Source: a virus. From it: a DNA stretch of 28,309 nucleotides. Each line of letters opens with the position of its first letter. Position 1 is the stretch's first letter. The stretch is from the IMG/VR virus record IMGVR_UViG_3300030109_004998, positions 1 to 28,309 of that record; one strand, written 5' to 3'. The position numbers and the translations under genes are program-made. The notes beneath the pieces are model-generated. The model ran no database searches. It had not been told where the DNA came from and was given only the letters and a program-made list of their open reading frames with translations. This document shows positions 1-28,309 of this stretch, piece after piece.

Positions 1-1
1 T

Positions 2-370
2 GAGGATACAAAACAGAAGTTTAGATTGGAACAAATCGAAACTGAAGGACAAGATCCAGCAGAACAACCACCAGAAGAAGAGGGTGGTGGAGAAGAAGAC
101 GACTTTGAAGTAAGTAGAAAAGGCAAATGGGGTGGAAGTGAGAAAGATCCTTTTAAAGACCAAGAAGATATGAAAGATAAATATGGACACGAAAGTCTAA
201 AAGATGTTGATAGGTCATATGGAAAAAGAGAATTTAAAGGTAAATCACCCCTTGCTACATCAAAAGCTAGTACGGTTGTTGCTCGTGAAGGTATCTTAGA
301 CCAACTTAAAGATAAGTTTCCTAAAAAGAAACCATCTATGTTAAGTGAAGATAATATAATAAAAGAGTAA
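2..370 (+). CDS. gp20: Portal vertex protein (gp20-like), C-terminal end, 5' truncated by window
   Basis: The frame is open from base 2 with no in-frame start that looks genuine, so this is the last 122 residues of a longer protein cut by the window edge. A TTG at 26 is possible but has no ribosome site. The piece begins EDTKQKFRLEQIETEG and runs into an acidic, proline-rich linker (EQPPEEEGGGEEDD), then a basic, polar tail. Acidic low-complexity C-termini are usual for T4-like portal proteins, and the position just upstream of head-core genes and the gp21 protease is where T4 gene 20 sits. The portal forms the dodecameric ring at the packaging vertex and binds the terminase and neck. The call rests mostly on gene order; the diagnostic core is outside the window. 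Confidence 0.6.
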   Translation, partial: EDTKQKFRLEQIETEGQDPAEQPPEEEGGGEEDDFEVSRKGKWGGSEKDPFKDQEDMKDKYGHESLKDVDRSYGKREFKGKSPLATSKASTVVAREGILDQLKDKFPKKKPSMLSEDNIIKE

Positions 371-393
371 TTTACCACTTTATCTAATTTATG

Positions 394-418
394 TTATATT
401 TATATATGAATAATTGTA
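394..418 (+). promoter_or_regulatory. Putative late promoter, copy 1 of a 23-bp repeat
   Basis: The short gap after the portal gene contains an ATATTTAT box at 396-403. It is embedded in a 23-base stretch (396-418) that recurs exactly at 14564-14586, upstream of the sheath gene. The preferred start of the next gene (441) lies 22 bases downstream. Conservation continues about 15 bases past the box, as expected if the transcription start and first transcribed bases are included. Promoter function is inferred from recurrence at gene boundaries. Confidence 0.55.
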
Positions 419-440
419 TCAAAATACTTTGGAATATTAT

Positions 441-1286
441 ATGAGCAAATTTAAGCATAGCAAATTGAGGAATACGGGATTACTTTTTGAGTTCCTTTTA
501 AGACAAGTCACCGTAGATGTTTTAAACAAAAAAAAGGATTCACCAGCTCTAAAAATCATTAAAAGTCAATTTAATGAACATACTGAGATAGGAAAAGAGT
601 TGGCTTTATATAATCTCATTTTGACAAAGAAATTTAAGTCGGATAAAAAAGCCGATTTCTTTTTATCTGAAGTAATAAGACAGAGGGGGAGATTAAATAA
701 TGCTGTTCTTCGTAGAGAAAAATACAATATTATTGCTTCCATAAAAGAGTCTTATGATGTAAATCAGTTATTCAGTTCTAAAGTTCCAAATTACAAAGTG
801 TTTGCTTCTGTATACAAATTATTTGAAGGTATCAACGAAATGGGAGCTGATGAGAAAACTGAAAGTTATTTTATTATAGTAGAAAATGTAACTACTTTAA
901 AACATACTAAAAATAAATCTTATATACCTGAAGAGTTTAAAGATAAAGATTTAAGAATACTTTCTTATAAAACACTTTTAGAAAAGTTCAATAAAAAATA
1001 TACTAATCTTTCTGATGAACAAAAACATGTTCTTAAAGAATACATTAGTAATATTTCTAATACCAATAACTTTTCTATATTTGTAGAAACACAAATACCA
1101 AAACTTAAAAAGAAGTTAAATGGTAAAGTTAAAAAAGTAAAAGATAAGGTATTAAAAATTAAATTACAAGAAGCAATTAATTGTGCTGATAAGTTTTGTT
1201 TAAATGAATCAAAACAAACTGATGATAATTCAGTTGTTCAACTTCTGAGATACTATGAACTCGATAAAGAACTCAACAAAGTTTGA
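441..1286 (+). CDS. Conserved head-region protein, possible prohead core component
   Basis: A 281-residue protein beginning MSKFKHSKLRNTG. The ATG at 441 is chosen over an upstream TTG at 414 because a purine-rich TTTGGA lies 7 bases before it, and because 414 falls inside the 23-bp repeated promoter element. It is basic, lysine-rich and mostly helical, with no signal peptide or membrane segment. The opening, with NTGLLFEFLLRQVTVDVL, resembles a protein I associate with this position in marine T4-like phages, between portal and prohead protease. T4 has the core proteins gp67 and gp68 there. A role in the prohead core is therefore inferred from position only; I see no catalytic motif. The 3' end overlaps the next gene by 32 bases. 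Confidence 0.5.
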   Translation: MSKFKHSKLRNTGLLFEFLLRQVTVDVLNKKKDSPALKIIKSQFNEHTEIGKELALYNLILTKKFKSDKKADFFLSEVIRQRGRLNNAVLRREKYNIIASIKESYDVNQLFSSKVPNYKVFASVYKLFEGINEMGADEKTESYFIIVENVTTLKHTKNKSYIPEEFKDKDLRILSYKTLLEKFNKKYTNLSDEQKHVLKEYISNISNTNNFSIFVETQIPKLKKKLNGKVKKVKDKVLKIKLQEAINCADKFCLNESKQTDDNSVVQLLRYYELDKELNKV

Positions 1287-1566
1287 TTCCATAGTTAAGG
1301 AATTGACAAGTAGTTTATTTCGTAAAAAGTTAAAAGAGATAACTACAACTGCTAGTATCGATGCTTATCAAACACCTTATGCTTTTAGTAAAAAAGGGAT
1401 GAAAAAGAAGAGGAAGAAAAATATTGAGAAACAAACTGGATATAAGTTTGTTGATGAAGCTTTATCTAATGATGATTTGAAAAAGATAAAGAAAGAAATA
1501 AGAAAAGAAGTCTCGGATATCCTTTTTGATATTTGGGTAAAACGAAGCTCTTGGGGAGGCAAATAA
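1255..1566 (+). CDS. Small basic head-region protein of unknown function
   Basis: A 103-residue, strongly basic protein. The start at 1255 overlaps the previous gene by 32 bases in another frame and has a GAGA sequence 5 bases upstream; no better in-frame ATG exists near the end of the upstream gene. A run of lysines and arginines around residues 47-57 is followed by EKQTGYKFVDE and a charged helix ending in ILFDIWVKRSSWGGK. Position between portal and protease matches the T4 gp67/gp68 prohead core slot, so it may be a minor core or DNA-binding head protein. That is inference. No known domain is recognised. Confidence 0.5.
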   Translation: MNSIKNSTKFDSIVKELTSSLFRKKLKEITTTASIDAYQTPYAFSKKGMKKKRKKNIEKQTGYKFVDEALSNDDLKKIKKEIRKEVSDILFDIWVKRSSWGGK

Positions 1567-1884
1567 ATGTCAAGATACGAAGCAGATCCTAATAATAGTA
1601 AAAAACAACAACCTAAAGCTATTCCGGTAAGTGCTTATGGTAAAGCAACAACACCTGATAAGGAAACAATACAAGATAGACCAAACCATGTTTTGATAAA
1701 CATGAATGGAACATATGCTTTTATTTATGTATCTGGTAGTGTTAGTACATACGAAACAGGTTCAGTTGTGGATGACGCTGCCGGTCCTATTCGTTTAGAT
1801 ATTAATCCGGTTGCTTGGAGACAAACAGATGCTGCTGGTTCTATTGGTGATATAACATTTGTATACACAGGAAACGTAGGGTAA
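1567..1884 (+). CDS. Small unknown protein, possible virion component
   Basis: A 105-residue protein starting directly after the previous stop, with a strong GGAGG ribosome site at 1555-1559. The first 40 residues are polar and look disordered (SKKQQPKAIP, TTPDKETIQDRP). The remainder is rich in beta-forming residues with G, S, T and V, for example LINMNGTYAFIYVSGSVS and GDITFVYTGNVG, suggesting a small beta-sandwich. No signal peptide or membrane segment is present. It sits immediately before the prohead protease gene, so expression with the head genes is likely. Function is unknown; a small capsid-associated or decoration protein is one guess. Confidence 0.5.
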   Translation: MSRYEADPNNSKKQQPKAIPVSAYGKATTPDKETIQDRPNHVLINMNGTYAFIYVSGSVSTYETGSVVDDAAGPIRLDINPVAWRQTDAAGSIGDITFVYTGNVG

Positions 1885-1888
1885 TAAA

Positions 1889-2491
1889 ATGAATAAAAAA
1901 TTATTAGTAGATGTAAGACCATTTGAAATTTCTCGTCAGAAAATTGATGAGAGTATTAAAGAAAACGCTGGTCGTTTAATAGTAAAGGGTGTACTACAAA
2001 GAGCCGAATCTAAAAATCAAAATGGTCGAGTTTACCCACGAGAAGTATTATTGAAAGAAGTTTCTAAATATTTAGAAGAACAAGTTAGTGAGAGACGAGC
2101 ACTCGGAGAACTCGACCATCCAGAATCATCTGTAGTTAATTTAAACAATGCGTCACATAATGTTATTGAAATGCATTGGGATGGCGATGACCTTTTAGGA
2201 ACTGTAGAAGTTCTATCCACACCAAGTGGAAATATATTAAAAGAACTATTTAAATCAGGTATTAAACTTGGTATTTCATCAAGAGGATTAGGTTCAGTAG
2301 AACCTGTAAATGAAAAGAATGGTGAAGATGGAACTGTTGAGGTTCAACCAGATTTCGAACTTATTGCTTTTGATTTCGTATCTAATCCATCTACACATGG
2401 TGCTTTTATGAGACCTGTCAATGAGGGTGTAGAAAAACAAAAACCTGAAACAAGAATCGAATCTATTATCAACTCTATAATGAGGGGATAA
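1889..2491 (+). CDS. gp21: Prohead core protein protease (gp21-like serine protease)
   Basis: A 200-residue protein matching the T4 gp21 prohead protease family in length and motifs. Catalytic candidates are His77 in the motif GELDHP, Ser130/Ser131 in LGISSRGLG and Asp162 in AFDFVSNPS, corresponding to the His-Ser-Asp triad of T4 gp21. NQNGRVYP near residue 47 is another family hallmark. In T4 this enzyme sits in the prohead core and cuts scaffold, capsid and internal proteins after (L/I)-x-E before DNA packaging, then destroys itself. Matching sites are visible in this window: Ile60-Ser-Glu62 in the major capsid protein and Leu5-Lys-Glu7 in the scaffold. Its gene lies four bases after the previous stop and is followed closely by a basic multi-module gene. 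Confidence 0.92.
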   Translation: MNKKLLVDVRPFEISRQKIDESIKENAGRLIVKGVLQRAESKNQNGRVYPREVLLKEVSKYLEEQVSERRALGELDHPESSVVNLNNASHNVIEMHWDGDDLLGTVEVLSTPSGNILKELFKSGIKLGISSRGLGSVEPVNEKNGEDGTVEVQPDFELIAFDFVSNPSTHGAFMRPVNEGVEKQKPETRIESIINSIMRG

Positions 2492-2494
2492 TCG

Positions 2495-4114
2495 ATGCCG
2501 TCTGTATCTAAAAAACAACAGAAGTTTATGGGTATAGTACGGTCTATCCAAAAGGGTGAACAACCTGCTGGTAAATTTTCCAAAGCTGCTCAAGACGCTG
2601 CTAAAAAGATGAAGAAGAGTAGTGTGAAAAAATATGCTAAAACCAAACACGATGATTTACCTGTCAAAAAAGAGTCTCTATCAAAATCACAAATTAAAAA
2701 GATGAGAGATGAGTTTGATAAAACAGGTGAACTACCACCTCATTTAAAAAAGATATCAAAAGCCAAAAAAGAATTTGAGAAAAAATTCAAAGTAAAGGAT
2801 GTCGAGATACCTGGTTTAGAGTGGATGAGTAAGTTAGGTGAGGCTGCTGATAGAGATTATAAGGCAGAATACAAAAAATTTCAATCATCAACAAAAGCTA
2901 AAAAATACAGAGCCGAGTTGAATAAATACAACCGACAAAAAGGCACTTATGGGAATGGAGATGGAAAAGACGCTTCTCATAAGGGAGGAAAAATCGTGGG
3001 GTTTGAGAAAGAATCAACAAACAGAGGACGAGCTGAAAAGAGTCGATTAAAAAAAGAAGATATCAGACAAGAGATAGAAGAATATGTTGATAACATTTTA
3101 GAAGATTTATGTTTGTGTGAGGCTTGTCAAAAAGGATATATGACTCATCCAACTCGTAAGACAAAAATCATGTTTGGTAAAAGATACAGAAATTGTATTA
3201 AGAAAGAGGATGTGAATGAAGCCGTATACAAACTCAAACGAGGTAGCACCAATAAAGACTTGGATGAACTCGATGCTTTACTGGCTAGAGCTGGATTTAA
3301 GGGAAAACCTGATTTTAACAAAATGACCTGGTCAATAAAAAATAAAAATCCAAAGATAGCAAAAATCATAAAGAGTAAAGGTGGGAAGAAAATTAAAGAA
3401 TCTGTGGATGAAGCTGTATCAGCAAAAGGTTGGAATATGTCTAAAAAGTTTATTCCAATTCTTGGCAGAGAGGTAAAAAATTTAGTTAAATATCACAGAC
3501 AACAAAATGAAGAAGATTTTCTTGAAGTTGCGAATTATATGGAATTGCAATTAAAGTATATGAAAAAGAATTTAAATGAATCCATTGAAGAAGCTGATTT
3601 AGGACTTACATATAAAAAAGGTAAAACAGTAAAAGTCAAACACAAAACATCTGGAAAAAGTCTTGTCATTATAGACAAACCAGTCGTAAGAAAAGAATAT
3701 GAAAAAATAGGATTTTTTGCTGAAGGAACCTGTGGATATGGTATAGATGGGAAGATTGGTGAAGAACCAGCAGGTCCTAATTTGATGAAAAAAATTAAAA
3801 AAATATCCAAAGATAAAGAAAAGAAAAAAATATTAAAATCTAAGAAAGAAGCTGTAATTAAAGTTTCTAAAAAAGATGATGTACCTGGCAACGCTATGAA
3901 GATGAGTGGTGAGGAAAAGATTAAAAAATTAACATATAGTGGAAGTAATGGAAAGGGAAGTTATGAAATCAAAGGAAAAAATTTAAATGTCATTGGTATA
4001 AGACCAAGAGACAAAGGGTTTTTCGTAAGACATTTTACGATGAAAACTGGATTTAGAAAAGCTAATTTATACTATGATGGTGTAAATTTTATGGATAAAA
4101 ACAAAAAGTTCTAG
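2495..4114 (+). CDS. Multi-module basic protein with DUF3008-like N-terminus
   Basis: A 539-residue, lysine-rich protein with ribosome site AGGGGATA just before the ATG. It reads as a string of short modules. Residues 1-60 (VSKKQQKFMGIVRSIQKGE) resemble the DUF3008 family of small phage proteins. Residues 62-90 hold KMRDEFDKTGELPPHLKKI. Residues 120-180 hold a conserved-looking NRQKGTYGNGDGKDASHKGG followed by ESTNRGR. Residues 206-234 carry Cys206, Cys208, Cys211 and Cys234, ending in FGKRYRNCIKKE, a possible small metal site. Residues 243-300 and 350-539 hold further unrelated blocks. Several modules look like those recurring in structural proteins of marine phages, from memory and not checked. 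It may be an internal head protein; function is unknown. Confidence 0.6.
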   Translation: MPSVSKKQQKFMGIVRSIQKGEQPAGKFSKAAQDAAKKMKKSSVKKYAKTKHDDLPVKKESLSKSQIKKMRDEFDKTGELPPHLKKISKAKKEFEKKFKVKDVEIPGLEWMSKLGEAADRDYKAEYKKFQSSTKAKKYRAELNKYNRQKGTYGNGDGKDASHKGGKIVGFEKESTNRGRAEKSRLKKEDIRQEIEEYVDNILEDLCLCEACQKGYMTHPTRKTKIMFGKRYRNCIKKEDVNEAVYKLKRGSTNKDLDELDALLARAGFKGKPDFNKMTWSIKNKNPKIAKIIKSKGGKKIKESVDEAVSAKGWNMSKKFIPILGREVKNLVKYHRQQNEEDFLEVANYMELQLKYMKKNLNESIEEADLGLTYKKGKTVKVKHKTSGKSLVIIDKPVVRKEYEKIGFFAEGTCGYGIDGKIGEEPAGPNLMKKIKKISKDKEKKKILKSKKEAVIKVSKKDDVPGNAMKMSGEEKIKKLTYSGSNGKGSYEIKGKNLNVIGIRPRDKGFFVRHFTMKTGFRKANLYYDGVNFMDKNKKF

Positions 4115-4124
4115 GAGATAGGTT

Positions 4125-4451
4125 ATGGCTGAAGTAAAGAAAAGTATTTTAGATACACCTGAAATGCACATTCAAGATCAAAAACATCAAATCAATACAG
4201 AGTTGATTGAGATAATTAAATTTAGACAAAACAAAAAATGGTTAATTAGCATTGTTGTTGTTTCACTATTTGCCACAATATTAGGACTTATGATTTGGTT
4301 TATGAGTAGTGGTGTTGATGTCATGGGTGGTTGGAAGGAGATTCTACTACTGATGTTAGGTGGATTCGTTGGTTCGTTTGCCAAAGTGATTGACTTTTGG
4401 TTCAATAATGCCGAAGATGATGTAAAACTTTTAGAACATGCGGATGATTAA
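4125..4451 (+). CDS. Two-TM holin-like membrane protein
   Basis: A 108-residue protein with a polar N-terminus, a first hydrophobic helix at about residues 39-60 (ISIVVVSLFATILGLMIWFM), a short loop and a second helix at about 72-92 (EILLLMLGGFVGSFAKVIDF), then an acidic tail. The ending with FAKVIDFWFNN is common in small phage inner-membrane proteins near lysis genes. It lies directly before a second, GTA-holin-like gene. Together they could be a holin pair or holin and regulator controlling lysis timing in the inner membrane. No endolysin is recognised in the window. The membrane nature is seen directly; the lysis role is inferred. Confidence 0.6.
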   Translation: MAEVKKSILDTPEMHIQDQKHQINTELIEIIKFRQNKKWLISIVVVSLFATILGLMIWFMSSGVDVMGGWKEILLLMLGGFVGSFAKVIDFWFNNAEDDVKLLEHADD

Positions 4452-4462
4452 GGAGTAAGGTT

Positions 4463-4876
4463 ATGAGTTTTTTAGCAACATTAGGAAAGGCCGCTGGTAG
4501 TTTACTTGGTGGTGACGCGATTAAAGACATCGGAAATATTGTAGATGACCTACATACTTCAGGTGAGGAGAAGGAAGAAGCGAAACAAAAGATTACACAG
4601 ATATTAGCACAAGCCGAACAAGCGGCTCAAGCTCAAGTATCTGCTCGTTGGGAAGCCGATTTAAAACACGGTAGTTGGTTAAGTAAAAATATTAGACCAA
4701 TTACATTAATATTTCTTACTGCAGTATTTGTTATACTAAGTGTATTTGATGGAAACATGGGTGAATTTACAATAGGTGAGGCATATGTGCCTGTTTATCA
4801 AACTCTGTTAATGACTGTGTATGCTGCTTACTTTGCTGGTCGTTCAATTGAAAAAGTCAAGAAGGTAACTAAATAA
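4463..4876 (+). CDS. GTA-type holin (3TM holin family-like)
   Basis: A 137-residue protein with ribosome site AGGAG before the ATG. It begins with a glycine-rich helix (GKAAGSLLGGDAI), then an acidic and amphipathic helical segment (residues 33-68, rich in E, K, A and Q). The diagnostic block is SWLSKNIRPITLIFLT, leading into a hydrophobic helix at about 78-96 and another at about 110-127 with YAAYFAGRSIEK. This arrangement matches the gene-transfer-agent release holin family, in which the W-x-x-x-x-R-P motif precedes membrane helices. The expected role is permeabilising the inner membrane at lysis. It overlaps the next gene as TAATG. Family assignment is from recognised motifs. Confidence 0.75.
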   Translation: MSFLATLGKAAGSLLGGDAIKDIGNIVDDLHTSGEEKEEAKQKITQILAQAEQAAQAQVSARWEADLKHGSWLSKNIRPITLIFLTAVFVILSVFDGNMGEFTIGEAYVPVYQTLLMTVYAAYFAGRSIEKVKKVTK

Positions 4877-5112
4877 TGCCATATCGAGTAGTAATGGAAG
4901 TAGTGCCAAGACCTGATGATACACCAGCATGGATTTGGAATGAAACTAATGCCAATAGTGTTAGTTCAAATGGTGGAAAAGGTTGGACTGCTAAACTTAA
5001 CTCAAGTGATTCTGTTTGGGAGTATGATAACCAAAGTGATGCTAACACAAAAATGTCAGAGCTAGATTCTGCTGACTCAACTAACAGACGATATAAAGTC
5101 ATAGAGGTATAA
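4876..5112 (+). CDS. Small unknown protein
   Basis: A 78-residue acidic protein whose ATG overlaps the holin stop as TAATG, implying translational coupling. It contains several Trp and Ser/Asp-rich stretches (PAWIWNETNANSV, DSVWEYDNQSDANTKMSEL) and ends with RRYKVIEV. The pattern of a beta strand at each end with W-x-x-N and YDNQSDA-x-x-K-x-x-EL resembles small one-domain beta/alpha proteins, but I recognise no family. No signal peptide or membrane helix. It lies between the holin-like genes and the proteins carrying LNE leaders, so either lysis or virion association is possible. Confidence 0.45.
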   Translation: MPYRVVMEVVPRPDDTPAWIWNETNANSVSSNGGKGWTAKLNSSDSVWEYDNQSDANTKMSELDSADSTNRRYKVIEV

Positions 5113-5114
5113 AA

Positions 5115-5348
5115 ATGATTAAGTTAAAAGATTTTTTAAATGAAGGAATTCCAAATTACTTTAGAGGATACTTTTCTAATATCGATGATAATATCAGCAG
5201 ACTAGAAAAAAATGTTAAACTATTGATAAAAGATTTAGGAAAAGATGGTTTAAAGAAAGAATCATTAGAAGTAGCATCTCTTTATAAAAAACACATCATA
5301 GAGTTTAAAGTTAAACTTAAAAACTTTGAGAAGAAAAATCGTGATTAA
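5115..5348 (+). CDS. Small helical protein with N-terminal LNE leader, candidate internal head protein
   Basis: A 77-residue basic, helical protein preceded by GAGG. It begins MIKLKDFLNEG, so Leu8-Asn9-Glu10 forms an L-x-E site followed by Gly. T4 internal head proteins carry a similar leader of about 10 residues that targets them to the prohead and is removed by gp21 after (L/I)-x-E. The next gene starts with nearly the same leader. The remaining 67 residues form charged helices (NISRLEKNVKLLIKDLGK, HIIEFKVKLKNFEKK) and could bind DNA. The packaging hypothesis is inference from the leader and the nearby gp21 gene. The 3' end overlaps the next gene by 8 bases. Confidence 0.5.
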   Translation: MIKLKDFLNEGIPNYFRGYFSNIDDNISRLEKNVKLLIKDLGKDGLKKESLEVASLYKKHIIEFKVKLKNFEKKNRD

Positions 5349-5643
5349 GTTAAAAGAATTATTAAACGAAAAAACTGTATCAATGGGACAAGTTCAATCC
5401 AATCCATATGCTACATCGTTTAAGTCACCTGAACAAATAAAAGAAGATGGACATACTGATGTTCCATCTGCTATAAGAAAATTAAAAACATCTATTGAAG
5501 ATGCCAACGATATAATGAATAAACTCAATAGTATGTCAGAAGAACAATCATTACCAAGTTGGTGGACAGATAAGATTACTCTTTCTGCTAACTATCTTAA
5601 TAAGGCTAGAGATTATATATTAAACCCAAAGGAAATGAAATAA
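5341..5643 (+). CDS. Small protein with N-terminal LNE leader, candidate internal head protein
   Basis: A 100-residue protein. The GTG at 5341 is preferred over a TTG at 5326 because GAGAAG lies about 7 bases upstream and the resulting N-terminus, MIKLKELLNEK, matches the MIKLKDFLNEG of the preceding gene. Leu-Asn-Glu at residues 8-10 is an L-x-E site of the gp21 type. After the leader the proteins differ: this one has a polar segment (QVQSNPYATSFKSPEQIKED) and helices with PSWWTDKITLSANYLNKARD, similar to small phage proteins of unknown role. It overlaps the previous gene by 8 bases. A packaged, trimmed internal protein is inferred. Confidence 0.5.
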   Translation: MIKLKELLNEKTVSMGQVQSNPYATSFKSPEQIKEDGHTDVPSAIRKLKTSIEDANDIMNKLNSMSEEQSLPSWWTDKITLSANYLNKARDYILNPKEMK

Positions 5644-5647
5644 GATA

Positions 5648-5655
5648 ATATTTAT
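5648..5655 (+). promoter_or_regulatory. ATATTTAT box directly before the 412-residue gene
   Basis: This box ends only 4 bases before the ATG at 5660, and no ribosome site is visible there. If it is a promoter like the others, transcription would begin inside or at the start codon, implying a leaderless message or a later start (next ATG at 5735). It may also be chance in AT-rich DNA. Confidence 0.25.
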
Positions 5656-5659
5656 TATT

Positions 5660-6898
5660 ATGAAAGACCAAATTACATATAACGGAAAAAAATACAAAAG
5701 AGTTGACGAGGATAAAACTTTAAAAGAGTTTATGCGAGACACACCTACTGATGCAGCTGAAAAACAAAAATTAAAAAATCCGAAGAACGGTAAAGAAGTT
5801 ACAGTTAGGTCTATAATGAATCAAGGTACAAGGAAATATCCATCTGCATTAGTTAAAAAAGCAAACGCAATATACAAGAAAGCTTTGGAAAAGGAACAAA
5901 AAGCCAGAAATAAGTTTCATAAAGACAGAACCAAAAAGTATAGTTTCAGAGGTGATAAAAAAGAAGGTGTAAGTGAAAGTCTTGATAGACGAGTAACTGT
6001 AAAAGAAGTTCGCTCTTGGTTAAAAAAATTAGAAGAGTTTCGTTATAGAAAAATAAGAAATGTTGATGCTAGAAGAGTTACTTCTTTTATCAATAGTAAT
6101 TTAAGTGAAACAGATTTACCTAATTCTTTACAGAAGAAGTGGGAACACGCCAAATACGGTAGAGAAAAACATTTGGCAGACAAATTCATCAAAGAAAAAA
6201 TTAGTCAGAAGTGGAGCGAGATTGCTCAAAATGAGGGTGTTGAAATGAAAAATATTAGTTTATTAGGAATAGTAGAAGACCTTGTGCCAGTTAAGGAACG
6301 AGAGCAAGGGGTAAACAAGTTCGAGGTCATTGAGGCTGTAAAAAACTATCAGATGATAGGTGGACAACTTTTCAAAGACAATGGTATTATTGAAGTTGCT
6401 AAACAACTTGTTGGTATTGCCGAATCTGCTCAAAATCATGTACTAAGTGAAACCGATGATTGGTTTGATTCTGTTTCTGTTAAAAGAAATATGAAAGAGT
6501 TAAAAGGTTTAACAGGTCAATTTAAAAAAGCTGCTCTTGAAGCCAATGCCGTAAACGAAAGATTAAGTGCTTTATATGAAGACATGGGACATATTTTAAA
6601 TAGATACTATGATATTGAGGAAGCTATGGATCCTGTTGGTAAAGAAGATGATGATGTCGATAACGATGGTGATGTTGATGATAGTGATAGATACTTAAAG
6701 AAAAGAAGAGATGCTATTTCTAAAAATATCAAAAAAGAAGAAGTTGATACTAAAAGTATCGATGATAGAATATCAAAAAATGTAGAAAAAATAAATAAAT
6801 TGAAAGAAAAAAGACCAGTGCCAACTAACGATGTTGCTAGATTAGTAGGTCTGAATAACGCACTTAGAGATAAAAAGAAAAAATTACAGAAAAAGTAA
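5660..6898 (+). CDS. Helical protein with EF-hand-like calcium loop, probable virion protein
   Basis: A 412-residue charged protein. Residues 1-100 form a basic module with TLKEFMRDTPTDAAEKQ, VRSIMNQGTRKYPSALVKKA and KARNKFHKDRTKKYSF. Residues 105-325 are helical. Residues 332-343 (DVDNDGDVDDSD) place Asp at loop positions 1, 3, 5, 7, 9 and 12, a textbook EF-hand or dockerin-type calcium loop; it is followed by RYLKKRRDAI. The C-terminus is a lysine-rich coiled coil. I recall DNDGDVD-x-SD-x-YL modules from marine T4-like virion proteins, which would fit a structural role. Reaction unknown. The ATG at 5660 lacks a visible ribosome site, so the start is uncertain. Confidence 0.55.
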   Translation: MKDQITYNGKKYKRVDEDKTLKEFMRDTPTDAAEKQKLKNPKNGKEVTVRSIMNQGTRKYPSALVKKANAIYKKALEKEQKARNKFHKDRTKKYSFRGDKKEGVSESLDRRVTVKEVRSWLKKLEEFRYRKIRNVDARRVTSFINSNLSETDLPNSLQKKWEHAKYGREKHLADKFIKEKISQKWSEIAQNEGVEMKNISLLGIVEDLVPVKEREQGVNKFEVIEAVKNYQMIGGQLFKDNGIIEVAKQLVGIAESAQNHVLSETDDWFDSVSVKRNMKELKGLTGQFKKAALEANAVNERLSALYEDMGHILNRYYDIEEAMDPVGKEDDDVDNDGDVDDSDRYLKKRRDAISKNIKKEEVDTKSIDDRISKNVEKINKLKEKRPVPTNDVARLVGLNNALRDKKKKLQKK

Positions 6899-6904
6899 AA
6901 GTAA

Positions 6905-7201
6905 GTGGCTGAACAATTTGTATTTTATTCACTTTTTTTATGGCAAATCGGTTTTATCATAGGAATATTATTAAAGTTATTTTACAAACCAAGTGGGAAA
7001 AAATTTGTATCAACTGTTGTGTCAAACACACCAGCAGTTGAGGTGGAGACACCAAAATCAAAACCTAGTCACATTGATGTTGAAATGAAAAAAAACATAT
7101 CATTACAGAAAGCTAAGGTGTCATCTGTAAAATCAGATGAAGTGATTAGGGGTAAAGTGTCAACACAAAAAGAAAAACTTAAACAACTTAGAAGAGGTTA
7201 A
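6905..7201 (+). CDS. Small N-terminally anchored membrane protein
   Basis: A 98-residue protein starting at a GTG six bases after the previous stop, with a weak purine stretch before it. Residues 4-28 (FVFYSLFLWQIGFIIGILLK) form one hydrophobic helix followed by basic residues, so the protein is anchored in the inner membrane with a cytoplasmic or periplasmic tail of about 70 residues. The tail is polar and lysine-rich and ends KEKLKQLRRG, similar to the KLDKLRKLRRGN end of the unrelated gene at 13080. It lies two bases before the actin-like gene, so it could be its membrane partner; this is speculation from position. Confidence 0.5.
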   Translation: MAEQFVFYSLFLWQIGFIIGILLKLFYKPSGKKFVSTVVSNTPAVEVETPKSKPSHIDVEMKKNISLQKAKVSSVKSDEVIRGKVSTQKEKLKQLRRG

Positions 7202-7203
7202 AG

Positions 7204-8223
7204 ATGGCCAAAGGGTTAGATTGTGGAACATCATTTTATATTGCTGCTACAGAGGATGTAGTAAAAAAACAACGAAATGCATTCTTAACTGTCGATGGGG
7301 AGGTGAACCAAGTCAAGAGAATGTTAAAACGACAAGGAATTCCCTTTGTCGAAAAAGCTGGTAAAATACACATTGTAGGACAACACGCTTTTAACTACGC
7401 TCAAATATTCTCTACAGCAGAACTTAAACGACCTATGAAAAGTGGTTTACTAAATCCGACTGAAAAAGATTCTTTGCCGGTATTGAATGCTATAATTGGT
7501 GAGTTACTTGGGGATGCTAAAGATGGGGAAACTTGTGTATATTGTGTTCCGTCAAAACCAATTGATGTTCAACGAGAAGTATCATATCACGAAGATGTAT
7601 TGAGAACGATAATAGAACAATACGGGTATTCCGTAAAAAAGATAGAGGAGGCAGTTGCCATTGGATACGAAGGTTTAGTTGATACTCAACTAACAGGTGT
7701 AGCCATTTCAATGGGAGCTGGAATGTGTAACATAGCCGTTATGTATCAAGGGATGACTGCCCTATCTTTTAGTGTAAGTCGTGGCGGTGATTGGGTTGAT
7801 GAAAATGTATCTATGGATACAGGTGTATCAAAAGCTAAGGTAACTAACATCAAAGAAACATCAACTACACTTGATTTATCTTCTGCTACTTATCAAAATA
7901 TTTATGAAGAAGAGACAGATGAGGCTAATGTACTTATTGCTATTCGTTCTTATTATGGTGCCCTAATAAATTATCTTTTAACTAATTTAAAAGTTCAGTT
8001 TGAAGGTGTTGAAAATGTTCCTAACTTTCCTAATGCTGTTCCTATCGTTATCGGTGGTGGAACTTCATTGGTAAAAGGATTCTTGGATGTGTTTAACGAA
8101 CAATTTGACCAAGATGAGTTTCCAATACCTATATCAGAAATTATACACATAGAGGATGCTCATACAGCAGTTGCTAGAGGATGTTTATCTGAAGCTCAAC
8201 TAATAGAAGAAGATGACGAATAA
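7204..8223 (+). CDS. Actin/MreB-like ATPase (ASKHA superfamily)
   Basis: A 339-residue protein, close to the length of MreB, with the actin-fold motifs in order. Phosphate-1 is GLDCGTS (residues 4-10). Connect-1 is KIEEAVAIGYEG (146-157). Phosphate-2 is AISMGAGMCNIAV (167-179), where the usual first Asp of D-x-G-x-G is Ser169. SRGGDWVDE (192-200) matches the MreB/Hsp70 GGD segment. The adenosine motif is VIGGGTSLVKG (282-292) and Connect-2 is EDAHTAVARGCL. The family binds ATP and most members form filaments. The altered phosphate-2 residue may lower hydrolysis. A strong AGAGG site precedes the ATG. It lies among late genes between an anchored protein and bS21. Possible roles are intracellular positioning or assembly scaffolding; plasmid-type segregation is less likely here. 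Confidence 0.85.
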   Translation: MAKGLDCGTSFYIAATEDVVKKQRNAFLTVDGEVNQVKRMLKRQGIPFVEKAGKIHIVGQHAFNYAQIFSTAELKRPMKSGLLNPTEKDSLPVLNAIIGELLGDAKDGETCVYCVPSKPIDVQREVSYHEDVLRTIIEQYGYSVKKIEEAVAIGYEGLVDTQLTGVAISMGAGMCNIAVMYQGMTALSFSVSRGGDWVDENVSMDTGVSKAKVTNIKETSTTLDLSSATYQNIYEEETDEANVLIAIRSYYGALINYLLTNLKVQFEGVENVPNFPNAVPIVIGGGTSLVKGFLDVFNEQFDQDEFPIPISEIIHIEDAHTAVARGCLSEAQLIEEDDE

Positions 8224-8242
8224 CAAAAAAAAAGGTTTTAAT

Positions 8243-8470
8243 ATGTTTGAAAAGAAAAGAAAAAAGAAAAAACAATCGTCTATACTTTATGTAGATGCTA
8301 CAAATAAAAGTTACGAAAGAGCAATATCGGAATTCAAGAGAAAAGTAAAAAATTCTAACTTACTTAAAGAGTTAAGAGAAAGGGAATTCTACCAAAAACC
8401 ATCTGCTGCTAGACGAGAAAAAAGAAAACAGAGATTGATAAAAATAAAATCTCTTCGTCTAAATGATTAG
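8243..8470 (+). CDS. rpsU: Phage-encoded 30S ribosomal protein bS21
   Basis: A 75-residue basic protein with the bS21 pattern throughout: ILYVDATNKSYERAISEFKR, then LKELREREFYQKPSAARREK and a basic tail. E. coli bS21 has the equivalent REFYEKP. The ATG at 8243 is chosen over one at 8213, which overlaps the upstream gene, because AAAGG lies 7 bases before it and host bS21 proteins begin near this point. bS21 binds the 30S platform near the anti-Shine-Dalgarno region and helps initiation on structured messages. Phage copies are known from marine phages and may replace or supplement host S21 to favour late phage messages. The gene ends at a non-coding gap before the scaffold gene. Confidence 0.92.
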   Translation: MFEKKRKKKKQSSILYVDATNKSYERAISEFKRKVKNSNLLKELREREFYQKPSAARREKRKQRLIKIKSLRLND

Positions 8471-8600
8471 GTTTTATTTTTTTCTATATACTTATATGTA
8501 ACCTCAATACTCTGTGGTCTTACAGAGTCTAAAAAAAATTAATCCTAATTAAAGTTTCAGAATAACTTTATTCCAATACAAATAGTATGGGAGACATAAT
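8471..8600 (+). promoter_or_regulatory. Non-coding leader before scaffold gene, with hairpin
   Basis: This 130-base gap has no ORF. It opens with a T-rich tract and TATATACTTATATGTAAC; the 11 bases TTATATGTAAC at 8492-8502 recur exactly at 25096-25106 before the polymerase gene. A perfect 7-bp hairpin follows (ACTCTGT 8509-8515, ACAGAGT 8522-8528, 6-base loop), then an A-tract. It lacks a downstream U-tract, so it is not a + strand terminator; a message-stabilising 5' structure is possible. The scaffold ribosome site GGGAGA is near 8589. Confidence 0.4.
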
Positions 8601-9695
8601 ATGTCTGATTTATTAAAAGAAGCTATCGCTGATGCTAAAGCTGTTCGTGAAACTGCTCTACAAAATGCTAAAATGGCTCTTGAAGAAGCATTCACTCCAC
8701 ATCTAAAATCTATGCTTTCTGCTAAACTTGCGGAAGAAGACCTTGAAGAAGATGAAGATTTTCAAGAAGGTATGCACGATGACGAAGATGAAGAAGAAGA
8801 AGAAACTGATGAAGGTATGGGTATGAAACCTCGTAGAGATGACGATGATGATGAAGATCCTGATGAAGGTATGCACGACAAACCTCGCAGAGAAGATGAC
8901 GATGATGAAGAAGAAGTCGATGAATCTGAAATCGTTGAAATCGATGGTGTGAAGTATGCTCCAATTCAAGATGTTGAAGAAGGTATGCATGACGAAGACG
9001 ATCCTCGTAGAGAAGATGACGATGACGAAGATATGGATGAGTCTGAAGAGTTAGATCTTGAAGCAGTAATCAAAGAGCTTGAAGAAGAGTTAGAAGAAGC
9101 TGGTGATCCTGGTGACGAAGAAGAATCTGTTAACGAAGAAGAAATAACTGAAGGTCCTGATGACGAAGAAGAAAAAGTTGACGAAGAAATCGTTAACGAA
9201 GAAGACGAAGAAGACCTTGAAGAACAATCTACTTCATCTGGAATCGGTAAAGGTTCCGGAGTAAAACAGCCTTCTGCTGGTGACGAGGAAGATCCTGGTA
9301 AAGGTAAAACTCACGAACAAGTTAATAAGCTAAGTAATGAGCTTAATGAATATAAGGAAGCTGTTGTCTATTTAAAAGACAAGCTTCATGAAGTTAACAT
9401 CCTTAATGCTAAACTTCTATACACTAACAAACTTTTCAAAGAGTTTGTATTGAGTAACGATCAAAAGTTAAAAATTGTTGAGACTTTTGATAGAGCTCAA
9501 ACAACTCGTGAAATCAAGTTGGTTTACTCTACACTTGCTGAGTCTTATAAAGACAATGGTGGTGAGAGAAAAGAAGTTGTTAAGGAATCGTATGCTAGTA
9601 AGAAATCTGGTGGAACTGCACCTAAGACTAAAATCATTAGTGAGGAAAGTCAAGTTGCAAACCGTTTCAGAAAACTTGCTGGTATTAAATCTTAA
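8601..9695 (+). CDS. gp22: Prohead scaffolding protein (gp22-like)
   Basis: A 364-residue, extremely acidic protein directly before the major capsid gene, the T4 gene 22 position. Residues 1-45 form an amphipathic helix opening MSDLLKEAIADAK, with an L-x-E site at residues 5-7. Residues 46-215 are runs of D and E with internal repeats (EGMHD, PRREDDDD). Residues 245-320 carry the conserved scaffold block: a coiled coil, then LLYTNKLFKEFVLSNDQKLK and VYSTLAESY. In T4 this protein forms the prohead core that shapes the capsid and is digested by gp21; many L-x-E sites fit that fate. It is larger than T4 gp22 because of the acidic insertion. It ends 25 bases before gp23 and both share one message up to the terminator. 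Confidence 0.88.
   Translation: MSDLLKEAIADAKAVRETALQNAKMALEEAFTPHLKSMLSAKLAEEDLEEDEDFQEGMHDDEDEEEEETDEGMGMKPRRDDDDDEDPDEGMHDKPRREDDDDEEEVDESEIVEIDGVKYAPIQDVEEGMHDEDDPRREDDDDEDMDESEELDLEAVIKELEEELEEAGDPGDEEESVNEEEITEGPDDEEEKVDEEIVNEEDEEDLEEQSTSSGIGKGSGVKQPSAGDEEDPGKGKTHEQVNKLSNELNEYKEAVVYLKDKLHEVNILNAKLLYTNKLFKEFVLSNDQKLKIVETFDRAQTTREIKLVYSTLAESYKDNGGERKEVVKESYASKKSGGTAPKTKIISEESQVANRFRKLAGIKS
8766..9035 (+). repeat. Degenerate acidic repeats inside the scaffold gene
   Basis: Four imperfect copies of a module of the form EGM-x-x, PRR, then E/D-rich run occur at residues 56-60 (EGMHD only), 71-84 (EGMGMKPRRDDDDD), 89-102 (EGMHDKPRREDDDD) and 127-142 (EGMHDEDDPRREDDDD). The underlying DNA is rich in GATGACGA-type units. 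They may have arisen by slippage or duplication and supply acidic peptides after proteolysis. Confidence 0.7.
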
Positions 9696-9720
9696 ACCGC
9701 TTTAATTCGGAGAAAATAAA

Positions 9721-11325
9721 ATGAGCGATTATATAAACGAAGGTCTTCTGAATTCTGCTTCCCCTATTAAGAAGCAAAAAGATGAGGCCGCTAAGCTCGT
9801 TACTAAGTGGGAACAATCTGGACTTTTAGAAGGAATGGATAATGAGTGGCAACGCTCTGGTATGGCTACATTGTTAGAAAACCAGGCACGTCAGTTAATA
9901 TCTGAGAATTCTAAAACTTCACCTAACGCCGGTGCTGGTGTTGGTGATGAAGAATGGTCTGGAGTTGCTCTTCCACTTGTAAGACGAGTATTTGGAAACA
10001 TCGTTGCGCAGGAACTTGTTTCTGTTCAACCAATGAACTTACCTTCTGGACTAGTTTTCTATCTTGATTTCAAGTATGGATCAAGTCAAAATAAGTTCAC
10101 TTCCGGTGGTTCAATTCACGGAAAAACAGGTCCTAACTCACCTTCTGGTTCATCTGCTCCTTTTGGAACAGATACAGATGGTCTTTACGGAGCTGGTAAG
10201 TATGGGTATTCAGTTAGTTCATCAACTGTCGCCGTATCTTCAACTGCAGTTTCTGTAGCTACTTTTAAAGAAATTGACTTTAATAGTGAAGATTCAGCAT
10301 CACTTGGTAACAATTTGTTTAAAGTTACTATTGCGAAAAGTAACTTTTCAAAAGCTGATTACAAAGCTCTTAGGGCTTGGGATATAACAGCTACTGATGC
10401 TACAGTTTTATCTCAGTACACTAAAGAAGATGGCGCTAATGTAACATTTATTGTGTCTGCTTCTAATGCTAATGATGCTAGTGGATCTTATAATGTTGAT
10501 TTACTACATGCAAACACTGCTACTGACAGAGGTGATTTTGAAGATAGAACTGGTAATGCTACTCAAGATACTCTAAGTATACCTGAAGTTAACCTTGAAA
10601 TGAGGTCTTTACCAATCGTTGCTAAGACTCGTAAGTTGAAAGCTGTTTGGTCACCTGAGCTTGCTCAAGACTTAAACGCTTATCACTCTGTTGATGCAGA
10701 AGCTGAATTAACATCTATGTTAAGTGATTACATCTCAATGGAAATTGATTTGGAAATTCTTGATATGTTGATTTCAGATGCTGTGACAGAAGAATACTGG
10801 TCAGCAAAAGCTGGTGAGGATTTTGATTCTGCTACTAATCTTTTCGTATCTAATGTCTTTTATGGCACTAGATTTGAGTGGTATCAGACTCTAGTTTCTA
10901 AGATTCAAAAAGTATCTAACGAAATTCATCGTTTGACACTTCGTGGTGGTGCTAACTTTGTAGTTGTTGCTCCAAAAGTTGCTACTATCCTTGAATCACT
11001 TCCTGGCTATGTAAGTCAGCCTGGTGACGGTGGAAATGACCAATTTGGTATGGGTATTTCTAAAGTCGGTCAAGCTGCTGGTAGATATACTGTCTACAAG
11101 AATCCTTACATGACTGAAAATTCAATCTTGGTTGGATTTAGAGGAAGTAACTTCCTAGAAACTGGTGCTGTATATAGTCCTTACGTTCCGTTAATTACAA
11201 CTCCATTGGTATACGATCCTAGTGATTTTACACCAAGAAAAGGTGTGATGACTCGTTACGCTAAGAAGATGATTCGTCCAGAGTTCTATGGTTTGATACA
11301 TTGTAAGTCACTTGACTTAGTGTAA
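9721..11325 (+). CDS. gp23: Major capsid protein (gp23-like)
   Basis: A 534-residue protein, close to T4 gp23 (521), placed after the scaffold. An N-terminal propeptide is expected: the segment ARQLISENSK contains Ile60-Ser-Glu62, an (I/L)-x-E cut site at almost the T4 position (Glu65). Following it are GDEEWSGVALPLVRRVFGNI and VSVQPMNLPSG, hallmarks of the T4-like HK97-fold capsid start, and later LVGFRGSNFLETGAVYSPYVPL near the end. An S/T/A-rich insertion spans about residues 155-285. It assembles as hexamers (and perhaps pentamers, as no gp24 homologue is in the window) on the scaffold core. GGAG lies before the ATG; a strong terminator follows the stop. Confidence 0.95.
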   Translation: MSDYINEGLLNSASPIKKQKDEAAKLVTKWEQSGLLEGMDNEWQRSGMATLLENQARQLISENSKTSPNAGAGVGDEEWSGVALPLVRRVFGNIVAQELVSVQPMNLPSGLVFYLDFKYGSSQNKFTSGGSIHGKTGPNSPSGSSAPFGTDTDGLYGAGKYGYSVSSSTVAVSSTAVSVATFKEIDFNSEDSASLGNNLFKVTIAKSNFSKADYKALRAWDITATDATVLSQYTKEDGANVTFIVSASNANDASGSYNVDLLHANTATDRGDFEDRTGNATQDTLSIPEVNLEMRSLPIVAKTRKLKAVWSPELAQDLNAYHSVDAEAELTSMLSDYISMEIDLEILDMLISDAVTEEYWSAKAGEDFDSATNLFVSNVFYGTRFEWYQTLVSKIQKVSNEIHRLTLRGGANFVVVAPKVATILESLPGYVSQPGDGGNDQFGMGISKVGQAAGRYTVYKNPYMTENSILVGFRGSNFLETGAVYSPYVPLITTPLVYDPSDFTPRKGVMTRYAKKMIRPEFYGLIHCKSLDLV

Positions 11326-11354
11326 ACTAAATCATATATCTGATACATAACATA

Positions 11355-11386
11355 GGGGGAAACTTAGGTTTCCCCCTTTTGTTTTT
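11355..11386 (+). terminator. Rho-independent terminator after major capsid gene
   Basis: A perfect 9-bp stem (GGGGGAAAC at 11355-11363, GTTTCCCCC at 11368-11376) with a TTAG loop is followed by TTTTGTTTTT. It lies 30 bases after the capsid stop and before the next promoter-like box, so it separates the head transcript from the neck and tail transcript. It is the only strong intrinsic terminator I see in the window. Confidence 0.93.
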
Positions 11387-11395
11387 ATAAAGTAT

Positions 11396-11403
11396 ATATT
11401 TAT
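11396..11403 (+). promoter_or_regulatory. Putative late promoter box before neck gene
   Basis: An ATATTTAT box (extended TATATTTATA) lies just after the capsid terminator and 18 bases before the ATG at 11422, with AGGAG between. A promoter here would restart transcription for the neck genes after the terminator. Confidence 0.5.
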
Positions 11404-11421
11404 AGGTAGGAGAATTATATT

Positions 11422-12600
11422 ATGCCAAAATTAGATTACGCCTATGAAGATCCATCAGGTGCTTTTGTCGCAGGACAAACTCCATATGGAACTTATGATT
11501 CAGACTCCACATTTGCAACTGATATTCAATCAGTAACTAAGTGGTGTGCTAAACGACTTGGTTTTCCTGTTTTACAACTTGAAATACCAAGTGGTTCTAT
11601 CTATGCTTGTTTTGAAGAAGCAGTAAATGAATACTCACAACACATCAATAATTACAATATAAAGAATTGGATGTGGGAACAGTATGGTGAAAAAAATAGG
11701 ATATCGGGTTCACTTAGTACAGGTTCTTTAGATCCAGTGACACCTACATTAGGACCATCTGTAACTCTTTCTGATAAATACGGACAACTTGCTGGGATGA
11801 GTGAAACCTATGATTTGAAAAAAGGATTTATTACATTAAGTGGTTCAAAACAAGATTATGATTTACAAGATGTTTGGGCTAATGTGAGTGAAAGTGGAAA
11901 AAGAATTGAAGTACAAAGAGTTTTTAATCATCAACCAGCAGCCGTATCAAGATTTTATGATCCTTATGCTGGTACTTTTGATCAAAGACAACTTCTTGAT
12001 GCTTTTGGTTTTGGTAATGTTTCTCCAGCAATATCTTTTGTTCTTAAACCAATATCTTATGACTTGGCTAGAGCAAATGCTATTGAAACATCGGATTTGG
12101 TAAGAAAGAGTGCTTACTCTTTTGAAATACACAATAACAATTTAAGAATATTTCCAGAACCAACAACTAATGATGCTGGTGAGAAAATATGGTTTGAGTA
12201 TTATGTTAAGGATGATATTAGAAACACAAACAATATTAGTGCTTCTTTACAAGGTGGTGTATCTGATCCTTCTAATGTTCCATACAAATTTATTACTTAT
12301 AATTCCATTAATCAACCTGGTCGTCAATGGATTAGAAAGTATACTTATGCTCTTGCTAAAGAGCTATTAGGTATCATTAGAAGTAAGTATAGCTCTATGC
12401 CTATACCTGATGGTGAAGTTACATTGGATGGTGAAGCTTTAAAGACTGAAGGAAGAGAAGAAAAAACACAGTTATTAGAAGAGTTAAAGGAATTTTTAGA
12501 ATCAGTATCTTTAACAGAAAAATTAAAAGCTGAAGCTGAAGAAGCTAATGCTCAACAAGAGGTGTTGGCAAAAGCACCATTAAACATATTCATAGGATAA
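11422..12600 (+). CDS. gp13: Neck / head-completion protein (gp13-like)
   Basis: A 392-residue protein first in the neck cluster. Residues 33-80 (VTKWCAKRLGFPVLQLEIPSGSI, then CFEEAVNEYSQHINNYN) resemble the helix-strand-helix opening of T4-like neck proteins, where CLRxLGxPV...DDALxYF is usual. A middle block has SYSFEIHNNNLRIFPEPT-like text (residues near 235-255) and the C-terminal third has WIRKYTYALAKELLGIIRSK followed by a long acidic coiled coil. T4 gp13 joins the portal to gp14 and closes the head after packaging. The protein is followed four bases later by a gp14-like gene, as expected. Assignment is from recalled family patterns plus position; T4 gp13 itself is shorter (309). Confidence 0.6.
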   Translation: MPKLDYAYEDPSGAFVAGQTPYGTYDSDSTFATDIQSVTKWCAKRLGFPVLQLEIPSGSIYACFEEAVNEYSQHINNYNIKNWMWEQYGEKNRISGSLSTGSLDPVTPTLGPSVTLSDKYGQLAGMSETYDLKKGFITLSGSKQDYDLQDVWANVSESGKRIEVQRVFNHQPAAVSRFYDPYAGTFDQRQLLDAFGFGNVSPAISFVLKPISYDLARANAIETSDLVRKSAYSFEIHNNNLRIFPEPTTNDAGEKIWFEYYVKDDIRNTNNISASLQGGVSDPSNVPYKFITYNSINQPGRQWIRKYTYALAKELLGIIRSKYSSMPIPDGEVTLDGEALKTEGREEKTQLLEELKEFLESVSLTEKLKAEAEEANAQQEVLAKAPLNIFIG

Positions 12601-12603
12601 TAG

Positions 12604-13080
12604 ATGTCTGCTACACGACCATTTTTTATTTCCCAAAAGGAAATAAACTTAGTTGACCATATGAACGAAGAACTGATTGACGAGATAGTTGGTCAGTCAG
12701 TTGATATCTATAAAGTAGCGCCTGAACACACAAATTCAAACATATATGGTGAATCTACCACTAAGTATTTTAATGTAGGATTTAGGGTAAATTGTCTGAT
12801 ACGATATAATGCTCCTGAAGTAGAACAATTTCAAGAAGCAGGACCAGATACAAACTCTACGATTGATTTGATGTTTCAGAGAAATAACTTAGCTAGTGGT
12901 TCACTAAACTTTTTTCCTGAAGCTGGTGATGTATGTGATTGGAATGATTGGTATTGGGAAATAAACGGAGTAACAGAACCACAACTTATTGGTGGTCACC
13001 CAAACTTTAGTCATGCTATTAAAGCAACAGCACATCGTAGTAGATTGTCATCTATTAATATAGAAGAAAGACCGAGATAA
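12604..13080 (+). CDS. gp14: Neck protein (gp14-like)
   Basis: A 158-residue protein, shorter than T4 gp14 (256). NEELIDEIVGQSVDIYKVAP followed by NIYGES and KYF corresponds to the T4 gp14 pattern of a helix, then YYVPRE and an FGED loop. Later parts (GDVCDWNDWYWEINGVTEPQ) suggest a beta domain as in head-tail connector proteins. It lies between the gp13-like and gp15-like genes, the expected neighbourhood. gp13 and gp14 form the collar platform to which the finished tail attaches. AGGATAATAG gives the ribosome site. It overlaps the next gene as TAATG. Confidence 0.6.
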   Translation: MSATRPFFISQKEINLVDHMNEELIDEIVGQSVDIYKVAPEHTNSNIYGESTTKYFNVGFRVNCLIRYNAPEVEQFQEAGPDTNSTIDLMFQRNNLASGSLNFFPEAGDVCDWNDWYWEINGVTEPQLIGGHPNFSHAIKATAHRSRLSSINIEERPR

Positions 13081-13412
13081 TGGCCGTTCAATTGTTAGAT
13101 AAAACCCTTGTTATGAAACCTCGTAGGTCACATCATGTAAAACCTGTTAGGGTAGAAGAAGCAGTAGAAGAAACCATTGAGAATGTATATGGAGAACCAA
13201 GAGCTGATAAGTTTGATGAGATAATAGATTTACTGAAACAAGGTAATATTTATGGAGAGAAGGAGAACATAACTTTAGGAGCAGTTGATGTTCCAATTGA
13301 AAAACAAATTGCAATTGATAAAGCTTCTACCAAAGGATTAAAGTCTGAAGAGTACGCTAATACATCAGAGAGTAAGTTAGATAAACTAAGGAAACTACGC
13401 CGTGGCAATTAA
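13080..13412 (+). CDS. Small unknown protein in neck cluster
   Basis: A 110-residue polar, charged protein coupled to the upstream gene by TAATG and overlapping the downstream gene by 11 bases. No membrane segment. It contains NVYGEPRADKFDEIIDLLKQ and NIYGEKENITLG, two related V/I-YGE stretches, and ends KLDKLRKLRRGN, like the tail of the anchored protein at 6905-7201. It is probably largely disordered with short helices. Its place between gp14-like and gp15-like genes suggests a neck-assembly accessory or virion protein, but there is no direct evidence. Confidence 0.5.
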   Translation: MAVQLLDKTLVMKPRRSHHVKPVRVEEAVEETIENVYGEPRADKFDEIIDLLKQGNIYGEKENITLGAVDVPIEKQIAIDKASTKGLKSEEYANTSESKLDKLRKLRRGN

Positions 13413-14184
13413 ACCAATAACAAATGATAATGCTGGATACGAGTCAAATGTAAATCGTGCTGAACAAACAAGTATTCGAAGTGAAAAAGGTAATTCTAAA
13501 GTAGTCATTAAGAAGCCAGGTGGTCAAAATGCTGGTAAGGGATTCTCTATTGGTGTTAAAGAGAATGAAACTATTTCTGTACCTGTTCTTTATGGTAATG
13601 AAGAAAGATGGAAGTCTATAAAAGCTAGAGGAACACTAAGAGATAAAAACGGTGTAATAATTTTACCGATGATAGTGATAAAAAGAACATCACTTAGTAT
13701 GAATCCTGATATGCCACTATCTTTTGATAATGATGTAAAAGGAAAATTTGTATCTGTTGTTCGTTCAAGTAGTGGTTGGAGTAAAAATAATAGATATGAT
13801 AGGTTTGCTGTTTTAACAGGTCAAAAACCTGTACAAGAGTTTGTGAAGACAGGTATGCCTGATTTTGTGGTTTGTAGTTATAGTGTAGTTATGATGACAT
13901 CTTTTATAGAACAGATGAATGATTTAAATAATCTTTGGGTAGAGCATTTAGAAACTTACTTTGGTGACCAAACATCTCATCGTTTTCTTTCATCACTTGA
14001 TGGTGATATATCAAACGAAATAGAAATGGAATCACAAGGTGAGAGAATAATAAGAAATGAATTAAGTCTATCAATAAAAGGATATATGATACCTGAATTT
14101 ACTGATAATGTATTTGGTAAAACTGCTGAATTGGGTAGAGCTTATACACCAAAAAAAGTTACTTTTTCCGAAAAACTTTTATAA
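13402..14184 (+). CDS. gp15: Tail sheath terminator / completion protein (gp15-like)
   Basis: A 260-residue protein starting at a GTG inside the end of the previous gene. ETISVPVLYGNEERWKSI followed by IILPMIVIKRTSLSMNPDMP parallels the T4 gp15 segment FIRVPITYASKEHF...ILPRINLHLVDFSYN. The PDFVVCSYSVVMMTSFIEQM block matches the gp15 stretch PSPIKMIYELSIFTRYEDDM, and LSLSIKGYMIPEF matches the gp15 end LTFEVNGWMYPP. gp15 caps the last ring of sheath and tube as a hexamer and joins the tail to the neck. Order (neck, gp15, sheath) agrees. The first 35 residues are a polar extension absent from T4. Confidence 0.78.
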   Translation: MAIKPITNDNAGYESNVNRAEQTSIRSEKGNSKVVIKKPGGQNAGKGFSIGVKENETISVPVLYGNEERWKSIKARGTLRDKNGVIILPMIVIKRTSLSMNPDMPLSFDNDVKGKFVSVVRSSSGWSKNNRYDRFAVLTGQKPVQEFVKTGMPDFVVCSYSVVMMTSFIEQMNDLNNLWVEHLETYFGDQTSHRFLSSLDGDISNEIEMESQGERIIRNELSLSIKGYMIPEFTDNVFGKTAELGRAYTPKKVTFSEKLL

Positions 14185-14208
14185 TTATATATATATAATT
14201 GTTATAAC
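14181..14208 (+). promoter_or_regulatory. AT-rich palindromes before coiled-coil gene
   Basis: Between 14185 and 14231 and its edge lies an 18-base perfect palindrome (AATTATATATATATAATT, 14183-14200) followed by an 8-base one (GTTATAAC). It partly resembles the TATATAT...AATTGT portion of the 23-bp promoter repeat. It may be a variant promoter or operator; an RNA hairpin of only A-U pairs would be weak. Confidence 0.3.
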
Positions 14209-14231
14209 AAACTAAATTAGAGGTTTTTAAA

Positions 14232-14531
14232 ATGTCAGAAGTAAAATTTACAGAACAAGAACTACAGTCACTTCAAGAACTTTCCAATAAATCTAATGGA
14301 ATTACCAATAGGTTTGGTCAGTTAGCGATTGCTAAAATTAACTTAGAAAAACAATCTGAGTCGGTTGAAGAAGAAGAGTTTAAACTACACGAAGAGTTAG
14401 AATCTCTTAAAAAAGAAGAACAAGAGACTCTTCAAAAGATTACTGAAAAGTATGGACCTGGTTCATTAGATCCACAAACAGGTGTTTTTACACCATCTGT
14501 AGAAGTTCAACCTTCCGAAGAAGAAAAATAA
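14232..14531 (+). CDS. Small coiled-coil protein before tail sheath
   Basis: A 99-residue acidic protein with GAGG before its ATG. Residues 8-75 form one long coiled coil (QELQSLQELSNKSNGITNRF, then EKQSESVEEEEFKLHEELESLKKEE in pieces), followed by ITEKYGPGSLDPQTGVFTP and a short acidic tail. The two-helix pattern with a loop is prefoldin-like in appearance, and KYGPGSLDPxTG is a motif I recall from marine phages at this position. A chaperone or assembly factor for the sheath or neck is a guess from position. It is separated from the sheath gene by a clear promoter repeat, so it ends its transcription unit. Confidence 0.5.
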   Translation: MSEVKFTEQELQSLQELSNKSNGITNRFGQLAIAKINLEKQSESVEEEEFKLHEELESLKKEEQETLQKITEKYGPGSLDPQTGVFTPSVEVQPSEEEK

Positions 14532-14561
14532 AATAACTTTCTCTGTCTTTCCAAAATTAGG

Positions 14562-14586
14562 TAATATTTATATATGAATAATTGTA
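14562..14586 (+). promoter_or_regulatory. Putative late promoter, copy 2 of a 23-bp repeat
   Basis: An exact second copy (14564-14586) of the 23-base element at 396-418, with the ATATTTAT box at 14564-14571. The sheath ATG lies 30 bases beyond the repeat and is preceded by TTTGGAGACAG as ribosome site. Strong sheath production late in infection would fit a promoter here. Confidence 0.6.
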
Positions 14587-14616
14587 ACGAATCTTATCTA
14601 ATTTTGGAGACAGCAA

Positions 14617-16518
14617 ATGGCTGAAAAAATTCTATCACCAGGTGTATTTACAAATGAAATAGACCAATCTTTTTTACCCGCAACTGCAGGTCCCATAGGA
14701 GCAGCTGTTGTTGGTCCTACTGTAAAAGGTCCTATCCTTGAACCAACTATGGTTAACTCTTACTCCGAGTTTGTCAACATATTCGGTGAGATAATAGAAA
14801 GCGGTAGTGACAATTATCAATATTTAACATCACATACTGCTAAAGAATATTTAAGAATAGGTGGTCCTCTAACAGTTGTTAGAGTTGCTGAACCTGAAGG
14901 TAACACATCAAAAGCTACTGCGGTTGTAAGAGAGAGTTCGGGTAGTGCTGAATTCTTTACACTTGAAGCACTAGGCGATGGTCCTCAGTTTAATAATTTT
15001 GTAGGAACGGGTTCTAATTTCGGAGATAATAATCTACTTCCAATAAGAACACATTCTACTACAAATGACCTACTTCTTTCTGGTAGTTATGGTGGAAGAG
15101 CTGATAACTTCAGATATGAAATATCTAATAAAAACAATTCTAAAGGTACATTTACCCTTTTAATTAGACAAGGTAATGATACAACCAATAGAAAAGTAGT
15201 CATTGAAACACACGAAAATTTAAGTTTAGATCCTGCTTCAACTGATTATATTTTAAAAAGAATTGGAAATCAAACAACAACTGTTGTTGTTGAAGATGGT
15301 GTTGCTTATAATAGACCAAGTGGTGATTTTCCAAATAGGTCAAAGTTTGTTAGAGTAAGTAATCTTCCAGAATCGAGGAAAACACCAAATTACTTAGATG
15401 AAAATGGTAACTTAACTAATAATGCTTTATCTGCTTCTTTACCAGTAATTGGTAGTGGAAGTTATGGTGGGGCTTTTGGAGCTGGTACGGATATAGCTGG
15501 TGGTACTATAGTGAGTACAGAAGCCGCACAAACTGCTGGTTCAAATGGTGACGAGAATATCTCACATCCATTTAAATTTTATGGTGATATAGATAGTTCA
15601 AATTCACAAGGTATTAATATGTCAGAATCAGCTATTAAGCCTGCTGGTTCTGCTCAAGGTGGTGGGTATGCTACTGCTATCAGTATCTTAAGTAACAAAG
15701 ATGAGCATGATATAAATCTACTTTTATTACCTGGTGTAATTGACCAAGCTATAGATGCTAATCATAATTCAATTATAGGACAAGCAATAGAAATGTGTCA
15801 AGATAGAGGTGACTGTTTCTTGGTTTATGATAATGTTGCTTTGACTTCTAATGTGGCTACTGCAAAAACAAATACTGAAGCTCGTAACTCAAGTTACGCT
15901 GCTACTTATTATCCTTGGATACAAATTCAAGATGCTACTGCTGGTGTAAACAGATATGTTCCACCATCAGTTGTTATTGCTGGTGTGTACAACTTTAACG
16001 ATACTGTTGGACAACCTTGGTTTGCACCTGCTGGTTTAAATAGGGGTGGTATCGATTCTGCAGTTAGGGCATATAAAAAATTAACACAGGCAAATCGTGA
16101 TGACCTTTATGATTCAAATTCAAATCCGATTGCTACCTTTCCTGGTCAAGGTGTTACTGTCTTTGGACAGAAAACAACACAGAAGAAAGCTTCTGCTCTT
16201 GACCGAGTAAATGTAAGAAGATTGTTAATTAATCTTAAGAAGTTTGTTGCTAACTCTTCAAGAAATCTTGTGTTTGAACAAAATACAAATTCTCTAAGAA
16301 ATCAGTTTTTAAATACTGTTAATCCTTATATGGAAGAAGTTCAAGCTAATAGTGGATTAAATGCTTTTAGAGTTGTGATGGACGATACTAATAATACACA
16401 AGAGACAATTGATAGAAATCAATTGATAGGACAGATATTTATACAACCAACAAGGGCTGCTGAATTTATTGTGCTAGACTTTGTTGTTCAACCAACAGGA
16501 GCTGCTTTTCCTGAATAA
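14617..16518 (+). CDS. gp18: Tail sheath protein (gp18-like)
   Basis: A 633-residue protein close to the T4 gp18 length (659). The start ILSPGVFTNEIDQSFLP and the following GPIGAAVVGPTVKGPILEPT are diagnostic of contractile tail sheath proteins, as is the YLRIGGPLTVVRV segment. The C-terminal third (residues 440-633) has ATYYPWIQIQDA, PPSVVIAGVYNFNDTVGQPWFAPAG in pieces, NVRRLLINLKKFVANSSRNLVFEQN and FIQPTRAAEFIVLDF, the conserved core of the sheath fold. The middle is a G/S/N-rich variable domain, typically surface exposed. It forms the contractile outer tube around gp19. It is followed by the tube gene after a promoter-like box. Confidence 0.96.
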   Translation: MAEKILSPGVFTNEIDQSFLPATAGPIGAAVVGPTVKGPILEPTMVNSYSEFVNIFGEIIESGSDNYQYLTSHTAKEYLRIGGPLTVVRVAEPEGNTSKATAVVRESSGSAEFFTLEALGDGPQFNNFVGTGSNFGDNNLLPIRTHSTTNDLLLSGSYGGRADNFRYEISNKNNSKGTFTLLIRQGNDTTNRKVVIETHENLSLDPASTDYILKRIGNQTTTVVVEDGVAYNRPSGDFPNRSKFVRVSNLPESRKTPNYLDENGNLTNNALSASLPVIGSGSYGGAFGAGTDIAGGTIVSTEAAQTAGSNGDENISHPFKFYGDIDSSNSQGINMSESAIKPAGSAQGGGYATAISILSNKDEHDINLLLLPGVIDQAIDANHNSIIGQAIEMCQDRGDCFLVYDNVALTSNVATAKTNTEARNSSYAATYYPWIQIQDATAGVNRYVPPSVVIAGVYNFNDTVGQPWFAPAGLNRGGIDSAVRAYKKLTQANRDDLYDSNSNPIATFPGQGVTVFGQKTTQKKASALDRVNVRRLLINLKKFVANSSRNLVFEQNTNSLRNQFLNTVNPYMEEVQANSGLNAFRVVMDDTNNTQETIDRNQLIGQIFIQPTRAAEFIVLDFVVQPTGAAFPE

Positions 16519-16533
16519 TTTTTAGGAAAAGAT

Positions 16534-16541
16534 ATATTTAT
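16534..16541 (+). promoter_or_regulatory. Putative late promoter box before tail tube gene
   Basis: ATATTTAT lies in the 41-base gap between sheath and tube genes, 18 bases before the tube ATG, with CAGGAG as ribosome site between. Box-to-start spacing matches that before the neck gene. Confidence 0.5.
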
Positions 16542-16559
16542 TACTACAGGAGATAAATA

Positions 16560-17051
16560 ATGGCAACAGTAACACCACAAGAATTATTTTACACACCGTA
16601 TGAACCGAAATTAAAAAATCGGTTTATCATGGAGTTAGGAGATACAGGTATACCTGCTTTTACAATCAAGACGATGCAAAGACCACAAATAACTTTTGAT
16701 GAAGTTGTTTTGGAACACATGAACATCACAAAGTATGTAAAAGGTAAAGGTAGATGGCAGACAATGCAAATTACTTTGTATGACCCGATTGTACCCTCTG
16801 CCGCCTCTTCTGTAATAGATTGGGTAAGACTACATCATGAAAGTTCTACTGGTCGTGATGGGTATCAAGATACATATAAGAAAAATGTTACTTTTCAAGT
16901 ATTAGGACCTGTAGGTGATATTATTGAGAAATGGACACTACATGGTACTTACATCTCAGATGCTGCTTTTGGTGATTTAGATTTTACTGATTCTAATCCT
17001 GTTGAAATTACACTAACCTTAAGATACGATTACGCTATACTTGAATTTTAA
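16560..17051 (+). CDS. gp19: Tail tube protein (gp19-like)
   Basis: A 163-residue protein, same size as T4 gp19 (163). It shows the tube pattern: PKLKNRFIMELGDTGIPAF near the start, TMQRPQITFDEVVLEHMN, KGRWQTMQITLYDPI, a WVRLHHESSTGRDGYQDTYK helix, and ITLTLRYDYAILEF at the end. Subunits form stacked hexameric rings inside the sheath through which DNA passes. It directly follows the sheath gene, as in T4. A short inverted repeat lies just after its stop. Confidence 0.95.
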   Translation: MATVTPQELFYTPYEPKLKNRFIMELGDTGIPAFTIKTMQRPQITFDEVVLEHMNITKYVKGKGRWQTMQITLYDPIVPSAASSVIDWVRLHHESSTGRDGYQDTYKKNVTFQVLGPVGDIIEKWTLHGTYISDAAFGDLDFTDSNPVEITLTLRYDYAILEF

Positions 17052-17057
17052 AAAATC

Positions 17058-17074
17058 GTTGTATTAAATACAAC
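17058..17074 (+). repeat. Perfect inverted repeat next to a ribosome binding site
   Basis: GTTGTATT, one A, AATACAAC forms a 17-base palindrome, giving a 7-bp hairpin with a 3-base loop. It touches the AAGGAG ribosome site of the next gene and has no U-tract, so it is not a standard terminator. It could limit translation of the gp26-like gene relative to the tube gene, or act as a protein-binding operator. Confidence 0.5.
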
Positions 17075-17085
17075 AAGGAGTTATA

Positions 17086-17835
17086 ATGTCAGAACATAAG
17101 TTCCCTACGGAAGTTATAGATTTACCATCTGGTGGAAAATTATATTCAAAAGATTCACCACTTTCTGAAGGTAAATTAGAATTAAAATACATGACCACAA
17201 AAGAAGAAGACATTCTTATGTCTGAAAATCTTATCACACAAGGTGTGGTTATTGATAAATTATTAGATAGTTTGATAGTTACACAAGGTGTCAAACAAGA
17301 ACAGTTGGTTTTAGGTGATAAGAATGCTGTATTAGTTGCTTCTCGTATTCTTGCCTACGGTCCACATTACACTTGTGAGGTAGCCAACCCAAATAATTTA
17401 GAACAAAAAATTGAACATACATTCGACCTTACTGAGTGTCCTTTTAAAGAAGCAGTCGATGGTGTTGATTATAGTGACAACTCTTTTGATTTTGAAACAC
17501 CAGTTGGAAAAAATAAAATAAAATTCAAACTTCTTACAGGTGTTGAAGAAAAATTAATTGAAAAAGATTTAGAACAATCCAAAAAAATTGGATATAATTC
17601 AGAGATAACAACAAGACTTCGTTATACGATTATTGAAGTAGATGGTGATAATAAACAAGAAACCATTTCTGTGTTTTCACAGAATATGTTAGCTCGTGAT
17701 TCTATGGCATTGAGAAATTACATTCAAGAGATTTCTCCCGATATTGACTTGACATCGGAAATCGAAATAGGAGGTAATACTGTGAGCGTGTCAATTCCGC
17801 TTACAGTCGAGTTTTTTTGGCCTAAGTCCGTCTAA
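17086..17835 (+). CDS. gp26: gp26-like baseplate hub / tail assembly protein
   Basis: A 249-residue protein whose start (FPTEVIDLPSGGKLYSKDSP, then LSEGKLELKYMTTKEEDIL and VIDKLLDSLI) matches the T4 gp26 baseplate protein family, in which the LPSxG and MTxKEE motifs are conserved. The middle has ILAYGPHYTCEVANP and TECPF, two cysteines in a beta region. T4 gp26 helps assemble the baseplate hub. Position after the tube and before the tape measure is also the position of tail assembly chaperones in many phages. The last codons (VEFFWPKSV) cross a run of seven T, and the +1 frame continues open for 75 codons, suggesting a frameshifted longer form. AAGGAG precedes the ATG. Confidence 0.78.
   Translation: MSEHKFPTEVIDLPSGGKLYSKDSPLSEGKLELKYMTTKEEDILMSENLITQGVVIDKLLDSLIVTQGVKQEQLVLGDKNAVLVASRILAYGPHYTCEVANPNNLEQKIEHTFDLTECPFKEAVDGVDYSDNSFDFETPVGKNKIKFKLLTGVEEKLIEKDLEQSKKIGYNSEITTRLRYTIIEVDGDNKQETISVFSQNMLARDSMALRNYIQEISPDIDLTSEIEIGGNTVSVSIPLTVEFFWPKSV
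17812..17818 (+). promoter_or_regulatory. Putative programmed frameshift slippery run (seven T)
   Basis: Near the 3' end of the gp26-like gene the codons are GAG TTT TTT TGG. A Phe tRNA could re-pair on TTT after moving +1 or -2, and both moves lead into the same frame, which stays open to 18040. The zero frame stops 15 bases later at 17833-17835. The -1 frame is not the one used by the extension. Confidence 0.6.
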
Positions 17836-18040
17836 TAAATTAGACATACATCAATCTATATTTTACTTTATTTATGGAACACCTGGCTTCACATTTAGTG
17901 ATGTCTACAATATGCCTGTTCATTTGAAAAACTTTTATTTACGAGAGTTTATGGATTTTAAAAAGAAAGAAAAAGAAAAGATTGATGCCGCACAACCAAA
18001 ACAACAGTCAACAATCCCTCGTAGATTTTCTCCTAAATAA
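17819..18040 (+). CDS. Frameshifted C-terminal extension of gp26-like protein
   Basis: After the T-run the +1 frame reads G-L-S-P-S-N-K, then LDIHQSIFYFIYGTPGFTF, SDVYNMPVHLKNFYLREF and a lysine-rich tail ending IPRRFSPK. This region is otherwise a 250-base gap. The frame is open from 17786 but has no ATG, GTG or TTG before an ATG at 17912, which lacks a ribosome site and would give only 42 residues. The text looks like real protein: VYNMPVxLxxFYLR is a pattern I associate with small proteins encoded just after gp26 in T4-like phages. Production as a G/GT-type fusion by frameshifting is the best explanation. A sequencing indel in the T-run is the main alternative. Confidence 0.6.
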   Translation, partial: GLSPSNKLDIHQSIFYFIYGTPGFTFSDVYNMPVHLKNFYLREFMDFKKKEKEKIDAAQPKQQSTIPRRFSPK

Positions 18041-18051
18041 CTCTTTTCTTT

Positions 18052-18059
18052 ATATTTAT
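18052..18059 (+). promoter_or_regulatory. Putative late promoter box before tape-measure operon
   Basis: ATATTTAT (within TATATTTATT) lies in the 43-base gap after the frameshift extension, 24 bases before the ATG at 18084 with AGGAG between. It would start the transcript for the small protein and tape measure. Confidence 0.45.
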
Positions 18060-18083
18060 TAATGTATATAGGAGAACTGTGTC

Positions 18084-18305
18084 ATGTCATATATGAGTGG
18101 TAAAAATATATTGAAAGAAGGAATAATTGATAAGATTATACGAAAGTTGATTACTCAACCTATCTTAAAAAGAAGTTCTAAATTTTCAAATGCGGTAGAT
18201 GATTTAAACGATGCTATTTCTGAGTTTGAAAAGGCAGCTACTGCTGAAATTAGAAAAAACAATCCCAAAGCAAAACCAGTTAAAATTAAAAGATATAGAG
18301 TATAA
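18084..18305 (+). CDS. Small basic protein with N-terminal LKE motif
   Basis: A 73-residue basic protein with GGAG nine bases before the ATG. It starts MSYMSGKNILKEGIIDKI, giving an L-x-E site (Leu10-Lys-Glu12) followed by Gly, like the leaders at 5115 and 5341. The remainder is helical with VDDLNDAISEFEKAATAEI and a basic tail (KPVKIKRYRV). It lies between the gp26-like gene and the tape measure, so it might be a tail chaperone rather than a head protein; the leader suggests otherwise. Function is unknown. It ends two bases before the GTG of the tape measure gene. Confidence 0.5.
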   Translation: MSYMSGKNILKEGIIDKIIRKLITQPILKRSSKFSNAVDDLNDAISEFEKAATAEIRKNNPKAKPVKIKRYRV

Positions 18306-18307
18306 TA

Positions 18308-20275
18308 GTGGCAACACCAAAAGAAACATTAGAAGCTCAAAAGTTAGCAAATGAAGCCATAAAAGAGGGAAATGATTTAAGTCGTGCTTTTGGACGAATA
18401 TTAGATTCTCAAATAGGTAAACAAAAACAATTGTCAGTTGCTGCAAAAAATACTGCCAGTATAATACAACGAATGGCAGAAGATAAAAAATCAGAATTAG
18501 ACACCGAATCTAAACTTAAAAAAGTCAAAGAGCAGATGAGTGCGAATGCTCAAGAAATAGTGAGATATAATAAAATAGGTCATACTGCTATCGCGGATTC
18601 TCTAAAGACAAACATAAAAGGTATGGCTGTTGAAAAGGGGATGTTACAAATACAAAAAATGAAAGAAGACCTAACTGCCAAAATTAAAGAAAATTTAACA
18701 ATTGGTGGTATACTAGCAGCTGCTGTTAGTATTGCGACAAAGTTTGGTAGTGCGATAGACACGATTGGTCAACAATTCGGTAGTTTATCGGTGATGGGTA
18801 AAGAGTTTCAAACAGATTTATTAAGGTCATCAGTAGAAGCAACAAAACTTGGTGGTAGTATACAAGATGTAGCTTCTATAACAAATACATTGGCATCCGA
18901 TTTCGGAATGAGTGTTGATGAGGCTGCAAAGTTATCGTCTAAAGTTTTTGATACGAGTAAAGCTTTAGGATTATCATCTGATGAAAGTGCAAATTTATTC
19001 GGTTCTTTAACACAAGTTGCCAATCTATCAGCCGAACAAGCTGAGTCACTTGCTGAGGGGGCTTTTCAATTAGCTAGACAAAGAGGAGTTGCTCCATCTG
19101 CTGTCCTTAGAGACATAGCTGGTTCTGCTGAAGAAATTGCTTTGTTTACAAAGGGTGGTGGTGACAACATAGCAGAGGCAGCCGTTCAAGCAAGAAGTTT
19201 GGGGATGTCATTATCACAGACTGCTAAAATTGCTGAGGGATTATTAGATTTTGAATCTTCTATAACCAAAGAGGTCGAAGCTTCTGTATTAATAGGAAAA
19301 CAACTTAATTTTCAGAGGGCAAGAGAAGCTGCTCTTAGTGGTGATATAGCTGGTGCTATGTCAGAAGTTGTAAAACAAGTTGGTTCTGAACAAGACTTCT
19401 TAAATTTAAATCTTATACAAAGAAAAGCTCTTGCTGATTCAATTGGTGTTTCGGTTGGAGAAATGGCAAAATTAGTTGGACAAAGTGATAAATTAACCTT
19501 AAGTGGAGCTATGGCATCTGGTAACTTTGAAGATTTATTAGGGGAAGAGGGTATATCAAACATATCTAAATTATCAGGACAATTTGCTGCTTTGGGTGCT
19601 AATTTAGTTAACTCTGTAGGTCCTGTGTTATCTGTAGTAGCGAGTGGATTGAATGCTATGTTATCACCTATAGCGTCAGTTTTACAAGGACTAGAAAAAA
19701 TGAATGCTTTAGCTCCAGTGTTAGCGGGAACTTTGACTACATTAGGCACAGCATATCTTATGGTAAAGGCAAATGCCTTGTTGGCTGCTAGTGCTCAAGC
19801 AAAAGCTAATTTGGCTGCTGGTGGTGGTATTGTGAAATCGATTGGACTGGCTATAGCAGAATACTTTAAAGGTGCTGCTTTAGGTTCAGGTGCAACTTTA
19901 GGTTTTGGAACTATTGCATTAACTGCTATAGCCGCTGGTGCAGTAGCAACAATGTTAGCCTCGTTAGCAAAAGCAAAAAGCGTAAATGACTTCACATCTG
20001 GACCTGGTGGTATCACTACAATGATGGGACCTGCTGGTATATTTAGTTTGAATCCAAGAGACTCTGTGTTGGCAACAACTAATCCAATACCTGTTCGAAG
20101 AGTCAACGAAGTGGGGCAAAATCTTTCTTTTGGAAATGCTGGAGAATTTGCCTATAATGGTGGTGGTGGTGGTGGTGGAGAATATGTGCTCCGAGCTGAA
20201 GGAAATGACTTAGTAGCAAGAATTGCTAAAGGTGCAAATTTTGGTGGTGGTAGTCCTACTGAGGGTATGGCATAA
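18308..20275 (+). CDS. Tail tape measure protein (gp29-like)
   Basis: A 655-residue protein with GTG start. Length is near T4 gp29 (590), which sets tail length. Residues 1-130 are helical and polar with coiled-coil character. Residues 135-160 and 430-560 are alanine/glycine-rich hydrophobic helices (GGILAAAVSIATKFGSAIDT, ALGANLVNSVGPVLSVVASG, IALTAIAAGAVATMLASLA), typical of tape measures that insert into the host membrane on ejection. The centre (residues 170-400) is a long run of A/S/L-rich helices. Near the end, GGITTMMGPAGIFSLNPRDS precedes a seven-glycine run; the former is common in tape measure tails of this type. Position after the gp26-like gene agrees. It overlaps the next gene as TAATG. 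Confidence 0.82.
   Translation: MATPKETLEAQKLANEAIKEGNDLSRAFGRILDSQIGKQKQLSVAAKNTASIIQRMAEDKKSELDTESKLKKVKEQMSANAQEIVRYNKIGHTAIADSLKTNIKGMAVEKGMLQIQKMKEDLTAKIKENLTIGGILAAAVSIATKFGSAIDTIGQQFGSLSVMGKEFQTDLLRSSVEATKLGGSIQDVASITNTLASDFGMSVDEAAKLSSKVFDTSKALGLSSDESANLFGSLTQVANLSAEQAESLAEGAFQLARQRGVAPSAVLRDIAGSAEEIALFTKGGGDNIAEAAVQARSLGMSLSQTAKIAEGLLDFESSITKEVEASVLIGKQLNFQRAREAALSGDIAGAMSEVVKQVGSEQDFLNLNLIQRKALADSIGVSVGEMAKLVGQSDKLTLSGAMASGNFEDLLGEEGISNISKLSGQFAALGANLVNSVGPVLSVVASGLNAMLSPIASVLQGLEKMNALAPVLAGTLTTLGTAYLMVKANALLAASAQAKANLAAGGGIVKSIGLAIAEYFKGAALGSGATLGFGTIALTAIAAGAVATMLASLAKAKSVNDFTSGPGGITTMMGPAGIFSLNPRDSVLATTNPIPVRRVNEVGQNLSFGNAGEFAYNGGGGGGGEYVLRAEGNDLVARIAKGANFGGGSPTEGMA
20158..20178 (+). 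repeat. Trinucleotide repeat (TGG, seven copies) in tape measure gene
   Basis: Seven perfect TGG units, read in frame as GGT codons, encode seven consecutive glycines near the tape measure C-terminus. Such tracts change copy number by slippage in steps of one residue without breaking the frame. Confidence 0.85.
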
Positions 20276-21408
20276 TGGCACTAGAAAATTTAAAATCAGC
20301 TTATAACGACTTAAGTGAAAATCAAGCTAAAAGAGCTGAAAGAAGATCACAAGCAAATAATGTAAAAACATCATATGGTAATATAAGTGACAATCTAGCC
20401 GAAAGAAATAAAAGAAGGTTAGAAGGTAGACTTAAAAGAGATCAATTGGTTAAAGAAACCGAAGACTTAATAAAAGGTCGTGAAGCAAACAAACCACTAA
20501 ATCCATTTCAATTAAGTGTGGGTGATATTGCTAATCCAGTTTTGGGTGGACTTGAATATTCAGACAGAGCTAAAATTGGAGCATCTTTTGAAAATCTTGG
20601 AGATAATCCAGTAAATATAATAGACAAAGCAGTTAATGAAGCACTTAATAAAATACCTGATATACCAAAACCAGATAATCCACTATTAGGTGCTGTCGTT
20701 GACGAAGCCAATAGAGCTATTGATACTGCAAAAGTAAGGGTGTTAAGAGAACTAGAAGAAGCATCTCAACTTCCTGTTCTTGGAAGACCAACACCTTTTA
20801 TAGATTTGGGAAGAGGTCCTGGAGAAACTAATTACATTGACCTTGTTTCATTACATCCTGTTACTAAAACTAAAGTTGATGACGAAATAGCTCCAGAAAA
20901 AAGAGGGGACTTTTATGTAAGAATAAAAGATTTAAGAGATGGTAAACACATTTATTTTAGAGGTTATGTTACTGGTATAACTGAAAATGTAAGTCCGTCA
21001 TTTACACCCACTAATTACATTGGTCGAAGTGAACCTGTTTATATGTATGAGAGAGCAGAAAGAGACATAAGTTTTAATTTGAAAGTGTATCCTGCAAACT
21101 ATACTGAACAAAAGATTATGTATGAAAAAATGGAAAGACTAACTTCATTGGCATATCCTCAGTATTTACCTGATAGTGATGGTTTAACAAGAATGAAACC
21201 ACCATTTGTAGAACTATACATGGCTCACATAGGAAAACGAGACAAAGGTCAGTTTGGTTTTATAAAATCAATTTCGTATACTGTTAATGAACAAGGTGAT
21301 TGGGATGCTCTAAGGTCTTTAGCAAGACACTTTGATATAGCAATATCATATCAAATACTAAACAAAAAACCACCGCAGTTAAATGATAGGTTTTATGGAG
21401 CATACTAA
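20275..21408 (+). CDS. Baseplate tail-tube / tube-initiator protein (gp48/gp54-like)
   Basis: A 377-residue protein. The first 150 residues are charged helices (NLAERNKRRLEGRLKRDQLV). The C-terminal 180 residues form a tube-fold-like domain: GDFYVRIKDLRDGKHIYFRG, YVTGITENVSPSFTPTNYIG, VYMYERAERDISFNLKVYP, a helix EQKIMYEKMERLTSLAYPQY and GQFGFIKSISYTVNEQGDWD. This is the pattern of T4 gp48/gp54 and equivalents, which sit at the baseplate centre and start tube growth. Position between tape measure and gp53-like genes fits. It is coupled on both sides by TAATG overlaps. Which of gp48 or gp54 it equals is not decidable by eye; one protein may do both jobs. Confidence 0.68.
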   Translation: MALENLKSAYNDLSENQAKRAERRSQANNVKTSYGNISDNLAERNKRRLEGRLKRDQLVKETEDLIKGREANKPLNPFQLSVGDIANPVLGGLEYSDRAKIGASFENLGDNPVNIIDKAVNEALNKIPDIPKPDNPLLGAVVDEANRAIDTAKVRVLRELEEASQLPVLGRPTPFIDLGRGPGETNYIDLVSLHPVTKTKVDDEIAPEKRGDFYVRIKDLRDGKHIYFRGYVTGITENVSPSFTPTNYIGRSEPVYMYERAERDISFNLKVYPANYTEQKIMYEKMERLTSLAYPQYLPDSDGLTRMKPPFVELYMAHIGKRDKGQFGFIKSISYTVNEQGDWDALRSLARHFDIAISYQILNKKPPQLNDRFYGAY

Positions 21409-21677
21409 TGAGTAGATACAATAATACAACAAAAATCCAAAACAAAAATTTTGTTTCAATTGGGACATCTTATCTTCCAAAATTTGAAGAAAGTAATTCA
21501 GATGTACTTCTTATTGCGACAGAAGGTGATAGGTGTGATTTAATATCACAAGAATATTACGGAACACCAGAACTTTGGTGGTATATAGCTTCAACAAATA
21601 ATTTAAAATCAAATAACATCGAAGCTGGAACTCAGTTGAGGGTGCCTATTTCTACAGAACAAGCAACCATAAAGTAA
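21408..21677 (+). CDS. gp53: Baseplate wedge gp53-like / LysM-type small protein
   Basis: An 89-residue protein. The core is LLIATEGDRCDLISQEYYGT, then PELWWYIASTNNL, then EAGTQLRVP, which is the LysM-like pattern of T4 gp53 (EEIANAIYGNPQLYWVLLMCND) and of the P2 gpX family: a helix that selects a Y-G, then P-x-x-W/Y-W and N, and a closing strand. Such proteins bind between hub and wedge and recruit them in the baseplate. At 89 residues it holds little besides that domain, compared with 196 in T4 gp53. It is coupled to the upstream gene by a TAATG overlap and lies one base before the large hub-like gene. Confidence 0.65.
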   Translation: MSRYNNTTKIQNKNFVSIGTSYLPKFEESNSDVLLIATEGDRCDLISQEYYGTPELWWYIASTNNLKSNNIEAGTQLRVPISTEQATIK

Positions 21678-21678
21678 A

Positions 21679-24600
21679 ATGGATTTATCAAAAAAAGTTT
21701 TTGGTGCGAATGTTGACAAAACAATTCGTGATTACTTCAAATTCTTACAAGAAGGTACTTTTGAAATACAACCAGGCGATCCTGTTCAGAAAAAATCTAT
21801 TGGGGTATCATTTGATAGCGAGACTTATTTAGGTGACAGAACTCCCTATGCTAGAATGTGGACTGCTGTTAATGCATATGAGGCTAAATACAACTCTGAA
21901 GATAAAAAGTATGAGAGGATAGAGGCTGGTAAAGTTAACATATACACAATAAACGAAAACTTAAATGACTCATATAATGAATTAGATTCAGTATCAAATC
22001 AAAAATATCAACCAGAACTTCAAGATAATCCTTATTTTAAACCAACATCAGGTATAACCTCAGTAAATTCTAAATCAGAGGGTGCAGTTGGTGCTTTAAG
22101 AAGGACGACTGTAAATTTTACTGTTCACAATAAACATGATTTTGACAACATATTTTTACCTTTTTTTTTAAAACCGGGCGCTACTGTATTTGTAGACTTT
22201 GGTTGGTCTGATAAAGCTTTAACTTTATATAACCCAAACGATAAAGTAAGTAACAAAAATTTAAATATGGCTAATTTTTATGAAAGTATTTATCCTGACA
22301 AAGATGGTATAAAAAAAGGTTTTACAACAACGGTTAGTGGTCAAGTAACAAAATATGATGTTAATGTTGATGAAAAAGGTTCATTTAATTGTAGTTTAGA
22401 GTTTGTATCATCTAATTATTCTTTGTTAGATAAAACGATTAGTGATGATAATAATTTAAAATTTATATTTGATAATTCAATAGAAGAATTATTAATGGGA
22501 TACTTTTTAGCATTTTCTGGTATTCAAATAGATGTTGATGCTCTTATTGCTGGTAATAATAGACTTACAGCAAAACAAAGAAAGTCTTTAGTAAAAGACT
22601 TTTTTGATGATGACGAAAGGAGATATCAACAAGGAATAGATCAATCATTAGGAATGATTGATTTGATTTCACGAAAATCAGGAATATATTATCAAAATGT
22701 AATACATGGTGATTCGGAAGAAGACAAATTAGGTGACAAAGAAGCTGTTTACATTTCGTATGGTTTATTTGAAGATAAGTTTTTAAATCAGTTTATTTCT
22801 TTTTGGCAATATTTTGACGATGAGGGAAATGATACTACAAAAATAGAAGAAAAAACAAATCCGTTTGCAAATAGTTTTAGTAGTAAAGACTCTTGGGCTA
22901 GATTTGATGCTGATTTATTAAGTTTACAAAAACAAAAATTCTATAGTGATGACGATAGACTTTCTTTTTTATATCCAGAGACTTGGAACGATACATATAA
23001 TAAATTGAAACCGACTGGTTGGGAAGATGCTGGTGGAGTTGATAATGACATAGAAAAAAGAAGAATACCATTAAGAGATTTATTTATATCCGTGCCCACC
23101 ATATCTGAAGCATTTAAAAAAAGTCAAAATGTAAACGATGCACTTGAATTTATTTTTGACCAAATATATGAAGACTCTGGCAATATCATTAACATCAAAA
23201 TGATTTCTAATAATGACGCACAAGTATCATTAACTTTTACTGATATCAATGTTTCAGCAGAATTGTTTGATGATGAAGTATTAATGTTTGATACCACATC
23301 AGGAAACACAGTAGTTCTTAATTCAGATTTGAAGTTTGAGACTCCAAAAGCTGGATTATCAAGTATGATTGCTATAGGAAACTTATCAGAACCACAATAT
23401 TTTGATGAATTAGAATTGATGAAATTTAATTTTTTAAATTCTATTATAGTTGATCCTGAAGCAACAGATAAAAAATATCAAATAAAACATTTACCAGACT
23501 ATGGAGATCCTCCAAAAAGATACAAAGCTTTGACTGTGAATATGAATGATATAATAGCAAAAGAAACTGATATTAGGGGTTCTTTTATAGATCCTTCACA
23601 AAATTATAATACAAATAATTTAGTTAAAGGTGATTATCAAAATTATTTAGATAAGAAAAAAGACCTTTTAGAACCTGGTTTTTGGGAAAAAATGTTTGGA
23701 AAGCCATCTGATGAAACTGAAACAGATGATGTGGTAAATGTAGAAGCTGAATTAGAAACAGAGATGCCTGATGGTACACCAATTCTTTACGCTAAAAGTA
23801 ATAGAGATTTAAAATTATTAAATGCAAAAAAGAATAATTTTATAAGTCCGAAAAATAATACTATTTCACCTGTTTTACCTGTTAATTTAACATTAAAAAT
23901 ATATGGAAATAATTTTTTGGGTATCGGTGATTTTTTCACGATTAATTTTTTACCAAAACATTATCAAGAAAGAGTTTATTTTCAAATCGTAGGAGTTGAC
24001 CATAGCATTGGAACTTCGATGTGGGACACGACATACACTACTGTAATGAGATTAAAACCTAATGAAAAACAAAAAACATTTAGTTATAATAAAAATCAAA
24101 ATTTACCAGTAGTTAAACTACATCCACTTTATGAAGAAAAAACAGCAGAAGATATGAGTAAGAATCAAGGTGGCGCTCAGTATGATGGAAAGGATGTAGA
24201 AACTACTAAATTAGCTGTAAAGGGCATAAGAAAAGATATAGAGGTTATTAAAACTACTGCTCCTAATAATGATAGAGCAAATATGTCATATGATGATATA
24301 CCTAGTCTAAGTTGGGCAAGGTCATTTTTTATTTGGGATTCTGAAAATAAAAAAGAAAAACAAAAAAAAGCTGGTATAGGTAAACGGTCTAACAAATTAA
24401 TAAATGGAGTTCAAATACCAGAGACGATAGATTCTGGAGAATTAGCTTGGTGGATTGCTATGACAAATGCTTTAATAAGTGACGATTTTATAGATTGGTC
24501 ACTTTTAAAAGATAAAGGAACACCTTTTTCATTATTCAATACTAATAAACAAGCAGATGTGGTTGGAAGAGCAAAACCAGGAGTTTTTGTATCACAAAGA

Positions 24601-25074
24601 CCATTTGGTGATGAACTTATAGATAACTTCGACCAACCAGGAGCATCTTGGGGACTAGATGATTTTCAAGAATCATTGTTAGAAAAACTTAGCTATTATA
24701 AAGATAGACAAAAAGTTTCACAATTTTTAGAAGAGTATTTATTTTTTAGTAAAGATTTAAATTTACTATATGGGATATATTGGGATGTCTCTACAAAAAC
24801 TTTTCTCTACAACACAAATGACCAACTAGAAGGGGTAGGGGTTCATTTTTATGAGATTAGTGTAAGTGGTCACTCAGATACATCTATTTTTCCATCTTTT
24901 GTTATACCAAGTCAACTCTATAAACCACAAGGTTTAAAAGATTTAGCAAATAAAGTTTGGACTAATTACTGCACGATAAAAGCAGATTTGAAAGTAATTT
25001 TTGAATCTGATGAAAGAGAGATGGATTCTATTAAAACTATTGCAGATGATCCAGAAGCTGGTTTCGTAGGATAA
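21679..25074 (+). CDS. Very large baseplate hub-like structural protein
   Basis: A 1131-residue protein, the largest in the window. Residues 125-185 contain VGALRRTTVNFTVHNKHDFD then FLPFFLKPGATVFVDFGWSD, a pattern I associate with baseplate hub proteins (strand-rich region, then a hydrophobic loop with W). Residues 225-265 (GQVTKYDVNVDEKGSFNCSL) continue in the same style. LKIYGNNFLGIGDFFTINFL and RVYFQIVGVDHSIGTSMWDT near residues 740-785 are typical of the hub beta-barrel end (compare T4 gp27 and gpD-like hubs). Residues 800-1131 are a separate C-terminal part with GELAWWIAMTNALISDDFID and LNLLYGIYWDVSTKTF, which I do not recognise. It may combine hub and another baseplate function. No lysozyme motif is visible. 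Confidence 0.6.
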   Translation: MDLSKKVFGANVDKTIRDYFKFLQEGTFEIQPGDPVQKKSIGVSFDSETYLGDRTPYARMWTAVNAYEAKYNSEDKKYERIEAGKVNIYTINENLNDSYNELDSVSNQKYQPELQDNPYFKPTSGITSVNSKSEGAVGALRRTTVNFTVHNKHDFDNIFLPFFLKPGATVFVDFGWSDKALTLYNPNDKVSNKNLNMANFYESIYPDKDGIKKGFTTTVSGQVTKYDVNVDEKGSFNCSLEFVSSNYSLLDKTISDDNNLKFIFDNSIEELLMGYFLAFSGIQIDVDALIAGNNRLTAKQRKSLVKDFFDDDERRYQQGIDQSLGMIDLISRKSGIYYQNVIHGDSEEDKLGDKEAVYISYGLFEDKFLNQFISFWQYFDDEGNDTTKIEEKTNPFANSFSSKDSWARFDADLLSLQKQKFYSDDDRLSFLYPETWNDTYNKLKPTGWEDAGGVDNDIEKRRIPLRDLFISVPTISEAFKKSQNVNDALEFIFDQIYEDSGNIINIKMISNNDAQVSLTFTDINVSAELFDDEVLMFDTTSGNTVVLNSDLKFETPKAGLSSMIAIGNLSEPQYFDELELMKFNFLNSIIVDPEATDKKYQIKHLPDYGDPPKRYKALTVNMNDIIAKETDIRGSFIDPSQNYNTNNLVKGDYQNYLDKKKDLLEPGFWEKMFGKPSDETETDDVVNVEAELETEMPDGTPILYAKSNRDLKLLNAKKNNFISPKNNTISPVLPVNLTLKIYGNNFLGIGDFFTINFLPKHYQERVYFQIVGVDHSIGTSMWDTTYTTVMRLKPNEKQKTFSYNKNQNLPVVKLHPLYEEKTAEDMSKNQGGAQYDGKDVETTKLAVKGIRKDIEVIKTTAPNNDRANMSYDDIPSLSWARSFFIWDSENKKEKQKKAGIGKRSNKLINGVQIPETIDSGELAWWIAMTNALISDDFIDWSLLKDKGTPFSLFNTNKQADVVGRAKPGVFVSQRPFGDELIDNFDQPGASWGLDDFQESLLEKLSYYKDRQKVSQFLEEYLFFSKDLNLLYGIYWDVSTKTFLYNTNDQLEGVGVHFYEISVSGHSDTSIFPSFVIPSQLYKPQGLKDLANKVWTNYCTIKADLKVIFESDEREMDSIKTIADDPEAGFVG

Positions 25075-25079
25075 ATTAC

Positions 25080-25108
25080 TTGACATTTCATTAAATTATA
25101 TGTAACTT
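25080..25108 (+). promoter_or_regulatory. Possible sigma70-type promoter before polymerase gene
   Basis: TTGACA (25080-25085), 17 bases, then TAACTT (25103-25108) overlaps the end of the hub gene and the gap. The -35 is perfect and the -10 weak. The start of transcription would fall at about the ATG at 25114, where no ribosome site is seen, so a leaderless message is possible. TTATATGTAAC inside it recurs at 8492-8502. It differs from the ATATTTAT boxes, suggesting a different expression class. Confidence 0.4.
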
Positions 25109-25113
25109 AACAT

Positions 25114-26307
25114 ATGATTAAATTGGTTATTTCTAAACCTAACTGGTCCAAGTCTCACCCGTTAAATGACTTAGTTTTAGCTTACGATGCTATAGAACAT
25201 AAGTTAGTTTACGCTAATCATTATGAGAAGATGACTGTTGATATAGATTATCCAGATGAAGGTATGTTGATTGATGATTGGAAAGCTGGATACTCTTATG
25301 ATTTTGCTGGTCGCCCACAATATTGTGCTGATATCTTAAACTATTGGATATTAAACCAACCACTTGAACATATACAATGGGACAACTTTTACGACCAAGA
25401 TGATTTTACATATTACTATCCGTTAGATAAGATGATAGAACAATTATGTGAAAAAGTTCCACAATATGATAGTATGTATAATGGAGAGACATTTATTAAG
25501 TTTCACAATGACTTTATAAATGCTTTCGGTGAGTTAGAATCAAATGGTATCGGAGTCAATACAGATTTCACCAAGATATTCGGTGACCATATGTTAAAGT
25601 ATATTCACAAGAAGAAGATATATCAGAACTATAACTTTTTTACAACTACATCAAGACCATCTAACTCTATTCACAATCTTAACTTTGCTGCTCTTACACA
25701 AGAACAAAGAAAGGCATTCTCTCCACTTAACGATGTATTCGTAGAGTTTGATTTTGAGTCGTATCACCCAAGATTGATTGCCAAACTAATTGATTATGAC
25801 TTTGGTAATAAGTCGGTCTATGGTAAGTTAGCAGAAGACTTAGGTGTGACAGAGGGAGAAGCAAAAACACTAACATTTCAAAACTTATATGGTGGTGTCA
25901 GAAAAGACATTGCTAAGATGAGTGAGTTTTTCAGAGGTGTGGAAGATTTGGTAAAAGTATTTTATGACGAATATATGACTCGGAATAGAATCTTAACACA
26001 TATTTATAAACGACCAATGAAGAGAGCTAATTTAGGTGATCTAAATGCTCAGAAGTTATTTAATTATTACATACAGGCGTATGAAACAGAGCGGAATGTT
26101 ACTATCTTAAAAAAATTACACACATATTTATTAGAGAGAAAGACTAACATAGTCCATTACAACTATGATAGTTTTTTATTTGATTATGCCAAGGAAGATG
26201 GAAAGGAAACAATACATGACATCCAAAAAATCTTACGACAAGATAATTTTATTATACACAGTAAAGTCGGTAACACTTATGGGACATTAACAGATTATGA
26301 GTTTTGA
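25114..26307 (+). CDS. Compact, diverged family A (Pol I-like) DNA polymerase
   Basis: A 397-residue protein with the family A polymerase motifs in order. LESNGIGVN (141-149) matches the thumb-side LExxGxxVD. TTTSRPSNSIHNLNF (177-191) matches TGRLSS...PNLQN. Motif A is EFDFESYHPR (Asp213). Motif B is EAKTLTFQNLYGG, with Lys251, Phe255 and Tyr259-Gly260 at the spacing of Pol I Lys758, Phe762 and Tyr766. QAYETERNVTILKK (321-334) matches the QGTAAD helix. Motif C is HYNYDSFLF (Asp352 for Asp882). Odd points: His218 replaces Glu710, Glu247 replaces Arg754, and Ser353 follows the motif C Asp instead of Glu. There is no 3'-5' exonuclease domain. T4 uses a family B polymerase, so this is unexpected. 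It overlaps the next gene by 11 bases. Confidence 0.85.
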   Translation: MIKLVISKPNWSKSHPLNDLVLAYDAIEHKLVYANHYEKMTVDIDYPDEGMLIDDWKAGYSYDFAGRPQYCADILNYWILNQPLEHIQWDNFYDQDDFTYYYPLDKMIEQLCEKVPQYDSMYNGETFIKFHNDFINAFGELESNGIGVNTDFTKIFGDHMLKYIHKKKIYQNYNFFTTTSRPSNSIHNLNFAALTQEQRKAFSPLNDVFVEFDFESYHPRLIAKLIDYDFGNKSVYGKLAEDLGVTEGEAKTLTFQNLYGGVRKDIAKMSEFFRGVEDLVKVFYDEYMTRNRILTHIYKRPMKRANLGDLNAQKLFNYYIQAYETERNVTILKKLHTYLLERKTNIVHYNYDSFLFDYAKEDGKETIHDIQKILRQDNFIIHSKVGNTYGTLTDYEF

Positions 26308-28105
26308 TTTAGGAAAACTTTTTATAGAGTGGAGACGAATTGTCCCAAATGGTGTACCAAATCCTAACAATGATTATCACCTCGTTTTATTAAAAGAAAT
26401 TTGTCTATCAAAAGGTATTGATAAAGACATTGTTGATAATGTTATCTTGACATTAGAACAAGACGATAAAGTTAAATGGAAAGATAAAGATGGTAAAGAT
26501 AGAGAAACATCTTTAGATACAATCAAACAATATGCTAGTGATATAAAGAAAGGTGACTCGGACAAAAATAAAAAACTTGCTGTAACGGCTGCTGGTTTAG
26601 ATGACAAAGAAAAAGGTGGTGAAGAAGATAAAAAAGAAAAAGAAAAACAGAGTATAGATTTTTCTACTGATACATATACCGATTCTCTGTCAAGTAAGAA
26701 AGATGACGACATTGATGATAGTGATACTGATACTCAATCTCAACAAAAGGAGAGAATTATCAATGGGAAAAATAAAACTTTAAAGAAAGTAAATTCATCT
26801 GAGACAGAAACATTTACAGAAGATATTGAGCCAGATGATGATGAATTCAAGAATGACTTGGAGATAGGAGAACCGCCACCTAAATTTGAAATACCTGAAG
26901 AGTTAAATAAAGGTAAGTTTCCAAAAAAATATACAAAGTTAATAAGTAGAATGATGAATAGTAAAAGAGTTGGCACTAAACCTGAAATATCCACTTTGAT
27001 TTCAAAAGGTGGAGCGGGTGCAATATCAGCACAAGCAGGTGAAGTGTTAACCATGATGGCAACTTCTATGGGTGATGACGAATGGGAGAGTTTACAAAAT
27101 TCTATGTTAGACCATGAGAAAGCAACAATAGAAAATAATGCTGATTTAAAAGCACCTGGTAAAAGAGTAATAAATAAAAGTTGGATATTGGCAGCTGGTA
27201 AGAGTAGAAAAGCCATTAGAGATAGAATTATGAAAAAATACGGCGAAGGAGTTGAGATATCTAATACTGCTTGGGATACCGAAGAAGATGTTAATGCTAT
27301 GGGTTGGGACGATTACAATGGTTCAAAAGGTTTTTCAACAGACATGTATGTAAAAGTGACAACTAAAGATGGTGAAGATATTATGGATGAGGTGTCTCTT
27401 AAAAAGGATGTAAAAATAAACTTTTTGAATTCTTCTACTGGTAAATTTAGAGAATGGGATGAAGATAGTGTTGGTAGTGAGATTGATGCAAAAGAATATT
27501 CAAATAAAGAAAGAGATAGTCTTAACAAAGCTATTGAAGAATTTGGATTAGATTTGCCTAAACCAACAAGTAGAAAATCAGCAAAAACCGTATGGATGGC
27601 TATGGTTGAAAAAACTGATTATGATACAAAAACAGGTAGAATGACAACAAGTAATCCCCCAACAAAAGAAGAAGAATGGGTTCAGTCTCATGTAAAACAA
27701 ATAAGAGATTACACTGCAAGTGCAACAAGAGCAGTAGTTGACAATCCTAAATTAAAAGCAGGTATGTTAGAAGATATTAGAAAAGAGTTTCCTTTAAAAT
27801 CTGTTGGTGAGGGTGAGGAGACTATGGCAATAGGAGATTTAAGTTTAGATCCAGATACAATGCAAGAGTTATTTGGAACTTCTGATTTTGAAAAAATTAA
27901 AGAGAATCTAGTAGTAAATGAAGATGTAGATCCACCAGCACTTGCTTATAAAGCAGGTCTTGAAGATGAGATGTTTAATGTAGCAAGTATCGTTATAAGA
28001 CAAGATGGTGTTGGATATGGTGGTAGCTCAATGAAATTTGAGATGCAAATGGATAAAGAATTTGCTAATAAATTAAAAGATTCTCATAAAAAGGTGTATG
28101 GATAA
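26297..28105 (+). CDS. Large unknown protein, possible nuclease-like domain
   Basis: A 602-residue protein overlapping the polymerase by 11 bases. Residues 1-60 (LGKLFIEWRRIVPNGVPNP, then LVLLKEICLSKGI) form a small helical module. Residues 85-200 are acidic, low-complexity linker. Residues 205-300 are helical. Residues 295-385 hold SWILAAGKSRKAIRDRIMKK, a conserved-looking NTAWDTEEDVNAMGWDD, then STDMYVKV and EVSLKKD. Asp349 followed by Glu365-x-Ser-Leu-Lys369 on consecutive strands recalls PD-(D/E)XK nucleases with a SLK motif. That is a weak match by eye. The C-terminus (VASIVIRQDGVGYGGSSMKF) is strand-rich. Function is unknown; either a DNA-processing partner of the polymerase or a virion protein is possible. 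Confidence 0.55.
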   Translation: MSFDLGKLFIEWRRIVPNGVPNPNNDYHLVLLKEICLSKGIDKDIVDNVILTLEQDDKVKWKDKDGKDRETSLDTIKQYASDIKKGDSDKNKKLAVTAAGLDDKEKGGEEDKKEKEKQSIDFSTDTYTDSLSSKKDDDIDDSDTDTQSQQKERIINGKNKTLKKVNSSETETFTEDIEPDDDEFKNDLEIGEPPPKFEIPEELNKGKFPKKYTKLISRMMNSKRVGTKPEISTLISKGGAGAISAQAGEVLTMMATSMGDDEWESLQNSMLDHEKATIENNADLKAPGKRVINKSWILAAGKSRKAIRDRIMKKYGEGVEISNTAWDTEEDVNAMGWDDYNGSKGFSTDMYVKVTTKDGEDIMDEVSLKKDVKINFLNSSTGKFREWDEDSVGSEIDAKEYSNKERDSLNKAIEEFGLDLPKPTSRKSAKTVWMAMVEKTDYDTKTGRMTTSNPPTKEEEWVQSHVKQIRDYTASATRAVVDNPKLKAGMLEDIRKEFPLKSVGEGEETMAIGDLSLDPDTMQELFGTSDFEKIKENLVVNEDVDPPALAYKAGLEDEMFNVASIVIRQDGVGYGGSSMKFEMQMDKEFANKLKDSHKKVYG

Positions 28106-28309
28106 TGAAAACACAATTACTATGTACATTCACGACTCAACATAATCTTGAGCAATCAATTCGTGACATTACGAAAAACTTCAAGGTCGTGTTCGATAAA
28201 ATTTATGTATTACAAAATGAGGACAAACCAAAGGAATTAATTTGTACTTATAATGTCAATCAAGAAGATGATATAGATTTTAATAGTGTAAAGAATACAA
28301 TATCTTTAC
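28105..28309 (+). CDS. Unknown protein, 3' end outside window
   Basis: The ATG overlaps the previous stop as TAATG and the frame is open to the window edge, giving 68 residues so far. It begins MKTQLLCTFTTQHNLEQSIR and continues DITKNFKVVFDKIYVLQNED, then ELICTYNVNQEDDI. The alternating strand, helix, strand, strand pattern suggests a small alpha/beta domain. I recall similar small proteins in marine phages but no assigned function. Coupling with the upstream gene suggests joint expression with the polymerase unit. Confidence 0.6.
   Translation, partial: MKTQLLCTFTTQHNLEQSIRDITKNFKVVFDKIYVLQNEDKPKELICTYNVNQEDDIDFNSVKNTISL

Follow-up and report, generated by a model that had tools for sequence, protein, structure and literature searches.

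Does a ten-residue leader shared by two adjacent small proteins of a T4-like phage serve as a cleavable tag that brings unrelated proteins into the head? The question is raised by two overlapping genes in the window (the whole 28.3-kb stretch of DNA analyzed, 28,309 nucleotides), which is a record of a T4-like myovirus. P1 has an ATG start (5115–5348, 77 aa) and begins MIKLKDFLNE/GIPNYF, where the slash, here and below, marks a known or predicted cleavage position; P2 has a GTG start (5341–5643, 100 aa) and begins MIKLKELLNE/KTVSMG, with an 8-base overlap between the P2 start and the P1 stop. The two leaders are identical in 8 of 10 residues, the differences being D/E and F/L, and blastp aligns residues 1–10 only (E 0.004–0.005). 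Profile-profile comparison of the two proteins reaches a probability of 20%, anchored on the leader. Thus the initial annotation, which described two adjacent small proteins with a common N-terminal leader and differing bodies, is borne out on both points: both ORFs are found, and nothing aligns past residue 10.

Table 1. Coordinates of the leader proteins and of neighboring features in the window.
Feature	Position	Strand	Evidence or remark
gp21-like prohead protease (Peptidase_S77)	1889..2491	+	Pfam E 6e-32; phrog_207 E 1.4e-55
539-aa mosaic protein, weak DUF3008-like N-terminus	2495..4114	+	11 [LIVM]xE sites, e.g. VNE242, VDE306, IEE366
P1 leader MIKLKDFLNE, proposed cleavage behind Glu10	5115..5144	+	Starts, blastp, AlphaFold
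P1 mature cargo, residues 11–77, predicted helical hairpin	5145..5348	+	AlphaFold mean pLDDT 89; 22-row alignment A2
P2 leader MIKLKELLNE (starts with GTG), proposed cleavage behind Glu10	5341..5370	+	ORF, blastp
P2 spacer peptide, residues 11–35, ends at predicted second site QIKE35	5371..5445	+	Glu35 invariant, 35 rows
P2 DGHTD module, residues 36–100, predicted helical hairpin	5446..5643	+	Mobile; also in mosaic polyproteins of related phages
412-aa neighbor, 18 [LIVM]xE sites	5660..6898	+	
gp22-like acidic scaffold (inferred), 23 [LIVM]xE sites	8601..9695	+	Position and composition
Major capsid protein (gp23); shell cleavage predicted at QLISE62/N	9721..11325	+	Pfam E 2.3e-76

No near DNA relative of the window was found among 50,697 phage records; in its gp23 the window comes closest, among named phages, to Microcystis phage Mel-JY01 (52.7% identity), followed by Flavobacterium phage immuto (50.5%). 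The gene for a gp21-like S77 protease, the presumed enzyme processing the tagged proteins, is present in the same head cluster, 2.6 kb upstream of P1/P2. The scaffold assignment is inferred from position and composition, since no Pfam or PHROG family identifies that ORF. A tail sheath gene is also present (Pfam E 1.3e-13), together with a gp19-like tube match below its cut-off. Proteins at related loci that we judged by eye to be similar to the 412-aa neighbor carry a leader of the MAKLKDLLSE type. The head cluster further contains an actin-like gene (7204–8223; Pfam Volactin, E 1e-71), in a family that takes its name from an archaeal actin. Among the baseplate-region genes lies a 397-aa ORF (25114–26307) without a Pfam match, which, by its motifs as judged by eye, looks like a shortened family A DNA polymerase; its homologs occur near several tagged genes.

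For both P1 and P2, AlphaFold predicts a low-confidence leader helix (residues 4–8) followed by a separate, confident helical hairpin, which in P1 spans residues 14–74. Residues 11–35 of P2 form a low-confidence region, and the single predicted site of P1 and both predicted sites of P2 fall outside the confident fold. The second P2 site, QIKE35/DGHTD, is more strongly conserved than the Glu10 site, with Glu35 the same in all rows of the structure alignment of P2 (A1; 35 rows, comprising 34 loci chosen from 39 and the window). The corresponding alignment of P1 (A2) has 22 rows, 21 loci from 23 and the window. Because of this second conserved site, Lys11 is probably not the only new N-terminus of P2, and cuts are predicted after both Glu10 and Glu35. 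Pfam and PHROGs gave nothing reliable for either protein, and no homologs were found in named phages. Foldseek against the PDB returned no match for P2 and no significant fold match for P1 (best E 2.7, a Rop variant). A weak match of P2 to LXG proteins (E 7e-5) fell below the cut-off and was rejected as coiled-coil similarity. P1 and P2 are thus predicted, from these models, to be small helical hairpins, to which no function after release is assigned.

The leader recurs far more often than expected by chance. A DNA pattern encoding MIK[LF]KD[LF][LF]NE matched 114 stretches among 2.9 million viral contigs, in which a codon-permuted control matched none; 106 of the 109 newly found matches begin no more than 30 codons after an upstream stop. 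Across cellular genomes (one genome per species, 84,980 bacterial and archaeal species) there was a single match, internal to a longer ORF that looks like an rRNA methyltransferase. A looser regular expression matched 215 of 1862 distinct ORFs, called with our own ORF caller, from 170 records (169 loci and the window); in 20 shuffles it matched 21.6 on average and never more than 31. When starts were picked by M[IVAK]K[LM]K alone, an [LIVM]xE motif ended exactly at residue 10 in 130 of 172, the next most frequent ends within positions 6–30 having counts of 30 (position 6, the LKE within the leader) and 8. With columns 4, 7, 8 and 10 left free, Leu occupied position 4 in 128 of 144 starts, L/I/F/M position 7 in 134, L/I/M/V position 8 in 136, and Glu position 10 in 121; conservation stops after residue 10. 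Both this register and the coupling of the motif to residue 10 are observed directly. The counts do not represent independent events, because the rows are related; even so qualified, the sequence comparisons indicate that the likeness of the leaders is not due to chance. In two leaders residue 10 is Asp, not Glu (MIKLKELMKD, L114 9076; MIKLKELIQD, L139 8005). Leader-like starts on a terminase-like ORF (L110; G020 95668) and on a GroES-like ORF (G006 64475), both identified by eye, were treated as chance matches.

The obvious comparison is the capsid targeting sequence (CTS) of T4, found on IPI, IPII and IPIII and in the gp24 and Alt propeptides. IPII and IPIII start MKTYQEFIAE/A and gp24 starts MAKINELLRE/S (NC_000866). 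In the available part of PMC9026906, the first ten residues of IPIII are described as enough for packaging, positions 4 and 7 as important for targeting and 8 and 10 for processing, and Asp at position 10 as blocking processing without blocking targeting. A T4-type CTS would be a propeptide of 10–19 residues with hydrophobic residues at positions 4 and 7 and (L/I)-x-E at 8–10, would stand before unrelated mature parts, and would be accompanied by a co-encoded S77 protease of the gp21 family in the head cluster. The leader meets each of these points: it has ten residues at ORF starts, hydrophobic positions 4 and 7, [LIVM]xE at the expected place, unrelated cargo in 77 clusters (see below), and an S77 gene in the window, in 5 of 30 whole contigs and in 11 of 25 further contigs, most of these being fragments. 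It differs from the T4 sequence in having Leu where T4 has the aromatic Tyr4, in being placed on up to 22 genes per contig, on enzymes as well as small proteins, and in that V and M are also allowed at P3 of the internal sites.

On a 50-kb stretch of T4, the regular expression returned 3 of 65 genes, exactly ipII, ipIII and gp24, all three of which are among the cleaved proteins according to the accessible text of PMC9026906. It misses one known case, because T4 IPI, which starts MKTFKEFTSTTTPVSTITEA in the record, was not matched. In immuto, 13 of 206 genes matched (shuffle mean 2.1), and in contig G020 27 of 160 (shuffle mean 1.3). Melnitz, a named T4-like marine phage, had no excess, with 4 of 194 genes against a shuffle mean of 1.8. 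Melnitz also encodes a DUF6267 protein (L321 13272–14528; Pfam E 3.6e-105), and a protein that by eye is similar to it (L111 4176–5414) starts with the CTS-like MLTFKEFLLE.

Over all loci, the leader proteins number 309: 280 carry the MIKLK type and 29 a second type, MKKSELRxLIRE. They fall into 96 cargo clusters, 77 of which contain the MIKLK type, and this diversity of cargo is observed directly. Twenty leader proteins were run against Pfam, with matches over cut-off to ART-PolyVal (2), AAA_33/Zeta_toxin (1), NUDIX (1) and HD (1), and no domain over cut-off in the rest of the 20. The identified cargo domains are thus of the effector and nucleotide-enzyme kind. The tagged ADP-ribosyltransferases have a parallel in T4 Alt, which is packaged and injected with the DNA (PMC5512222, available in part). 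One leader-like start in immuto belongs to a gene annotated as 5'-3' deoxyribonucleotidase, whose Pfam match to NT5C (E 4.7e-5) narrowly fails the cut-off. Tagged genes can form tandem arrays, and their number differs widely among long contigs: G020 has 22, of which 14 lie within 6,492–16,264, and G006 has 3.

Several features of the cargo were noted on inspection. Short Cys-rich peptides (xCxCGxxCC-like), possibly metal-binding pieces, follow soon after the leader, between predicted sites (L069 9678–10016, L097 5159–5614, L104 9348–9695, L114 9076). In many proteins that have little else in common, a second short peptide of RKFGEPLPTL-like sequence stands behind the leader (L066 10860, L096 4431, L119 8130, L131 7110). 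A contig with a tagged ART gene also contains an ORF of about 87 aa (L314; G024 46165–46314) that resembles only the C-terminal part of gp23, and whose N-terminus ahead of that part looks signal-like.

Sites of the leader type are not confined to N-termini. Besides its place behind the leader, the P2 domain (DGHTD...LPSWWTDKI) is found within long mosaic proteins, which hold many modules, most of these proteins being without a domain recognized by Pfam. All 44 distinct contexts of the module, in which 37 different 8-mers stand upstream, have Glu just before it and I/V/M/L two residues before that Glu; the search pattern required neither residue. Judged by these contexts, the P2 domain is a mobile module. 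More generally, [LIVM]xE lies within −2 to +3 of sharp homology edges between mosaic proteins in 374 of 831 cases on the N-side and 407 of 1020 on the C-side, where random positions in the same proteins give means of 130 and 142 (approximately 2.9-fold enrichment). [LIVM][ND]E is enriched 3.4- to 4.3-fold, and [LIVM]xD and [LIVM]xK show no excess at the edges. Ex[LIVM] (2.1–2.7-fold) and [KR]xE (2.0–2.4-fold) are likewise enriched, which we attribute to frequent KESVNE-like strings. In the capsid protein, L-I-x-E is kept at the presumed shell cleavage place in all MCP N-termini listed.

The linkage to T4-like structural genes is less complete. Of the pattern-selected loci, only 56 of 109 have such a gene on the fetched stretch. 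Among 30 whole contigs, 29 of which came from loci without a structural gene on that stretch, eight have one or more of the S77, gp23, portal, sheath and gp19 genes over cut-off and three further ones have weak gp23 pieces; the wider structural-gene check covered 24 contigs, that is, the 30 minus six that already had gp23 (G001, G006, G007, G010, G017, G020). Two of the 25 further contigs searched for S77 (G016, G019) had been included before. The absence of any S77 or structural gene over cut-off from contigs as long as 77 and 82 kb is awkward for the CTS interpretation. Five long contigs without these genes over cut-off were set against queries taken mainly from G020: three match 13–18 queries and two match 2–3. 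Because most contigs are fragments, however, the lack of structural genes says little.

Taken together, these results uphold most of what the initial annotation had proposed. The likeness to the T4 internal-head-protein leader holds in length and in key positions 4, 7, 8 and 10; the gp21-type site said to close the leader is rigidly coupled to residue 10 as (L/I/V/M)-x-E, and a gene for a gp21-type protease lies in the same cluster. The suggested scan for proteins with this start succeeded, the leader is highly specific to viral contigs (114 stretches against one internal cellular match), and its reading as a modular tag on unrelated cargo is matched by the clusters found. The expected co-occurrence with T4-like structural genes held in the window and at about half of the loci, most contigs being fragments. 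The restriction to short proteins made in the initial annotation is too narrow, because tagged proteins of about 500 aa and multi-site mosaic polyproteins exist.

Could the leader be an uncut helix that docks proteins to a virion or replication structure, with LxE as part of the docking face instead of a protease site? The predicted helix and the end of conservation at residue 10 would suit such a role, and cutting has not been demonstrated. Yet LxE also closes alternative N-termini in the P1 family (KWRDWRLSE) and the second leader type, recurs at module edges far from any leader, and equals the conserved MCP site, and we regard an uncut helix as unlikely. Still less can be said for P1 and P2 being tandem duplicates whose cargo diverged past recognition, leaving the leader as a conserved stump: the genes adjoin and overlap and both proteins are predicted hairpins, but the absence of alignment past residue 10, the low profile probability and the presence of the leader on 77 unrelated clusters, including ART, NUDIX, HD and P-loop domains, make this very improbable. 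As a general explanation, tandem duplication is already disfavored.

We give equally little credence to the idea that the 30 conserved bases act as DNA or RNA, as a start-region expression signal or a recombination site for cargo swapping, with the peptide itself having no role. Codon identity within leaders is 0.65, where codon usage predicts 0.47, and tagged genes stand in tandem arrays; the leader codons are thus excessively alike, and recent shared ancestry or a DNA-level role therefore adds to the similarity. However, among 150 leaders there are 127 different DNA sequences, which encode 81 peptides and preserve the pattern of residues; starts may be ATG or GTG, and E10 and the spaced hydrophobic positions follow the logic of a protein.

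Based on these considerations, we think it likely that the leader is a T4-type CTS, cut by the S77 protease and serving as a modular tag, and that sites of this kind also stand between mosaic modules. A cleavable packaging tag is well supported by sequence comparison, packaging, cleavage and injection being inferred. As a short helix at the N-terminus, the leader would dock the protein to the prohead core, and its last residues would form a site at which the S77 prohead protease encoded by the phage itself can act. Once the shell has formed, this protease would cut behind Glu10, with a second cut behind Glu35 in P2, and the freed cargo would lie loose inside the head and leave from there with the DNA. 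Phages of this group would place the leader on many unrelated proteins, and the same type of site would part the domains of mosaic polyproteins; because leader-type sites separate these domains, one precursor could yield several packaged pieces. Docking, like the later steps, is inferred: there are no virion data, and the literature accessible to us, in part only, yielded none on leader proteins and no virion proteomics of immuto. A broader proposal, to which we give somewhat better than even chances, is that this T4-like marine phage group has a plug-in cargo system of leader and sites between swappable modules, in which recombination at the sites remodels arrays and polyproteins; the loads (ADP-ribosyltransferase, kinase, NUDIX, HD and Cys-rich peptides) would be released as processed pieces.

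Two other systems are related in part. Head propeptides of SPN3US and phiKZ resemble the leader in that an N-terminal stretch is common to diverged packaged proteins (the first 15 residues of gp53/gp54, among the head proteins of these phages, are identical) and in that each propeptide has several protease sites (PMC5694885, seen in part). They differ from it in being mostly longer than 100 residues, in using a protease of another family (phiKZ gp175 typifies S80) and in having paralogous rather than unrelated cargo. Polyvalent proteins of phages and plasmids are multidomain packaged proteins with effector domains, and one cargo here is ART-PolyVal, but the available portion of PMC5512222 does not describe a common short leader or interdomain prohead-protease sites. 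The CTS as a cargo tag is already known from T4. A literature search that covered few subscription journals found neither such a leader in marine phages nor any phage polyprotein that a prohead protease processes, and in the same partly accessible literature we found no CTS-type tagging at such scale, across enzymes and at module junctions.

For most genes of uncultured marine phages no role has been assigned. Being recognizable in sequence, the leader would single out, in dozens of families together, those whose products are packaged into heads and are probably delivered during infection. The leader system also suggests a natural supply of compact, self-removing packaging tags, and the idea from T4 that the CTS enables exchange of internal proteins among phages would become countable.

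Follow-up and report, generated by a model that had tools for sequence, protein, structure and literature searches.

The open reading frame at positions 7,204 to 8,223 of a stretch of viral DNA (IMG/VR record IMGVR_UViG_3300030109_004998, 28,309 nucleotides, hereafter the window) was found to encode what is almost certainly a member of the volactin family of actin-like proteins (PF25216). The product is an actin-fold nucleotide-binding protein. It belongs to a phage-borne branch of a known family of actins; this branch has a partner of its own, and its noncanonical phosphate-2 (P2) loop is characteristic of the whole family. As far as the literature searched shows, phage volactin is undescribed, though the Pfam model already recognizes it: the words "phage" and "virus" do not occur in the main volactin paper (PMC10869688), and neither the titles nor the opening lines of the abstracts of the other volactin papers mention phages. 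The features of the window on which the analysis depends are collected in Table 1.

Table 1. Features of the window in order of position, with the basis of each assignment
Feature	Position	Strand	Basis
gp21 prohead protease	1889..2491	+	PF03420, 6e-32
Possible holin	4463..4876	+	GTA_holin_3TM PF11351, 3.4e-4, below curated cut-off; same gene run
Small bitopic membrane protein, 98 aa, putative actin anchor	6905..7201	+	hydropathy, synteny
AGAGG, Shine-Dalgarno-like	7193..7197	+	sequence; inside last membrane-protein codons, 6 nt before actin ATG
Volactin-family actin-like protein, 339 aa	7204..8223	+	PF25216 match, AF2 model and Foldseek, 194 phage relatives
Phosphate-1 loop GLDCGT, residues 4-9, Asp6 invariant	7213..7230	+	alignment of phage relatives
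Glu149 codon (= MamK E143 / MreB catalytic Glu), invariant	7648..7650	+	alignment
Phosphate-2 loop GVAISMGAGMCN, residues 165-176	7696..7731	+	family signature S-x-G-[AGS]-G-M-x-N
Ser169 codon (= MamK Asp161)	7708..7710	+	Ser in 194/194 phage relatives
Adenosine motif GGGTS, residues 284-288	8053..8067	+	alignment
Ribosomal protein bS21, start may be 8243	8213..8470	+	PF01165, 5.9e-11
Acidic scaffold-like protein, gp22 position	8601..9695	+	position and composition
gp23 major capsid protein	9721..11325	+	PF07068, 2.3e-76

Family, fold and relatives

The Pfam volactin model matched residues 1-331 of the protein with an E-value of 1e-71 and a score of 242.5 bits against a curated cut-off of 35, and all 321 positions of the profile were covered. 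Haloferax volcanii likewise lies above this cut-off. The MreB_Mbl model gave an E-value of only 2.6e-7. Membership of MreB was rejected with scores of 18.5-24.3 bits against NCBIfam equivalog and subfamily cut-offs of 293-515, as was membership of MamK (23.8 bits against 400) and of FtsA, for which the NCBIfam cut-off was missed by a wide margin. An AlphaFold (AF2) model, computed with 68 relatives as input (pLDDT 88.9, pTM 0.87), was found to have an MreB-type actin fold, and its top Foldseek matches were MreB and MamK, with E-values of about 1e-13 and a TM-score of up to 0.71 for the MamK filament structure. MamK was also the closest solved structure in a profile search of the PDB (4.6e-13). 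The fold, the four-subdomain layout, and a weak Pfam match are shared with MreB, but the identity in the Foldseek alignment is about 17% and the phage protein lacks the P2 aspartate.

An earlier note, made from the sequence of the window, had described the gene product as an MreB/actin-like protein with five actin motifs in order. The motifs are all present, and the actin fold was confirmed by the Pfam match and by the structure prediction that the note had proposed as a check. The picture of a generic MreB or actin with one odd residue did not survive, since in the volactin family the serine is the rule. Membership of a well-described virion family, which the note had named as a finding against its reading, was rejected, as no PHROG matched the protein at E ≤ 0.01. 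BFVD contained no close viral structural relative, the best being gp506 of Bacillus phage G at 14% identity.

The namesake of the family, VolA (HVO_2015), is a conserved actin homologue of H. volcanii; its filaments are dynamic and membrane-bound, and it influences cell shape and the rod-to-disk transition (PMC10869688). The phage protein resembles VolA in its full-length family match, in its length, and in the S-x-G-A-G-M-x-N form of the P2 loop found in family members. It differs in that it is encoded by a phage within a late structural region, has a clade-specific membrane partner, and belongs to a separate deep clade. By analogy, the phage volactin most likely polymerizes; family membership alone is no proof of polymerization.

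At least 126 close relatives of the phage volactin were found in IMG/VR. The phage sequences fall into three clades, A (which includes the window), B, and C, each of which is monophyletic, with 27-38% identity between clades. The two clades other than A are found in huge phages, one centered on LR745208 (485 kb) and the other on LR756511 (595 kb). The archaeal volactins form another clade; they were found on plasmids of Natrinema and Haloarcula and in numerous genomes of haloarchaea and Archaeoglobaceae. A bacterial set groups with them in a tree whose deep joins are weakly supported and whose long branches were flagged. Identity between the phage volactin and the archaeal and bacterial members is 33-39%. 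Within the clade of the window, dN/dS is about 0.02-0.11, and the phage volactin is under strong purifying selection. The number of relatives, the low dN/dS, and the serine discussed below together show that the open reading frame is no chance match.

The phosphate-2 loop

The P2 residue of the usual actins is a Mg-coordinating aspartate. Residue 169 of the phage protein, within GVAISMGAGMCNIAV, is a serine, as the earlier note had pointed out, and in the profile alignment it corresponds to D161 of MamK, while Glu149 corresponds to MamK E143. Serine was found at this position in all 194 phage relatives, drawn from the three clades. Met174, which stands in place of the P2 threonine of MreB and MamK, and Asn176, which replaces the next acidic residue, are invariant in the same 194 proteins, so that the Asp161/Thr/Asp of MamK is Ser/Met/Asn in the volactins; Asp6 and Glu149 are kept throughout. 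The MreB P2 motif D-[ILV]-G-G-G-T is not matched by the SMGAGM that is invariant in clade A. The serine also occurs in each of the 115 full-length volactins from archaea and bacteria that were examined (SFGAGMTN or SFGAGMVN); here, the genome scan used a pattern containing the serine and yielded a biased set. The IMG/VR search for clade A used peptide patterns without residue 169, which leaves that clade unbiased, and the unbiased support for the serine comes from this search and from an HMM-based search. Because Ser169 is invariant across the phage and the archaeal and bacterial proteins, S-x-G-[AGS]-G-M-x-N is a volactin signature that the phages share with the archaeal members.

All six serine codons are used at position 169 among the phages, and TCN and AGY codons both occur within clades B and C. 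Switches between TCN and AGY normally proceed via non-serine codons, and this usage therefore points to strong selection for the serine. The codon usage, together with the conservation in 194 of 194 proteins, rules out a private mutation or a sequencing error: the survey of homologues suggested in the earlier note returned no restored aspartate.

Intein-like, in-frame insertions of about 370 aa, beginning with Cys and ending in ...HN^C, were observed in volactins of clades B and C (L201:5369-7504; L109:6001-~8208; L113/L114:6001-~8085). The three insertion sites are all conserved and lie in the P2 loop (GISC^GAGM), after the P2 asparagine (GMTN^CAL), and at SVGR^CGDW. Locus L201 comes from a record classed as a Neisseriaceae MAG, yet the genes around it match clade-C huge phages. 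Haloarchaea also carry large paralogues of ~800-1200 aa (L326 and other loci of L318-L331) with a volactin-like domain and a degenerate P2 (VVLGTGTSE, CIGSQTTS, or CLGHGHTS); in L326 a long coiled coil comes after the domain, and the protein has a hydrophobic segment at its C-terminus. These paralogues are possibly inactive actin partners.

The earlier note had suggested slow or absent ATP hydrolysis. The D161A mutant of MamK forms static filaments that have lost their dynamics (PMC5059902), and, as Ser169 corresponds to this residue, altered nucleotide turnover in the volactins is plausible by analogy. The further step of taking Ser169 as evidence of a dead ATPase fails because VolA filaments elongate and depolymerize in vivo (PMC10869688) and the haloarchaeal volactins share the serine. 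It was found in every haloarchaeal volactin proper that was examined, the nearest to H. volcanii being that of Halorubrum, which also belongs to the Haloferacaceae.

The same residues bear on an alternative reading in which the changed P2 (Ser, Met, Asn) abolishes hydrolysis and the protein is a nucleotide-locked, nonpolymerizing scaffold or chaperone of actin fold that serves head assembly, or acts at the membrane, in monomeric or static oligomeric form. The MamK mutant, the replacement of the MreB/MamK threonine by Met174, and the adjoining gp22 and gp23 genes would all be consistent with such a protein. We nevertheless consider it unlikely, since the haloarchaeal volactins, the family of the dynamic VolA, have the same P2 signature, since the invariance of Glu149 and Asp6 is that expected of an active site still under selection, and since the three intein-like insertions at or near the P2 loop and the GGDW motif occupy sites of a kind that is typically functionally constrained.

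The membrane partner and the gene neighborhood

The gene directly upstream of the volactin encodes a protein whose single N-terminal hydrophobic helix (hydropathy peak 2.17) is a transmembrane segment containing LWQIGF and whose basic cytoplasmic tail ends in KVSTQKEKLKQLRRG. A homologue was found upstream of the volactin in 69 of the 71 clade-A loci with room for it. When the search was made with the membrane protein alone, all 30 relatives retrieved were directly upstream of a volactin, and LWQI in the transmembrane segment and a C-terminal DEVxKGKVKTQKxKLKxLR tail were conserved. An AGAGG is present in the last codons of the upstream gene, whose end is at 7201, so the membrane protein and the actin are probably translationally coupled. 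No recognizable transmembrane partner was found directly upstream of the volactin in clades B and C, and membrane tethering would therefore be clade-specific at most.

Of the 71 clade-A loci with enough flanking sequence, 68 have bS21 after the volactin, and the gp22-like gene and gp23 each follow in all 47 loci long enough to show them. All five genes are on one strand, and the order membrane protein, volactin, bS21, gp22, gp23 is nearly fixed in clade A. The anchored small protein on one side and bS21 on the other were thus correctly read in the earlier note, as was the late structural region of a T4-like phage, which is borne out by gp21, gp22, and gp23. Its placement of the gene amid virion and lysis genes fits as well, with a weak holin-like match on the lysis side. 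Between gp21 and the volactin module are a 539-aa Lys-rich protein (2495-4114) and two small membrane proteins, one of them holin-like (4125-4876), and this is an unusual place for lysis-type genes in T4-like phages. The 412-aa protein at 5660-6898 has a DxDxDG-type loop (DVDNDGDVDDSD), matches several unknown PHROGs, and has a homologue in 75 of 80 clade-A loci.

In clade-C huge phages, the volactin and gp23 are on the same contigs, about 24-47 kb apart, and a sheath-like gene lies about 8-23 kb from the volactin in three records of clade B. Almost all neighbors of the huge-phage volactins are unknown by PHROG and Pfam.

The gp23 comparison covered 37 relatives that had a volactin match or 4 kb or more of upstream sequence; 8 of them carry a volactin, and their capsid proteins are at least 55% identical to that of the window. 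No volactin was found in any of the 29 capsid loci outside this group (at least 4 kb upstream; capsids 51-56% identical). Volactin therefore does not belong to the core assembly machinery of T4-like phages, and its confinement to these relatives indicates that a single lineage acquired or retained the module. The nearest isolated phages, Mel-JY01, immuto, and RM378, have no actin in the same slot, and the 388-aa ORF of Mel-JY01 gave no actin by Pfam either. By capsid protein (53%), Microcystis phage Mel-JY01 is the closest isolated relative; its bS21 lies between the protease and gp22 (L195:9152-9379), so that bS21 occupies this slot also without a volactin.

The T4 late promoter TATAAATA gave 6 matches in the window against 4.3 expected, all on the opposite strand, and was rejected as proof of late timing. 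Given this lack of enrichment and the strand of the matches, the phage may use another late-promoter consensus. Scans for sigma-70 promoters and terminators gave results at chance level. In Bacteroidetes phages, bS21 and the structural genes are coexpressed late (PMC9723584). From the gene position and this precedent, we infer that the phage volactin would be expressed late with the virion proteins.

Possible functions of the phage volactin

We would give about an even chance to a late-made, filament-forming, membrane-tethered volactin that organizes virion assembly or the cell interior. The protein would be made together with the virion proteins and, as its family suggests, would form filaments like those of VolA. 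The membrane partner, with a short outer N-terminus and a basic inner tail, would tether the filaments, or else their nuclei, to the inner membrane. Nucleotide turnover, if any, would be carried out by a P2 loop with a serine for the usual aspartate. The filaments might give spatial order to virion assembly, for instance by placing procapsids or the sites of assembly in the way that MamK positions magnetosomes, or might instead hold the cell shape until lysis. The conserved position directly upstream of the scaffold and capsid genes fits a structural role (filament, positioning, or shape), though the adjacency to capsid genes is guilt by association.

Several bacterial volactins (L203, L204, L216, L219, and L268; Patescibacteria, Desulfobacterales, Acidobacteria, and Omnitrophica MAGs) are in gas-vesicle-bearing genomes. 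The volactin of L203 adjoins GvpL/F and GvpG, GvpA is about 7 kb from the volactin on the G004 contig, and the L204 volactin is flanked by DnaK, ArsA-like ATPase, and Hsp20 genes as well. This proximity to gas-vesicle genes might lend some weight to the MamK positioning analogy.

The membrane-anchored partner, the MreB/MamK-type fold, the possible holin gene in the same run, and the effect of VolA on cell shape (PMC10869688) could also be accommodated by an effector of the host cytoskeleton that copolymerizes with or poisons host MreB, or that reshapes the host or arrests its division late. This appears quite unlikely, because the low identity to MreB makes copolymerization unlikely, the family is found in phages of very different size with probably different hosts, and the gene is fixed beside capsid genes and not among early takeover genes. 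A filament for DNA segregation or replication positioning is distinctly improbable. Phage-encoded actins with such a role are known, as in the prophage actin AlpC of CGP3 (PMC4446434), and MamK and ParM both form dynamic filaments; but AlpC and the ParM-like proteins transport DNA or serve replication with DNA adaptors and belong to another family and gene context. No ParR- or AlpA-like adaptor was found among the neighbors by Pfam or PHROG, which small adaptors may escape, and the partner is a membrane protein. The gene lies in the late region of a T4-like phage that shows no trace of plasmid maintenance, and the families nearest to its product are volactin, MamK, and MreB rather than ParM. 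A virion structural protein with an incidental actin fold would suit the fixed location upstream of gp22 and gp23, but is very improbable given full-length homologues in haloarchaea and Archaeoglobaceae and the absence of the gene from close capsid relatives and from the capsid regions of Mel-JY01 and immuto.

The late, membrane-tethered filament remains the preferred reading. A volactin gene next to those of a small membrane protein and the capsid suggests that this group of marine T4-like phages may build a small cytoskeleton during particle assembly. More tentatively, and with considerable doubt, marine T4-like phages and several huge-phage lineages could build a volactin cytoskeleton at the host membrane that positions virion assembly and works on a P2 without aspartate, as an actin-based counterpart of the PhuZ spindle; volactins generally, in gas-vesicle clusters, phages, and haloarchaea, may organize large protein cargo inside cells. 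The comparison with PhuZ of jumbo phages is an analogy between phage-encoded cytoskeletal proteins, since PhuZ has a tubulin fold and volactin an actin fold, and no PhuZ-type tubulin was matched in 12 long volactin-bearing records.

What makes the finding interesting is the phage module together with the family-wide change in P2, and no private oddity is involved. Volactin, studied until now in haloarchaea, would extend to abundant marine phages and to huge phages. The invariant P2 serine in phages, archaea, and bacteria raises the question of how nucleotide turnover proceeds without the aspartate that other actins need, and the two-gene module of membrane protein and actin offers a handle on whether phages use an actin filament in virion assembly.

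Follow-up and report, generated by a model that had tools for sequence, protein, structure and literature searches.

Does the gene for a T4 gp26-like protein in a marine tailed phage end at its own stop codon, or is part of its product extended into the gap that follows it? The question arises at positions 17086 to 18040 of the window, the whole 28,309-nucleotide stretch analyzed here (positions 1 to 28,309 of IMG/VR record IMGVR_UViG_3300030109_004998). The source virus encodes a contractile sheath and a protein matching the Gp23 capsid protein (E value, 2e-76), and on these two proteins it is assigned to the T4 superfamily. Our analysis suggests that this single gene very probably yields two forms of the tail assembly chaperone of a contractile-tailed phage of this superfamily, by a +1 slip at the second of two TTT codons. 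The features of the locus are as follows.

16560 to 17051, plus strand: tail tube gene, upstream (PHROG 4542 tail tube; E value, 2e-29).
17086 to 17835, plus strand: short form (TAC-N), a T4 gp26-like protein of 249 amino acids in frame 0 (PF12322 E value, 6e-6; PHROG 150 in homologues; AlphaFold pLDDT, 90).
17812 to 17817, plus strand: shift site, codons TTT TTT, with the proposed +1 slip on the second codon (17815 to 17817); invariant in intact close relatives.
17818 to 17820, plus strand: A-site codon TGG (Trp) at the slip, TGG in 137 of 143 genes, with a putative role in pausing.
17819 to 18040, plus strand: C-terminal extension (TAC-C) in the +1 frame, from GGC to the stop (third-position substitutions; three-helix model, pLDDT 84).
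17821 to 17835, plus strand: dual-coded stretch from the slip site to the frame-0 stop (synonymous constraint ranks of codons 246, 248, and 249).
18308 to 20275, plus strand: probable tape measure gene, the proposed client of the chaperone (weak PHROG 28 match, E value 0.019; annotation in relatives).

The frame-0 open reading frame (249 codons) ends in GTC GAG TTT TTT TGG CCT AAG TCC GTC TAA and contains seven consecutive Ts at 17812 to 17818. An earlier, sequence-only reading of this DNA had held that the gap after the gp26-like gene is open in the +1 frame and that this extension has no usable start codon or ribosome site of its own. Both points were confirmed for the window: the +1 frame is free of stop codons from 17786 to the stop at 18038 to 18040 (84 codons, or 75 counted from the T run), it contains no ATG, GTG, or TTG upstream of 17912, and its first start, the ATG at 17912, lies inside the conserved domain of the extension. 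The chance of an open stretch of 252 nucleotides was estimated at 0.36% from dinucleotide shuffles. Conceptual translation of frame 0 and the extension joined at the slip gives a long form (TAC-NC) of 317 amino acids. The interval that separates the extension from the tape measure gene in the window also holds a 73-amino-acid open reading frame with a ribosome-site-like sequence (18084 to 18305), for which no confident family match was found; an open reading frame of 71 codons occupies the equivalent position in phage Mel-JY01.

The arrangement is retained far beyond the window. In a close set of 80 IMG/VR relatives (76 to 100% identity), every intact junction has the seven Ts and the +1 extension, with the site TTTTTTTGGCC; the exceptions are an upstream nonsense codon in L035, a broken extension in L061, and a few junctions cut by contig ends. 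The premature frame-0 stop of this contig (L035/L188) and the broken extension of L061 are probably sequencing errors or defective copies. A profile scan extended the relatives to 44 to 62% identity, and among 145 distinct genes, reaching down to approximately 25 to 45% identity, the extension is in the +1 frame in all intact cases except that of L088, where it is in the −1 frame. Phages at approximately 25 to 45% identity with a +1 extension are immuto (Flavobacterium), Mel-JY01 (Microcystis), LR756508, GXN1 (Streptococcus), SP-15 (Bacillus), and LIS04 (Listeria). The immuto site reads TTTCTTTGG. The extension is likewise +1 in MAG contigs labeled Flavobacteriales, Winogradskyella, and Saprospiraceae, and these labels suggest Bacteroidota hosts for part of the +1 clade. 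In total, comparison of homologous loci for the T run and the frame relation found both the site and the +1 extension retained in approximately 150 distinct relatives (IMG/VR records, cultured phages, and MAG contigs; 100% down to approximately 25 to 45% identity), a count of related loci rather than of independent events. Substitutions in the extension fall at the first, second, and third positions of its +1-frame codons in proportions of 29, 22, and 49%, a pattern which indicates that the extension is a selected reading frame.

A scan of the genome contigs with the SP-15 protein returned no match, and six larger contigs, themselves incomplete, yielded no T4-style second gene copy. One further locus (L290; CP070664.1, candidate division WOR-3) has phage-like sheath, tube, chaperone, and tape-measure open reading frames near a DNA polymerase-like open reading frame and runs of N, and it may be a prophage or a chimeric assembly.

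Alignment of 143 genes gives the consensus site TTT-[TTT/CTT]-TGG-CC. TTT occupies the first position in 141 of these genes; at the second codon, 133 of the 134 Phe cases use TTT and 8 of the 9 Leu cases use CTT. Elsewhere in the same genes, TTT accounts for 79% of Phe codons and CTT for 24% of Leu codons, and TTT makes up 31 to 93% of the other conserved Phe columns. The sole TTC at the second codon belongs to LR756511 (L088), whose extension is −1. A shift codon of the release factor 2 type (YTT followed by T) is present in most junctions, and the exceptions use TTT-C or a slip on the first TTT. The presence of CUU_U in eight relatives implies that the Leu tRNA would slip as well as the Phe tRNA, so that the re-pairing of Phe tRNA on the seven-T run, as first proposed for this site, agrees with the conserved TTT TTT but is too narrow for the family. 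Synonymous constraint in frame 0 rises sharply right after the site, where codons 248, 249, and 246 take second, third, and fourth place among 246, and such a jump is expected if +1 reading starts there. In several relatives (e.g., L219), the +1 frame is closed by a stop just a few bases 5′ of the TTT codons, and the shift therefore cannot happen earlier in those relatives.

Stimulatory elements of known types were also sought. Minimum free energy z-scores for 28 sequences gave no sign of a conserved RNA fold 3′ of the site (mean z, −0.86, for pseudoknot-free structures). No SD sequence occurs at the position seen in release factor 2, and the codon preceding the site varies across the aligned genes. 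The GGAGG at 17770 to 17774 was considered as an SD stimulator and rejected, as it lies approximately 40 bases 5′ of the slip codon, beyond the usual distance. A stop codon is absent from the A site, which holds TGG instead in 137 of the 143 genes, and our guess is that a slow UGG there provides a stimulating pause.

The direction of the shift, which the sequence-only reading had given as either +1 or −2, was addressed by assessing P-site tRNA re-pairing after each slip at 153 junctions. Re-pairing after a +1 slip is possible in all 153. A −2 ribosomal slip, of the kind used by phage Mu (PMC5009743), would produce the same fusion with one extra residue at the junction, and TTT TTT T allows such re-pairing by a single tRNA in 144 of the 153; however, it fails at nine junctions (the TTTCTTTGG, TTCTTTTGG, and L083 sites) where the +1 slip works, and we regard it as improbable, leaving +1 as the favored direction. 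Slippage of RNA polymerase on the T run would instead place an altered number of Ts in part of the mRNA, with no ribosomal shift. A longest run of exactly seven in 139 of the 153 junctions would suit this explanation, but 11 junctions keep the frame relation with no homopolymer longer than 4 in the overlap, which makes polymerase slippage a very unlikely source of the long form.

The extension could also be an independent gene, translated from a start of its own, and a separate small open reading frame is indeed annotated in the records of Mel-JY01 and the cyanophages. An SD-like sequence precedes a +1-frame start in 23 of 136 relatives, mostly a GTG 29 bases 5′ of the slip codon, and the window is not among them. 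Conversely, the +1 frame of 73 of the 136 lacks every kind of start codon ahead of slip+40, the first start of the window falls as late as the ATG at 17912, synonymous constraint sets in at the slip site, and both parts lie within one open reading frame in T4 gp51 and in bacterial loci. A start with a ribosome site is thus not common to the relatives, and we give the separate gene as little credence as polymerase slippage. Approximately 20 near relatives (L002 to L019 and others, the window not included) have the +1-frame GTG behind a GGAGG, at the 29-base distance given above, as a possible secondary start inside the gene, and in the SD-bearing subgroup (23 of 136), initiation at such a start could supplement the shift. 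Homopolymer runs are error-prone in sequencing, but a sequencing or assembly indel (six or eight Ts in place of seven) has practically no chance of being the explanation, since the same T run recurs in independent assemblies and the +1 relation is kept in approximately 150 distinct genes from such assemblies and from cultured phages, including variants without the run, among them the TTTCTTTGG and TTCTTTTGG sites, which still require a frameshift. The interpretation as a programmed frameshift is therefore largely upheld, with +1 slippage of the ribosome as the preferred mechanism.

The short form scores above the curated Pfam cutoff for T4_baseplate PF12322 (26.5 bits against 24.5; E value, 6e-6), a family of which T4 gp26 and T4 gp51 are both members. 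Among 43 aligned short-form homologues, 37 match PF12322 at an E value of 0.01 (best, 1.8e-16) and 41 match PHROG 150 ("baseplate hub"); when the window proteins were searched alone, neither the short form nor the extension had a PHROGs match. The two parts were modeled separately rather than as the joined 317-amino-acid protein. For the short form, the AlphaFold model (pLDDT, 90) exceeds Z 5 against just two PDB entries, the HK97 tail assembly chaperone (5.6) and YqbN (5.5), with the next at 4.0; values of 5 to 6 are in the weak range, both matches are confined to residues 1 to 93, and Foldseek alone gave E values above 1. These structural matches are suggestive of a chaperone fold for the short form. 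The model of the extension consists of three helices (pLDDT, 84), and its comparison with the PDB returned nothing but helical matches of low Z. PHROG 634 ("baseplate hub assembly catalyst") is matched by 6 of 44 extension homologues (best E value, 0.0097) and DUF6760 weakly by 10 of the 44 (best E value, 0.0013), with the window's own extension under every threshold.

At the sequence level, the locus encodes two forms with a common N terminus, the longer one reached by a frameshift near the 3′ end, and the gene lies between the tail tube gene (16560 to 17051) and the probable tape measure gene (18308 to 20275); the gene in the latter position is annotated as tape measure in phages immuto and LIS04. 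The short and long products are most likely a tail assembly chaperone pair (TAC-N/TAC-NC) of the lambda gpG/gpGT type, encoded upstream of the tape measure gene. Like the window, lambda gpG/gpGT has its gene between tail tube and tape measure and produces a short form and a minor, frameshifted long form, but the shift is −1 in lambda and +1 in the window phage. Under the proposed mechanism, most ribosomes would terminate at 17833 to 17835 and release TAC-N (249 amino acids). In a minority, the peptidyl-tRNA on the second TTT of TTT TTT TGG would slip by +1 onto the overlapping TTT with UGG in the A site, and these ribosomes would resume at GGC to produce TAC-NC (317 amino acids) with its predicted three-helix C-terminal domain. 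If lambda is a guide, short forms would coat the tape measure protein and a few long forms would recruit tail tube subunits.

In sister phages, the corresponding extension is in the −1 frame. The gp26 gene of cyanophages, of Vibrio, Aeromonas, Citrobacter, and Stenotrophomonas phages, and of Agrobacterium phage Atu_ph07 mostly ends in T TTT TTC with a stop close after, and it is the −1 frame that encodes a helical extension (shift site U_UUU_UUC); ATT, GTT, or CTT stands ahead of TTC in Cygsa01, Kevin, and D495. Comparisons by hhalign relate the −1 extensions to the C terminus of T4 gp51 (E value, 1e-11) and the +1 extensions to the −1 extensions (E value, 1.7e-4), with nothing from reversed controls; compared directly with gp51, the +1 extension gives a weak match (E values, 0.02 to 0.09). 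The 595-kb uncultured phage LR756511 (L088), close to the +1 clade, has a TTT TTC TTC site, a −1 extension, and a longer frame-0 tail, and judged by its sequence it is a natural change of shift direction. The "gp51 baseplate hub assembly catalyst" genes (54 to 57 codons) of cyanophages S-PM2, S-CAM9, and S-SCSM1 are out-of-frame gp26 extensions, −1 in S-PM2 and S-CAM9 and +1 in S-SCSM1, the last possibly owing to a one-base difference in the record. Sullivan et al. (2010) described cyanophage gp51 as approximately 20% of the T4 length and aligning to its C terminus, with no explanation offered (PMC3037559); this short gene would correspond to the extension.

Two genomes from the phylum of the Winogradskyella MAG (L296:859-1623 and L297:859-1623) encode PF12322 (E value, 2.5e-9) fused in frame with DUF6760 (E value, 1.5e-6), downstream of a tube gene and, in L296, together with a sheath C terminus. 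A joined protein of this kind thus exists elsewhere as a single open reading frame with no frameshift, whereas the window extension would be joined by a +1 shift. The fusion suggests that DUF6760 may be the C-terminal half of the tail chaperone in contractile injection systems; among the papers searched, none dealt with DUF6760. We consider it more probable than not that one orthologous junction is decoded in at least four ways, namely, +1 at YUU_U, −1 at U_UUU_UUC (cyanophages, others, and LR756511), duplication (gp26/gp51), and fusion in frame, as with PF12322-DUF6760 in the contractile-tail loci of bacteria, with small changes in poly-T flipping the direction.

Vladimirov, Gautam, and Davidson (2022, Virology 566:9-15) reportedly identified the tail assembly chaperones of T4-like phages. 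As presented in papers that cite this study, some T4-like phages carry a short gene beside a longer, fused one (PMC10885494), and the chaperone genes of T4-like phages use poly-T sequences as −1 signals (PMC12846349). Set against these citing accounts, the window is alike in its gp26/gp51 Pfam family, its poly-T site near the 3′ end, and its short and long forms, and it differs in a +1 site at YUU_U, in contrast to −1 signals and split short and long genes. With T4-like chaperone frameshifting already published in 2022, the window site represents a known strategy in a +1 version; a gpG/gpGT-like arrangement ahead of the tape measure gene is supported, but it is probably membership of a class rather than the new application that had been claimed, as far as the citing papers convey. 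Relative to the 2022 work as cited there, three things appear to be new: a +1 site of the YUU_U type throughout the clade, a switch of direction between homologous sites, and the DUF6760 link. In T4 itself, the end of gp26 resembles the short form and the C-terminal part of gp51 the extension, but these are two separate full-length genes on opposite strands with no frameshift. The shift codons resemble those of release factor 2 (prfB), where CUU_U is highly conserved and UUU_U is used in a small minority of species with the same +1 re-pairing (PMC5009743); unlike prfB, the window has UGG rather than UGA in the A site, no conserved SD stimulator, and an unrelated product. Unusual shift directions in tail or capsid genes are also known from phage Mu (−2), Listeria phage PSA (+1), and HSTV-2 (+1), in other genes or at other sites (CCC_UGA in PSA), and the closest earlier case of a +1 shift in a tail chaperone is that of HSTV-2 (PMC5009743).

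A 2016 review of recoding described G-T frameshifting as a conserved feature of long-tailed phages "except T4" (PMC5009743). The +1 sites described here and the −1 sites of the sister clades fit a single explanation. If the junction is indeed decoded in four ways, cyanophage "gp51" and DUF6760 would each represent the C-terminal half of a chaperone of the window type. The finding corrects annotation, as the extension was missed or called a separate gene in the records examined. The proposed shift runs in the less usual, forward direction and is kept across a large and divergent group of phages, and the +1 and −1 sites together offer a natural series for the study of how frameshift direction changes at one site.

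What the first reader, a model, noticed from the sequence alone, without database searches (positions are those of the whole stretch)
25114..26307. Minimal family A DNA polymerase in a T4-like genome, with unusual active-site substitutions
T4-like phages replicate with a family B polymerase. Here a 397-residue Pol I-like enzyme follows the baseplate genes. Motifs A, B and C are present with both catalytic Asp (213, 352), but the residues equal to Pol I Glu710, Arg754 and Glu883 are His218, Glu247 and Ser353. There is no exonuclease domain. It may be a repair or specialised polymerase, or evidence of a swapped replication system.
Basis: partly seen in the sequence, partly recalled or inferred. 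Interest (0 to 1): 0.75.

Follow-up and report, generated by a model that had tools for sequence, protein, structure and literature searches.

The report
Thumb-less accessory phage DNA polymerase (divPolA1)
The window carries a small, stripped-down relative of DNA polymerase I that some T4-like viruses keep in addition to their normal replication polymerase; the family was described in 2024 as divPolA1, and this work adds that it is almost always found beside one small conserved protein of unknown function that may be its partner.

Summary
Window 25114-26307 (+) encodes a 397-residue family A polymerase with both catalytic Asp (D213, D352) and His218, Glu247 and Ser353 where Pol I has Glu710, Arg754 and Glu883. 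It is a member of divPolA1, a family already described (Yutin et al. 2024, PMC11348598).

An AlphaFold2 model (pLDDT 90.9) matches KlenTaq/Bst large fragment at Z 26 along its whole length. The N-terminus is therefore a shrunken, dead exonuclease domain rather than nothing, and the thumb is nearly gone: 38 residues where E. coli Pol I has 126.

It is not a swapped replicase. A 92%-identical relative encodes a proofreading family B gp43 about 14 kb downstream. Twelve of thirteen IMG/VR contigs over 100 kb tested with both polymerase models have a separate full-length polymerase (B or A).

New here: His218 and Tyr351 (Pol I His881) are invariant; the Arg754 position is not conserved. An uncharacterised ~131-residue neighbour is tied to divPolA1: 153/153 loci one way, 43/43 the other, and the same 6 of 50,697 phage records.

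Likely role: a low-processivity, non-proofreading accessory polymerase for short gaps, perhaps with that neighbour as partner. No activity has been shown.

The parts
25114..26307 (+). divPolA1 gene: 397-aa divergent family A DNA polymerase
   Evidence: family described in PMC11348598
25114..25413 (+). residues 1 to about 100: shrunken, degenerate 3'-5' exonuclease-fold domain without conserved catalytic acids (domain limit approximate)
   Evidence: model aligns from residue 1 to KlenTaq 306 / Bst 317; no invariant acid in the first 104 columns
25537..25656 (+). residues 142-181: region between the E-x-x-G-I-x-V element and T-S-R, where the thumb should be; 38 residues between the anchors instead of 126 (E. 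coli) or 216 (immuto gp199)
   Evidence: DSSP of the model
25741..25776 (+). motif A, VEFDFESYHPRL: D213 (=D705), H218 (=E710, invariant)
25852..25893 (+). motif B / fingers helix, E247 (=R754, variable), K251, F255, Y259, G260 (invariant)
26152..26187 (+). motif C, Y351 (=H881, invariant), D352 (=D882), S353 (=E883, A or S)
26297..28105 (+). 602-aa protein of unknown function, overlapping the polymerase gene by 11 bp; found in only some divPolA1 loci (44 of 178)
28105..28309 (+). 5' part of the ~131-aa conserved partner-candidate gene, cut by the window end (starts in TAATG with the 602-aa gene)
   Evidence: same gene whole in G001
21679..25074 (+). 1131-aa large upstream protein of the tail/baseplate module; homologue upstream in 174 of 182 eligible loci
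21408..21677 (+). baseplate wedge (gp25-like) protein
   Evidence: phrog_7145, E 2.7e-9; 133 of 141 eligible loci

Best explanation
The gene encodes a member of the divPolA1 family: a Klenow-like DNA polymerase with intact palm/fingers chemistry (two-metal Asp pair, O-helix Lys/Phe/Tyr), a dead and shrunken exonuclease domain and almost no thumb. It works in addition to the virus's replicase. Shown here by computation: the fold, the conserved active site, purifying selection, the second-polymerase status, and the fixed position between the baseplate module and the SSB - RecA - 5' nuclease - helicase cluster. Inferred: because the thumb holds the primer-template duplex, the enzyme should be poorly processive and non-proofreading alone, suited to short synthesis such as filling gaps left by the neighbouring 5' nuclease (RNA primer or flap removal) or extending RecA-paired 3' ends. 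In effect it would be a Pol I split into separate 5' nuclease and polymerase genes. His218 in place of the Glu710 steric gate should alter, not abolish, sugar selection. The invariably neighbouring ~131-aa protein is the best candidate for a subunit that supplies the missing grip on DNA or recruits the enzyme to SSB or forks.
For: AlphaFold2 models pLDDT 90.9 and 93.5. VIA-align Z 26.4 to KlenTaq, 26.9 to Bst, spanning the whole chain. Pfam DNA_pol_A detected in 29 of 67 members, best E 7e-13. Catalytic and fingers residues 67/67 and in 45-46 of 46 further members. Thumb gap of 38 vs 126 residues, and Pfam matches of the mini-enzymes start only at profile position ~100, against 25-27 for the full-length Pol A of the same genomes. 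Replicative PolB or full Pol A elsewhere in the genome. SSB 126/126, RecA 97/97, 5' nuclease 83/84, helicase 69/71 downstream on the same strand. Partner candidate: 153/153, 43/43 reciprocal, same 6 phage records. dN/dS 0.09-0.15. The published description agrees on palm, thumb and exonuclease.
Against: No activity is known to me for any divPolA1. Four residues used by Pol I to bind or select the dNTP or position the primer (E710, R754, H881, E883) are changed. The gap-filling role rests on gene neighbourhood alone, and the whole cluster is co-inherited within one virus lineage, so adjacency is weaker evidence than it looks. The partner idea has no structural support.
Confidence: 0.6

Rival explanations
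1. divPolA1 is the main replicase and the 'regular' polymerase is the auxiliary one.
For: It sits next to SSB, RecA, helicase and 5' nuclease in every lineage, and Yutin et al. note that the context of the regular polymerases is less clear-cut.
Against: No proofreading activity expected and no thumb. In the marine lineage gp43 (exo+ pol+) sits directly with clamp-loader genes gp44 and gp62, and a similar arrangement is in Mel-JY01. Immuto has a 777-aa Pol A with the exonuclease DxE motif.
Confidence: 0.1
2. It is a translesion or mutagenic polymerase (damage bypass, diversity).
For: No exonuclease activity expected; altered dNTP-contact residues; it lies next to RecA.
Against: O-helix residues Lys/Phe/Tyr are strictly kept, and no sequence feature points specifically to lesions.
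Confidence: 0.2
3. It makes RNA, or RNA/DNA primers (primase or RNA polymerase), using its altered sugar gate and T7 RNA polymerase-like Asp-Ser in motif C.
For: The Glu710 position is His in 67/67, and Glu883 is Ser/Ala, as Ser in T7 RNA polymerase (comparison with T7 RNAP is from my own knowledge). An RNA-polymerase reading was raised for the related divPolA2.
Against: The top 50 VIA-align rows are all DNA polymerases, and the N-terminus keeps the exonuclease-domain fold of DNA polymerases. Complete or large genomes with divPolA1 carry a gp61/DnaG primase (immuto, Mel-JY01, G013, G014, G016, G018, G023, LR756508).
Confidence: 0.1
4. It is an inactive polymerase fold reused as a baseplate or virion protein, given its place after the baseplate genes.
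For: Baseplate-module gene immediately upstream in 174/182 loci.
Against: Catalytic residues invariant across a very diverse family; replication genes directly downstream; strong purifying selection.
Confidence: 0.05

Closest known systems
divPolA1 (Yutin et al. 2024, Virol J 21:200, PMC11348598; e.g. Flavobacterium phage immuto gp001)
   Same: Homologous sequence (31% over 73% of the chain to immuto gp001), palm with catalytic residues, truncated thumb, dead exonuclease domain, second polymerase next to replication genes.
   Different: This member is shorter (397 vs 441 aa in immuto), comes from a marine T4-like lineage whose long contigs have a family B replicase, and carries Glu247 where most members have Tyr.
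Bacterial Pol I large fragment (Klenow, KlenTaq, Bst)
   Same: Overall fold, Z 26; two Asp, Lys758/Phe762/Tyr766, Asn845/Gln849 equivalents.
   Different: No real thumb, smaller inactive exonuclease domain, E710H, R754 lost, H881Y, E883 to A/S, no attached 5' nuclease.
divPolA2 of barbaviruses (same paper)
   Same: Extra, divergent family A polymerase beside a regular PolB, without a standard thumb or exonuclease activity.
   Different: divPolA2 has an unrelated N-terminal domain and a variable neighbourhood; here the N-terminus is an exonuclease-like fold and the neighbourhood is fixed.
T7 RNA polymerase (single-subunit RNAPs)
   Same: Related palm; lacks the equivalents of Glu710 and Glu883 (own knowledge).
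   Different: No exonuclease-like domain (own knowledge); RNAPs did not appear among the top 50 structural rows.

Membership tests
divPolA1 | Detectable homology to named members (immuto gp001) | tested here: met
   tblastn E 1e-34, 31% identity over residues 89-376; one clade with the immuto group, SH-aLRT 100, long stem
divPolA1 | Palm domain with main catalytic residues conserved | tested here: met
   D213, D352, K251, F255, Y259 67/67; alignment to Pol I
divPolA1 | Thumb truncated | tested here: met
   38 residues between anchors vs 126 in E. coli Pol I; family range 22-40; only two short helices there in the model
divPolA1 | Exonuclease domain present as a fold but catalytic acids lost | tested here: met
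   Model aligns from residue 1 with large-fragment chains; no invariant acid in the N-terminal 104 columns. Residue-by-residue structural superposition was not available.
divPolA1 | Encoded in addition to a regular DNA polymerase | tested here: met
   Not in the 28 kb window itself, but in the 100 kb contig with a 92%-identical copy and in nearly all long contigs tested
divPolA1 | Conserved replication genes downstream | tested here: met
   126/126 SSB, 97/97 RecA, 83/84 5' nuclease, 69/71 helicase among eligible loci; the window ends before them
Canonical family A DNA polymerase (Pol I / T7 gp5 type) | Complete thumb | tested here: not met
Canonical family A DNA polymerase (Pol I / T7 gp5 type) | Pol I residues E710, R754, H881, E883 | tested here: not met
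   H218, E247, Y351, S353
Canonical family A DNA polymerase (Pol I / T7 gp5 type) | DNA-templated polymerase activity | not testable with these tools
   needs purified protein
divPolA2 | N-terminal globular domain unlike any known domain | tested here: not met
   the N-terminus aligns with Pol I large-fragment chains
Single-subunit RNA polymerase (T7 type) | RNA synthesis from a promoter | not testable with these tools
   fold comparison favours DNA polymerases but does not exclude it

The most novel reading that the evidence does not exclude
divPolA1 is the catalytic half of a two-protein polymerase. It has lost its own thumb, and the ~131-residue protein encoded just downstream in every lineage (no Pfam, PHROG or PDB relative) replaces the thumb in trans or acts as a dedicated processivity or targeting subunit, an arrangement I do not know from any family A polymerase.
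Probability: 0.25. Interest if true: 0.75.

Novelty: new member of a known kind. Interest (0 to 1): 0.42.

Why it matters
Polymerases normally need a thumb to hold DNA. A widespread viral family that keeps the catalytic core under strong selection while losing thumb, proofreading and the Glu sugar gate asks what the minimum working family A polymerase is, and whether another protein supplies the grip. The reciprocal linkage to one small protein turns that into a simple test. It also explains a class of metagenomic genes that Pfam and PHROGs mostly miss, and warns against reading a lone Pol A-like gene in a T4-like contig as a replaced replicase.

Tried and rejected
Swapped replicase: rejected by PolB or full Pol A in the long contigs. 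Family C replicase: none in the ten records tested, including G019, the one long contig without A or B; that contig is a fragment, and Yutin et al. report family C in some divPolA1 genomes. Split polymerase with the exonuclease in another ORF: not supported, since a degenerate exonuclease domain is already present and the regular polymerases carry their own. Replacement for a missing primase: first suggested by empty searches with Toprim_4 and Zn_ribbon_DnaG, but those models also miss T4 gp61 itself; a gp61/DnaG alignment found primases in the complete Mel-JY01 and other large genomes. PDB sequence search gave only Klenow at E about 0.1. Single-sequence Pfam and PHROG scans of the window protein gave nothing useful. 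GenBank records of divPolA1 named in the paper (MK892584, LR796625) were not held. The tree shows one clade on a long stem, but with only three outgroups its place inside family A cannot be read. RNA polymerases were not among the top 50 structural rows, which does not exclude them.

Full report
What is there. The ORF at 25114-26307 (+) codes for 397 residues. Pfam and PHROGs give nothing useful for this protein alone, but tblastn finds the 'DNA polymerase family A' gp001 of Flavobacterium phage immuto, a hypothetical protein of Microcystis phage Mel-JY01 and an uncultured 484 kb phage. IMG/VR holds 89 direct relatives, and hundreds more when immuto's or Mel-JY01's copy is the query. Twenty-nine of 67 diverse members hit Pfam DNA_pol_A, best E 7e-13.

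Active site. Across 67 members the two metal-binding Asp, the fingers residues Lys251/Phe255/Tyr259, Asn317/Gln321, His218 and Tyr351 never vary. Position 353 is Ala or Ser. The position of Arg754 is not conserved (Tyr in 52, Glu in 8). A further 46 members found independently through the neighbouring gene show the same pattern. dN/dS of 0.09-0.15 says the protein is under purifying selection.

Architecture. The model of the window protein (pLDDT 90.9) matches KlenTaq and Bst large fragment with Z about 26 over 341-379 aligned residues, from model residue 1 to 394. A model of an immuto-type member gives Z 26.9. The N-terminal ~100 residues are therefore a small exonuclease-like domain, but no catalytic-acid pattern is conserved there. 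Between the E-x-x-G-I-x-V element and the T-S-R element, where Pol I carries its thumb, there are 38 residues (family 22-40) against 126 in E. coli Pol I and 216 in immuto's full Pol A. Pfam matches agree: they begin at profile position ~100 in the mini-enzymes and at 25-27 in full-length Pol A of the same genomes.

Not a replicase swap. The 100 kb contig G001 holds a 92%-identical copy. Its order is: large baseplate-module protein, divPolA1, a 628-aa protein, the 131-aa protein, a thioredoxin-like protein, gp32-type SSB, RecA, 5' nuclease, gp41-type helicase, and about 14 kb from divPolA1 gp43 (family B with exonuclease and polymerase domains), followed by clamp-loader gp44. The 130 kb contig G002 and Mel-JY01 are alike. 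Thirteen IMG/VR contigs over 100 kb carrying divPolA1 were searched with both the family A and the family B model: six have PolB (G001, G002, G020-G023), six have a separate ~780-aa Pol A (G013-G018) and one fragment (G019) has neither. Of the public phage records, Mel-JY01 and LR756508 have PolB and immuto has a full Pol A. No family C polymerase was found in the ten records searched. Primases of the gp61/DnaG type occur in the complete Mel-JY01 and immuto genomes and in other large ones. The enzyme is thus an extra polymerase whatever the replicase is.

Neighbourhood. Among loci with enough flanking sequence SSB is downstream in 126/126, RecA in 97/97, 5' nuclease in 83/84 and helicase in 69/71; the baseplate-module protein is upstream in 174/182, always on the same strand. 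The ~131-aa protein is downstream in 153/153. Searched on its own, it matches exactly the same six of 50,697 phage records as divPolA1, whereas the SSB reaches 21 records. Starting from the small protein, all 43 loci with at least 2.6 kb of upstream sequence have divPolA1 there. It is 35-46% identical between lineages, more than divPolA1 itself (26-30%). It has no Pfam, PHROG or PDB relative of note. In the window it starts at 28105 and is cut by the window end. Caution: all these genes are core genes of one virus lineage, so co-inheritance alone could give this pattern.

Known or new. During the analysis I found that the family is published: Yutin et al. 2024 (PMC11348598) named divPolA1 in 14 phages including immuto, with palm residues kept, thumb truncated, exonuclease inactivated, a second 'regular' polymerase of family A, B or C, and replication genes downstream. 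A text search found the name in that paper and its preprint only. The window gene meets every feature of that description that could be tested. What I add is the much larger family, the invariant His218/Tyr351 with a non-conserved Arg754 position, the placement of PolB in a canonical gp43-gp44 cluster in the marine lineage, the presence of primases, and the reciprocal link with the small protein. Neither text mentions that protein in the passages I read; their figures and supplements were not visible to me.

How it most likely works. Inference: two-metal DNA synthesis by a Klenow-type active site, without proofreading and with weak hold on DNA, hence short patches. The neighbouring separate 5' nuclease, SSB and RecA suggest gap filling after primer or flap removal, or synthesis from recombination intermediates. 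The small neighbour may supply grip or targeting. In the tree the family is one clade, SH-aLRT 100, on a long stem.

Noticed in passing
window 28105-28309 (cut); whole in L262:16405-16800, L081:1346-1801, L085:20903-21292: ~131-aa conserved protein of unknown function reciprocally linked with divPolA1 and more conserved than it; no Pfam, PHROG or PDB relative.
   Followed up: partly
L262:16800-17342 (contig G001): Thioredoxin-like gene between the ~131-aa gene and SSB; T7 polymerase uses thioredoxin as processivity factor (own knowledge), but the gene is absent at this place in G002.
   Followed up: partly
contig G022 (L241), 53555-55532 (-): Family B polymerase split into two ORFs of 610 and 306 aa, possibly an intron, inserted gene or split gene.
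   Followed up: no
LR756508.1, 260623-266900: Family B polymerase matches spread over two ORFs (1022 and 625 aa) about 4 kb apart in a 484 kb phage that also has divPolA1.
   Followed up: no
L276 and L277: divPolA1 genes on contigs binned into a Nitrosopelagicus MAG and an uncultured bacterium MAG; probably viral contigs misbinned.
   Followed up: no
MT837804.1 3693-4493 and MT839648.1 3130-3654: Weak matches (24-29%) to immuto divPolA1 in human faecal phage fragments; possible distant relatives.
   Followed up: no
window 26297-28105: 602-aa protein of unknown function between divPolA1 and the ~131-aa gene, overlapping the polymerase gene by 11 bp; found in 44 of 178 eligible loci.
   Followed up: partly
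window 5660-6898: 412-aa protein with a cytidyltransferase-like PHROG match (E 3.7e-7) inside the structural gene region.
   Followed up: no
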